Shown piece by piece: positions 1-41,245 of a stretch of 41,245 nucleotides of DNA; the stretch's first letter is position 1; each line of letters begins with the position of its first letter. Source of the DNA: a virus; IMG/VR virus record IMGVR_UViG_3300049791_000024, positions 1 through 41,245 of that record; one strand, 5' to 3'. The notes beneath the pieces were generated by a model that ran no database searches, had not been told where the DNA came from, and worked only from the letters and a program-made list of their open reading frames with translations. The translations under genes were made by a program, and so were the position numbers.

Positions 1-370
1 CCTGCCGAGTGGCCTGCAAAGTGGCCTGATCAGCGGCCTGCCCAGTGGCCTGCAAAGCGGCCTGCCAAGCGGCCTGCCCAGTGGCCTGCAAAGTGGCCTG
101 CCAAGCGGCCTGCCCAGTGGCCTGCAAAGTGGCCTGCCAAGCGGCCTGCTCAGTGGCCTGCAAAGTGGCCTGCCAAGCGGCCTGCCCAGTGGCCTGCCAA
201 GTGGCCTGCAAAGTGGCCTGCCGAGCGGCCTGCCAAGTGGCCTGCAAAGTGGCCTGCCGAGTGGCCTGATCAGTGGCCTGCTCAGTGGCCTGCCAAGTGG
301 CCTGATCAGTGGCCTGCTCAGTGGCCTGCCAAGTGGCCTGATCAGTGGCCTGCTCAGTGGCCTGCCGATA
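1..370. repeat. 12-bp tandem repeat, left part (29 full units plus a partial unit)
   Basis: The unit is GGCCTGNNNAGT/C on the + strand, read on the minus strand as Gln-Ala-Thr/Ala-X. The NNN codon takes only six forms, giving Leu, Trp, Arg, Gly, Glu or Asp on the coding strand. The last unit at 359-370 degenerates to end the array. Toward 270-358 a three-unit super-period (Trp, Asp, Glu) recurs three times, a sign of recent unequal duplication. Confidence 0.95.
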
Positions 371-628
371 GAGAATGGCAGACGCACACCCTCCCGCCAT
401 CGCCATCACCAGCGGACTCGGCACAATCACGACGCGCGGTGCTTTCAGGCCCGCGACAGCGTAAAGCTCAAGAATCGCCGACGTGATGCGCGAACGGTCA
501 ATCGGAGCTGTGCGAAACGCGCGCCGAATCCACAGGCGCGCATGGTCGTCCATCCGGATTTTCTCTTCCGGCGTGAGGTCACCGCCCGCTAAATCTGGAC
601 GACGGACGAACGCCTCAGTCCGCGACAT
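1..628 (-). CDS. DUF6745-like repeat protein, N-terminal part (gene continues at the right end of the window)
   Basis: This is the 5' part of a leftward gene that runs off the window start. Its 3' part is at 40229-41245. ATG is at 628-626, after a strong GAGGAGATCC ribosome site, and it overlaps the stop of the upstream gene by 14 bases. The first 86 or so residues are non-repetitive (begins MSRTEAFVRRPD; has LTPEEKIRMDDHARLW). After that the frame is a tetrapeptide repeat Q-A-(T/A)-X down to base 1. The DUF6745 family (function unknown) often has an N-terminal stretch of short repeats followed by the conserved domain, which fits here. Joining to the right-hand part needs two more bases, so the repeat tract is incomplete. 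The 5' end is certain; the function is not known. Confidence 0.8.
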   Translation of the reverse strand, partial: MSRTEAFVRRPDLAGGDLTPEEKIRMDDHARLWIRRAFRTAPIDRSRITSAILELYAVAGLKAPRVVIVPSPLVMAMAGGCASAILYRQATEQATDQATWQATEQATDQATWQATEQATDQATRQATLQATWQAARQATLQATWQATGQAAWQATLQATEQAAWQATLQATGQAAWQATLQATGQAAWQAALQATGQAADQATLQATRQ

Positions 629-941
629 TGCGGATCTCCTCGCGGCTGTACTCACGCTGCTGGATGATCTCGTACGCGCCCGGAGTCAGCGGGATCGGCG
701 CGTGCTCCTCGTGCTTGACAGTCGCGAGGGAGACGACGCTCAGGAAGCGGCGCACCGCGTTGCCGGCATCGGCGAAGGAGAACTCGCGCGCCTCGCCTTC
801 TGCGATCGCGTGGGAATGACCAGTTTGCTCACCCAGAGCCAAGATGATGCGTCCCTGTGGCGTTACATCCTTCGCGCCAGACGGAATTTCGGTCACTTTC
901 TTGATCATCACATCACCCTGTCTTGCCATAAAAGCTTTCAT
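615..941 (-). CDS. Small conserved phage protein with internal start (RQGDV family)
   Basis: This 108-residue protein begins at an ATG inside the HNH fusion frame. GGAG lies eight bases upstream (ggagaaagacaATG), so it can be translated alone. It has RQGDVMIKKV near the start and GEQTGHSHAI in the middle. Similar short proteins sit beside DUF6745-type genes in other phages; their role is unknown. Its stop overlaps the start of the DUF6745-like gene, suggesting coupled translation. I take this as the ancestral gene, with the HNH gene placed directly in front of it. Function not assigned. Confidence 0.7.
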   Translation of the reverse strand: MKAFMARQGDVMIKKVTEIPSGAKDVTPQGRIILALGEQTGHSHAIAEGEAREFSFADAGNAVRRFLSVVSLATVKHEEHAPIPLTPGAYEIIQQREYSREEIRNVAD

Positions 942-1421
942 TGTCTTTCTCCGGTTGCGCTCGTAGTGAGCATGGTTGCGACGACGTACATCGGTTTTAG
1001 CAAACTGCCTTGAATATTCGTTTTTGCAGATGCGGCAAAGACGTTTCGTGCCATTTCGCGCGATGATTAGGTTCGTTCCGCTAAATGGATGGCCCTTCGC
1101 GCAGTGCGTTTTCGCAATGTTGGCCGCCGTGATCGTTTCACCACGAAGGACATTAGTTCGCGCAGTGACCGCTTCCAGATGCGCCGGATTCACGCAAAGG
1201 CGGTTGCGGCACAGATGGTCGAGTTGCAGGCCATTCGGAACTGGGCCATTCACCATTTCATACGACCAGCGGTGCGCAACGGTGTCGCGGCCTGCGGCCT
1301 TGAAGCGGCCATAGCCGCCGTTGAATTGCGCGCCAGTCCACACCCAACACTCATGCGCAGCGCCCTTGGCAACGCGCGACCAGAACCGCTCAACAAGCAA
1401 CGGGCCTTCGCTACGTTTCAT
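615..1421 (-). CDS. HNH endonuclease read in frame into a downstream gene (fusion ORF)
   Basis: Residues 1-160 are a typical free-standing phage HNH endonuclease. It has CWVWTG, GYGRF, an AHR motif, DHLCRNRLCVNPAHLE (the HNH core) and a CAKGHP...CRIC zinc site. These enzymes nick or cut DNA, usually to spread their own gene. ATG at 1421 follows AGGAG. No stop codon separates it from the next protein: at about residue 161 the frame runs directly into a second, unrelated domain (MARQGDVMIKKV...), which has its own ribosome site and start at 941. The product could be a 268-residue fusion, with the short downstream protein also made separately. The HNH identification is firm. Whether the fusion is real or a sequencing slip near 942-960 is not settled. 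Confidence 0.85.
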   Translation of the reverse strand: MKRSEGPLLVERFWSRVAKGAAHECWVWTGAQFNGGYGRFKAAGRDTVAHRWSYEMVNGPVPNGLQLDHLCRNRLCVNPAHLEAVTARTNVLRGETITAANIAKTHCAKGHPFSGTNLIIARNGTKRLCRICKNEYSRQFAKTDVRRRNHAHYERNRRKTMKAFMARQGDVMIKKVTEIPSGAKDVTPQGRIILALGEQTGHSHAIAEGEAREFSFADAGNAVRRFLSVVSLATVKHEEHAPIPLTPGAYEIIQQREYSREEIRNVAD

Positions 1422-1468
1422 GCTTCGTTCTCCTGTTGTGGTTGGTGTTACTAAGGTTACTCTTTGTG

Positions 1469-1858
1469 TCAGCGCGGATCAGGGTCGGCTATGAAGATCG
1501 AATGTTCCGCAGCGCGCATCTGGATAAATCCGATGTAGTCCGCAAACTCCATGACAGTTAGCTTTGAACTGCGCCGCACGGGTTTCAGGCGCTTCCTACC
1601 GAACAGTTCGACGGTCTCCCATCCAGCCCATTCCCCGAGAAAGAACTCGTGCCAGTCGTCGCAGGATTGGCCGGTCGCATCGCGCAGCGTCGGGTAGACA
1701 ACGCCCCACAGGTAACGGTTCTGCGCGTCGGATCGCGACTTCTTTTTCTCGGCAATCTCCACCTTGACCGGCTTCCCCGGAAACGCTGTCGCAAGGAATG
1801 CCGCAATGCGCGCGACCATCGCTTCACGGTTGACTGGCGGTAGGATGATCGTGGTCAT
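1469..1858 (-). CDS. NinB-like recombination protein
   Basis: The 129-residue product has the KKSRSDAQNRYLWGVVY segment typical of the phage NinB/Orf family, followed by DWHEFFLGEWAG. NinB/Orf proteins bind single-stranded DNA and help load recombination functions, replacing host RecFOR. The gene directly follows a coiled-coil protein and an ERF annealing protein in the same leftward unit, which supports a recombination role. The start is 5 bases past the upstream stop and has only a weak ribosome site. The family assignment rests on the short central motif. Confidence 0.6.
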   Translation of the reverse strand: MTTIILPPVNREAMVARIAAFLATAFPGKPVKVEIAEKKKSRSDAQNRYLWGVVYPTLRDATGQSCDDWHEFFLGEWAGWETVELFGRKRLKPVRRSSKLTVMEFADYIGFIQMRAAEHSIFIADPDPR

Positions 1859-1863
1859 TCGGT

Positions 1864-2940
1864 TCAGGCTGCCTCTTTCTTCGGCTCACGCTTGAGTGCA
1901 GACGCCAGCTTGAGCGTGACAAGGTGTTCCGACTGGCCGAGTTCGCGAAGCAGAATCAATGCCTCGCTGGCGGCGCTTTGCAGTGAAGCGTTCGCGATTA
2001 CGGCATCACGCGCCGCCTTCGCTTGGGCCTTCTTGTCGGCTTCCAGTTTGACGCGTTCGGCTGCGGCCTTGGCCTGTTCCTCTGCCAGTTTCTTCGCTGC
2101 CTTGGCGCGCTCCGCATCCTCGCGCTTGCGAGTCTCGGCACGCTCGGCGTCGATGCGTGCCTGTTCGGCCTCGCGGGCTTCCCTTGCTGCCTGCTCGCGG
2201 ACTCGCGCAGTCTCGGCAATGGCCTGTTCCCGCAAGCGTTCTTCCTTCGCCGCGCGATCACGCTCGGTCTGGGCCAGTCGCTCGGCTTCTGCTCGCATGG
2301 CGTCGGCCTCGGCCCGCAAGCGATCCAGTTCGGCGCGATCAGCCTTGATCTTCTCGGCCTCGGCGTCCGCTGTAAGCTGCCGGTCGAGTGCGGCCTTGAG
2401 CGCAGCCACGGCGACGCTACGCTCGAACTTGAACGCGCTGGTATTCAGGTCGGTAGTAAACTCGCCGTCAACCTGCTCCGTGCGCGCAATCAATTCGCGG
2501 ATGCCGTCCGCCGACAACCCGACCGCAGCCAACGGAACAGCATGGATCGCGTCAAAGCGCGCGCGGATGGCTTCCTGTGCCTCGCGCTCGGCCTGTTCCT
2601 TCGCTGCCTTCTCGCGTTCCTTCGCCTTGTCGACCTCATCCTGCAGCTCGGCCAGCCGCTTTTCTTCCGGTTCGATCAGATCGACCAGTTCCTTTTCCTT
2701 CCCGATGACGGCCTTCTGAAACTTCACCGCATCGTCGCGGGCTTCCTTGCCGGTTTTCTGGATCGCGATGCGGGTGTTCTTGAGGCTCATGCGCGCGGCA
2801 TGGCACTGCTGGTATCCGGCTGCGTTCGTGATGGCGGTGATGTGGGTCGATTCCTCGACCAGCGCGATCACTTGGGCGCGCGTTTCGACAAAGGACAGCG
2901 CCTTCTCGACTTGCTGCGAAATGGTCAGTTCAGTGCTCAC
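1864..2940 (-). CDS. Coiled-coil protein of the recombination cluster (DUF1351-like)
   Basis: The product has 358 residues if it starts at GTG 2940, which has AAGGAG eight bases upstream and overlaps the end of the ERF gene. A longer reading upstream (to 3246) would run through the ERF gene in another frame and is rejected. The N-terminal 100 residues resemble phage DUF1351-type proteins (YQQCHAARMSLKNTRIAIQK). The rest is a long charged helix: two Ala/Glu/Arg/Lys-rich coiled-coil stretches at about 90-125 and 205-320. Its position next to ERF and NinB-like genes suggests a structural partner in single-strand annealing. That role is inferred from context. Confidence 0.75.
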   Translation of the reverse strand: MSTELTISQQVEKALSFVETRAQVIALVEESTHITAITNAAGYQQCHAARMSLKNTRIAIQKTGKEARDDAVKFQKAVIGKEKELVDLIEPEEKRLAELQDEVDKAKEREKAAKEQAEREAQEAIRARFDAIHAVPLAAVGLSADGIRELIARTEQVDGEFTTDLNTSAFKFERSVAVAALKAALDRQLTADAEAEKIKADRAELDRLRAEADAMRAEAERLAQTERDRAAKEERLREQAIAETARVREQAAREAREAEQARIDAERAETRKREDAERAKAAKKLAEEQAKAAAERVKLEADKKAQAKAARDAVIANASLQSAASEALILLRELGQSEHLVTLKLASALKREPKKEAA

Positions 2941-3778
2941 TGTGCCGCTCCTTGCTGGGTAGTTTTTCTTTGATCGTGGCGCGCTCAAGCGTGGTGAAGC
3001 AGCCGCCCTTGCTAGTCGCGAGCCACAACGCCATCTGGTCAACCTGTGGAATGGATGCCCATTCACTGGCGACCGCCGGAAAGTCATCGGATGCAATGCG
3101 ATCCTTGATGAACGCGACCGACTCGGAATGCCGCGTGAAGGCTTCGTCGTGTTCCTCCTTCCGCCGCGCAGCTTGGGACTCGTGGGTTTCTTCCTCATGG
3201 TCTTCTGTATCGCCGCGACCATCGTTGTCCATTCCCTTCGTTGCAAGCCCCGTGATGGAAAGCAGGCTGTAGCGCTGCAGGTAGGTACGGGTCGATGCGT
3301 CGGCCTGGATGGCGTTCTTGCCGCCGCTGGTATCGGATGGCCCGCGAAGTGTCACGCTCTCGCTGTGGCCTTGCGCGTGCGTCAGGATGCACGATACCTC
3401 AATGGTCTTGCCATCCTCTTTCGGTTGCCATGCGTGGCTGAATCCGTGCTGCGCCAGCGATCCGACTATCTGCTGGCAGACCTCGCCCAAGTCGGCGTGC
3501 ATGTATTCGGTCACGCCGGAATTGGTCTTGTAGCTCACCAGCGTCTTTTTCAGAATCTCAGGCGGGTGCAGCTTGAATGCTGCCATCGCCGCGACATATG
3601 CCTTGCGGGCTTCGTCGGCCTCCCATTCCTTCTTGAGTGCGTAAAGTTCCTTCATGTCGGCGATGGTTGCCTTCTGGGCGATGGCCGCGTGGATCATTGC
3701 GTCCAGCGTTGACCGCTGCACTGGCAAGTCCTGCGGAACTACGGTCATCGTGCGCTGTGGGATCGGTTGCATCTTCAT
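2930..3778 (-). CDS. erf: ERF-family single-strand annealing protein
   Basis: The 282-residue product carries the ERF signature: GVTEYMHADLGEVCQQI in the first half and GGKNAIQADASTRTYLQRY followed by LLSITGLA. P22 Erf anneals complementary single strands and circularises the genome after injection by recombining terminal repeats, which fits a headful-packaging P22-like phage. The C-terminal third is acidic and low in complexity, then ends in a separate small domain. GAGGA precedes the ATG. The gene overlaps the next one by 11 bases. Confidence 0.9.
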   Translation of the reverse strand: MKMQPIPQRTMTVVPQDLPVQRSTLDAMIHAAIAQKATIADMKELYALKKEWEADEARKAYVAAMAAFKLHPPEILKKTLVSYKTNSGVTEYMHADLGEVCQQIVGSLAQHGFSHAWQPKEDGKTIEVSCILTHAQGHSESVTLRGPSDTSGGKNAIQADASTRTYLQRYSLLSITGLATKGMDNDGRGDTEDHEEETHESQAARRKEEHDEAFTRHSESVAFIKDRIASDDFPAVASEWASIPQVDQMALWLATSKGGCFTTLERATIKEKLPSKERHSEH

Positions 3779-3779
3779 G

Positions 3780-4028
3780 TCATTCCTCGGTATGTTCAGG
3801 GAGTTTCTGCACTGGCCTGTATTCCATCGACCGCCTGCGCAGCGGCTTCACGATATCGCCCCATTCGCCGAGGTCGATTCGTTGGGCGAAGCCATCGGAA
3901 CTGGCGCGATCCTCGGCAGCGCGGTCGGAAGCCTCGCGCTCAAAATCTTCCGGGTGCTTGCGATACAAGGCCCAGCCGAAGATGGCGGCGACCAGAATCA
4001 GGCCGATGATGGCGATGGCGTAGGTCAT
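3780..4028 (-). CDS. Small single-pass membrane protein
   Basis: The 82-residue product begins with one hydrophobic helix (residues 3-21, YAIAIIGLILVAAIFGWAL) followed by basic residues and a charged, soluble tail, so the tail most likely faces the cytoplasm. The stop of the gene before it overlaps its start as ATGA. No family recognised. Confidence 0.65.
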   Translation of the reverse strand: MTYAIAIIGLILVAAIFGWALYRKHPEDFEREASDRAAEDRASSDGFAQRIDLGEWGDIVKPLRRRSMEYRPVQKLPEHTEE

Positions 4029-4252
4029 GCGATGTTCTCCATTTCCAGCGCCTGCACGAGCAACGTAAGCACCGTGATTGTCCGACCGTAGCCAGCGGCG
4101 TAGTCGAAGCTATGGCACTCGCCAGCGCGCAGACTGGTCATGTAATCCATGTCAGCCGCGATGACTTCGCGGGCGCGGTCGATGCGGGCACGCAGGGAGC
4201 GCGTGTGCTTGAGTTCAATCACTGAATCAATAGGTTTCATCTGCGCGTTCAT
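4025..4252 (-). CDS. Hypothetical small protein
   Basis: A 75-residue, probably mostly helical protein with many Arg and Glu residues (HTRSLRARIDRAREVIAAD) and a hydrophobic C-terminal stretch (ITVLTLLVQALEM). It is joined to both neighbours by ATGA overlaps. That linkage is the main reason to call it a gene. I do not recognise it. Confidence 0.6.
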   Translation of the reverse strand: MNAQMKPIDSVIELKHTRSLRARIDRAREVIAADMDYMTSLRAGECHSFDYAAGYGRTITVLTLLVQALEMENIA

Positions 4253-4518
4253 GCAGCACTCCTGATCGGCGAATATTCGGTGGAGCTCTCACGGTTCGGC
4301 ATCGGCGTCCATCCGTCCGGATCGACAACCACATCGTCCGCACCGCCAATCTCGATCCACGCGCCTGCGTCGTACTTGTCGTGGATGACTTCCGGCTCGC
4401 GCCAAACGATGCCCTTGCAGCAATCAAGTTCTGGCGTGCGACCTTTCCAGTAGCCAATGATCGGCGTGCCATCGCGCGGGGCCGTGTCGCCGGGAAGCCA
4501 GTTCCACGAGGCGCTCAT
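4249..4518 (-). CDS. Hypothetical protein, DUF551-like
   Basis: The 89-residue product starts MSASWNWLPGDTAPRDGTPIIGYWKG. The APRDGTPI core is typical of small phage proteins of the DUF551 type (function unknown). A longer frame to 4794 exists, but it would overlap two other genes. The ATG at 4518 overlaps the stop of the gene upstream as ATGA, which decides the start. Six Trp residues are present. Confidence 0.65.
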   Translation of the reverse strand: MSASWNWLPGDTAPRDGTPIIGYWKGRTPELDCCKGIVWREPEVIHDKYDAGAWIEIGGADDVVVDPDGWTPMPNRESSTEYSPIRSAA

Positions 4519-4688
4519 ACCGCCCCCACCACAAGCCAAAATGCCAACGCGACGCAAACTGGCAGAACGACCCAGCACCCAACACACGCGAACGTCTCGC
4601 CCCACGTCAGCACGGAATGCGTGCCGGTGAATCCGTAGTGGACTGCGCGGTAGATGCGCTGGGGGAGGCTGGGGAGGGCGGCGTTCAT
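4515..4688 (-). CDS. 57-residue membrane protein
   Basis: A short frame between two real genes, linked by ATGA overlaps at both ends (start shares bases with the stop at 4685-4687). The translation begins MNAALPSLPQRIYRAVHYG and ends in one strong hydrophobic segment (WVVLPVCVALAFWLVVGAV), so it is probably a one-pass membrane protein. It fills what would otherwise be a gap of about 170 bases in a tightly packed unit. No family recognised. Confidence 0.6.
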   Translation of the reverse strand: MNAALPSLPQRIYRAVHYGFTGTHSVLTWGETFACVGCWVVLPVCVALAFWLVVGAV

Positions 4689-5710
4689 GGGGACATCGCC
4701 ACGAACTCGCCATTATCGCTAAGCGAATACCAAACCCTCGCCTGGATTCCGTTGTCGCCAACCTTCGATGCGCGGATGTGGCGAATGCTTCCATTATTCG
4801 CGCGGTTCACCAGCACGATTGCGCCGGTTTCGTCTGCCATTGCGCGACCGTCGAAACCGCAGGCCATTGCGACGGAATCTTTGCCGGTAGCCGAAGCAGC
4901 GCCCCTCTCTCCGGTAGCCGAAGCAGCGCCCCTCCCTCCGGTAGCCGAAGCAGCGCCCCTCCATCCGGTAGCCGAAGCAGCGCCACCCCCTCCGGTAGCC
5001 GAAGCAGCGCCACCCCCTCCGGTAGCCGAAGCAGCGCCCCTCTCTCCGGTAGCCGAAGCAGCGCCCCTCCATCCGGTAGCCGAAGCAGCGCCCCTCTCTC
5101 CGGTAGCCGAAGCAGCGCCACCCCCTCCGGTAGCCGAAGCAGCGCCCCTCCCTCCGGTAGCCGAAGCAGCGCCCCTCTCTCCGGTAGCCGAAGCAGCGCC
5201 CCTCTCTCCGCTAGCCGAAGCAGCGCCACCCCCTCCGGTAGCCGAAGCAGCGCCCCTCTCTCCGGTAGCCGAAGCAGGCGAGGCCGGATCAATCGGCAGC
5301 GCGTGCTTGAACGTCCACTTAACGGCGAGTTTGATAAGGCCAGCGAGATTGAGTTCCGCGCCGATCTTGATCTTGGAGGATGCGAGCTTGCTGTCGCCGC
5401 TGTGGCGATCCAACACGCCGGACTGCTCGACCAATGCGTAACGACCGCCATCAGGCGGGTAATAATCAAGCACTTCCAGCGGATAGCCTTCGATGGCATG
5501 GAAGCCGGACGCGCACGCCGACACCGCGCCTGTGTGTTCGTAGGACTTGCCAATCTCGTACTGGAATGGCTTATCGCCGCCAGTGCAACACAGGTTCGCG
5601 TCGAAGCCTTTGATCGAATGGACAATCGGAAGCTGCGCAGCCTCGACCGCTGGCGCAACCTTCGCGGCCTTCTTCGGCTTCGCAACTTTCTTGGCGGCTT
5701 GCTGGCTCAT
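4685..5710 (-). CDS. DUF7666-like protein with GAASATG nonapeptide repeats
   Basis: Of 341 residues, 1-25 are Lys/Ala-rich. Residues about 33-105 form the conserved domain (IKGFDANLCC, FQYEIGKSYEHTG, SGFHAIEGYPLEVLDYY) seen in many phage DUF7666 proteins. Residues about 145-275 are 14 nonapeptide repeats G-A-A-S-A-T-G-x-x, where x-x is ER, GG, GR or WR. The C-terminal tail (GFDGRAMADETGAIVLVNR ... VWYSLSDNGEFV) is also typical of the family. Short Gly/Ala/Ser/Thr repeats like these are expected to fold as a stacked solenoid, but that is inference. The biological role is unknown. A GAGGGG ribosome site precedes the ATG. Confidence 0.85.
   Translation of the reverse strand: MSQQAAKKVAKPKKAAKVAPAVEAAQLPIVHSIKGFDANLCCTGGDKPFQYEIGKSYEHTGAVSACASGFHAIEGYPLEVLDYYPPDGGRYALVEQSGVLDRHSGDSKLASSKIKIGAELNLAGLIKLAVKWTFKHALPIDPASPASATGERGAASATGGGGAASASGERGAASATGERGAASATGGRGAASATGGGGAASATGERGAASATGWRGAASATGERGAASATGGGGAASATGGGGAASATGWRGAASATGGRGAASATGERGAASATGKDSVAMACGFDGRAMADETGAIVLVNRANNGSIRHIRASKVGDNGIQARVWYSLSDNGEFVAMSP
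4884..5275. repeat. 27-bp tandem repeat inside the DUF7666-like gene
   Basis: About 14 units of CCGGTAGCCGAAGCAGCGCC plus seven variable bases. The conserved 20 bases are almost invariant (one GCTAGC variant near 5210). Differences are concentrated in two codons that encode Glu/Gly/Trp and Arg/Gly. The array is in frame. Confidence 0.95.
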
Positions 5711-5772
5711 CTCATCCCCTCAGTGTGTGGCGTTCGTTGCAGCGCACTCGTGGGAATGCGCTGGGGTGAAGG

Positions 5773-6021
5773 TCAGTCGTACACGTTCCATTCGTCCGAC
5801 GCCATCTCAAGGCTGTCGAACAAGTCCATCGCAAAGGTTTTGTCGATGCACTGAATCGCGAGGATTTTGCCGTCCTCTTCGCGAGTCCAATGGACTGCGT
5901 AGACAATGCTTCCGTCCGTCAACGCGCTGGCGTGAACGCGCAAGCCTTCGACGGTTTCGGATTCGTGGACGATGCCGGGCCGGTCGGCTGGCGTTGGTTG
6001 CGGCTTGCGTTGTGTGTTCAT
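5773..6021 (-). CDS. Hypothetical protein, first gene of the leftward unit
   Basis: An 82-residue acidic protein (begins MNTQRKPQPTPADRPG; ends FDSLEMASDEWNVYD). The middle may form a small beta-sheet domain (SIVYAVHWTREEDGKILAIQC). The start has GAAGGATC upstream. It is the first gene left of the divergent control region, so it is probably expressed first. No family recognised. Confidence 0.65.
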   Translation of the reverse strand: MNTQRKPQPTPADRPGIVHESETVEGLRVHASALTDGSIVYAVHWTREEDGKILAIQCIDKTFAMDLFDSLEMASDEWNVYD

Positions 6022-6162
6022 CTCGATCCTTCGGTGTGTCAGTGGGTGGTGGTGTAGTGAAGACTGCGCCTATTCGGGCGCAGGATTAAGGGGGTTTGGT
6101 GGAAAGCTGTGTTCCATCCATAGGACTACCGAATCGAACCGAACGCGCGTAACGTCCACAGC
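6022..6162. promoter_or_regulatory. Divergent intergenic control region
   Basis: These 141 bases separate the leftward and rightward units, and no gene fits in them. They hold a perfect 7-bp dyad (6064-6083) and, nearer the rightward start, CGAATCGAACCGAACG, an imperfect direct repeat of CGAA/CGAAC. Neither strand shows a clear consensus -35/-10 pair. Early promoters for both units should lie here by position. Confidence 0.55.
6064..6083. promoter_or_regulatory. Perfect 7-bp inverted repeat (possible operator)
   Basis: CTGCGCC and GGCGCAG flank a six-base loop TATTCG. No T-run follows on either strand, so a simple terminator is unlikely. Its place between divergent genes suits a repressor or regulator site, but it could also form an RNA hairpin in the leftward leader. 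Confidence 0.4.
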
Positions 6163-6402
6163 ATGAAAAAGCATGTCGATCCACCTGGCGACGCCATCTG
6201 GCGCGAGCTGTTTGCTGGCGACTCGTTCTACACGAAGCAACCCTACGCCGTGCTGGTCGCAATGGCTGAGACGCTGGCTCCGAAGGGATACACCTACGTC
6301 TTCAAGCCTGCCAACAAGGGGCATATCGTGCGCTGCACGAAAAGCCCGCTTGTGACGACGCAAGACGGCTATGATCTGCTGACTGGGACGGAGCGCACGT
6401 GA
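6163..6402 (+). CDS. Hypothetical protein, first rightward gene
   Basis: A 79-residue protein (MKKHVDPPGDAIWRELFAGD ...). It has no ribosome site upstream of the ATG (cgtccacagcATG), so it may be translated from a leaderless or very short-leader transcript. The stop overlaps the next gene's GTG start. I do not recognise the family. Confidence 0.6.
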   Translation: MKKHVDPPGDAIWRELFAGDSFYTKQPYAVLVAMAETLAPKGYTYVFKPANKGHIVRCTKSPLVTTQDGYDLLTGTERT

Positions 6403-6728
6403 GCGCCCAGCTCTCCCTCTCCTTCCACGCCCGCAAGCCGCGCGTGCATTTTTTCACCACTACCCCGCTCACCGACGCTGACCTCGCGCGCTGTATCGCG
6501 ATTGCCGAGACGCAGGACGTGCGCGTGTTCCTCGTGTTCCAGTACGCGCGCCGTCCGCTCAGTCCGTCGCAGGTGTTGCGGCAACTGGACGCGATGGGCG
6601 TGCGGATGCTGCTGACCTCGGTACGCCGGGCGATTTCAACGCTCACGAAGGAAGGGCTGCTGCGGAAGCTGGACAGCTGCGCGATGGGTGCCTATGCTCG
6701 GATTGAGCATACTTGGGAGGCCGCATGA
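6399..6728 (+). CDS. Winged-helix DNA-binding protein
   Basis: A 109-residue product from GTG 6399 (GGAG upstream; overlaps the previous stop). Residues 50-95 look like a winged helix (RPLSPSQVLRQLD ... TSVRRAISTLTKEGLLRKLD), as in replication-initiator or MarR-like folds. It lies just upstream of the helicase and primase genes, so it could be an early regulator or a replication accessory protein. The fold is inferred from the pattern only. Confidence 0.6.
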   Translation: MSAQLSLSFHARKPRVHFFTTTPLTDADLARCIAIAETQDVRVFLVFQYARRPLSPSQVLRQLDAMGVRMLLTSVRRAISTLTKEGLLRKLDSCAMGAYARIEHTWEAA

Positions 6729-6792
6729 CCCCGCCATCCCCAGCCCTGTAACGCGCAGCCACAAAGGGCAACAAGTGCTAACAGCAGGCAAC

Positions 6793-7248
6793 ATGTTGGG
6801 TTCTGAAACGACGAAGCCGCCAGTAAAGGCGGCTCCGAAGGTCTTTCAGCTGCGGCTGTTGACATGTGCCGAACGGGTCGGCATGCTTGATGTGCGAAAT
6901 ACAAGCGGGTGTGATTCTACCACCAGCACCAAAATGGTGCAATACGGTTCAATCCCAATCGCTCAGGACTTCGCCGACCAGCCCGGACGGGTAACAGTGG
7001 CGGAATGGCCGGTAGTGCGTACCACGAGGATAGGGATTGAGACAGCGCAGCGCCCCGTAGTCATCGCAGGGCGTATCCCGCACAAGGCGATGGCCGGCTT
7101 GACGGCTTTGCATGGCCCCGACCGGAACTCCCTGCCTGAACGGCCAGGATGCTTCCGGCTTGCCAATGCAAAGCTGGAGCAACAGCACGGATTCACGACA
7201 AAGAACTTGCCTCACTTAGGTTGGAACATGGATGACCGGACCCCATGA
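6793..7248 (+). CDS. Doubtful ORF between winged-helix and helicase genes
   Basis: A possible 151-residue product (MLGSETTKPPVKAAPK ... GWNMDDRTP). Its stop overlaps the helicase start as ATGA, the same coupling used elsewhere here. Against it: the start has no good ribosome site, third-position GC looks lower than in its neighbours, and composition is irregular (Cys, Thr and Arg scattered, no clear hydrophobic core). A perfect hairpin lies just inside its 5' end. The stretch could instead be a non-coding insert or a transferred piece of host or prophage DNA. I do not recognise it. Confidence 0.35.
   Translation: MLGSETTKPPVKAAPKVFQLRLLTCAERVGMLDVRNTSGCDSTTSTKMVQYGSIPIAQDFADQPGRVTVAEWPVVRTTRIGIETAQRPVVIAGRIPHKAMAGLTALHGPDRNSLPERPGCFRLANAKLEQQHGFTTKNLPHLGWNMDDRTP
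6815..6834 (+). other. 7-bp GC-rich hairpin (possible attenuator)
   Basis: AGCCGCC and GGCGGCT flank an AGTAAA loop. No run of T follows on the + strand (TCCGAAGG), so an intrinsic terminator is unlikely. It lies about 100 bases after the winged-helix gene and could be a processing site, pause site or RNA structural element. Confidence 0.4.
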
Positions 7249-8780
7249 CCCCCACGCCTCACGCCCTGCGCCCGTACCAGTCCGCCGCGATAGCCGGTGT
7301 CCGCAACGCGATGGCTACCGGTCATCGGCGGGTGGTGTTGACGGTTCCGACAGGTGGCGGGAAGACGCTGATTGCTTCGGAAATCATCAAGCGATCGACT
7401 GAACGCGGATTCAAGGTGTTGTTCATCGCCCCGCGTCGCGAGCTGATCCTGCAGGCGCTGGGCGCTCTGGCGAAGCATGGCGTGTCGGCTGGCGTCATCA
7501 TGGCAGGTGCTCGGCACCTGACCCGAAGCTATGAGGCGGTGCAGATTGCGAGCGCGGATACCATCCATGCCCGCGTCGTGCGAAACAAGCGCATGGAACT
7601 GCCGCCGGCTGACCTAGTGATCTTCGATGAGTTCCATTTGGCGGTGGCGGCAACACGGGCCGAACTGCTGAGCTTGTACCCGAACGCCAAGATCATCGGC
7701 CTGACTGCCACTCCTGCGCGCGGTGACGGGCGCGGGTTGAACGAAGTCGCAGACGCCTTGGTGTTGGGGCCATCCATACCCGATCTGGTCACTGACGGCT
7801 TCCTGGTGCCTTTGCGGTACTTCGCCCCTTCCGCCCCTGATCTGTCGAAGATCAAGGTTGTGAAGGGCGATTACGTCGAAAAGCAGCTTGGCGAGGTGAT
7901 GATCAAGCTGGTGGGCGATGTGGTCGAAAACTGGCTCCGGCTGGCACCTGAGCGTCGGACGGTGGTGTTCTGCTGCAACTGCGCCCATTCCCGCGCCGTG
8001 CGTGATGCCTTTCTTGCTGAGGGCATCAAGGCCGAGCATGTGGACGGCGAGACTCCGAATGACGAGCGTGCCGAGATTTTGGCACGGGTGGCGAGCGGCG
8101 AGACGCAGGTACTCACGAACGTCTATGTCGCCAGCTACGGACTGGACATTCCGGCACTGGACTGTGCGGTGCTGGCAAGGCCGACCAAGAATATCACCCT
8201 GTACCTGCAAACCGTGGGGCGGGTGATGCGTCCGTTCCCTGGCAAGGTGGACGCGCTGGTGATCGACCACGCCGGGGCGGTGCATGAGAACGGGTTTGCC
8301 GATGACGTGCATCCGTGGAGCCTTGAAGGTGCCGGGACGGTCAAGGAACGGAAGCTGGCGCTGGCAAAGGAATCCGGCGAGCCGAAGGAAATTACCTGTT
8401 CGCAGTGCAAGGCGGTATTTGCTGGTCGTCGGGATTGCCCGTGCTGTGGGTTCCAGATGATTCCTCCGGCCAAGCCGATCCCTACCTACGAAGCCGATTT
8501 GCAGGAAGTGAAGCGCGGCAAGGCGAAGGAAAACCGCGAAATGACGTGGGATGAGAAGGCGGTTTTCATGGGCGAGCTGAAACAGTATGCGCGGGAACAT
8601 GCCTTTAAGCCGGGATGGGCGGCGATGAAATATCGCGACCGTACTGGCGTGTTTCCCAACGATCCGCGGGTGAAGAATGCGCCGATGAAGATTTGCAGCA
8701 ACGCGACGGAGCGGTGGGTTAGGAGTCAGAACATCCGCTGGCACAAGGGCAAGGAAAAGGCAGAGAGGGCGCAGGCATGA
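7245..8780 (+). CDS. DEAD/DEAH-like superfamily 2 helicase
   Basis: The 511-residue product has the motifs in order: Walker A PTGGGKT at 35-41, motif II DEFH at 128-131 (a DEAH variant), motif III TATPAR at 154-159, and motif VI QTVGRVMR at 322-329. A four-cysteine zinc site (CSQC at 385-388, CPCC at 398-401) and a basic tail follow. The protein is an ATP-dependent nucleic-acid translocase or helicase of the phage replication module. The primase gene follows with a 4-base overlap, so the pair probably acts together at the phage origin, with host polymerase and replicative factors. Confidence 0.92.
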   Translation: MTPTPHALRPYQSAAIAGVRNAMATGHRRVVLTVPTGGGKTLIASEIIKRSTERGFKVLFIAPRRELILQALGALAKHGVSAGVIMAGARHLTRSYEAVQIASADTIHARVVRNKRMELPPADLVIFDEFHLAVAATRAELLSLYPNAKIIGLTATPARGDGRGLNEVADALVLGPSIPDLVTDGFLVPLRYFAPSAPDLSKIKVVKGDYVEKQLGEVMIKLVGDVVENWLRLAPERRTVVFCCNCAHSRAVRDAFLAEGIKAEHVDGETPNDERAEILARVASGETQVLTNVYVASYGLDIPALDCAVLARPTKNITLYLQTVGRVMRPFPGKVDALVIDHAGAVHENGFADDVHPWSLEGAGTVKERKLALAKESGEPKEITCSQCKAVFAGRRDCPCCGFQMIPPAKPIPTYEADLQEVKRGKAKENREMTWDEKAVFMGELKQYAREHAFKPGWAAMKYRDRTGVFPNDPRVKNAPMKICSNATERWVRSQNIRWHKGKEKAERAQA

Positions 8781-9661
8781 AGCTGTGGGAGCGTGCGCAG
8801 GGCCGATGGGTAGAAATACTAACGGGCCTAGGCCACGAGGATGCGCTGAGCAAGAAGCACGGCCCGTGTCCGTCATGCGGCGGGCGGGATCGCTACCGTT
8901 ATCTTGACGATGTGCAGGGCGGATTCTTCTGCGGTGACTTGCGCGGCAACGGCATCCAGTTATTGCAGCACCTTCGCGGGATTGATTTTCGCGAAGCGGC
9001 GGAACTGGTCGATTCAATCATCGGGAAAAATCAGGACATGGAACCCAGAGACAACACGGCAGAGCTTGCGAATGCACGGCTGACTGCACGCGCTATCCGT
9101 CCAGCGTCGAGCGCCTACCTTGCGTCAAGGGGGCTGGAAGTTCCACCAGGCATCCTGTTTGCACGCGAAGTTCCGTACTACGAAGAGGGACAGGAACCGC
9201 TGCGCTTCGATGCGATGCTGGCCCCGATCACGCGCAACGGCGAACTGTTGACCTATCAGGCTACGTACTTGCTCAAGGGCGCAAAGGCTCCGGTGAGCAC
9301 GGTGCGCAAGACGCTGCCGGGGAAGCCGATAGCCGGTGGAACGGTGGCGCTGTATCCGGCGGCTGAGTGCATGGGCGTAGCTGAAGGGGTGGAGACGGCG
9401 ATTGCTGCGCACATGCTATTCCCAAGCACGCCAACGCATGCCACGCTGAGCACAAGCGGGATGAAGTCGTGGGAACCTCCTCCGATGGTCAAGGAGGTGT
9501 GGATATTCGCCGATAACGATGCTAATTATGCAGGCCATGCAGCGGCCTATCATCTGGCGCATCGGCTTCACAAGGCTGGGCTTGCCGTGACGGTGATGTT
9601 CCCGCACATCCAAGGCGACTGGAACGACGTTCTGCTGGCGTCGACGAGGAAGCAAGCGTGA
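8777..9661 (+). CDS. Zinc-ribbon/TOPRIM primase (P4 alpha-like N-terminal type)
   Basis: The 294-residue protein begins with a CHC2-like zinc ribbon (CPSCGGRDRYRY at 31-42, FFCGD near 50-54). The usual fourth cysteine is replaced: the sequence reads CGDLRGNG where family members have C-x-x-C. A TOPRIM domain follows, with AEGVETA at 202-208 (catalytic Glu) and DND at 246-248 (metal-binding Asp). Such proteins make RNA primers. There is no fused helicase domain, so the preceding SF2 helicase may supply that activity. GAGGG precedes the ATG. Confidence 0.88.
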   Translation: MKLWERAQGRWVEILTGLGHEDALSKKHGPCPSCGGRDRYRYLDDVQGGFFCGDLRGNGIQLLQHLRGIDFREAAELVDSIIGKNQDMEPRDNTAELANARLTARAIRPASSAYLASRGLEVPPGILFAREVPYYEEGQEPLRFDAMLAPITRNGELLTYQATYLLKGAKAPVSTVRKTLPGKPIAGGTVALYPAAECMGVAEGVETAIAAHMLFPSTPTHATLSTSGMKSWEPPPMVKEVWIFADNDANYAGHAAAYHLAHRLHKAGLAVTVMFPHIQGDWNDVLLASTRKQA

Positions 9662-9771
9662 ACGCACCCGACTACGCCGCAGTCGAACAGCTAGCTGCGG
9701 AGCTGTATGGATGTTCAGTTCGTGCCATTTGGGCTGTGATCCGCAGAGAAACATGGAAGAGGGTGGCATGA
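9658..9771 (+). CDS. 37-residue helix-turn-helix-like peptide
   Basis: A short frame starting at GTG 9658, with GAGGA upstream, that overlaps both neighbours (GTGA at the start, ATGA at the end). It reads MNAPDYAAVEQLAAELYGCS then RAIWAVIRRETWKRVA, resembling one recognition-helix unit of a homeodomain-like fold. Its close fit between two genes and good ribosome site support it. Function unknown. Confidence 0.55.
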   Translation: MNAPDYAAVEQLAAELYGCSVRAIWAVIRRETWKRVA

Positions 9772-10112
9772 AGACTTCCACCAAACCGCCAACCAAGGCC
9801 GAACGCGACCGCATGGACGCGATCAAGGCCTATGGCTGCATCGCTTGCCGTTCCCAGCACGGCCATGACTGGATCTCGCCGTGCGAGGTGCACCACATGC
9901 TCCGGGGTAACAAGCGCATCGGACATCACGCGACCATCGGACTATGCCCAGCCCACCATACAGGCCTACCGCCGTTCCCGATGACACGTGCCGAACGATT
10001 GGAAACCATCGGCCCGTGCTGGCACAAGGAGCGCCGCGCCTTCCGGGAACGCTACGGCAGCGACCAATACCTGATCGACCTGACATCGGAACTGATCGGG
10101 GCAACCGCATGA
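9768..10112 (+). CDS. Ref-like HNH nuclease
   Basis: The 114-residue product has GCIACRSQHGHD, then CEVHHMLRGNKRIGHHATIG and LCPAHHTG, the layout of the phage P1 Ref family. Ref is a RecA-dependent HNH endonuclease that stimulates recombination. A C-terminal ERYGSDQYLIDL segment matches too. ATG 9768 overlaps the preceding stop, so I reject the longer frame from 9711. A free HNH mobile gene is a weaker alternative, because this type lies in the recombination or replication modules of many phages. Confidence 0.85.
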   Translation: MKTSTKPPTKAERDRMDAIKAYGCIACRSQHGHDWISPCEVHHMLRGNKRIGHHATIGLCPAHHTGLPPFPMTRAERLETIGPCWHKERRAFRERYGSDQYLIDLTSELIGATA

Positions 10113-10195
10113 GCGCCGAGGTTAGAATCAAGGCCATCACGCGCATTATCGCAGTGCTGAACGACGCGCCAGCAACGCTTTGGGAGCGCGCATGA
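10109..10195 (+). CDS. 28-residue micro-ORF
   Basis: ATG to TGA of 29 codons, joined by ATGA overlaps at both ends: MSAEVRIKAITRIIAVLNDA then PATLWERA. GGGG precedes the ATG. It may be a real peptide or mainly a coupling leader that passes ribosomes to the next gene. No family. Confidence 0.4.
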   Translation: MSAEVRIKAITRIIAVLNDAPATLWERA

Positions 10196-10512
10196 TCCTC
10201 GCACCCACCATCGGCGACACTTGCCACGACCCCTATGCGCCGCTATGGTTCGAGCGCGAGGTCACGACGCTGCATCCTGTCCGGGTACGCGCCTTGTCGA
10301 ACACCGACCGCGCGGACGCCTTTGCGGCCAAGTGCGAGGAGGCGCTGGACTACCTGATGAAGCACCCGACCACGCACTACGCCTTGGCCGCCGCGATGGA
10401 CTGGAATCCAGCGGCAACATGGCGTGTTCTGCAACGGCTACAGGAACAATCCCTGATCGAGCGGTATCTGGATGGCGGCAGCTACGGGTTCGTTTATCGG
10501 GGTGTGGCATGA
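10192..10512 (+). CDS. Small protein with a winged-helix-like domain
   Basis: A 106-residue product (MILAPTIGDTCHDPYAPLWF ...). The C-terminal half reads like a winged helix (HYALAAAMDWNPAATWRVLQ, followed by RLQEQSLIERYL), so DNA binding is plausible. The start at 10192 overlaps the previous stop and has GGGAG upstream; 10180 is a worse start. Confidence 0.6.
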   Translation: MILAPTIGDTCHDPYAPLWFEREVTTLHPVRVRALSNTDRADAFAAKCEEALDYLMKHPTTHYALAAAMDWNPAATWRVLQRLQEQSLIERYLDGGSYGFVYRGVA

Positions 10513-10709
10513 TCCTCAAGCGCGAAGCCCATAACCGCCAAGTCGAGGCGATGTGTTCGGGGCAGCAGGGCATCAAGGGCCAGTGTTCCGGCTGCAAGCG
10601 CAACCGTGACAAGAACCCGGAGGCGTGGAGCGCGACGCCAGACGTACAGCCGCAGGTGCGGGATGGCGTCTGCCGGCAATGGGTGCCGATCGTGTGGGGC
10701 GCGAAATGA
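10509..10709 (+). CDS. Small cysteine-rich protein
   Basis: A 66-residue protein with Cys at MCSG, QCSGCKRN and VCRQW: four cysteines that may bind zinc. ATG 10509 follows GGGG and overlaps the preceding stop. I reject the longer upstream frame. Small phage proteins of this layout are common before nuclease or late-regulator genes; the function is unknown. Confidence 0.6.
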   Translation: MILKREAHNRQVEAMCSGQQGIKGQCSGCKRNRDKNPEAWSATPDVQPQVRDGVCRQWVPIVWGAK

Positions 10710-11008
10710 TCCGCAGGCAAACGGTCAAGCGCGACCGTAACCATGCAGAGGTAGTCAAAGCACTCACGGATGCCGGTTGTGGGGTGATCGACCTGTCGAA
10801 AGTCGGCGACGGATGTCCTGACATCCTCGCGCATGGCCCAACGTGGCCCCACACGCTTGTCCTGATCGAAATCAAGGACGGGGAGCTACCACCCTCGCAC
10901 CGGAAGCTTACAAAGGCACAGGAAGCGTTACACGCGTCATGGCATGGCTATATTCATGTCTGCAAGACTGTTGGCGAGGCATTGGCTGCCATGGGGATCA
11001 AGTCATGA
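10706..11008 (+). CDS. VRR-NUC-like nuclease
   Basis: The 100-residue protein has GDGCPDILA, then LVLIEIKDGELPPSHRKLT. This is the G-D-G-x-P-D and E-x-K arrangement of VRR-NUC/PD-(D/E)XK nucleases, which cleave branched DNA such as Holliday junctions. It probably removes branches before headful packaging. It lies immediately upstream of the late regulator. The start overlaps the previous stop. Confidence 0.8.
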   Translation: MIRRQTVKRDRNHAEVVKALTDAGCGVIDLSKVGDGCPDILAHGPTWPHTLVLIEIKDGELPPSHRKLTKAQEALHASWHGYIHVCKTVGEALAAMGIKS

Positions 11009-11439
11009 CAAGCGGACTGGTTGACACCTTCGGCGATTACGTCAAGTTCCGGCTGACCGGCTGGGGCAATGAATTTGCGTTGCACCGCGACATCGAAATC
11101 CATGGTAGCGGCTGCAACATTCTTCAGATGCTGATTGAGCATGCTGGCGAGATCCCGCAACGCTCGGCAGGGGTAAAGCCGGTGGAGGTCGATTTATACG
11201 CGCTGGAGATCGAGCAGATCGTGGCCGAGATCGCCCGCGACCAGATGCCTATCGCTTGTTGCTTGAGGGGTTACTACTGCGGGCGTGGCCGGCGCGGCTA
11301 TGAACGGTTGGAAACCGCAAACCTGTTGCTCGGAGCATTGCGCTTGAGGCAAGTGCGGCGCAGGCAATATCTGGGGCTGGTGGAGCATGGCCAAACCATC
11401 GTGAGGGGATGGCTGCTGGCAGTCGCGCGCGCCGCTTGA
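11005..11439 (+). CDS. Antiterminator (Q-type) candidate
   Basis: A 144-residue basic protein, last gene before the late region. Its C-terminal half (CCLRGYYCGRGRRGYERLE, then LLLGALRLRQVRRRQYLGLV) resembles short phage late regulators annotated as antitermination protein Q-like. The position (end of the early rightward block, directly before a possible late promoter and the terminase genes) matches lambda and P22 gene Q. Function is inferred from position and weak similarity. Confidence 0.5.
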   Translation: MTSGLVDTFGDYVKFRLTGWGNEFALHRDIEIHGSGCNILQMLIEHAGEIPQRSAGVKPVEVDLYALEIEQIVAEIARDQMPIACCLRGYYCGRGRRGYERLETANLLLGALRLRQVRRRQYLGLVEHGQTIVRGWLLAVARAA

Positions 11440-11464
11440 CGCATGCGGAAAAATACAGTAGAAA
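11436..11464 (+). promoter_or_regulatory. Candidate late promoter
   Basis: TTGACG, 17 bases, then TAGAAA: five of six and four of six matches to the sigma-70 consensus, at standard spacing. The -35 box overlaps the stop of the Q-like gene. The following stretch (11465-11617) has no convincing gene and could be a leader where an antiterminator acts. Confidence 0.5.
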
Positions 11465-11617
11465 TCGGCTATGGTGGCACAGTCGCCCCAAAACCCCGCC
11501 TCCCCGTTGCATCGCGCGCCGCCAACGCCTGCCAGCCGGTAGCCGTAGCGCTGTCCTAGCCCAATCCCCTTGGGCGGACAATGGCGGGGATGGCGGTTTA
11601 CTTCCGGGAAATCCACG

Positions 11618-12016
11618 ATGACCCTATCGGCAGCCGATGAAGTCGGGCGGACGACCCGCGCTTATGTCTCGGGTTACAACCGCAGCCGCGTGCATACTGC
11701 ACGCCTGTACGGCAACGAAACCCGCGCATTGGTCGCCGACTTCAGCGCCGTGCTGGGAGCAAGCCGAACGATTGCTAGCGTGTTGTGGAAGTCCGATGGC
11801 GCCGGATTCGTGAACATGAGCGCCCCAGTCAAGACAACGCGCACCAGTTCGATCACCATCAGCACGATGTTCAGCGGCATCACCAGAATCCGCTGCGCGA
11901 TCACGACGGACACGGGCGAGGTCTATACCCAACTGTTCCTCGTTCAATCACTGGATGCGCCGTTCTTCAGCGGCGATCAGTTCGTCAGCAACGGCGTCAC
12001 CCAATTGAGCATCTAA
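11618..12016 (+). CDS. Hypothetical protein at the start of the late block
   Basis: A 132-residue, Thr/Ser-rich protein likely to be mostly beta-strand (SSITISTMFSGITRIRCAIT ...) and ending in a recognisable C-terminus (FFSGDQFVSNGVTQLSI). It is the first gene after the candidate promoter and could be a minor virion protein. The frame can be extended to 11570 but no start there has a ribosome site. No family. Confidence 0.6.
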   Translation: MTLSAADEVGRTTRAYVSGYNRSRVHTARLYGNETRALVADFSAVLGASRTIASVLWKSDGAGFVNMSAPVKTTRTSSITISTMFSGITRIRCAITTDTGEVYTQLFLVQSLDAPFFSGDQFVSNGVTQLSI

Positions 12017-12027
12017 AGGAGTAGCCC

Positions 12028-12252
12028 ATGCCTCGCGGAATCCCGAAAACGACAGCACCAAAGACCGATCCTGAACAGGTCGAAGCTCCCAAGCCCGCCA
12101 AGTCCAAAGACCGTATCGAAGCGCGCGAGGATGAAGCGGTAGGCCGCGAGGTCTATGACGTTCACTACGCCTACAACGGCTCCGAGCATGTGCAACCAGG
12201 CTTCCTGAGCGAACTGGCAGCGCGGAGCTGGCTGGCTGGGATCAAGGCTTAG
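12028..12252 (+). CDS. Hypothetical protein
   Basis: A 74-residue protein with a Lys/Pro-rich N-terminus (MPRGIPKTTAPKTDPEQVEA) and a compact end (QPGFLSELAARSWLAGIKA). AAGGAG precedes the ATG. Unknown role in the packaging region. Confidence 0.65.
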   Translation: MPRGIPKTTAPKTDPEQVEAPKPAKSKDRIEAREDEAVGREVYDVHYAYNGSEHVQPGFLSELAARSWLAGIKA

Positions 12253-12258
12253 GCAGTC

Positions 12259-12570
12259 ATGGAAGACCGTAAGGTACGGACTGTTACGGGAAAGTTCGGC
12301 AAGGGCAATCCCGGCAAGCCTGTAGGCGCTGTCAACAAGGCCACGAAGAACGCGAAGGAAGCAATAGCGCGGTTCGTGGACGGCAATGCTGAGCGGTTGC
12401 AAGGCTGGCTTGACGAGATTGCAGCCAAGGAAGGCGCGAAGGCCGCGTTTATCTGTTTCACGGACTTGTTGGAGTACCACGTCCCGAAGCTTAGCCGAAC
12501 GGAACACGCTGGCGACCAAAACAACCCGATTTTGGTGCAGGAAGTCCGGCATACCATAGTCGGCGAGTAG
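12259..12570 (+). CDS. Possible small terminase subunit
   Basis: A 103-residue protein just upstream of the large terminase. It begins with a basic segment (KFGKGNPGKPVGAVNKATKN) of a type found in phage small terminase-like or DUF5681-like proteins, followed by helices (AERLQGWLDEIAAK, FICFTDLLEYHVPKL). Small subunits choose the packaging start site on phage DNA. The call depends mainly on position; the usual helix-turn-helix is not obvious. Confidence 0.5.
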   Translation: MEDRKVRTVTGKFGKGNPGKPVGAVNKATKNAKEAIARFVDGNAERLQGWLDEIAAKEGAKAAFICFTDLLEYHVPKLSRTEHAGDQNNPILVQEVRHTIVGE

Positions 12571-12632
12571 GATATTGAGCTAGCTGTGACGCCAAAAAAT
12601 GCAAGTTGACGGCTGGTGGAATACCCCGAAAC

Positions 12633-13916
12633 GTGACAATTCTGGACATTTCGACCCCGAAAGTGTTCGCGCCGTTCCTTTACCGGAGCCGGTACCGGGC
12701 GAGTTACGGTGGGCGAGGTTCGGGCAAGTCGCACAACGTCGCTGAGAACCTGATTAGTGATCACCTGTGCGAGCGTGGGCTGGCTTCGGTGTGCATCCGC
12801 GAGGTGCAGCGGACGCTGAAGCAATCCAGCAAGCGACTGATTGAGCAGAAGCTTGATAAGTTCAAGCTTGGCGAGCGCGATGGTTTCAAGGTGTTCAACG
12901 AGGCCATCCAGGCTCCGGGCGACGGGCTGATCATGTTTCAGGGCATGCAGGATCACACGGCGGAGTCGATCAAGTCGCTGGAAGGGTTCAAGCGCGCGGT
13001 GATCGAGGAAGCGCAGACGATCTCGGCGCATAGCCTGATGTTGTTGCGACCGACGATCCGCGCGGAAGGTTCGGAGATATGGGCGAGCTGGAATCCGAGG
13101 CGCAAGAGCGATCCGATTGACGTGATGTTCCGAGGGCTTGAAGTTCCGACCGGAAGCGTGATTGTGCGGTCAAGTTGGCGAGACAACCCTTGGTTTACCG
13201 CAGAACTGGAACAGGAACGCCTTGACTGTCTCAGGATGGAACCGGAGCAATATGACCACGTTTGGGAAGGCGGCTATGTGACGGTTGCATCGGGCGCTTA
13301 CTTCGCGAAGGACTTGGCCGCAGCAAAGCTTCAGAACCGCATTGGCAGGGTCGCAGCCGATCCGATGATGACCTACCGGGCGCATTGGGACATTGGCGGG
13401 ACAGGGGCGAAGGCCGATGCTTGCGCCATCTGGATCAGCCAGTTCATCGGTACCGAGGTTCGAGTGCTGGACTATTACGAGGCAGTCGGGCAACCGCTAT
13501 CTGTCCATGTGCAATGGCTCCGGGATCATGGCTACAAGGGCGCGCTGTGCGTCCTTCCGCACGATGGCGACACCCATGACAAGGTGCATTCCGTGAGCTT
13601 TGCGAGTGCACTGAGACAGGCTCAGTTTGAGGTCAGGGTGGTGCCGAACATGGGTGCGGGTGCTGCGAACGCCCGAATCGAGGCAGTGCGCCGCCTGTTC
13701 CCGAGCATCTATTTCAACGCCGAGACCACGGAGTCGGGACGTGATGCGCTGGGCTGGTATCACGAGAAGCGCGACGAATCGCGCAGCATCGGACTTGGGC
13801 CGGCGCATGACTGGGCCTCGCATGGCGCAGACGCGTTCGGCTTGATGGCAGTGGACAAGGCGACGATGAGCAAGAAAACGACTGGCAATCTCAAGTTCCG
13901 GAGCGAGTTCGCATGA
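12633..13916 (+). CDS. terL: Terminase large subunit (PBSX-type)
   Basis: The 427-residue packaging motor has Walker A GGRGSGKS at 26-33, Walker B VIEEA at 123-127, and the nuclease domain from WDIGGTGAKADAC (Asp 253). Its ATPase drives DNA into the procapsid and its nuclease cuts headful lengths. I chose GTG 12633, where the conserved sequence starts (VTILDISTPKVFAP). TTG 12606 is also possible; neither has a strong ribosome site. The stop overlaps the portal start by four bases. Confidence 0.93.
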   Translation: MTILDISTPKVFAPFLYRSRYRASYGGRGSGKSHNVAENLISDHLCERGLASVCIREVQRTLKQSSKRLIEQKLDKFKLGERDGFKVFNEAIQAPGDGLIMFQGMQDHTAESIKSLEGFKRAVIEEAQTISAHSLMLLRPTIRAEGSEIWASWNPRRKSDPIDVMFRGLEVPTGSVIVRSSWRDNPWFTAELEQERLDCLRMEPEQYDHVWEGGYVTVASGAYFAKDLAAAKLQNRIGRVAADPMMTYRAHWDIGGTGAKADACAIWISQFIGTEVRVLDYYEAVGQPLSVHVQWLRDHGYKGALCVLPHDGDTHDKVHSVSFASALRQAQFEVRVVPNMGAGAANARIEAVRRLFPSIYFNAETTESGRDALGWYHEKRDESRSIGLGPAHDWASHGADAFGLMAVDKATMSKKTTGNLKFRSEFA

Positions 13917-15976
13917 CCGACGCCTACGACGCCAAGGACGGGGATAGCGACGATCCGATGTCCGAGATGCGCCAACGCTACAAGGCTGCCGAGTCGGCAT
14001 GTCGCGACCAGTACGAGCAGTGCAAGGACGACATCCGCTTCGCCTTCATCCCCGGTGAGCAGTGGGACAAGGCGATGAAGAAGCAGCGGGGCCGGGGACG
14101 ATCGCTGTACGAGTTCAACAAGACGCGGCCAGCGGTCAAGGCCGTGACGAACGACATGCGGCAGAACTCGCCGTCCGTGAAGTACCGGGCTGCCGAGGAC
14201 TCGCACCGCGAGCTGGCCGACATCCTGCAGGGCTTGTTCCGCAACGTGGAAGCGCAGAGCCGCGCGGACACCGCTTACGATACGGCTGGGTTCTACTCGG
14301 CCGCTGGTGGATTCGGTGTGTTCGAGATCACGACCGAGTACAGCGACGACGACACATTTGAGCAGGACATCCGCATCCGGGAGAAGCGCAATCCGTTTGC
14401 GTTCAAGTTCGACCCCGCTGCGAAGGAGTTTGATCGCCGGGACGGGCGCTATCTGTTCGAGGACTACTCGATCCCGCTGACCGAGTACAAGCGCCGGTAT
14501 CCGAACGCGAAGGTGGTGGATTTCAGCCAAGGACTGGACATCGCAAAGCGGTACGATGACTGGTTCACCGAGAAAGAGGTTCGGATCGCCAAGTACTGGT
14601 GCAAGCACCCGGCGAAGAAGACCATCTACCAGCTGTCCGATGAGCGCGTATTGGACGAAGACGACTACAAGGCCATCGAGGCCATGCTCGGCCAGCCGCG
14701 CAGCGATCCGGCGACAGGGCAGCCGTTGGAGCCGCTGACGCTCAAGACGCAGCGCGTGGTGGCTTACGACAAGATCGACGTGTCGATTGTCTCCGGCGCC
14801 GAGGTGCTGGAAGGCCCGACCGAATGGGTTGGCAAGTTCTTCCCGGTGTGTCCGGTGTGGGGTGATACGGTCAACATTGATGGTGAGGAAATCTATTCAG
14901 GCATCGTGAGGCCCGCCAAGGATTCGCAGCGCCTGTTCAACTGGAACGTGTGCACTGGGCAGGAAGTCTTGGGCAAGCAGCCCATAGCGCCGCTGATGGC
15001 GACGCCAGCGATGATCGAGGGGCACGAGGCGGCTTGGGAGGGACTCGCCACTGACAACGCGCCTGCGCTGCTATACAACGTCGATCCTGCCGCTCCCAAT
15101 GGTGGTGCTCCAACAAGGGCGCAACCTCCGACCTTCCCCGGCGCGATGTTCCAGGGCGCGCAGTTCGCCGCCGACCTGCTGAAGTCGGTCACGGGTGTCG
15201 TTGACGGGCCGGTGCAATCGAAGGCGTCAAGCGGCAAGGCGATTCTCGCGGTTGAACACCAGCAGGACGTAACCAACTTCGACTACATCGATAACCTCGC
15301 GCGGGCCAAAGCCTATGCTGGTGAAATCTTCGCAGACCTCGCGCCGAAGATTTACACCACCGAACGGGAAATGATGATTCTCGGGGCGGATGGCAAGGAG
15401 TCCTACGTCCAACTCAACCAGACCGTGCAAGGGCCAGACGGCCAGCCGCAGGTCATCAACGACCTGAGCCAAGGCAAGTACGCGGTGGTGGTCACGGTCG
15501 GCCCAAGCTACGCAACACAGCGCATGGAGACCGTCGATATCCTAATGAAGATGGCCGCGAACCCGCAACTTGGGCCTGTTGTCGCGGACATGATCGCGAA
15601 GAACATGGACTTTGCCGGTTCCGAGGAACTGGAAAAGCGGCTCAGGGCAGTTGGGATTCGGATGGGCTTCATTCAACCCGGTGAGGGAGATCAGGCACCG
15701 CAACCCCAGCAGCCACCCCCACCGAACCCGGTGGATATTGCCAAGGTCAATCTCACGGGCGCGCAGACCGACAAGACGTTGGCCGAGACCGACAGGATCA
15801 AGACCGAGACGGCTGCGCGAGCAGCGATGCTGCCGCACGAACTACACCAAGGCCAAGCCAATGCCGACAAGGCCGGCATGGAAGCGGTCAACGCCATTCA
15901 TCCCGAACTTCGCCCGCTCCAATATCCGGGGCCGCAGGAGTTTGCACCGCCCGGCCCCGGAGGGCCGATGCAGTAG
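13913..15976 (+). CDS. Portal protein (P22 gp1-like)
   Basis: A 687-residue protein of about P22 portal length. It has the family's opening (RDQYEQCKDDIRFAFIPGEQ) and YEFNKTRPAVKAVTNDMRQN. A long C-terminal tail is Pro/Gln-rich (GDQAPQPQQPPPPNPVD) with a helical region of the barrel type. Twelve copies should form the channel at the capsid vertex where the terminase docks. It starts in the TerL stop with GGAG upstream. Confidence 0.92.
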   Translation: MTDAYDAKDGDSDDPMSEMRQRYKAAESACRDQYEQCKDDIRFAFIPGEQWDKAMKKQRGRGRSLYEFNKTRPAVKAVTNDMRQNSPSVKYRAAEDSHRELADILQGLFRNVEAQSRADTAYDTAGFYSAAGGFGVFEITTEYSDDDTFEQDIRIREKRNPFAFKFDPAAKEFDRRDGRYLFEDYSIPLTEYKRRYPNAKVVDFSQGLDIAKRYDDWFTEKEVRIAKYWCKHPAKKTIYQLSDERVLDEDDYKAIEAMLGQPRSDPATGQPLEPLTLKTQRVVAYDKIDVSIVSGAEVLEGPTEWVGKFFPVCPVWGDTVNIDGEEIYSGIVRPAKDSQRLFNWNVCTGQEVLGKQPIAPLMATPAMIEGHEAAWEGLATDNAPALLYNVDPAAPNGGAPTRAQPPTFPGAMFQGAQFAADLLKSVTGVVDGPVQSKASSGKAILAVEHQQDVTNFDYIDNLARAKAYAGEIFADLAPKIYTTEREMMILGADGKESYVQLNQTVQGPDGQPQVINDLSQGKYAVVVTVGPSYATQRMETVDILMKMAANPQLGPVVADMIAKNMDFAGSEELEKRLRAVGIRMGFIQPGEGDQAPQPQQPPPPNPVDIAKVNLTGAQTDKTLAETDRIKTETAARAAMLPHELHQGQANADKAGMEAVNAIHPELRPLQYPGPQEFAPPGPGGPMQ

Positions 15977-15997
15977 TTGTTCCACGCGAAACCACCG

Positions 15998-16018
15998 GCC
16001 CCTAACGGGGCATTTTTT
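15998..16018 (+). terminator. Intrinsic terminator between portal and scaffold genes
   Basis: GCCCC, loop TAAC, GGGGC, then ATTTTTT. It is a classic stem with a T-run in the late operon. It may be a partial terminator that sets the amount of scaffold and coat transcript, or one that an antiterminator overrides. Confidence 0.75.
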
Positions 16019-16040
16019 CGTCCCCAAAGGATGCTGCCAA

Positions 16041-16955
16041 ATGGATCGCCAAGCTGCCATTCTCGCCAATGAGGCGCAGATTGTTGCAAAGAACCCCGAG
16101 CCAATTGCACCCGTCGCGGAAAGCGATGCACCTGCCATTACGGCAGTCATTGAACCCGAAGCACCAGCCCCAGAGGCTGCAAAGGCCGCGCCTGAGCCGG
16201 ACGCAACCACGGAACCGGCCACTCCGCCTAACACCGATGCCGCAAGCATTGCCGCGCGCAAGCGCACCAAGCAAGACCGGATCGACAAACTGACCCGGCA
16301 GAAGACCGAGAGGGATCGGGAAATCGGTTACCTGCGCGCACAGCTGGATGCCGTCAAGGCCCAGCAGCCCGCCGCAACCGCTCCACCTGCGCAGCAGTAT
16401 CCACAGCAGATACCCGGCGAGCCAACGCTGGAACAGTTCGATTACGACCAGACCGCCTTTCAGAACGCCCACGATGATTGGCGGATCGACAGGAAGTTTG
16501 CCGAACGCGAACTGCGCCAGAACCAGCAAGCCGAACAGGCGAAGCAACAGGCAAAGCAGGCTGCTTTCATGGGACGCCTCAAGGCGTTTGAAGCAAAGCA
16601 TCCCGGCGCATGGGAGGAAGTCTCCTCTGCACCGATCAACACGACCGACCCAATGCTGGCAGTGATTGCCGAATCGGATATCGGCCCGGAGATTGCCTAC
16701 TACCTCGCCCAGCATGTGGATGAAGCCAACGCCATTTCGCAGATGTCGCCCTATGTGGCCGCTGCTGCGCTCGGACGCATCGAGTCGAAGCTGACTGGTG
16801 CACCTGCTGCCGTCACCCGTCCTCCGTTGAGAAACCAACCGCCGCCACCGCCGCCACAGATTGCCGCAGGATCGTCCGGGGGAATCCCCGTTGAACGGAT
16901 GACCTTGGCAGACCACGAGGCGGCTGTGCAGGCATCACGACGCGCACGACGCTAA
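16041..16955 (+). CDS. Scaffolding protein (P22 gp8-like)
   Basis: The 304-residue protein lies between portal and coat genes, as in P22 (gp8 is about 303). The N-terminus is Ala/Pro/Glu-rich and probably disordered; the centre is charged and helical (KQDRIDKLTRQKTERDREIG); the C-terminus is proline-rich and ends with basic residues, ASRRARR, suited to coat-protein binding. Scaffold directs coat assembly and leaves before DNA packaging. Identity rests on order, length and composition. Confidence 0.8.
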   Translation: MDRQAAILANEAQIVAKNPEPIAPVAESDAPAITAVIEPEAPAPEAAKAAPEPDATTEPATPPNTDAASIAARKRTKQDRIDKLTRQKTERDREIGYLRAQLDAVKAQQPAATAPPAQQYPQQIPGEPTLEQFDYDQTAFQNAHDDWRIDRKFAERELRQNQQAEQAKQQAKQAAFMGRLKAFEAKHPGAWEEVSSAPINTTDPMLAVIAESDIGPEIAYYLAQHVDEANAISQMSPYVAAAALGRIESKLTGAPAAVTRPPLRNQPPPPPPQIAAGSSGGIPVERMTLADHEAAVQASRRARR

Positions 16956-16964
16956 GGAATCCCC

Positions 16965-18173
16965 ATGGCAAATTCACTGCTTACCTCAACCATCATCGCC
17001 AATCGCGCGATGGCTGTGCTCAAACAGGACGCCGTGTTCCTGAAGATGGTCAACCGGCAATACGACCCGCGCTTCTTCGGCAAGGGCATCGGCAAGTACG
17101 GCGACACGGGTTATGTCCGTATCCCGCAGCGTGCAGTCATCCGCGATGGGCGGGTGATGCAAATCCAGAACCAGACCGACACCACGGTTCCGGTCGCCAT
17201 CAACAAGTACAAGGGCGTCGACACCGGCGCAACGAGTCTTGAGATGTCGCTGGACATCAACGACTACCAGCGGGATTTCATCGACACCAAGATTCCCGAC
17301 CTGATCGCTGCTGTCGAAGCCGACTGCCTGTCCACGGTGGTGCCGCTGGTCTATCACTCCGCTGGCGACTATGGGCTGTATAACGATGTCTCAACCGTGC
17401 TGGCGGCGGGCGGCATCCTGTCGAACAACCTTGCAGGCCCGAACGGCAGGAAGATGCTCACCAACATCACTGCGGAACAGCAGATCGTCAATTCCCTGAC
17501 GGGCTTCTACAACGCGCAGTCGAAGGTGGGCGACCAGTACAGGTCGGGGCTGATGGCAGACGACACCCTCGGATTCGACTGGTATCGGACGACCCTGATG
17601 CCGAGCCTGACCCGAGGCGGTGCCAATACCGCGTATGAGACCGTCACCACTGGCGCGAACATGAATGCGGCAGGCACCAGCATCGACATCGACACGGGTG
17701 CCGGCACGTTCGCGGCAGGCGATATCTTCACCATTCAGGGCGTCAACGATGTGCATCCGCAGACCAAGGCCGACCTCGGCTACCTGAAGCAATTCGTGGT
17801 GACAACGGCTTCCGCTGGCGGCACTGTCACGCTGTCGTTCACCCCGGCCATCGTGACCAGCGGCCCCGGTCAGAACGTCACTGCGGGGCCGGCGGCAGAC
17901 ATGGACGTGCTGCCTTTGGGCACGGCATCCACCGCCTACCAGCAGAGCCTGGCGTTCGTGAAGGATGCGTTCTACTTCATCACCGCCGACCTTCCGCTCC
18001 CGAAGAACATGGGCGTGGACTGCGCGCAGGTGACGAGCGATGGCATCACGTTGCGTTTCATGAATGGGTTCGACATCGAGCAGGACATGTTCGTGTCGCG
18101 CTTTGACATCGCCTACGGTGCCGGCATCTTGCGTCCGGAATTGGCCGTTCGCATTCCCAACATCCCGGCCTAA
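16965..18173 (+). CDS. Major coat protein (P22 gp5-like)
   Basis: A 402-residue protein of the P22 coat family. It opens MANSLLTSTIIANRAMAVLK and includes RDFIDTKIPDLIAAVEAD and an inserted domain at about 225-310 rich in Thr, Gly and Val (TTGANMNAAGTSIDIDTG; FTIQGVNDVHP), where P22 coat has its I-domain. It forms the icosahedral shell with the HK97 fold. AAGGAA precedes the start. Confidence 0.9.
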   Translation: MANSLLTSTIIANRAMAVLKQDAVFLKMVNRQYDPRFFGKGIGKYGDTGYVRIPQRAVIRDGRVMQIQNQTDTTVPVAINKYKGVDTGATSLEMSLDINDYQRDFIDTKIPDLIAAVEADCLSTVVPLVYHSAGDYGLYNDVSTVLAAGGILSNNLAGPNGRKMLTNITAEQQIVNSLTGFYNAQSKVGDQYRSGLMADDTLGFDWYRTTLMPSLTRGGANTAYETVTTGANMNAAGTSIDIDTGAGTFAAGDIFTIQGVNDVHPQTKADLGYLKQFVVTTASAGGTVTLSFTPAIVTSGPGQNVTAGPAADMDVLPLGTASTAYQQSLAFVKDAFYFITADLPLPKNMGVDCAQVTSDGITLRFMNGFDIEQDMFVSRFDIAYGAGILRPELAVRIPNIPA

Positions 18174-18185
18174 GGAGAAAGAACC

Positions 18186-18596
18186 ATGGCACTTCCCGGT
18201 GCAACCGTTGCAGACCGCCACAACCTCACCTACGTCGTTCCCGGCCTCAATCAGGGAACGATGGTGGGGCCGTGGCCCATCACCACCTACACCGCAAATG
18301 GGGTCATCTCCATTGATCCGGGCATCAAGATGCTCAACAAGACCTCGGCACTATCGGCCACCACGCTCGCCGCTCCGGCGCGCGCTGGCGATACGATCCT
18401 GTTGATTTGCGGAACCGCGTTTGCCCATGTCGTCACCGCGACATCGCTGATTCAGGATGGCGTGACCGGCGGCGCAAAGACCACTCTCACGTTCGGCGCT
18501 TTCGTCGGTGCGAGTCTGGGATTGGTCGGCGTCGCCAGCGCAACCGGCGTGCTGACGTGGGCGGTCACGGTGAAGAATGTGGTTGTTATCACGTAG
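18186..18596 (+). CDS. Small capsid-associated protein (decoration candidate)
   Basis: A 136-residue, Thr/Ala/Val-rich protein directly after the coat gene, with AAGGAG before the ATG. The second half is a predicted beta-rich domain (GAKTTLTFGAFVGASLGLVG). Capsid-decoration genes often lie here. No P22 counterpart; function inferred from position. Confidence 0.6.
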   Translation: MALPGATVADRHNLTYVVPGLNQGTMVGPWPITTYTANGVISIDPGIKMLNKTSALSATTLAAPARAGDTILLICGTAFAHVVTATSLIQDGVTGGAKTTLTFGAFVGASLGLVGVASATGVLTWAVTVKNVVVIT

Positions 18597-18609
18597 TAGT
18601 TATCTTGGC

Positions 18610-18631
18610 GAGGGCCAATTTACCGGCCCTC
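18610..18631. terminator. Hairpin between convergent genes
   Basis: GAGGGCC and GGCCCTC are perfectly complementary with an eight-base loop AATTTACC. The leftward HNH gene's TAA lies in the loop. No T-run follows on either strand, so it is a weak terminator or an RNA stability element. Confidence 0.45.
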
Positions 18632-19120
18632 AACCCCAATGAATGTTCCGTGCAGTTGATGTGCAGCCGATCTCCTCGCAGCAATTGCCGCGTCCTTGGT
18701 ATCAAAATATCCAATATGGACGCGGCATTTTTTTGACGTGATGTACGCAAGCCATTTATTCAGGCGGGCATAGAAAAGAACGCCTGGATGACCGGATGTG
18801 TTGTCAGAACGCAGGCGCGTATTGGTTCTGTTTTGCGATGGGTTCGCTTCGCGCAAGTTTTCAGGCCGATTGTCGGAACGATACATATTGATGTGATCGA
18901 TCCATCCCACCGGCCAGAATCCGCGAGTCATGGCGAATATCACGCGATGCGTTTTGTAAAGCTGTCCGTCAATTCGGATTGTGCGATAACCGTTGCCATC
19001 ATTCTTGCATCCGGCTTCTTTCCCGGAAAGGCGGTCGTATCGTCCGCCACGTATCCAGAAAAGCTGTCCTGTTTCAGCGTCAAGTCGGAAAACTTCATGA
19101 AGTCTTTCGATAGAAACCAT
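18620..19120 (-). CDS. HNH endonuclease with AP2-like domain, antisense in the structural operon
   Basis: The 166-residue protein has VFRLDAETGQLFWIRGG, GYRTIRIDGQLYKTHRVIFA (the AHR-like part), DHINMYRSDNRPENLREA (HNH core) and a C-terminal AP2-like DNA-binding end (SGHPGVLFYARLNKWLAYIT). This is a free-standing homing-type endonuclease. AGGAA lies eight bases before ATG 19120. It sits head-to-head with the gp4-like gene and opposite to all neighbours, so it is probably a mobile insert that avoids breaking a structural gene. Confidence 0.88.
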   Translation of the reverse strand: MVSIERLHEVFRLDAETGQLFWIRGGRYDRLSGKEAGCKNDGNGYRTIRIDGQLYKTHRVIFAMTRGFWPVGWIDHINMYRSDNRPENLREANPSQNRTNTRLRSDNTSGHPGVLFYARLNKWLAYITSKKCRVHIGYFDTKDAAIAARRSAAHQLHGTFIGVEGR

Positions 19121-19175
19121 GTGCCAATTCCTGTGATGGTCGGGATTCTTCATTGTACACCGTAAAGGAAACATA

Positions 19176-19580
19176 ATGGCAACCGTCCTGCAATTCGTCG
19201 CGCGATCGCTGCGCCTGCTGCGCGTGATCGACCCGAACGAGCCGGTGCAGCCGGATGATTTCGAGGGTGCGCTGGTCGCGCTCAACGCGATGATGGCGCG
19301 GTTTGAAGCCGATGGGTTGGCGATGGGCTGGATGCCGATCGCAGCAGCATCCGATGAGCTTCCGGTGCCGCCTGAGTGCGAGGAGTGGTTGTGCGCTGGG
19401 TTGGCGTTGCGGGTTGCCCCGGAATACGGGAAAGCGCCGGACGCGATCACCGTCAAGATGTACGAGAGCGGGCTGGCGAAAACACAGCGTGACGTGCTGA
19501 CAGCGGCCCCATTGCAACTGCGCAGCAGCCTGCCGGTGAAATGTGCACGCTGGAATATCTACACGGATCAGGAATGCTGA
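19176..19580 (+). CDS. Head-tail adaptor, P22 gp4-like
   Basis: The 134-residue protein matches the P22 tail accessory factor gp4 family (ARSLRLLRVIDPNEPVQPDD; DFEGALVALNAMMARFEADG). In P22, gp4 attaches to the portal, has muramidase activity, and extends the channel for gp10. The order coat - gp4 - gp10 is that of P22. AAAGGAA precedes the start. The stop overlaps the gp10 start. Confidence 0.85.
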   Translation: MATVLQFVARSLRLLRVIDPNEPVQPDDFEGALVALNAMMARFEADGLAMGWMPIAAASDELPVPPECEEWLCAGLALRVAPEYGKAPDAITVKMYESGLAKTQRDVLTAAPLQLRSSLPVKCARWNIYTDQEC

Positions 19581-20815
19581 AAGACCTGCCCATCGTCGGT
19601 GGGTCGTACACCGACCCAACCCGTGCGTTCGACGTACAGGATTGTGTCAATTACATCCCGGAGAAAACCGAGTCCGATGGCGCGCGTGCGCCGTCGATCC
19701 TGCGAGGAGCGCCTGGATTCACCAACCTGCACATTTTCGGCACCGGCCCGCACCGTGGCGGGCGCGATGTGGAGGGCAAATTCTATTGTGTTTCCGGCGG
19801 CTCGCTGTATTCATGGGTCAACGGAGTGGGGACGAATCTCGGCGCAATCGCTGGGACTGGCCGGGTGTGCATGGCGCACAACCAGATCACATCAGGGCAC
19901 GAGTTGATCATCGTCAACGGCACCCAAGGTTACATCTGGAACGATGTCAAGAAAACGCTGACAAAGATCACCGATCCGGACTATCCGGGTTCGGCGGTTG
20001 TGGACTACCTCAATTCGTTTTTCGTGCAGGTGCGTCCGGACGGAACCGAGTGGTTTACCTCCGACCTTGCACGCGGGGCGCGTTACCTGAGTACGGACAC
20101 CTACGAGTCGGAATCAGATCCCGACCGGATCGTGTGCGTCATCGTGGATCACGGCGAAGTGATTGTGCTTGGCACGAACTCGACGGACATTTTCTGGAAT
20201 GCCGGCGCGGTCGATGCGACATTCGAGAGCAAGCAGATACCGATTGCACAGGGATGTGCTGGAAAGTACACGCCATGCCGGCTGGATAATTCGGTGTTCC
20301 TGCTTGGCAACGATGGCATTTTCTACCGCCTGAATGGCTATACGTTCGTGCGGATTTCCACCCATTGCATTGAACAGGCGATTGCGAACCTCAACTGGTC
20401 GCAGGCGTTCTCGTTCGTCTACACCGACCGCGGGCACAAGATTTACTACACCACGTTCCCCGATGGGCAGACGTGGGGTTATGACGTTGCGACTGGCCTG
20501 TGGCATCGCCGGGAGTCGTTCAACCTGCATCGCTGGCGGATCAGCACGCTGACATTCAGCGCTGGCAAGTGGCTGGCTGGCGACTACGAAAACGGCAATT
20601 TGTACGAGCTGGACTGGGAAGTGTTCGATGAGGCCGGCGATCCGTTGATTGCACGGCGCACGACGGCCTACCTGAGCAACCACCAGAACAAGTTGACGAT
20701 GAACCGGCTGGAACTGGTGATGGGAACCGGCGGCAACCCACAGGGGAACCTGTTGGACGAGTCGGGAATCCTGATTACCGAAGAAGATGTCTCCCTTCCT
20801 ATCTTCACGGAATGA
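19574..20815 (+). CDS. Packaged-DNA stabilisation protein, P22 gp10-like, N-terminal part
   Basis: The 413-residue protein contains the gp10 hallmark repeats of a beta-propeller-like protein (GSYTDPTRAFDVQDCVNYIP; LNSFFVQVRPDGTEWF; NDGIFYRLNGYTFVRISTHC). Gp10 forms the plug that keeps packaged DNA inside. The frame ends at TGA 20813-20815. The very next in-frame codons give a segment (PDVMLRYSDDGGNTWSN) that in this family is the C-terminal part of gp10. Together the two parts (about 486 residues) match P22 gp10 (about 472). So the gene is either split by one nonsense codon or two polypeptides now replace one. Confidence 0.88.
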   Translation: MLKDLPIVGGSYTDPTRAFDVQDCVNYIPEKTESDGARAPSILRGAPGFTNLHIFGTGPHRGGRDVEGKFYCVSGGSLYSWVNGVGTNLGAIAGTGRVCMAHNQITSGHELIIVNGTQGYIWNDVKKTLTKITDPDYPGSAVVDYLNSFFVQVRPDGTEWFTSDLARGARYLSTDTYESESDPDRIVCVIVDHGEVIVLGTNSTDIFWNAGAVDATFESKQIPIAQGCAGKYTPCRLDNSVFLLGNDGIFYRLNGYTFVRISTHCIEQAIANLNWSQAFSFVYTDRGHKIYYTTFPDGQTWGYDVATGLWHRRESFNLHRWRISTLTFSAGKWLAGDYENGNLYELDWEVFDEAGDPLIARRTTAYLSNHQNKLTMNRLELVMGTGGNPQGNLLDESGILITEEDVSLPIFTE

Positions 20816-20818
20816 CCG

Positions 20819-21034
20819 ATGCCAGACGTCATGCTGCGGTATTCGGATGATGGCGGAAACACATGGTCGAACACCAAGTACCGCGACATTGGCGATATTG
20901 GCCAGTACGGGCGCCGGGTTGCGTTCACGCGGATGGGCCAGTTCATCGCGCGGGTGATCGAGGTCAGTGTGTCCGATGCGGTCAAGCGGGACATCATTGC
21001 CGCGTCTGTCGATCTTGAGGGCGAGGCGCGGTGA
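20819..21034 (+). CDS. gp10-like C-terminal part, separated by an in-frame TGA
   Basis: A 71-residue frame in the same phase as the upstream gp10-like gene. It starts with ATG three codons after the TGA start base and has YSDDGGNTWSNTKYRDIGDI, the family C-terminus. The upstream CACGGAATG gives a weak ribosome site, so reinitiation is possible. Readthrough of TGA followed by C (a leaky context) would restore the full protein. Next gene starts at GTG within its stop. Confidence 0.7.
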   Translation: MPDVMLRYSDDGGNTWSNTKYRDIGDIGQYGRRVAFTRMGQFIARVIEVSVSDAVKRDIIAASVDLEGEAR

Positions 21035-21603
21035 AACTGTCCACCTCGCCGGCGTATTTCGAGGCGATTGCAAACCATCCGCGCGTGTTCAAGCGGGTTT
21101 CGCGCAAGGGCATCGACCGGATTGACCTTGCGCCGGTGTGGTCGCATTGCGTGGGCTTGGAGTTCGACGGTGGTGGGTGGTTGTGCCAACGCATCCATGC
21201 GGGATTGTGGGAGGTGCATACCTTGTTCCTGCCCGGCAATCACCATGTGCGCGACTGTGCAGTGGAAGCGTTGCGCTTCATGTTCACGGTGACGGACTGC
21301 AACGAGCTTTGCACCAAGGTTCCGTGCGATGTGTCACGGGCGAAGGAGCTGGCGCTCGACATGGGGTTTTCCGAGTCCTACCACCGCGACGATGGATGGC
21401 AGCGCGAGAGTGGGCCGGTAGCGGTCGATTACCTGCACTACAGGATCGAGTCATGGGCGCTGGGTTTGGCGGCAACGCCGGATCAAGCCTATGCAAACTT
21501 CCTTGCGTTGTGCGAAGCCGGCGGACAGCAGGATAAGGGCAACTACTTCTATTCGCGCTGGGCGGTACTGGCGCAGCCTGAGGAGCAATTCACATGCCAG
21601 TAG
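21031..21603 (+). CDS. P22 gp14-like protein (DUF2824)
   Basis: A 190-residue protein starting at GTG 21031. It has the acetyltransferase-like pattern (WEVHTLFLPGNHHVRDCAVE; NELCTKVPCDVSRAKELALD) of the DUF2824 family, to which P22 gp14 belongs. Gp14 is a minor head-assembly or injection protein. The position after gp10 and before gp7 fits P22 gene order. No enzymatic activity is implied. Confidence 0.75.
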   Translation: MKLSTSPAYFEAIANHPRVFKRVSRKGIDRIDLAPVWSHCVGLEFDGGGWLCQRIHAGLWEVHTLFLPGNHHVRDCAVEALRFMFTVTDCNELCTKVPCDVSRAKELALDMGFSESYHRDDGWQRESGPVAVDYLHYRIESWALGLAATPDQAYANFLALCEAGGQQDKGNYFYSRWAVLAQPEEQFTCQ

Positions 21604-22280
21604 CAGGCGCGGTCATCGCTGTAGGCGGGAGCCTGCTTGCGGCGCACATGCAATCCAGTGCCGCCAGTAGCGCAGCCGATGCACAGACGCAGGCATCGCA
21701 GGCGGCAATTGCCGAGCAGGCGCGCGAATACAACCAGTCGCGCTCGGATCAATTGCCGTGGTTGACCTCCGGCAAGGGCGCGCTCAATCGCCTGAACAAC
21801 CTCAATAACGGCAACTATTCCAGCTTCCACAAGTCGCCCGATTACCAGTTCGGATTGAATGAGCTGATCAAGAACGATGACCGTTCGGCTGCTGCACATG
21901 GACGCTTGTATTCCGGTGGTTACGGGCAGGACTTCGCCAAGGATATCATCGGCTACGCGAATCAGGGTTATGGCACCTACTACAACCGCATCGCGGCAAT
22001 GGCCGGCGTTGGACAGACTGCGGCGCAGAACCTTGGGAGTCTCGGCGCTAACTACGCCAATCAGGTCGGCCAGCAATACAACAACATCGGCGATGCGCGG
22101 GCGTCGGGTTATGCGACGCAGGCCAATATTAACACTGGCCTAATAAACGGAATCGGCACAGCCGCCGCCAACTACTTCAGCCAGAAGCCGCCGAGCTACA
22201 ACGCCTATACGGCACCGATCAACTACGACAGCACGAACAACGGCACCAATTCCAATATTCCGGCGGGGTGGTGGGGATGA
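21594..22280 (+). CDS. Ejection (DNA transfer) protein, P22 gp7-like
   Basis: The 228-residue protein opens with a hydrophobic Gly/Ala segment, has the family sequence SPDYQFGLNELIKNDDRSAA, and contains GRLYSGGYGQDFAKDIIGYA and NRIAAMAGVGQTAAQNLG. Length equals P22 gp7 (about 229). These pilot proteins leave the capsid first and help form the conduit through the cell envelope. GAGGAG precedes the ATG; the gene overlaps the preceding stop by 10 bases. Confidence 0.85.
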   Translation: MPVAGAVIAVGGSLLAAHMQSSAASSAADAQTQASQAAIAEQAREYNQSRSDQLPWLTSGKGALNRLNNLNNGNYSSFHKSPDYQFGLNELIKNDDRSAAAHGRLYSGGYGQDFAKDIIGYANQGYGTYYNRIAAMAGVGQTAAQNLGSLGANYANQVGQQYNNIGDARASGYATQANINTGLINGIGTAAANYFSQKPPSYNAYTAPINYDSTNNGTNSNIPAGWWG

Positions 22281-23998
22281 CTTACGACATCGCAGCGCAT
22301 ATACAGACCCCGAATATCGCGGGCAATTTCTTTGCCGCGCAGGATGATGCGATCAAGCGCCGGGCCGCATTGCAGCAGGAAGCCGGACAGAATCGCTTGC
22401 GTGAACTGTTGCCGCAGGTCATCAACGCGAACACGCCGGGCGCGCAGAACAATGCGCTGGCACAGGTGGCAGGCATCGACCCGAACGCGATGGGGCCATT
22501 GCAGCAGCACTTCGCGTCGCTCAATGAAGCGCAGAAGCAGGAAATGGCGCAGGCGAACGATCAGATCGTCCGCACGCTGGCCGGAATCCAGGCGATCCCC
22601 GACCCGCAGGCCAAGCATCAGGCATGGTTGCAGGCCAAGCAGCAGGCGACCGCCATGGGAGGGGTGACCGCCCAGTGGGTCTCCCAGCTTCCCGACGATC
22701 CCGAGTCCGGCATCCAGATGGCGTTCAGCCATGTCGCGCCGATCGATGCGCTGCTGAAGCAATCTGGCTATGGACAGAAGGACGACACGCGCTACCAGCA
22801 GGCGCTCGGCCCGGACGGGCAGATCATCGGCGGCTACGATCCGCGCACGAACACGATTTCTCCGATTGGGCGGGGCGGACAGCCGCGGCAGTCGCGTCCG
22901 TTGCTGAACCCGCAGAACATGCAGACCAGCATTCCGATCCCGCCGGACGAACAGGCGGCATTTCTCGCGGCTGCACGCGCCAACGACGCAGGCCAGCCGG
23001 CGAGCTTCGATGCCGTCAACGGACAGGCTGTGCCTTCGCAGAACGCGCCACAAGGCCCGCAGGCTCCTGCCGCACCGATGGCCGCGCCCATGCAGCCGCA
23101 AGCGCCTACCGGCACGCAGCCGAAGTATTACGGGCATGCGCCGCCTGCACCGCACGAAAATGCCGCACAGGCCAAGATTGACGCACTGCGCAAGCTCGGC
23201 GCATCCGATGCTGACATTCGCGCGTCCATGCTCGGCGGACAGCAGGGCGGCAACGTCACGGCTCCCGGCGATCCGACCCAGACAGGCGACGCATATCTGG
23301 CAACACTGCCGGTGGGCATGCGCGGTGTCGTCAAGGCCATCGCCAACGGCGATCAGGCACCGCCGTCGTCCTCCTCGCGTTCCCCACAGGCGCAGGCGCT
23401 CTTGCAGGCGGTCTACCAGTACGACCCCACGACCAACTCCACGAACCTTCCTGCACGCACGCAGACGCGCAAGGACTTCACCTCCGGCAAGTCGGCGCAG
23501 AACCTGCGCGCGCTGAATCAGGCCATCGGCCATTTGGGTCTGCTGGACAGCCAGATTGGCGGGACGGCTGGACACAATTTCCAGACCCTGAACAGGGTCG
23601 AAAATGCCTTCGCGCGCGAGACCGGCGATCCGGGCATCACGAACTACGAACAGACCGCATCGGCACTCGCTGGCGAACTCACGCAGGTCTTCCGTGGCAA
23701 CTCGGGCGCGGAGGCAGACCTGAACCGCAATTTGGCGCAACTGAGCGCGGCGCAATCGACCGAACAAAAGCAGGCGGCGATGGAGAACATCACCGGCCTG
23801 CTGAACTCGCGCATCGAGGAACTCGGCCAGCAGTATTCGCAGGGCATGGGCCGCACGGTCGATCCGTTCACGCTGCTCAATCCGCACGCTGCTGCCGTCA
23901 TGGCGAAGATTCACGGCGGCAAGCCATCGCAGAATGTCGCGAACGCGCCGGATCAGCAGCACCCGAATGTCGGCTGGACAGTGACGAGAATCAAATAA
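22277..23998 (+). CDS. Ejection protein, P22 gp20-like
   Basis: A 573-residue, Gln/Ala-rich protein. Helical segments (KRRAALQQEAGQNRLRELLP; RNLAQLSAAQSTEQKQAAME) flank a low-complexity Pro/Gln/Ala middle (about 240-290). It is longer than P22 gp20 (about 471). It is the second of three ejection genes and starts within the gp7-like stop; the next gene starts in its TAA (TAATG). A near-identical-length frame exists on the opposite strand, but only because of GC-rich codons. Confidence 0.75.
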   Translation: MTYDIAAHIQTPNIAGNFFAAQDDAIKRRAALQQEAGQNRLRELLPQVINANTPGAQNNALAQVAGIDPNAMGPLQQHFASLNEAQKQEMAQANDQIVRTLAGIQAIPDPQAKHQAWLQAKQQATAMGGVTAQWVSQLPDDPESGIQMAFSHVAPIDALLKQSGYGQKDDTRYQQALGPDGQIIGGYDPRTNTISPIGRGGQPRQSRPLLNPQNMQTSIPIPPDEQAAFLAAARANDAGQPASFDAVNGQAVPSQNAPQGPQAPAAPMAAPMQPQAPTGTQPKYYGHAPPAPHENAAQAKIDALRKLGASDADIRASMLGGQQGGNVTAPGDPTQTGDAYLATLPVGMRGVVKAIANGDQAPPSSSSRSPQAQALLQAVYQYDPTTNSTNLPARTQTRKDFTSGKSAQNLRALNQAIGHLGLLDSQIGGTAGHNFQTLNRVENAFARETGDPGITNYEQTASALAGELTQVFRGNSGAEADLNRNLAQLSAAQSTEQKQAAMENITGLLNSRIEELGQQYSQGMGRTVDPFTLLNPHAAAVMAKIHGGKPSQNVANAPDQQHPNVGWTVTRIK

Positions 23999-26223
23999 TG
24001 GCGACCTACCACGTCACCGCGCCCGATGGAACGACCTATGAAGTAAACGGGCCGGATGGTGCGTCACAGGATGAAGTGCTGGCACAAGTGCAGAGGGAGC
24101 ATCTCAGTTCTGCCAATGCTGACACCAATCGCGCGAGTGCAATGTCGCATATCGGAGCGAGCGGCGATCCGTCCGTTGACTGGCATGCTCCCATCGGGCA
24201 GCAAATAACGGACTTTAGCCGTGACCTCGGCCATCGCGTTGTGGATATTCCCATCGGCATAGGACAGGGGCTTGTGCATATCGGAAACGCGGTCACGCAG
24301 ACCTTCGCTCCGAGTACTATCGCCAATACTGCACAGCGCGCGACGAATGTAGCCGATGCAGCAGTAGCTCAGCGTGAACAGGAATACCAGAAGACATCGA
24401 ACACGCCGCTAGGGAATGTTGGCGGACTGATTGGGAATGTCATTCCGGTCGCCCGTGGCCTTGGTGCGATGCGTGAGGCCGGAATGCTTCCGTCTGTTGA
24501 ACGCCTCGGCATGAATCCGACGATTGGACAGCGTGCGGTCAATCTCGCGCAACGCACGAAGGCTGGTTTGGTCGAAGGTGGCGTTATTGGTGCGACTGCG
24601 CCTGTGACCAGCCAGAACGATAACTATCTTGCCAACAAGGCCAGCCAAGTCGTCGGCGGTGCATTGGTCGGTGGTGTCTTGCCTGCTGTCGTTTCAGGCG
24701 TCAAGACCGCAGTCGGTCCGATAGCGCGCCTGCTAACTCCGGAAGCGACTGCGAACGCGCGCATAGCTGCGCAGCTTGGCAATGATCCTGCCACGATTGC
24801 ACGGCTTCGCGCGGCAGGGAAGGGATTCCCCGGCTACCAGCCAACCGCCGTTGAGGCGAACCCATCACCGACAGGCGTGCAGATGGAGCGCACACTACGC
24901 AACCAGCCTGCTGCCGGCGTGGCGTTTGCGAATGCCGACAACGCCAACCATGCGGCACGGGTTGCAGTGGTCAATGACATTGCCGGAACTCCGCAACAAA
25001 TGGAATTGGCGAAGGCTGCACGCGCTGCTGCGACACAGCCCTATATTGAAGCCAACCTGAAACCGCAATCGGTCGCGTCGCGCTTCACGGCTGCAAGCGA
25101 CAAACTGCAAGCCTATCTCAGCGGTCGCACAAGCGCAGGCTCAGCGCCGATCATTCAACAAGCACAAAAGATCATGCAGGCCGCCAAGAACGGCAGCATG
25201 CAGGAAGATGATGCGATAGAGGAATTGAACCACCTGCACGCGAGCCTGCCGGAAACCCCGACTGGCCAGCCATCAGCTGCCATGAATGTGATGCAGTCCG
25301 CAAAGGATGCCATCAATCAAGGCATGGTTCCGACACAGCCGCTGAAGGACTTGCTCCACAAGACGCTCAATAGCGGTATCGCGTCAAATGCTGATGTAGC
25401 ATCCGGTATCAAGTCCATTCTCGCGCGTATCGATGCAACCGAAAACACGCGCGGCATGGTGAGCGCAGATGTGCTTGACGGCATGCGACAATCGTTGAAG
25501 TCGCACCTTCCAATCAATCCAGCAACAGGACAACCGAATGGACAGGCACTTGTTGGACTTGGGCCGGTCAAGACTGCAATTACGAACACGCTCGACGCCG
25601 CAGCACCTGGGTATCGCGATTATTTGGCAGCGTACGCAAAACACAGCATCCCGATCAATACGATGGAGTCAGCGTCTCGCCTGCTTGGGCGAGTTGATAG
25701 CGGTGGGCTTAATAGTGGCGGCGGTGAAGTTCTTACCCTCCCTGCTATAAACCAAGCACTAGCAAAAGACACGCTCGCACAATATCCGATGGCTCCGGAA
25801 GCACTGGCGAAACTTGAAGCCGTTCGTGCAAGCCTGCAAGCCCGCAGTGCGTTGAATGACAAGATCACAGCATCCGGCCCAGGCACTGCGGCAGAAGTCA
25901 CAGTCCAAGCCAGCAAGAGCGCAAAATCAGGCATCCGTTACGGACTCGGTTCAATTGTCGGCAGCCTTATTTCAGGCGCGCTCGGACTTCCCGGCGGCTA
26001 TGAAGCGGGCCTCGCTTTGGGTGCTGCTGGCACAGGCGCGCTCGACTTTCTCAACCAGCGCGTTGCCGGTCGCGTGGTCGGCAAGATGGCGAACGCACAA
26101 GAAGCTGCGAAAGCTCTGGAAGCCTATAACGCAGCGCGCAACCGCTTGGGCGCATTGGCTCGCTACCTGCCGCAAGGCGGCACCTACGCAACCAATCGTC
26201 TGCCACAACTCACGAAACCATAA
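23998..26223 (+). CDS. Ejection protein, P22 gp16-like (internal virion protein)
   Basis: A 741-residue protein. Residues 2-33 (ATYHVTAPDGTTYEVNGPDG) form the short APDG...YEV domain common at the start of phage internal proteins. The middle has long helices and several hydrophobic Gly/Ala/Val-rich segments (for example GGALVGGVLPAVVSGVK; SIVGSLISGALGLPGG near 655-675) that could enter membranes. P22 gp16 is about 609 residues and is injected into the host envelope. Identity rests mainly on order and composition. Confidence 0.7.
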   Translation: MATYHVTAPDGTTYEVNGPDGASQDEVLAQVQREHLSSANADTNRASAMSHIGASGDPSVDWHAPIGQQITDFSRDLGHRVVDIPIGIGQGLVHIGNAVTQTFAPSTIANTAQRATNVADAAVAQREQEYQKTSNTPLGNVGGLIGNVIPVARGLGAMREAGMLPSVERLGMNPTIGQRAVNLAQRTKAGLVEGGVIGATAPVTSQNDNYLANKASQVVGGALVGGVLPAVVSGVKTAVGPIARLLTPEATANARIAAQLGNDPATIARLRAAGKGFPGYQPTAVEANPSPTGVQMERTLRNQPAAGVAFANADNANHAARVAVVNDIAGTPQQMELAKAARAAATQPYIEANLKPQSVASRFTAASDKLQAYLSGRTSAGSAPIIQQAQKIMQAAKNGSMQEDDAIEELNHLHASLPETPTGQPSAAMNVMQSAKDAINQGMVPTQPLKDLLHKTLNSGIASNADVASGIKSILARIDATENTRGMVSADVLDGMRQSLKSHLPINPATGQPNGQALVGLGPVKTAITNTLDAAAPGYRDYLAAYAKHSIPINTMESASRLLGRVDSGGLNSGGGEVLTLPAINQALAKDTLAQYPMAPEALAKLEAVRASLQARSALNDKITASGPGTAAEVTVQASKSAKSGIRYGLGSIVGSLISGALGLPGGYEAGLALGAAGTGALDFLNQRVAGRVVGKMANAQEAAKALEAYNAARNRLGALARYLPQGGTYATNRLPQLTKP

Positions 26224-26232
26224 GGAACACCG

Positions 26233-27054
26233 ATGTCATTTCGCGTGTTGAACAGCAACCCCCAATTCCTGCAATTGTCGGGTGCGGTACTGACGGTGCT
26301 GGGCGGTGGTTCGCTGTCGTTCTACGTCAACCGGACGACGACGCCGCAGAACACCTACAGCGACAAGGCGCTCACGATCCCGAACACGAACCCGGTGGTA
26401 TTGGATGCGGAAGGCCGCTCGCTGACCGATATCTGGGGCGATGGCACCTATACGGTGGTGCTGAAAGACGCGCTCGGGGCGATCATCTGGACGCGCGATG
26501 ACGTGCAGGCCAATTCGGAGATTCCCGATCAAGCCGGGAATGCCGGATTTTACCTGACAACCGATGGCGCTACGCCTTCATGGGGCGCTATCAGTCAGGT
26601 GCCGAGCGTGACCGGCAACGACAATACGACACTCATCACCGATGGTGTCACGGTTTCATGGGGAGTGCCATCGCTTGCAGCAGGAGCCGGGGCAACCATC
26701 GCCGACTTCGTGACGATGAACATCCGCGAGAAAAGCCAGAGCGTCACCGCGACAGCTACAACCAACTTCGATTACGCGCTTGGCGGGTTCGTTGACCTTG
26801 CCCAAGCCGTCGCAATCGGGTCCATCACCTTTACCAATCTTCCTGTGGCCGGACAGGTGGCAATCTTCACCATTCGCCGCACCAAGGATGCCACCGCCAC
26901 GGCACGCACGATTGCATGGCCGGCTGCGATCCTGTGGCCTGGCAATGTCGATCCGACGCTGACCCAGACGACCGGAGGCCGCGACCTGTTCACCATCGTT
27001 ACCAACGATGCCGGAGTGACGTGGGACGGCTCCTACACCGTGGCAATGGCATGA
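26233..27054 (+). CDS. Tail fibre or spike, N-terminal type
   Basis: A 273-residue protein with an N-terminal domain of the type that anchors spikes to short tails (GSLSFYVNRTTTPQNTYSDK; NPVVLDAEGRSLTDIWGDGT; TYTVVLKDALGAIIWTRD). The C-terminal part is a beta-rich domain with many Thr/Ala. AAGGAA precedes the ATG. It is the first of five adsorption genes. Confidence 0.75.
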   Translation: MSFRVLNSNPQFLQLSGAVLTVLGGGSLSFYVNRTTTPQNTYSDKALTIPNTNPVVLDAEGRSLTDIWGDGTYTVVLKDALGAIIWTRDDVQANSEIPDQAGNAGFYLTTDGATPSWGAISQVPSVTGNDNTTLITDGVTVSWGVPSLAAGAGATIADFVTMNIREKSQSVTATATTNFDYALGGFVDLAQAVAIGSITFTNLPVAGQVAIFTIRRTKDATATARTIAWPAAILWPGNVDPTLTQTTGGRDLFTIVTNDAGVTWDGSYTVAMA

Positions 27055-27467
27055 TCCTCCAGCATCTTGTGCCGCTCAATTCGCGCGGGGGTTCGGGTGG
27101 TGCGTTCACCGTCACGATCAAGCCTGCCAGCGTCTATTACTACAACCCGACTGGTGGGACATCGGGAACCACACGCTCCGTCACGGCAACGGCAACAGGC
27201 GGGACGGCTCCCTATACCTATGCATGGACTGGCGCAGCGTCGGCGACGTTCACGATCAGCTCCGCTGCGGCAGCCACAACGACATTCAGCGGCGATGGCG
27301 TCGGAAGTTTCAGCGACGTGACGGAAATCAAGCGTTGCACCGTGACCGATAACGTCGCGGCTGTCGCCTTTGCGACGGTATCGGTGGAAATGCAGTTTGG
27401 TGGGTCGTCCGGTGGTGGTGGGCCGATCCAGAAAAAGCCGATTGTGCCGCCAAGGCTACCGCGATGA
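27051..27467 (+). CDS. Ig-like domain protein of the tail
   Basis: A 138-residue protein with one PKD/Ig-like domain (SVTATATGGTAPYTYAWTGA, TFSGDGVGSFSDVTEIKRC). Such domains occur on phage tails and capsids and may help binding to surfaces. The tail end (GGPIQKKPIVPPRLPR) looks flexible. ATG overlaps the preceding stop. Confidence 0.65.
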   Translation: MILQHLVPLNSRGGSGGAFTVTIKPASVYYYNPTGGTSGTTRSVTATATGGTAPYTYAWTGAASATFTISSAAAATTTFSGDGVGSFSDVTEIKRCTVTDNVAAVAFATVSVEMQFGGSSGGGGPIQKKPIVPPRLPR

Positions 27468-27841
27468 CCGCAGGCGTTGGCATCCCATCGCCTGCTGCGA
27501 TTTACGTCAATCCGGATGGAACGCCGACTGTTGAACTCTATAGCGCGCTGCGCAAGCTGGCGCTGAACCAGAACAGCGACAATGCCACGTTGGCAGAAGT
27601 GGTTGATACGGTGAATACGTTGCTGGAAACGGCTTCATCCGGCAACTCGAACGAACAGAACTACGCACTGCTGGTCAATTTCCTCGCGCATCCGCTGCTG
27701 AACTTCATCACGCTCGCCATTGATCCGGTCGCGGCTGATTTACCGGACGGGCAATACGCGGTTTTCAAGAACACCGGCAGCGGTGCGGTTTCATTGTGGG
27801 CGAACGACGGCGGAATCCTGAAATCCGTTTTACTTACCTAA
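27464..27841 (+). CDS. Small tail-region protein
   Basis: A 125-residue protein with a helical middle (ELYSALRKLALNQNSDNATL ... VNTLLETASS) and a beta-rich end (PDGQYAVFKNTGSGAVSLWA). It begins in the preceding stop (ATGA). It could be a spike connector or a chaperone; function not known. It is one candidate for the missing tail-needle function. Confidence 0.55.
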   Translation: MTAGVGIPSPAAIYVNPDGTPTVELYSALRKLALNQNSDNATLAEVVDTVNTLLETASSGNSNEQNYALLVNFLAHPLLNFITLAIDPVAADLPDGQYAVFKNTGSGAVSLWANDGGILKSVLLT

Positions 27842-27850
27842 GGAACGATC

Positions 27851-29035
27851 ATGTCTGAACTCATTGCCGCCGGCACCAGCTATGCCGCATCCGCCGACTT
27901 CACTGTTCTTGCTGGTGATCCGACTTCGCTGTTCATCAAGCCCGCATCCGGTAATGCAGTCGCTCCTGGCGGCGTCCAGTATTGGGTGCAGCACAAGACA
28001 TCGGATGGCCTTTACAATACGGTGCTGGTGCTGGATGCCAGCAACATCACCGAGAAGGGCACACTATGGATGCCCGGTACGTTCCGCGTGCTTCGCCAGC
28101 CGGCGTCCGCATCAACAGGCATGGATCTTGAAACATCCTCCGGTGGTAGCGGCGTCACCGCAACGCAGGGCAACGCAGGAACCGCTGCGCAGGCATGGTT
28201 TACCAAGGTTGTCGACAGTGCTGGCGTCAATGTCGCGACGGTGAAGGCGGCAAATACCGCACCAGCCGCAACCGATACATCCATTGTCGTTGCAATGAGC
28301 CAGAACAGCCCCACCGTTCTTGCGCAGGCTGCTGCAACTGCCGGGCAGCTCGGCGAGCTGGTGCTGGCGGCATGCACGACGGCAGCGCCAACGGATGTCA
28401 CCGGCAATTCCTACCCCCTGTCGCTGACCACTGGCGGTGGCTTGCGCGTTGACCTTGCCTCGGCTGTGGGAACCGCGTTGGCTGTGAGTACCGGCGCTGC
28501 CGCGAATGCACTGCGCGTCCAGCAGGCGAGTACCGCGATTGCGCAGCAGGGACACGGCCCAACGGGTTCGGCGGTTCCCTCTGGTGCGACGCAAATCGGC
28601 GGTGTTGCCGCGACATCAAACCCTGCCAATGCCAGCAACGGCAACCTGACTGGCGCGATGGTGGACAAGGCCGGTCGACTGGTCACGACCACCGCGCATA
28701 TCCGTGAAAACACCAAGTACGCCTACCTTGCACTCGCGGCCAGTGGTGAGACAACGCTGATCGCACAGACGGCAAGTGAGTTCCACGATATCGCGATGCT
28801 GATCATCAGCACGGCGGGTGCAGCAGCCGCAACGATCACCCTGCGCGATGGTACAAGCGGCACGACGGTCGGTGTCTTCAACTACCCGGATGCGGCGCTC
28901 GCGCCTTCCGGTGGCCCGTTGGTGCTTTGCTTCAATCCACCCCTCCCGGCTGCTGCCGCCAATACCAACTGGACGGTGCAGAACTCCGTGACCACCGCGA
29001 CGAATATCACCGCTGTCTATATCAAGAACCTGTAA
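27851..29035 (+). CDS. Tail or adsorption structural protein
   Basis: A 394-residue, Ala/Thr/Ser-rich protein with low-complexity collagen-free beta-type repeats (TAATDTSIVVAMSQ; TAGQLGELVLAACTTA). A regular domain at both ends is likely (HKTSDGLYNTVLVLDASNIT; IAMLIISTAGAAAATITLRD). AAGGA precedes the ATG. It is probably part of the adsorption apparatus. Confidence 0.6.
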   Translation: MSELIAAGTSYAASADFTVLAGDPTSLFIKPASGNAVAPGGVQYWVQHKTSDGLYNTVLVLDASNITEKGTLWMPGTFRVLRQPASASTGMDLETSSGGSGVTATQGNAGTAAQAWFTKVVDSAGVNVATVKAANTAPAATDTSIVVAMSQNSPTVLAQAAATAGQLGELVLAACTTAAPTDVTGNSYPLSLTTGGGLRVDLASAVGTALAVSTGAAANALRVQQASTAIAQQGHGPTGSAVPSGATQIGGVAATSNPANASNGNLTGAMVDKAGRLVTTTAHIRENTKYAYLALAASGETTLIAQTASEFHDIAMLIISTAGAAAATITLRDGTSGTTVGVFNYPDAALAPSGGPLVLCFNPPLPAAAANTNWTVQNSVTTATNITAVYIKNL

Positions 29036-29051
29036 GCCAAAGGGAAAAGAC

Positions 29052-31139
29052 ATGCCCAAGGTATCCCAAGTCGATGCAGCAACGACGCTGGCGCTGCGCA
29101 ACAAGGTGGGATTGCCTGCCCCATTGGCGTCCTATTTCCTGCGTGGCAATGTCAGCGGGACAGCGTTCGAGAGTGCGCCGGCAGTCTATGACCTCGGCAA
29201 CTTCCTGCAATACGGAACCGGCGCGGTTTCACAAAGCGCAGTCGGCAAGATCGCCGAATGGCGTTCGATCACCGACTACAGTCCTGACAGCACGCCGATC
29301 ACCACCGCCAGTTCGCCGACCCGCATCCGGCAGGCGATCCAGTTGGCGTTTGACTCCGGTGCAGGCGATCCGATCTACGTGCTGATCCCGCCCGGCGTGT
29401 GGGAGGTCGATCTCCCGCCGAACGTGCCGTCGAATGTGCAGGTGTTGCTGTTCGGCACGATCTACAACGCCGGTCATGCCGCTGACGCGACGTGCTGCGC
29501 GCTGACGATGGGCACGCACGCGCCGGCCTTCAACATCAACGCGACGCTGTACACGGCCCCAAGTGTCATCGCCGGTGCGAGCCAGTTCGTGCTCGACGCG
29601 GGCGCGAACCGCACCAACGGCATCGCGGCCATGCCGGTCGGCACGCCGCTGTACATCCGCAGCAAGACCTATGTGCTGCAACCTCCTGCCGGCGGTGGTG
29701 CTGACATCACCATCCCGACCTACATCGGCATGGGCATGTGCACCGGCAGCGACGCTGGCACCGGCACGATCACCTTCGAGCCGCCGGTCGATGAAGCGAT
29801 CGCAAACGTGATGGTCGGGCCAGCCGACCAGCCAGCCATTGGCCTGAAGTCTGCCTACCGCTCCTCCATCGTCGGCCCTGGAGGGCTGAAATCGGACACC
29901 TACTACGCGACTGCCTACGGCGGCCAGCTTCAATGTACGGTGGACATCGGCTTCATCGAGAGCTACGGCGGCCTGTTCGGCAACCTGTTCTGCCACGGCT
30001 CGTACAAGGTGCGCAACGTCTGGGCGAAGAAGAAGATTCACGACACCTCGTTCGGCTCGAACAATTCCTCGTTCGAGGTCATCAGCGCCTATTGTGATAA
30101 CAGTGTCGACACGTCCACCGGGCAGATTCTCGTCTCCGGGCAGCATGGCCGCCGCAACACCGTGAAGTACGGTTCCGTGAGCGCGCCGAACTACAACGGC
30201 AACAGCGGCTTCATCCTGTACGCAACAGGCTGTCACAACTGCACGCTTGACGTTGGCACGATTGACGCGCCACTTGCCGCCGGTAAAGTCGTCCTGATGT
30301 CCAATGCGGTCGAAACGGTCGCGGGCGATGAGGTGCAGCACTACACGACCGACTGCTCGTTCGCGTGCGATACGCTGAACGTCAGTGCCGGCGCTGCCGC
30401 TCGCTACGTTTATCTCGAAAACCTGAACAGCGGTGGCGCGCGCAACAAGGTACTGCGCGGACATTACAGCGGTGTCGTCAGCACGTCGGCGATTGAGGTC
30501 TATGGCACCGACACGTACATCGGCCAGAATGTGCGCTGCGACTCCGGCGCACTGCTCGTCAAGAACGGCGCAACCCTGAGCTGTGACGGCGCGTACTTCG
30601 CTGGCGGCGTGACGTTCGACTCGGCGACCAGTCTTGCCAACCAGAACATCCGCAACATCCGCAGCACGGCGCAGGCCGTCCTGCGCGCAGCCTATTGTTC
30701 GGGGCAGAACGTCGCCACCTCGGCGGCAGTTGCGGCGATCACGGGCGGCACGATGGTCATTGCTGCTGGCGGCCTTGTCGTCGGGGATACGGTTGAGGTC
30801 GAATGGAGCGGAAAGCTCGCCGGCACCAACGATGTCAAGACGGTGACGCTGGCTGACAATACCGGAACGCTGGCGACGATTGCCTACATCGCGGCAGATG
30901 TCAACGGCATCCGCGGCAGGGCACAGTTCCGCGTTGCATCCGACGCGATCTACGGCGGCGATGTCATCATGTGGGATGGCAGCACGCCGGCATTGACCCG
31001 CGTCCGCCGCACTGCCATGACCCTCAACGCCAGCGGTCGCACCTTCACCTTGCAGGCCGGCACTGCCAACGCGGGCGATTCTGTAACCATCGACCAGTTC
31101 ACGATGCGCGTCGTGCGGCCATCGGCGAACCTGCCGTGA
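29052..31139 (+). CDS. Tailspike with pectate-lyase-like beta-helix
   Basis: A 695-residue protein, the size of P22 tailspike (about 667). An N-terminal segment (about 1-90) is followed by TRIRQAIQLAFDSGAGDPIY and VLIPPGVWEVDLPPN, the entry strands of right-handed beta-helix enzymes. Long runs of short Gly/Asn-rich strands follow (CHNCTLDVGTIDAPL). The C-terminal 150 residues are a separate beta-domain. Such spikes bind and often cleave surface polysaccharide. AAAGGG precedes the ATG. The substrate cannot be read from sequence. Confidence 0.8.
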   Translation: MPKVSQVDAATTLALRNKVGLPAPLASYFLRGNVSGTAFESAPAVYDLGNFLQYGTGAVSQSAVGKIAEWRSITDYSPDSTPITTASSPTRIRQAIQLAFDSGAGDPIYVLIPPGVWEVDLPPNVPSNVQVLLFGTIYNAGHAADATCCALTMGTHAPAFNINATLYTAPSVIAGASQFVLDAGANRTNGIAAMPVGTPLYIRSKTYVLQPPAGGGADITIPTYIGMGMCTGSDAGTGTITFEPPVDEAIANVMVGPADQPAIGLKSAYRSSIVGPGGLKSDTYYATAYGGQLQCTVDIGFIESYGGLFGNLFCHGSYKVRNVWAKKKIHDTSFGSNNSSFEVISAYCDNSVDTSTGQILVSGQHGRRNTVKYGSVSAPNYNGNSGFILYATGCHNCTLDVGTIDAPLAAGKVVLMSNAVETVAGDEVQHYTTDCSFACDTLNVSAGAAARYVYLENLNSGGARNKVLRGHYSGVVSTSAIEVYGTDTYIGQNVRCDSGALLVKNGATLSCDGAYFAGGVTFDSATSLANQNIRNIRSTAQAVLRAAYCSGQNVATSAAVAAITGGTMVIAAGGLVVGDTVEVEWSGKLAGTNDVKTVTLADNTGTLATIAYIAADVNGIRGRAQFRVASDAIYGGDVIMWDGSTPALTRVRRTAMTLNASGRTFTLQAGTANAGDSVTIDQFTMRVVRPSANLP

Positions 31140-31645
31140 CGCCTTCCCGTAGCCAGCTTGTCCTGCAACTGGACAACGTGAGACACAACGGCCTGCTGGC
31201 GATGCTCAAGATCGCAGCGGATGCGAATAGCCTGCCATTGGCCTACGTGGTCGCGATTGCTTCACGTGAAACCAACTGCAAGAACATCCTCGGCGACTTT
31301 CAGGGCGGGCAGCATCACGGCATCGGCATCATGCAGATCGACATCCAGCACCACATCGCCTTGGATGCACTCGACAGCGGATCGTGGAAAACCAACCCGC
31401 AACCGTTGATCGACTACGGCTGCGCGCTGCTGGCGACGAACCTGCTCACGGTCAAGTCGCATCTTCCCGCGATTCCTGAAACCGAGCAAATGCGGATTGC
31501 AGCCGCTGGATACAATTGCGGTGTCTCGCGCGCTATCGGAGCCGCGATGGCTGGCGATGCGGATTCCAAAACAACCGGGCATGACTATGGGCGCGATGTC
31601 CTCGCCCGCATGACCATCTTCGATTCCATGCTCGGCGCTGTATAG
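31136..31645 (+). CDS. Endolysin, transglycosylase-type lysozyme
   Basis: A 169-residue protein from GTG 31136. It has the catalytic Glu in IASRETNC (Glu45), then GIGIMQIDIQHH and AAAGYNCGVSRA, the E...GIMQ...AYN pattern of lytic transglycosylase/goose-type lysozymes. No signal peptide, so it needs a holin to reach the cell wall. It opens the lysis cassette and starts in the spike's stop. Confidence 0.85.
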   Translation: MTPSRSQLVLQLDNVRHNGLLAMLKIAADANSLPLAYVVAIASRETNCKNILGDFQGGQHHGIGIMQIDIQHHIALDALDSGSWKTNPQPLIDYGCALLATNLLTVKSHLPAIPETEQMRIAAAGYNCGVSRAIGAAMAGDADSKTTGHDYGRDVLARMTIFDSMLGAV

Positions 31646-31680
31646 CCATGCCAACACAAAAACTCAGGGAGTTGGAGCTG

Positions 31681-32142
31681 ATGGCGCTCAAGTGGACAGT
31701 CACCAAACTGCGCTTTGACAACGTGCTTGAAGGCAGCCTGTGCTTCATGGCGTCGTGGTGGGGCGGCTGGACGGCTATGTATCCGATTTTCTGGTCGGCG
31801 TACCCCACCGGGCACGTCATGGTCGAGGCGCAGACGCTCGGACATCCTGAACTCGTTTCCTACCTGCTGATCGCCTGTGGTGTCGGCGGATACGCTGGGA
31901 TGAAGTTCAGGAGCAACGCACTACGCAGCGTGTCGAGCAGTGTGGCGATGGTCTTGTGGGCGCTGCTGGCCGTTGACTGGTCGCTTCGCCAGCAAGCCTT
32001 TGCCGCGAGCGCCGCAGTCTATTCGGCCTTCGCGCTCGGCGAACTGCTGTGCTTGGTCAAGAGCCACCTTGAGGCATATGGGCTGCTAAGGCCGCGCGAG
32101 ACTGAGGAAGATTTCTTGCGGAGCCAGTTGAATGATGACTGA
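31681..32142 (+). CDS. Membrane protein of the lysis region
   Basis: The 153-residue product from ATG 31681 has AGGGAG nine bases upstream, which is better than ATG 31648 (no ribosome site), so I moved the start. Three or four hydrophobic helices are visible (CFMASWWGGWTAMYPIFWSA; LVSYLLIACGVGGYAGM; VAMVLWALLAVDWSL). It could be a holin or a superinfection or regulatory membrane protein; it lies between endolysin and spanin-like genes. Confidence 0.65.
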   Translation: MALKWTVTKLRFDNVLEGSLCFMASWWGGWTAMYPIFWSAYPTGHVMVEAQTLGHPELVSYLLIACGVGGYAGMKFRSNALRSVSSSVAMVLWALLAVDWSLRQQAFAASAAVYSAFALGELLCLVKSHLEAYGLLRPRETEEDFLRSQLNDD

Positions 32143-32512
32143 CGACGCAGTGATCGCGGCCCTTATTTCCGGCGCTGCGGTGGTGATCGCAGTCGCCATG
32201 CCGCTGTGGCTGAACCGCAAGAAAGTGAGGGACAAGGAACACGTTGACGAAATCATTGCTGATTCCAACGAGCGCATGAAACTCCGCAATGAACTTAGGG
32301 ACGAAATTGCGACCCTACGCGGACGGATTCAGGTATCAGAGCGGCGTATTGAAGAATGCTCGGCTGAAAAGGAAGAATACAAGGCGACCATGCTGCGTTA
32401 TGCGAGCGAGCTGAAAATGAGCGCCGAGTACACGACACGGCTGGAAGAATGCGTGCGTCGGTACGAGAAGCTGATCGACACGCTGGCTGCGAAACTCGGG
32501 GAAAGCACATGA
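32132..32512 (+). CDS. i-spanin-like (Rz-type) protein
   Basis: A 126-residue protein with one N-terminal membrane anchor (VIAALISGAAVVIAVAMPLW) and a long charged coiled coil (EEYKATMLRYASELKM, AEYTTRLEECVRRYEKLIDT). That is the layout of inner-membrane spanins, which act with an outer-membrane lipoprotein to fuse the membranes in lysis. No overlapping Rz1 frame with a lipobox is visible in it. Confidence 0.65.
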   Translation: MMTDDAVIAALISGAAVVIAVAMPLWLNRKKVRDKEHVDEIIADSNERMKLRNELRDEIATLRGRIQVSERRIEECSAEKEEYKATMLRYASELKMSAEYTTRLEECVRRYEKLIDTLAAKLGEST

Positions 32513-32907
32513 CCGACTCAACTAGCGAAAACCGCGCATGGCTGAACTTTGCCGGCGGTGTGATCCCTGTCGGCCTGCTGATCTTGCTCGGCTACGCGAC
32601 GAATCGGCTGTTCAATCAGGACGTGAAGCAGGCCAACCACGACATTGTTCTATCCGTCGTCGTGTTCCTGCTTACGAAGCTCGGAACTGTCATTGATTTT
32701 TTTTACACGTCCAGCCTTTCCAGCCGCAAGCAACAGGAAACCATCGCTACAGCCGTGCAAGCCAACGCGACCCAAGCCAACACCATCGCACAGAAAGCAA
32801 CCGGAAATGGGAGTACAAGCGATACCGTCACCTTGAAACCCGGCGATCAGGCGACGACGACCGCGACGCCTGCCGGAACCACCATCCACAAAGAGGACTC
32901 GCCATGA
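32509..32907 (+). CDS. Holin-like two-helix membrane protein
   Basis: A 132-residue protein with two membrane helices (NFAGGVIPVGLLILLGYATN; IVLSVVVFLLTKLGTVIDFF) and a charged, Thr/Gln-rich cytoplasmic tail. Short two-helix proteins beside an endolysin are usually holins or pinholins that trigger lysis. ATG overlaps the preceding stop with GGGGAAA upstream. Confidence 0.6.
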   Translation: MTDSTSENRAWLNFAGGVIPVGLLILLGYATNRLFNQDVKQANHDIVLSVVVFLLTKLGTVIDFFYTSSLSSRKQQETIATAVQANATQANTIAQKATGNGSTSDTVTLKPGDQATTTATPAGTTIHKEDSP

Positions 32908-33239
32908 TCCGCTTCCGCACCATCGCATCACTCGCTATCGCCGTCGCGCTCACGACAGGCTTCACCGCCTGCGGTACGTTCGGCCAGCCATCGCAGGCAC
33001 AACAGCAGGGCATCGCCGCCGCCTGTGCGTCCATCGCCGCCAGCGAGGATGTGCTGGCAGTCGTCAACAGGGCTGGCAAGCTCTCGCAGGCGCAGTACGA
33101 TGCCGTGATGAAAGCCATCGCGATCAAGTCGCCAATCTGCAACGTCTCGCCAATGCCGACTTCCATCGCCGCCGCCGCCTACCAGGAATTGTTGGGCGCA
33201 TCCTCCACGCTGTCCACAGCCGCAGCCAAGGCGCACTGA
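32904..33239 (+). CDS. Small lipoprotein
   Basis: A 111-residue protein with an N-terminal signal (RTIASLAIAVALTTGFTACG); the Cys near residue 23 sits in a lipobox-like FTAC. The mature part is Ala/Ser-rich and helical. It could be the outer-membrane partner of the spanin-like protein, being the only lipoprotein in the cassette. Otherwise unknown. Confidence 0.65.
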   Translation: MIRFRTIASLAIAVALTTGFTACGTFGQPSQAQQQGIAAACASIAASEDVLAVVNRAGKLSQAQYDAVMKAIAIKSPICNVSPMPTSIAAAAYQELLGASSTLSTAAAKAH

Positions 33240-33240
33240 C

Positions 33241-33510
33241 ATGATTACTCCAACCATCGGGCGGCGCGTTTGGTTCTGGCCGGCAGTCGGCACTTACGGC
33301 AAGCTGGAACAGCCTTTTGACGCAGGTATTGCCTACGTCCACGGCGATCGCTGCATCAACATCGGCTTTCGCGACCATAACGGCACCGTCGGTTCCGCAA
33401 CGTCCGTTCCGCTATTGCAAGACGACGACAAGGTTCCTGAAAACGGCTTCTGCTGCCAGTGGATGCCATACCAAGCCGCGCAGGCGGCAAAACAAGGAGT
33501 AGTCACATGA
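33241..33510 (+). CDS. Hypothetical protein
   Basis: An 89-residue protein, probably beta-rich, of a kind frequently seen at the end of phage lysis blocks (IGRRVWFWPAVGTYGKLEQP; AYVHGDRCINIGFRD; CCQWMPYQ). Function unknown. It follows the lipoprotein stop by one base. Confidence 0.6.
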   Translation: MITPTIGRRVWFWPAVGTYGKLEQPFDAGIAYVHGDRCINIGFRDHNGTVGSATSVPLLQDDDKVPENGFCCQWMPYQAAQAAKQGVVT

Positions 33511-33773
33511 CCATCACCGCATCCCAAGTCGTCACCGACATCGAAGCCCTGTTGCCCGTACTCGCATCCATCGCCTCGGCGGTGAATCCGGCAGTCGGCG
33601 CATCCATTGCCGCTGCCGAAGCCGTCATCCCGGCAGTCGAGAAGTTCATCGCGCTCGGGCAGGACATCCTCGCCGCCAAGGCCGGCATCGATCCCGCGTT
33701 GTGGGATCGTATCGTCGCCGAAAATGTCGCAGCCGACCAGTCGTTCATTGACAGCGGGAGGCCAGCATCATGA
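33507..33773 (+). CDS. Small hydrophobic helical protein
   Basis: An 88-residue protein with a long Ala/Ile/Val-rich stretch (LLPVLASIASAVNPAVGASI) and a polar end. AAGGAG precedes the ATG, which overlaps the previous stop. It may be membrane-associated; function unknown. Confidence 0.6.
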   Translation: MTITASQVVTDIEALLPVLASIASAVNPAVGASIAAAEAVIPAVEKFIALGQDILAAKAGIDPALWDRIVAENVAADQSFIDSGRPAS

Positions 33774-33919
33774 TTGCCGGTTCGCTTCTCGCGCTCGTCT
33801 GCCTGATCGTCGGACTCGTTTTCGCGATCATCAACGGCGAATACCGCAATGGCACGTTCTGGCTACTGCTCGCGATCCTGTTCGTGACCGGACTGCCACA
33901 GGCGCTCGGACACTTGTAG
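33770..33919 (+). CDS. 49-residue membrane protein, last rightward gene
   Basis: A short frame with GGGAGG upstream and ATGA coupling to the previous gene. It contains two hydrophobic helices (MIAGSLLALVCLIVGLVFAI; FWLLLAILFVTGL) and may be a small holin or antiholin. It ends ten bases before the shared terminator. Confidence 0.6.
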   Translation: MIAGSLLALVCLIVGLVFAIINGEYRNGTFWLLLAILFVTGLPQALGHL

Positions 33920-33928
33920 AAACGAAAA

Positions 33929-33950
33929 CGCCCCTACTGGAATAGGGGCG
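33929..33950 (-). terminator. Terminator for the leftward unit (possibly bidirectional)
   Basis: CGCCCCTA and TAGGGGCG form a perfect 8-bp stem with a six-base loop. On the leftward strand TTTTCGTTT follows, so it ends leftward transcripts. Rightward transcripts meet the same stem just after the last late gene, but without a T-run. Confidence 0.8.
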
Positions 33951-34043
33951 CTGGCTACGATCTTCGCGCACGGCACGCAGCCGGGACAACGACGGCTTTA
34001 TACACCCTGCGCAGTACAGTATCAAGATTTCGTTAGGCGTTCG

Positions 34044-34298
34044 TTAAGCGCCTTCCAACGCCCCTGCTGTCCCGCTGTCCACCACGATGCGGACGCGCTG
34101 GAAACGCAATCCGATGCGTTGGATGATTCCTCTCGGACCGACTTCGACAACCGGCGCATCCGCCAGCACCTTCCGCAGACGCAGGCATTCGAGCGCGAGG
34201 GCGCAGAGTTCGATCAGCATTTCCTTCCCGATCATGCGCCCGTACTCACGCGATGCGTCGGCATGAATCTCCGCGATCCTCTCCGGTGTCAGGCTCAT
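34044..34298 (-). CDS. Hypothetical protein, last leftward gene
   Basis: An 84-residue protein with a helical start (MSLTPERIAEIHADASREYG) and a shorter beta-like end. ATG overlaps the preceding stop as ATGA. It ends just upstream of the terminator. No family. Confidence 0.6.
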   Translation of the reverse strand: MSLTPERIAEIHADASREYGRMIGKEMLIELCALALECLRLRKVLADAPVVEVGPRGIIQRIGLRFQRVRIVVDSGTAGALEGA

Positions 34299-34483
34299 GG
34301 CATCCTCCGAATATCGCGCATCAGCGCAAACAGGGGTTCGTTGAGGGCCGCCATAAACTGGTCAACGATGCGCTGCAATTCGGCCTGCTGCGCTGCGAAC
34401 CTTTCGCGTTGCCGAAGATCCTCTGCCACCGATTCCTCAAATGCGCGTTGGTTCTCTGCAATCTGCGCGGCGAGGTCGGTCAC
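34295..34483 (-). CDS. Hypothetical coiled-coil protein
   Basis: A 62-residue protein that is almost all charged helix (AQIAENQRAFEESVAEDLRQ ...), likely a short coiled coil. Coupled by ATGA overlaps at both ends. No family. Confidence 0.55.
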   Translation of the reverse strand: MTDLAAQIAENQRAFEESVAEDLRQRERFAAQQAELQRIVDQFMAALNEPLFALMRDIRRMP

Positions 34484-34902
34484 GTCTTTTCTCCCATAGC
34501 TGCGTCGATGGCTGCGTCAAGATGCGATCCGCCTTGTTCGCGAAAGGTCCGGATCGTTAGTTCCTGCCCTTCCATTGTCTTGGAATAGGCATACCGCTCA
34601 GCATCCTTCCGCAGCCGCGCGACTTCGGCTTGTAGTTCCTCACGCTCGCGGAGAATCCTGCCGAGGTCATCTTCGTAGGGTTCCGCCACGGCTGCGCGCT
34701 GTGCGTCGTAGCGGCGGTTCCATGCCGACGTAACTGCGCTAATGGCATGGCTATCACTATCTGGTGCGTGCCTTCTTTTCATTAAGAGGCCGCATGGCTT
34801 GCACCAGATACCAGCCTCCATCACATAGTTCTCAAATTCGGCGGTGCCGCCGCAAAATGGGCAAGGAAGCAACTCCGCGAGCCGTTCTGCATGGTCGGTC
34901 AT
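34480..34902 (-). CDS. Lar-like zinc-ribbon protein
   Basis: The 140-residue product starts with AELLPCPFCGGTAEF and has IWCKPCG, the four-Cys zinc ribbon of the Lar family (restriction alleviation; in Rac Lar protects against EcoKI). The C-terminal half is a coiled coil (LREREELQAEVARLRKDAER). A GGAGGG site precedes ATG 34902. Restriction-alleviation activity is not certain, since this ribbon is common in phage proteins. Confidence 0.7.
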   Translation of the reverse strand: MTDHAERLAELLPCPFCGGTAEFENYVMEAGIWCKPCGLLMKRRHAPDSDSHAISAVTSAWNRRYDAQRAAVAEPYEDDLGRILREREELQAEVARLRKDAERYAYSKTMEGQELTIRTFREQGGSHLDAAIDAAMGEKT

Positions 34903-35027
34903 GTTTCGTCCCTCCAATACAACCCGAACCCAAAGTGTCTCCATGTGCCGTTTTCGATAAGCACCGGAGTCCCGCCTTGTAATGGCGCATAGCCGAGTCG
35001 TCCCCACTTCCAATTAAACTGGCTCAT
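34899..35027 (-). CDS. 42-residue Trp/Gly-rich peptide
   Basis: A short frame coupled by ATGA overlaps at both ends: MSQFNWKWGRLGYAPLQGGT, then PVLIENGTWRHFGFGLY and WRDET. The four Trp and many Gly residues suggest a small beta-fold. No family. It fills a gap in the gene chain. Confidence 0.55.
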   Translation of the reverse strand: MSQFNWKWGRLGYAPLQGGTPVLIENGTWRHFGFGLYWRDET

Positions 35028-35506
35028 GTCGCCCTCCTTGCGGCTTCCAGTGTCGCGGTCTTGTCGCGCTTATATGCTGGCGAATCCATGTCGCAGATCA
35101 GGTCATCACGCTTGGCCCACTTCGTTGCGAGAATCCATCCGGTGTCAAAGGCTTCCCCAACAGTTAATCCTTGTATTTTGGATATTCCTGCGGCTTCTAG
35201 GGTTTCGTGCATTCTCTTGCATGCCTTTTCAGCAGCGACAATGCGTAATTCTTTGCCCGCACAGGTATCCATCAAATCTCTGAGTTCGTGCCCGCGGCGT
35301 ATTGCGATCTGCTCCCATTCCGCATCCGACACCCCTTGCGATTCGACTTGCGCGATGGCGGCGGTGAGTTCTTGTTGCCGAGTAACCCACGGCAACGCCG
35401 AAACGACAACAGAACGGCCTGTCACCAATTCTTTGCGTATGCGATCTGTTTCCGCATCTTCGTCGGCCCACTTCGCAGCCAGTTCCTTGATCGGTGTGAG
35501 GTTCAT
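35024..35506 (-). CDS. Hypothetical helical protein
   Basis: A 160-residue protein (MNLTPIKELAAKWADEDAET ...), probably all helical, with a central region EWEQIAIRRGHELRDLMDTC. The 17 bases ending at its start, catgtcggttccttcgg read leftward as GAAGGAACCGACATG, are repeated exactly before another gene. No family. Confidence 0.6.
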   Translation of the reverse strand: MNLTPIKELAAKWADEDAETDRIRKELVTGRSVVVSALPWVTRQQELTAAIAQVESQGVSDAEWEQIAIRRGHELRDLMDTCAGKELRIVAAEKACKRMHETLEAAGISKIQGLTVGEAFDTGWILATKWAKRDDLICDMDSPAYKRDKTATLEAARRAT

Positions 35507-35521
35507 GTCGGTTCCTTCGGT

Positions 35522-35953
35522 TCAGTAGTTGGTAATCTGATAAGTGTGCTGCTTGTGCTTGCGTGGCCCAACAATGAAAAGAGTCCATGTCTTGAAACGA
35601 TAGCCAGCCGGAACCTCAAAACAATGGATGGCTTTCCGCGAGCGTATTACTATTGACCCAGGCGTAAGGATTCGCTCGCTCCACGGTGTACGCTCAATGA
35701 TTCTCCCGCGCAGACAAATAGTGATCGACCATCGCGGGTGATCGTGCATGGCTTCGCGTAACTCAGCCTCTGGACACCAACAATGCAGGAATGCGTTGAA
35801 CGGTCGCCACCACGGCAACGTGTTTTCACCTTCGTATGGATCGGGCCAAAGAAATTCATATCTGTTGAACAGGAAACTACCGCCAAAAGTAACAATACGG
35901 CGCGACCCCTTAGACCGGCGAATAGCCCACAGAATGAACTTGCGAACTATCAT
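35522..35953 (-). CDS. Cupin-like protein
   Basis: A 143-residue protein with HCWCPEAELREAMHDHPRWS, LRGRIIERTP, PGSIVIRSRKAIHCFEVPAG and LFIVGPRKH. The HDHP and later His residues match a cupin metal site, and this shape is found in several phages. GAAGGA precedes the ATG. Substrate unknown. The 36001 start is rejected because it lacks a ribosome site. Confidence 0.7.
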   Translation of the reverse strand: MIVRKFILWAIRRSKGSRRIVTFGGSFLFNRYEFLWPDPYEGENTLPWWRPFNAFLHCWCPEAELREAMHDHPRWSITICLRGRIIERTPWSERILTPGSIVIRSRKAIHCFEVPAGYRFKTWTLFIVGPRKHKQHTYQITNY

Positions 35954-36498
35954 GTCGGTTCCTTCGGAGCGGCTGCGATCTTTCCGCCGCACAAGTTGCA
36001 ATATCTTCCCTTTGGTGCGTAGGTTTCAGCGCCGCAAGACGTTTCGTAGTCTCTTGCATCGGGTTTGAGAGTCCACACACACTCCGGTACTGCGGGCTGC
36101 GGGGATGCGCGTCGCGTTGCTTCGTCGAATGCGGCCATCATTGCGTTAGCAAACCAGCCGATCATTACCCCCCAGTCCATGTGCGGATACCGCGCAATGA
36201 ATGCGTCTGTCCATACCTTCGCGTCCATGCTTTGGAAGTCCCAATCAGGAAGACCTTGCACGCACTGCGCGACCGGCTGCGCATCGGCTTTAGCGGAAAG
36301 CGAACCAGCCAGCAGTCCGTCCATATAAGCGGCGTTGTAATCGTCCCATGACGTATTTGACTGCGCATCGGGCAGGCGCGCGGCGATGGTTTTGTCGATT
36401 GCGGCATGAAGTTCGCGCCGTGCTGATTCGTCCATGTAGACGCAATCGACAGCACCGTGTAGTTCTTTCGCCAGCAGTTCTTCTCGTTCGGTGTTCAT
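35950..36498 (-). CDS. Hypothetical protein
   Basis: A 182-residue protein (MNTEREELLAKELHGAVDCV ...) with two Cys pairs near the end (SCGAETYAPKGRYCNLCGGK) that could bind zinc. The start at 36498 overlaps the neighbouring stop; the longer frame to 36666 is rejected. No family. Confidence 0.6.
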   Translation of the reverse strand: MNTEREELLAKELHGAVDCVYMDESARRELHAAIDKTIAARLPDAQSNTSWDDYNAAYMDGLLAGSLSAKADAQPVAQCVQGLPDWDFQSMDAKVWTDAFIARYPHMDWGVMIGWFANAMMAAFDEATRRASPQPAVPECVWTLKPDARDYETSCGAETYAPKGRYCNLCGGKIAAAPKEPT

Positions 36499-36794
36499 GT
36501 CGATGCTTCCTTGCTGTCCGCGTACAGCTTCATCGCAATCGGGTTCTGATTGCTCGACCCAAGACCGATATAGGCCGACGCAGGCATGCGGATATACACC
36601 ATGCCCATGGTCACCTTCGCGGCGTCCATTTCCGCCGCTTGTTCGGGCGACAGCAGCGACTTCCATGCGGCGATAACCTTGCGGCCTTGATCTTCAACAT
36701 CGTCCGTCCAGAACACCGTTCCGTCTGGAAAGACGCAGCAGATGACTTCGATGATGGCCGGAAAGGCAAAGGTATTTCCAATTTCTCTGTTCAC
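36495..36794 (-). CDS. Hypothetical protein
   Basis: A 99-residue protein (MNREIGNTFAFPAIIEVICC; KVTMGMVYIRMPASAYIGLG). Coupled by ATGA overlaps at both ends. No family recognised. Confidence 0.55.
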   Translation of the reverse strand: MNREIGNTFAFPAIIEVICCVFPDGTVFWTDDVEDQGRKVIAAWKSLLSPEQAAEMDAAKVTMGMVYIRMPASAYIGLGSSNQNPIAMKLYADSKEAST

Positions 36795-37234
36795 GTCGAT
36801 TCCTCCGGTTCAATGTATTCAGCGCGTGCCTGTTCCTTTTTCAGTTGATTGCCAACCCAGCGGCGCATTCGCAACCAGCGATGTTCTGGCGTTTCGCCGA
36901 GCCAGTCGTCGTTCTCGTAAACGATTTCCGCTGCCAATGCTGGCGCAATATTGAACGCACTGGCGACTGCTTCGCGATCTTCCGGATCAATCTTGCGCAT
37001 CGTGTCTTGCATCCCACGAGCGCAACCCAGCGCACCCAGCGCGCAGACTTCCCCGTGGTTCGTCACCAACTCATCCGACACCAGCGCCTTGACAGGCATC
37101 GCGTCCAGTGCGGCGGCAAGGTCACGCAACAATTTCTGCCCGCGCTCGCCACGGATGGCGCTCGCCACTGCGCCGCGCCAGCGAATCAAGGCCCAACCAT
37201 CGCAATCGTCGCTGTAACCGCTCCTGCTCATCAT
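36791..37234 (-). CDS. Conserved phage protein
   Basis: A 147-residue protein opening GYSDDCDGWALIRWRGAVAS then AIRGERGQKLLRDLAAALDA, a sequence type I recognise as common in phages of proteobacteria; function unknown. It is mainly helical. It overlaps the preceding and following genes. Confidence 0.7.
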   Translation of the reverse strand: MMSRSGYSDDCDGWALIRWRGAVASAIRGERGQKLLRDLAAALDAMPVKALVSDELVTNHGEVCALGALGCARGMQDTMRKIDPEDREAVASAFNIAPALAAEIVYENDDWLGETPEHRWLRMRRWVGNQLKKEQARAEYIEPEEST

Positions 37235-37302
37235 TCCTCTCCCGGTTTGTCCTCAATGCATTCATCCAGCATCCGAGCACCACGGGCGCAGAGAGCGGTC
37301 AT
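37231..37302 (-). CDS. 23-residue micro-ORF
   Basis: ATG to TGA, coupled by overlaps at both ends: MTALCARGARMLDECIEDKP then GEE. It may be a real small peptide or a coupling leader. Confidence is low because of its length. Confidence 0.35.
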   Translation of the reverse strand: MTALCARGARMLDECIEDKPGEE

Positions 37303-37886
37303 GCGGCCACTTCCAATCTGTTCGCTTGCACCATCGCGATCCGTTTACCTATCCAAGACATCACGTCGTCGCACAGCGCAACGAACTCGACATCGGTCAG
37401 GTCACGTTTCGCCAGGTTCACTTCTTGGCAAACCCATTGCAGGTTCCCTGCGTCCAAGCCTCCGCGCGCCTTTGGCAATTTATGGTCTAGCTGGGCGCTC
37501 CGATCCAGTCGCCGCCCGGTCAAAGCGCAAAGCCCGCTCTGCGCCCTCCAAAGTCTGGCAAGGTCGTGAGCTGTAACGCCTGAGAGCTTTGTAGCGCGAA
37601 TCCAGAAAAACCGGCGGCGCTGATAGGCTGCCATGACAGCCAGCCGCGCATCGCGGTTGTTTCGGTAGTCCTGGCGCTGATACTCACGGACCGCTTGCGG
37701 GTCAGCCGCTCGACGGCGAGCCATGCTTTCTCGCTTTCTCTCCCGATACTTGGCCGGGTCGCGTTGCGACCACTCGCGCTGGTACGTCCGCTCACACTCG
37801 CGGCACTTCCCAATGCGATAGCCGCGCTTATGGACGCGAAAATCAGCGACGGTCTTGTTCACGCCACATCCTTTGCAGTTGAACAT
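37299..37886 (-). CDS. HNH endonuclease overlapping the methyltransferase 3' end
   Basis: A 195-residue protein with an N-terminal zinc site (FNCKGCGVNK, RECERTYQ), a basic region, and the HNH core (CALTGRRLDRSAQLDHKLPK, ARGGLDAGNLQWVCQEVNLA). GGAGGG precedes the ATG, which lies inside the last codons of the methyltransferase. It looks like a homing-type endonuclease added to the end of the gene. Confidence 0.88.
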   Translation of the reverse strand: MFNCKGCGVNKTVADFRVHKRGYRIGKCRECERTYQREWSQRDPAKYRERKRESMARRRAADPQAVREYQRQDYRNNRDARLAVMAAYQRRRFFWIRATKLSGVTAHDLARLWRAQSGLCALTGRRLDRSAQLDHKLPKARGGLDAGNLQWVCQEVNLAKRDLTDVEFVALCDDVMSWIGKRIAMVQANRLEVAA

Positions 37887-39559
37887 AAGCCCTCCACAGA
37901 TTGGATTCTTTCACCGATCCACCGGACAACCGGGACTGCAAAACTATTCCCCAGAGCCTTGTAGCGCGGCCCGTCTGGAGTTGCTAGAGCGGCTTTCCCC
38001 GTTTTGCCCTTTGCGAATGCATATCGCATAGACCACCGCGCCTGTGCTTGCGGCCACAGTTCGGAACGTCGCAGAACCTTTCTGGCCTGTGCGCCTTCAA
38101 GTGGCAGGAGCGACAGATCACTTCCAAGTTGTCTGGCGCATTGTTCAAAGGATTCTCGTCCAAATGGTGAACGTCCAGCCTGCCCTGCTTGCCGCAACGA
38201 GCGCACGAAACCTTCGTGGTTATGCTTCTCGCCCGATAACGCCCCTCGTGCAGAAGCACATCTGGCCGCCATCTCCCACGAAAGCCAGCCGACATGCACG
38301 CCCGCGAGCAGTATTTCCGGCGTGAGAAGTGCAGCAACGATTCCAGTTCGCCACCCTTGTTCTTCAACGGCTGGCGTTCCAGCTTCGCGCCACAACTCAT
38401 GCAGTACTTGTGCGGCGTGGGCTTCATCGGCATCGGCATAGGTCAACTCCAAATAATCATCAGGGAATCCTTGGAGTCTACTACACTCGCGTGGCGTGAG
38501 GCGGCGCACGGCCATGCCAACGTGCGCGAACGCAACGGCTACTTGCCCGCCCCCGTTCGCGTGGCTTCCGTCGTGGCCCATACTGCTCGGCACCAGCGGA
38601 GTCCCCCAGCCCGTACCGTCCTCGGATGCGTCGAATCCGTCAGCTTTCAGCGTGTGCGTGACATCGAAGCAACCCCGGTCGGGATCAGCGTTTCGCTTTC
38701 CGCATCCAGTCGGCCCATTGCGCCTGCGTTGAGGCAATACGCCACGGACGAACAGTTGCCCCCCCCCTAGCGCGTGCTGGTCTTCCAATCCCTGCTTGTC
38801 TCCATACGCTGCGTTGAGCGTGCATGCGACTTCGGCAGGCCATTGCGGAACGTAGGTTTCCTGGTCGAATGCATGGCTGCTGTTCGCTTTCCCCAATAGT
38901 GTCCGCGCGATCAATCCACCATCGCAGTCGAAGTCCGTTCCGAGTCCGCCACCGCCGCGAGTGCGCGCCGCAATGGTGGGGGCAGGTCTTTCCCTCGCTT
39001 CGCGGCGCGGCGCAGGATTCCCCGACAGGCTAGCGCGCTCAAATAGAACCGCTGCGGCACCTCGCCAGTCTCCAAGACATCCGACAACGAACACACGGCG
39101 GCGGCGCTGGGCCAAGCCGAAGAACTGAGCGTCAAGCGCTCGGTAGGCCCACCCATACCCGAGTTCTGCCAGCCCCCCAAGGAAGGCACCAAAGTCCCGT
39201 CCTCCAGCCGACGACAGGACGCCGGGGACGTTCTCCCAAACCACCCATCGGGGCCGGTAGCGGTCAGCCAGCGCAAGATAGACGAGGGCCAGGTTGCCAC
39301 GCGGGTCTGCCATTCCCTTTCGGAGTCCGGCGACGCTGAATGACTGGCAGGGTGTTCCGCCAACAAGGACATCTGGCTCATAGGCAGGCCACTCCTGGAA
39401 TCGGGTCATGTCGCCGTGGTTCGGCGTGTCGGGGTAGTGATGCGCAAGCACCGCGCTCGGGAACTTCTCGATTTCGCTGAACGCGCACGCCTGCCACCCC
39501 AGCGGATGCCATGCGACGGAAGCGGCCTCGATGCCAGAACAGACGGACAGGTAGCGCAT
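37859..39559 (-). CDS. DNA cytosine-5 methyltransferase carrying an internal HNH gene
   Basis: The 566-residue reading frame has motif I (CSGIEAAS), catalytic TPCQ (Cys71), ENV at 109-111, QRRRRVF at 151-157, motif IX (RRLTPRECSRLQGFPDDY) and motif X (YKALGNSFAVPVVRW). It methylates the C5 of cytosine, protecting DNA from restriction. Between motifs IX and X there is an extra block of about 152 codons (residues about 374-525) that is not part of the family. That block is exactly where the HNH gene at 37984-38439 lies in another frame. Without it the enzyme would have about 414 residues, normal for phages. ATG 39559 has GGAGGGGGAG upstream; the upstream start at 39586 is rejected. Confidence 0.9.
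   Translation of the reverse strand: MRYLSVCSGIEAASVAWHPLGWQACAFSEIEKFPSAVLAHHYPDTPNHGDMTRFQEWPAYEPDVLVGGTPCQSFSVAGLRKGMADPRGNLALVYLALADRYRPRWVVWENVPGVLSSAGGRDFGAFLGGLAELGYGWAYRALDAQFFGLAQRRRRVFVVGCLGDWRGAAAVLFERASLSGNPAPRREARERPAPTIAARTRGGGGLGTDFDCDGGLIARTLLGKANSSHAFDQETYVPQWPAEVACTLNAAYGDKQGLEDQHALGGGQLFVRGVLPQRRRNGPTGCGKRNADPDRGCFDVTHTLKADGFDASEDGTGWGTPLVPSSMGHDGSHANGGGQVAVAFAHVGMAVRRLTPRECSRLQGFPDDYLELTYADADEAHAAQVLHELWREAGTPAVEEQGWRTGIVAALLTPEILLAGVHVGWLSWEMAARCASARGALSGEKHNHEGFVRSLRQAGQAGRSPFGRESFEQCARQLGSDLSLLPLEGAQARKVLRRSELWPQAQARWSMRYAFAKGKTGKAALATPDGPRYKALGNSFAVPVVRWIGERIQSVEGLCSTAKDVA
37984..38439 (-). CDS. HNH endonuclease inside the methyltransferase gene
   Basis: A 151-residue HNH protein in a different frame from the methyltransferase. 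It has YCMSCGAKL and KYCSRACMSAG zinc sites, HHLDENPLNNAPDNLEVICR (HNH core) and a C-terminal CGRKHRRGGLCDMHSQR. The ATG (MPMPMKPTPHKY) has GGAG eight bases upstream, in bases that also encode LELT of the methyltransferase. The methyltransferase frame stays open over all 456 bases. It is a homing-type insertion in a conserved gene. Confidence 0.9.
   Translation of the reverse strand: MPMPMKPTPHKYCMSCGAKLERQPLKNKGGELESLLHFSRRKYCSRACMSAGFRGRWRPDVLLHEGRYRARSITTKVSCARCGKQGRLDVHHLDENPLNNAPDNLEVICRSCHLKAHRPERFCDVPNCGRKHRRGGLCDMHSQRAKRGKPL
38911..39381 (-). CDS. Overprinted ORF within the methyltransferase gene
   Basis: A 156-residue frame in another phase. Its C-terminal part (VCSLSDVLETGEVPQRFYLS; ACRGILRRAAKRGKDLPPPL) belongs to a sequence type that I recall as widely annotated beside or within phage Dcm genes. 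The central part reads SPASCRRLEDGTLVPSLGGW, then QNSGMGGPTE. It may be truly dual-coding, or a shadow kept because the methyltransferase is conserved. The frame has a usable ATG but no strong ribosome site. Confidence 0.4.
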   Translation of the reverse strand: MSQMSLLAEHPASHSASPDSEREWQTRVATWPSSILRWLTATGPDGWFGRTSPASCRRLEDGTLVPSLGGWQNSGMGGPTERLTLSSSAWPSAAAVCSLSDVLETGEVPQRFYLSALACRGILRRAAKRGKDLPPPLRRALAAVADSERTSTAMVD

Positions 39560-39609
39560 CACTCCCCCTCCCGCACGTCGGCGCATGGGGTGGCGGGTGT
39601 GCGGGTCAT
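39559..39609 (-). CDS. 16-residue leader micro-ORF before the methyltransferase
   Basis: ATG to TGA: MTRTPATPCADVREGE. It overlaps the stop of the gene before it (ATGA) and shares the A of its TGA with the methyltransferase ATG (TGATG). It may couple translation of the enzyme. Too short to judge. Confidence 0.25.
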   Translation of the reverse strand: MTRTPATPCADVREGE

Positions 39610-39962
39610 GCGATCAAGTCTCCTATTGCCTTGCCTTCACGTCGCGTGCGAGCCGCCGTCTGTGCGTGGTGTTCGCGGTCGTAGTGCAGGTGGCAGCCTT
39701 GGCACATGTGCCGCAGGTTGTCGTCGTCGCAATGTTCCGGAACGTGGTCAAGGTGCGCGGTCGTGAGGATGACCAGTGATCCGGTGCCGACTGCCTCACC
39801 GCGATGCGCGTTGACGCATCGACCATCCGCGCCTATGTGATAAGCAGGCCGTCCGCACTCGCCGTGACACTCGCACCGATTACCGGAGCGCTCGCGGATG
39901 CGCGCAACGATCTCCGTCCAGTTCTTCGGATAGCGCGCGCGATTTTCGGGCCGGATCGGCAT
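39606..39962 (-). CDS. HNH-motif protein
   Basis: A 118-residue protein with RSGNRCECHGECG, then LTTAHLDHVPEHCDDDNLRH and MCQGCHLHYDREHH. It has an HNH-like metal site and a zinc pair; this type recurs as a phage core gene rather than a mobile one. GGAGGGG precedes ATG 39962. The longer frame to 40088 is rejected. Nuclease activity is likely but untested. Confidence 0.78.
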   Translation of the reverse strand: MPIRPENRARYPKNWTEIVARIRERSGNRCECHGECGRPAYHIGADGRCVNAHRGEAVGTGSLVILTTAHLDHVPEHCDDDNLRHMCQGCHLHYDREHHAQTAARTRREGKAIGDLIA

Positions 39963-40225
39963 CACTTCCCCTCCGCCCCAGCGCGCACAGCATCCGCCTG
40001 CACCGCGTAGTGCATCCCGGCGAACCTGGCCGCGTCCTGCGGGTACTGCGGGGCGACTGCCGGAACTGTGGGATACAGGATCGCGCACAGGTCATCGAAG
40101 GCGTCCGCCTTGCGCTTGTGTATCGCAGCCGGAGCCTTGCCCTTGCACAGCGCCTCGCACTCCTCCATGCGAAACAGGGCGGCGCGCAGGGCTGCTGCGA
40201 TCAATTGGGAGTGTTTCAGCATCAT
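39962..40225 (-). CDS. Hypothetical protein
   Basis: An 87-residue, mainly helical protein (MMLKHSQLIAAALRAALFRM; KRKADAFDDLCAILYPTVPA). It begins three bases after the DUF6745-like stop and its stop overlaps the next ATG. No family. Confidence 0.6.
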   Translation of the reverse strand: MMLKHSQLIAAALRAALFRMEECEALCKGKAPAAIHKRKADAFDDLCAILYPTVPAVAPQYPQDAARFAGMHYAVQADAVRAGAEGK

Positions 40226-40228
40226 TGG

Positions 40229-41245
40229 TCAGGTCTCCAACGCCGGGTGATAGTCTTCAGCCGTCAAGCCAAAAGTCCATGCAACCGCCGCGTGCGCGGT
40301 CTTGATCGTCGCTGGTACTCGCAGCATGTACTCTTTCCACTTGCTGTCGGCAGGCGCATCGACAGCCGCTTTCGCCGCATCGCCGAAGGTCGCAATCGCC
40401 TCCTCGCGCGTCATCACGCCATCGGGTTCGGGCGTCGAGTTCAGCACGCGCACCATGACGATCGGTTCGTCGTTCGGCACGTCCTTGCGGTACAGGATGC
40501 CGACGTGATCGCGGGCGATGACCTTGGCGCCAGAGTCGAGCAAGTAGCGCGCCGAGCCATAGCGCTCGACCATCGCGCGACGAATCTCCGCGTTAGGTTC
40601 CTTCTCGATCAGAGCGACGGTGATCTGCTCGGGGTGCTCGATGATGTAGTCCGGAACACGAACGCCGTGCCAGTGGTAGAGCGACCAGCCGTCGCGCCAG
40701 CGATGCGAGGGGCCATCCGCGCAGTGCGGACGGTTCTGTTCGTCCACGATGAGCGTTTCAGGAAAATCGCACACCATGCAAAACTCGGAGTGCATCCAGC
40801 GAAAACCGCCTTCGATTGCAGCCTGTTCCCACGGCGCATAGGCGGCATGCTGCGGCAACTGAAGACCGAGGATGTCGCGGGTTGCGCTCAGGTAGCAATC
40901 GTATCCGGCCCACATGTTTCCGCCTTGATAGGCGACAGACCAGTTGTTCGCGCAGGCGAACATGAATTTCGCCATTTCCGAGGAACCGCCAATCGCGACA
41001 GCCAGGTCGTAGAACTGAGCCTGCAAAGTGGCCTGCAAAGTGGCCTGCCGAGTGGCCTGCCGAGTGGCCTGATCAGTGGCCTGATCAGTGGCCTGCCGAG
41101 TGGCCTGCCAAGTGGCCTGCAAAGTGGCCTGCCGAGTGGCCTGCCAAGTGGCCTGCCGAGCGGCCTGCAAAGTGGCCTGCCGAGCGGCCTGCCGAGTGGC
41201 CTGCTCAGCGGCCTGCCCAGTGACCTGCAAAGCGGCCTGCCAAGC
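40229..41245 (-). CDS. DUF6745-like repeat protein, C-terminal part (gene continues at the left end of the window)
   Basis: The C-terminal part of the gene whose start is at 628. The first residues shown are the end of the QAT-X repeat array. After it comes the DUF6745 domain: ANNWSVAYQGGNMWAGYDCY, then PWEQAAIEGGFRWMHSEFCM, CDFPETLIVDEQNRPHCADG, LYHWHGVRVPDYIIEHPEQI, ERYGSARYLLDSGAKVIARD. These proteins occur in bacteria and phages; function unknown. The visible gene is about 548 residues or more. It heads the part of the leftward unit that runs to the terminator at 33929. Confidence 0.85.
   Translation of the reverse strand, partial: AWQAALQVTGQAAEQATRQAARQATLQAARQATWQATRQATLQATWQATRQATDQATDQATRQATRQATLQATLQAQFYDLAVAIGGSSEMAKFMFACANNWSVAYQGGNMWAGYDCYLSATRDILGLQLPQHAAYAPWEQAAIEGGFRWMHSEFCMVCDFPETLIVDEQNRPHCADGPSHRWRDGWSLYHWHGVRVPDYIIEHPEQITVALIEKEPNAEIRRAMVERYGSARYLLDSGAKVIARDHVGILYRKDVPNDEPIVMVRVLNSTPEPDGVMTREEAIATFGDAAKAAVDAPADSKWKEYMLRVPATIKTAHAAVAWTFGLTAEDYHPALET
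41018..41245. repeat. 12-bp tandem repeat, right part (19 units)
   Basis: The same unit as at 1-370, in the same coding register. Its last unit ends exactly at 41245. One base change (GTGACC for GTGGCC near 41220) gives Val for Ala. The left and right parts belong to one array. Confidence 0.95.

Follow-up and report, generated by a model that had tools for sequence, protein, structure and literature searches.

In the nozzle proteins T7 gp12 and SU10 gp17, as in the P22-type plug, a seven-bladed propeller is combined with a platform drawn from both chain ends, and the platform binds the adaptor (PMC6702177, PMC9509320). The platform domain of SU10, which contacts the adaptor, is made of both chain ends, blade 1 being where the chain passes into and out of the propeller (PMC9509320), and in T7 the first 45 residues supply three platform strands, a circular permutation being suspected by the authors (PMC6702177). 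Only length variation outside the central propeller was noted by Hardies 2023 (PMC10386132). The plug of P22 and Sf6 is one chain of 471-472 aa (P22 gp10, 472 aa), whereas the plug gene analyzed here is in two parts and has a longer linker.

The window, i.e., the whole stretch of 41,245 nucleotides that was analyzed, is a virus record in which Pfam and PHROG profile searches revealed a P22-like structural module. The gene order is terminase, P22 portal, scaffold, P22 coat, adaptor Ad3, plug, one unknown gene and DNA ejection, which fits the context of a gp10-type plug. The features of the locus are as follows.

Terminase: PF04466 match
P22 portal: PF16510 match
P22 coat: PF11651 match
19176..19580, + strand: upstream adaptor gene, gp4-like (phrog_637, head-tail adaptor Ad3)
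19574..20815, + strand: plug large part, 413 aa, a gp10/nozzle-family beta-propeller with N-terminal strands (phrog_578, PF11134, model)
20732..20812, + strand: hypervariable linker, residues 387-413, GNPQGNLLDESGILITEEDVSLPIFTE, predicted disordered at 406-413
20813-20815, + strand: stop TGA of the large part, next base C
20819..21034, + strand: plug small part, a chain of 71 aa beginning at ATG 20819; it is the C-terminal beta domain, part of the platform, and has the Asp-box motif SDDGGNTW
21031..21603, + strand: next gene, 190 aa, starting at a GTG that overlaps the TGA ending the small part (GTGA)

The stop of the adaptor gene likewise overlaps the start of the large part, so that tight gene overlaps are found on both sides of the plug; an alternative in-frame ATG at 19541, upstream of ATG 19574, would make the large part 424 aa. 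After the TGA follow CCG and ATG 20819, and 72 codons are open in the unchanged frame up to TGA 21032-21034. The first-pass annotation had described a gp10-like gene interrupted by one in-frame TGA followed by C, and sequence and translation bear this out, the frame running open without a shift to 21031. The 190-aa gene gave no Pfam or PHROG match and occupies the position where P22 carries the needle gene and gene 14. Behind the ejection gene (22268-31139) lie four large frames (576, 741, 394 and 695 aa) without a PHROG match, and their place suggests ejection or tail proteins.

The large part (residues 3-387) matched PHROG 578, the head closure Hc3 family of P22 gp10, over profile residues 4-398 of 486 (E 2e-105), while its score against PF11134 (24.6 bits) was just below the cut-off of 25. 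The frame past the TGA matched residues 405-472 of the same profile (E 2.5e-12), confirming that the conserved C-terminus, the platform domain, lies beyond the stop. Since PHROG 578 is matched on both sides of the TGA, both halves belong to a protein of one family, although in the window the two domains do not share one uninterrupted frame. The codon-usage score of the C part was +0.30 in its frame and -0.32 and -0.50 in the other two, and by these measures the C part is real coding sequence. It encodes a five-strand, 65-residue beta domain corresponding to the last part of P22 gp10, with the TGA 5 codons ahead of the domain.

For modelling only, the window protein was read through the TGA and folded with AlphaFold, giving a pLDDT of 89 and a pTM of 0.88. 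The sole stretch with pLDDT <50 comprised residues 406-413, directly ahead of the stop. Compared with the entire chain of P22 gp10 (8eap), the read-through model (1-482) aligned with Z 40.3 and 2.1 A over 439 residues, which together with the profile match upholds the earlier identification as a gp10-like plug. The combined length had been equated with that of P22 gp10 (472 aa); the totals are indeed similar, but the agreement is partly fortuitous, the window carrying about 20 extra linker residues relative to its nearest fused relatives.

These extra residues surround the break. Between Gly386 and the C domain there are 31 positions in the window versus 11 in the commonest form, and the TGA lies inside the extra stretch. 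In fused relatives this interval is mostly 5-12 residues, sometimes 40-46 with LLxESG..TED motifs, and in a few cases 140-150 in-frame. The window linker, NLLDESGILITEEDVSLPIFTE-stop-PMPDVMLRYSDD, is of the LLxESG..TED kind (compare NLLTESGLDLLTEDDIALLVSLAATTGADPQVMLRWSDD in L119), and such linkers run in-frame through fused relatives, e.g., L119 and L174. Elsewhere among the well-formed split loci, the large chain extends roughly 110-570 residues past the joint, whereas in the window only 27 residues follow Gly386; where scanned, the extra stretch contained an Ig-like He_PIG domain, often together with BNR or WD40-like repeats. In L038/L039 and L086, other genes separate the two plug parts. 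The linkers, inserts and gene boundaries of the relatives all fall at the joint, and the window stop therefore sits where relatives place breaks or inserts. The window break is the minimal form, with no inserted domain; an extra domain is usual in the two-gene form and not strictly defining. The genes between the plug parts were tail-fibre genes (phrog_4176, phrog_4950) in L038 (2298-3763) and an unknown 260-aa gene in L086 (5084-5866).

To describe the place of the C domain across the family, 224 loci fetched by profile searches were sorted: 150 had a C-terminal fusion, 45 a separate downstream gene (28 once N domains were clustered at 90%) and 17 a fusion in front of the propeller, and the remainder comprised 7 truncated loci, 3 without a detected C domain and 2 without an N match. 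Two of the three loci lacking the domain are one contig ending there, and the third (L144) is only 24% identical. After clustering, and with complete N domains and flanks required, 102 distinct loci were retained, and exactly one C domain was present in 101 of them (72 C-terminal, 25 separate, including the window, and 4 N-terminal), indicating that the domain is required, whether or not it is joined to the propeller chain. Its conserved residues are the same whether fused or free, and free copies adjoin the plug gene in most loci. The split form occurs in metagenomic viruses (IMG/VR) and in prophages of Stenotrophomonas koreensis, Stenotrophomonas sp. BIGb0135, [Pseudomonas] hibiscicola and Lysobacter gilvus. 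A two-part plug had been expected to be new for this family, an expectation contradicted by its frequency in uncultured relatives and in these Stenotrophomonas and Lysobacter prophages; the split plug is, on the gene arrangements compared, widespread in uncultured relatives, and the window is special in its minimal break. Among deposited phages a split plug was not found, and wherever both domains were found they were annotated as one gene; no published description of a split gp10 was found in the literature searched, in which subscription journals were thinly covered.

The reversed order, with the C domain ahead of the propeller, was observed in L030, L031, L033, L035, L037, L040-L046 and L023, and this N-terminal fusion occurs in one lineage. 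Judged from domain order, the reversed plug is a natural circular permutation of a gp10-type protein. In an AlphaFold model of the permuted L046 the pLDDT was about 30 in the N-terminal copy of the C domain, too poor to place its docking. In L021 (4626-6410), the C domain ends a 594-residue GTA_TIM protein directly behind a plug gene without the domain, and phrog_19101 (unknown function) matched this protein over its whole length.

A maximum-likelihood tree of 122 N domains was built by a quick method; its branches are long, and the exact position it gives the window is provisional. The window falls close to L057 (53%, fused) and at the base of a starred clade of 48 rows in which all three forms are mixed. 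Given the starred branches, the distribution of the labels implies at least 12 changes for the split form, and L149 is split inside an otherwise fused clade; splits and fusions thus changed repeatedly.

The DNA arrangement, the domain identities, the break position and the split in many relatives being matters of observation, the plug, a P22 gp10-type nozzle expected to close the DNA exit channel of this short-tailed phage as a hexamer beneath the adaptor, is probably a two-chain protein made by an ordinary stop and restart. Ribosomes would terminate the 413-residue propeller chain at TGA 20813; 3 nt further on, at ATG 20819, either these or neighbouring ribosomes would restart and produce the 71-residue chain. 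This free chain would dock in the platform, presumably as a two-chain assembly with 6:6 stoichiometry, and may contact the adaptor. The free end of the large chain, predicted at the outer face, could carry adhesin domains, and the joint would be an exposed disordered linker, which in relatives appears to accommodate insertions of in-frame domains, adhesin-like domains or tail-fibre genes, or to act as a simple gene boundary.

The junction has the layout of the two-gene form. In most split loci the parts overlap or abut (ATGA, GTGA, TGAcATG) and a start codon lies at the stop or follows it closely, and at the window junction, TGACCGATG, the C domain has its own start just before it, abutting the large gene as in L003, L013 and L015. 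ATG 20819 lies 3 codons ahead of the first conserved Val, which is the commonest start of separate C genes (e.g., L003, L013, L015, L017, L020 and L028), and reinitiation there, named by the first-pass annotation as an alternative, gains support from this canonical place. The Shine-Dalgarno match of ATG 20819 is weak (-3.9 kcal/mol), no better than at internal ATGs and uninformative either way, and a restart would therefore depend on coupling to the upstream gene. Against the two-chain reading, every other well-formed split relative has an extra stretch of at least about 110 residues before the stop that the window lacks, and the relatives nearest to the window (53%) have a fused plug.

Programmed or leaky UGA-C readthrough, yielding full-length plug at a level of a few percent, either as the sole product or together with that of restart, had been the leading idea and now appears improbable. 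The UGA-C context is leaky in enterobacteria, the frame is kept across the stop with C as the next base, and the pre-stop linker resembles linkers that run through in fused relatives. However, a frame is kept by chance one time in three, and the two plug genes of 33 of the 37 distinct split loci differ in frame, which makes joining of the parts by readthrough impossible there. Those 37 rows include L156 and L168, both out of frame, which look like broken frames with an incomplete N-domain match (31 of 35 without them); neither passed the completeness filter applied to the set of 122, and the 102 loci do not contain them. The ATG 3 nt past the stop, at the canonical place, is likewise against readthrough, as is the absence of unusual RNA structure downstream of the TGA (z -0.84), although UGA-C readthrough does not always need such structure. 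In addition, with full-length chain at a few percent, a hexameric ring could hardly be filled, and the domain is present in practically every relative. TGA-C also ends other window genes, e.g., the terminase, indicating an ordinary stop. Recoding of TGA was considered separately and rejected, several window genes terminating at TGA.

Also unlikely is an error in the sequence, or a nonsense mutation private to one genome in a population whose other members have the fused gene. The window is a single metagenomic record, and its nearest relatives, as noted, are fused; but a random stop would have to strike the short dispensable linker and none of about 450 other codons, and it would also need a chance in-frame ATG, which was found within the last ten linker codons in only 1 of 81 distinct fused relatives. 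The terminase, portal, scaffold and coat genes of the window gave family matches without a break, and the split prophages come from isolate genomes, which speaks against assembly error as a general cause. The first-pass annotation had proposed that close relatives with a sense codon and no split would refute a split plug; fused relatives do exist, but in protein, DNA-pattern and blastn searches none exceeded 53% identity, which is too distant to judge this base. It is very unlikely that the plug consists of the large chain alone, with another role for the small gene: the GTA_TIM protein of L021 illustrates that the C domain can associate with other proteins, but the domain occurs once per genome with the same conserved residues fused or free, and the free copies mostly remain beside the plug gene.

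Beyond the proposed stop-and-restart plug of the window, it seems somewhat more plausible than otherwise that the platform part of the podovirus plug is a mobile module whose function does not depend on covalent linkage (C-fused, N-fused, free or on GTA_TIM), and that the joint is an insertion hot spot for adhesin domains and tail-fibre genes, the window representing the barest step, a stop and a restart with nothing inserted. Because the platform is formed from both chain ends meeting at blade 1, the C domain could be attached at either end or left free, as in the relatives. If the break is used, the platform domain would be a natural split-protein module, a natural circular permutation would be demonstrated in a virion ring protein, and there would be an explanation of how the plug can take on adhesin-like domains while its contact with the adaptor is left undisturbed; in such phages a virion gene of 70 residues may then be overlooked in annotation.

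Compared with known systems, the window plug shares its fold over both parts with the P22 gp10/Sf6 gp8 tail hub (8eap, 8u10, 9jg6, 7sg7; Z 37-40, 2.1-2.4 A, about 435-439 residues), whose gene likewise lies between the adaptor and ejection-protein genes. The nearest solved sequences for both profiles are the needle head protein of cyanophage Pam1 (7eeq; N profile E 1e-32, C profile E 3e-12) and the stabilization protein of Pan3 (9vyg; E 9e-37 and E 3e-8, respectively), in which, unlike in the window, the C domain (residues 368-425 in Pam1 and 372-434 in Pan3) is on the same chain as the propeller. T7 gp12 and SU10 gp17 also differ from the window in being single chains with nozzle domains inserted inside the propeller and a platform without a break. 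The split plug genes of IMG/VR relatives and of the Stenotrophomonas and Lysobacter prophages (L136, L138-L140) share the break point of the window, with a separate C gene starting at or near the same place, and they differ in that the large chain carries the extra He_PIG domain, often with BNR/WD40-like repeats, and in that the frame is mostly different.
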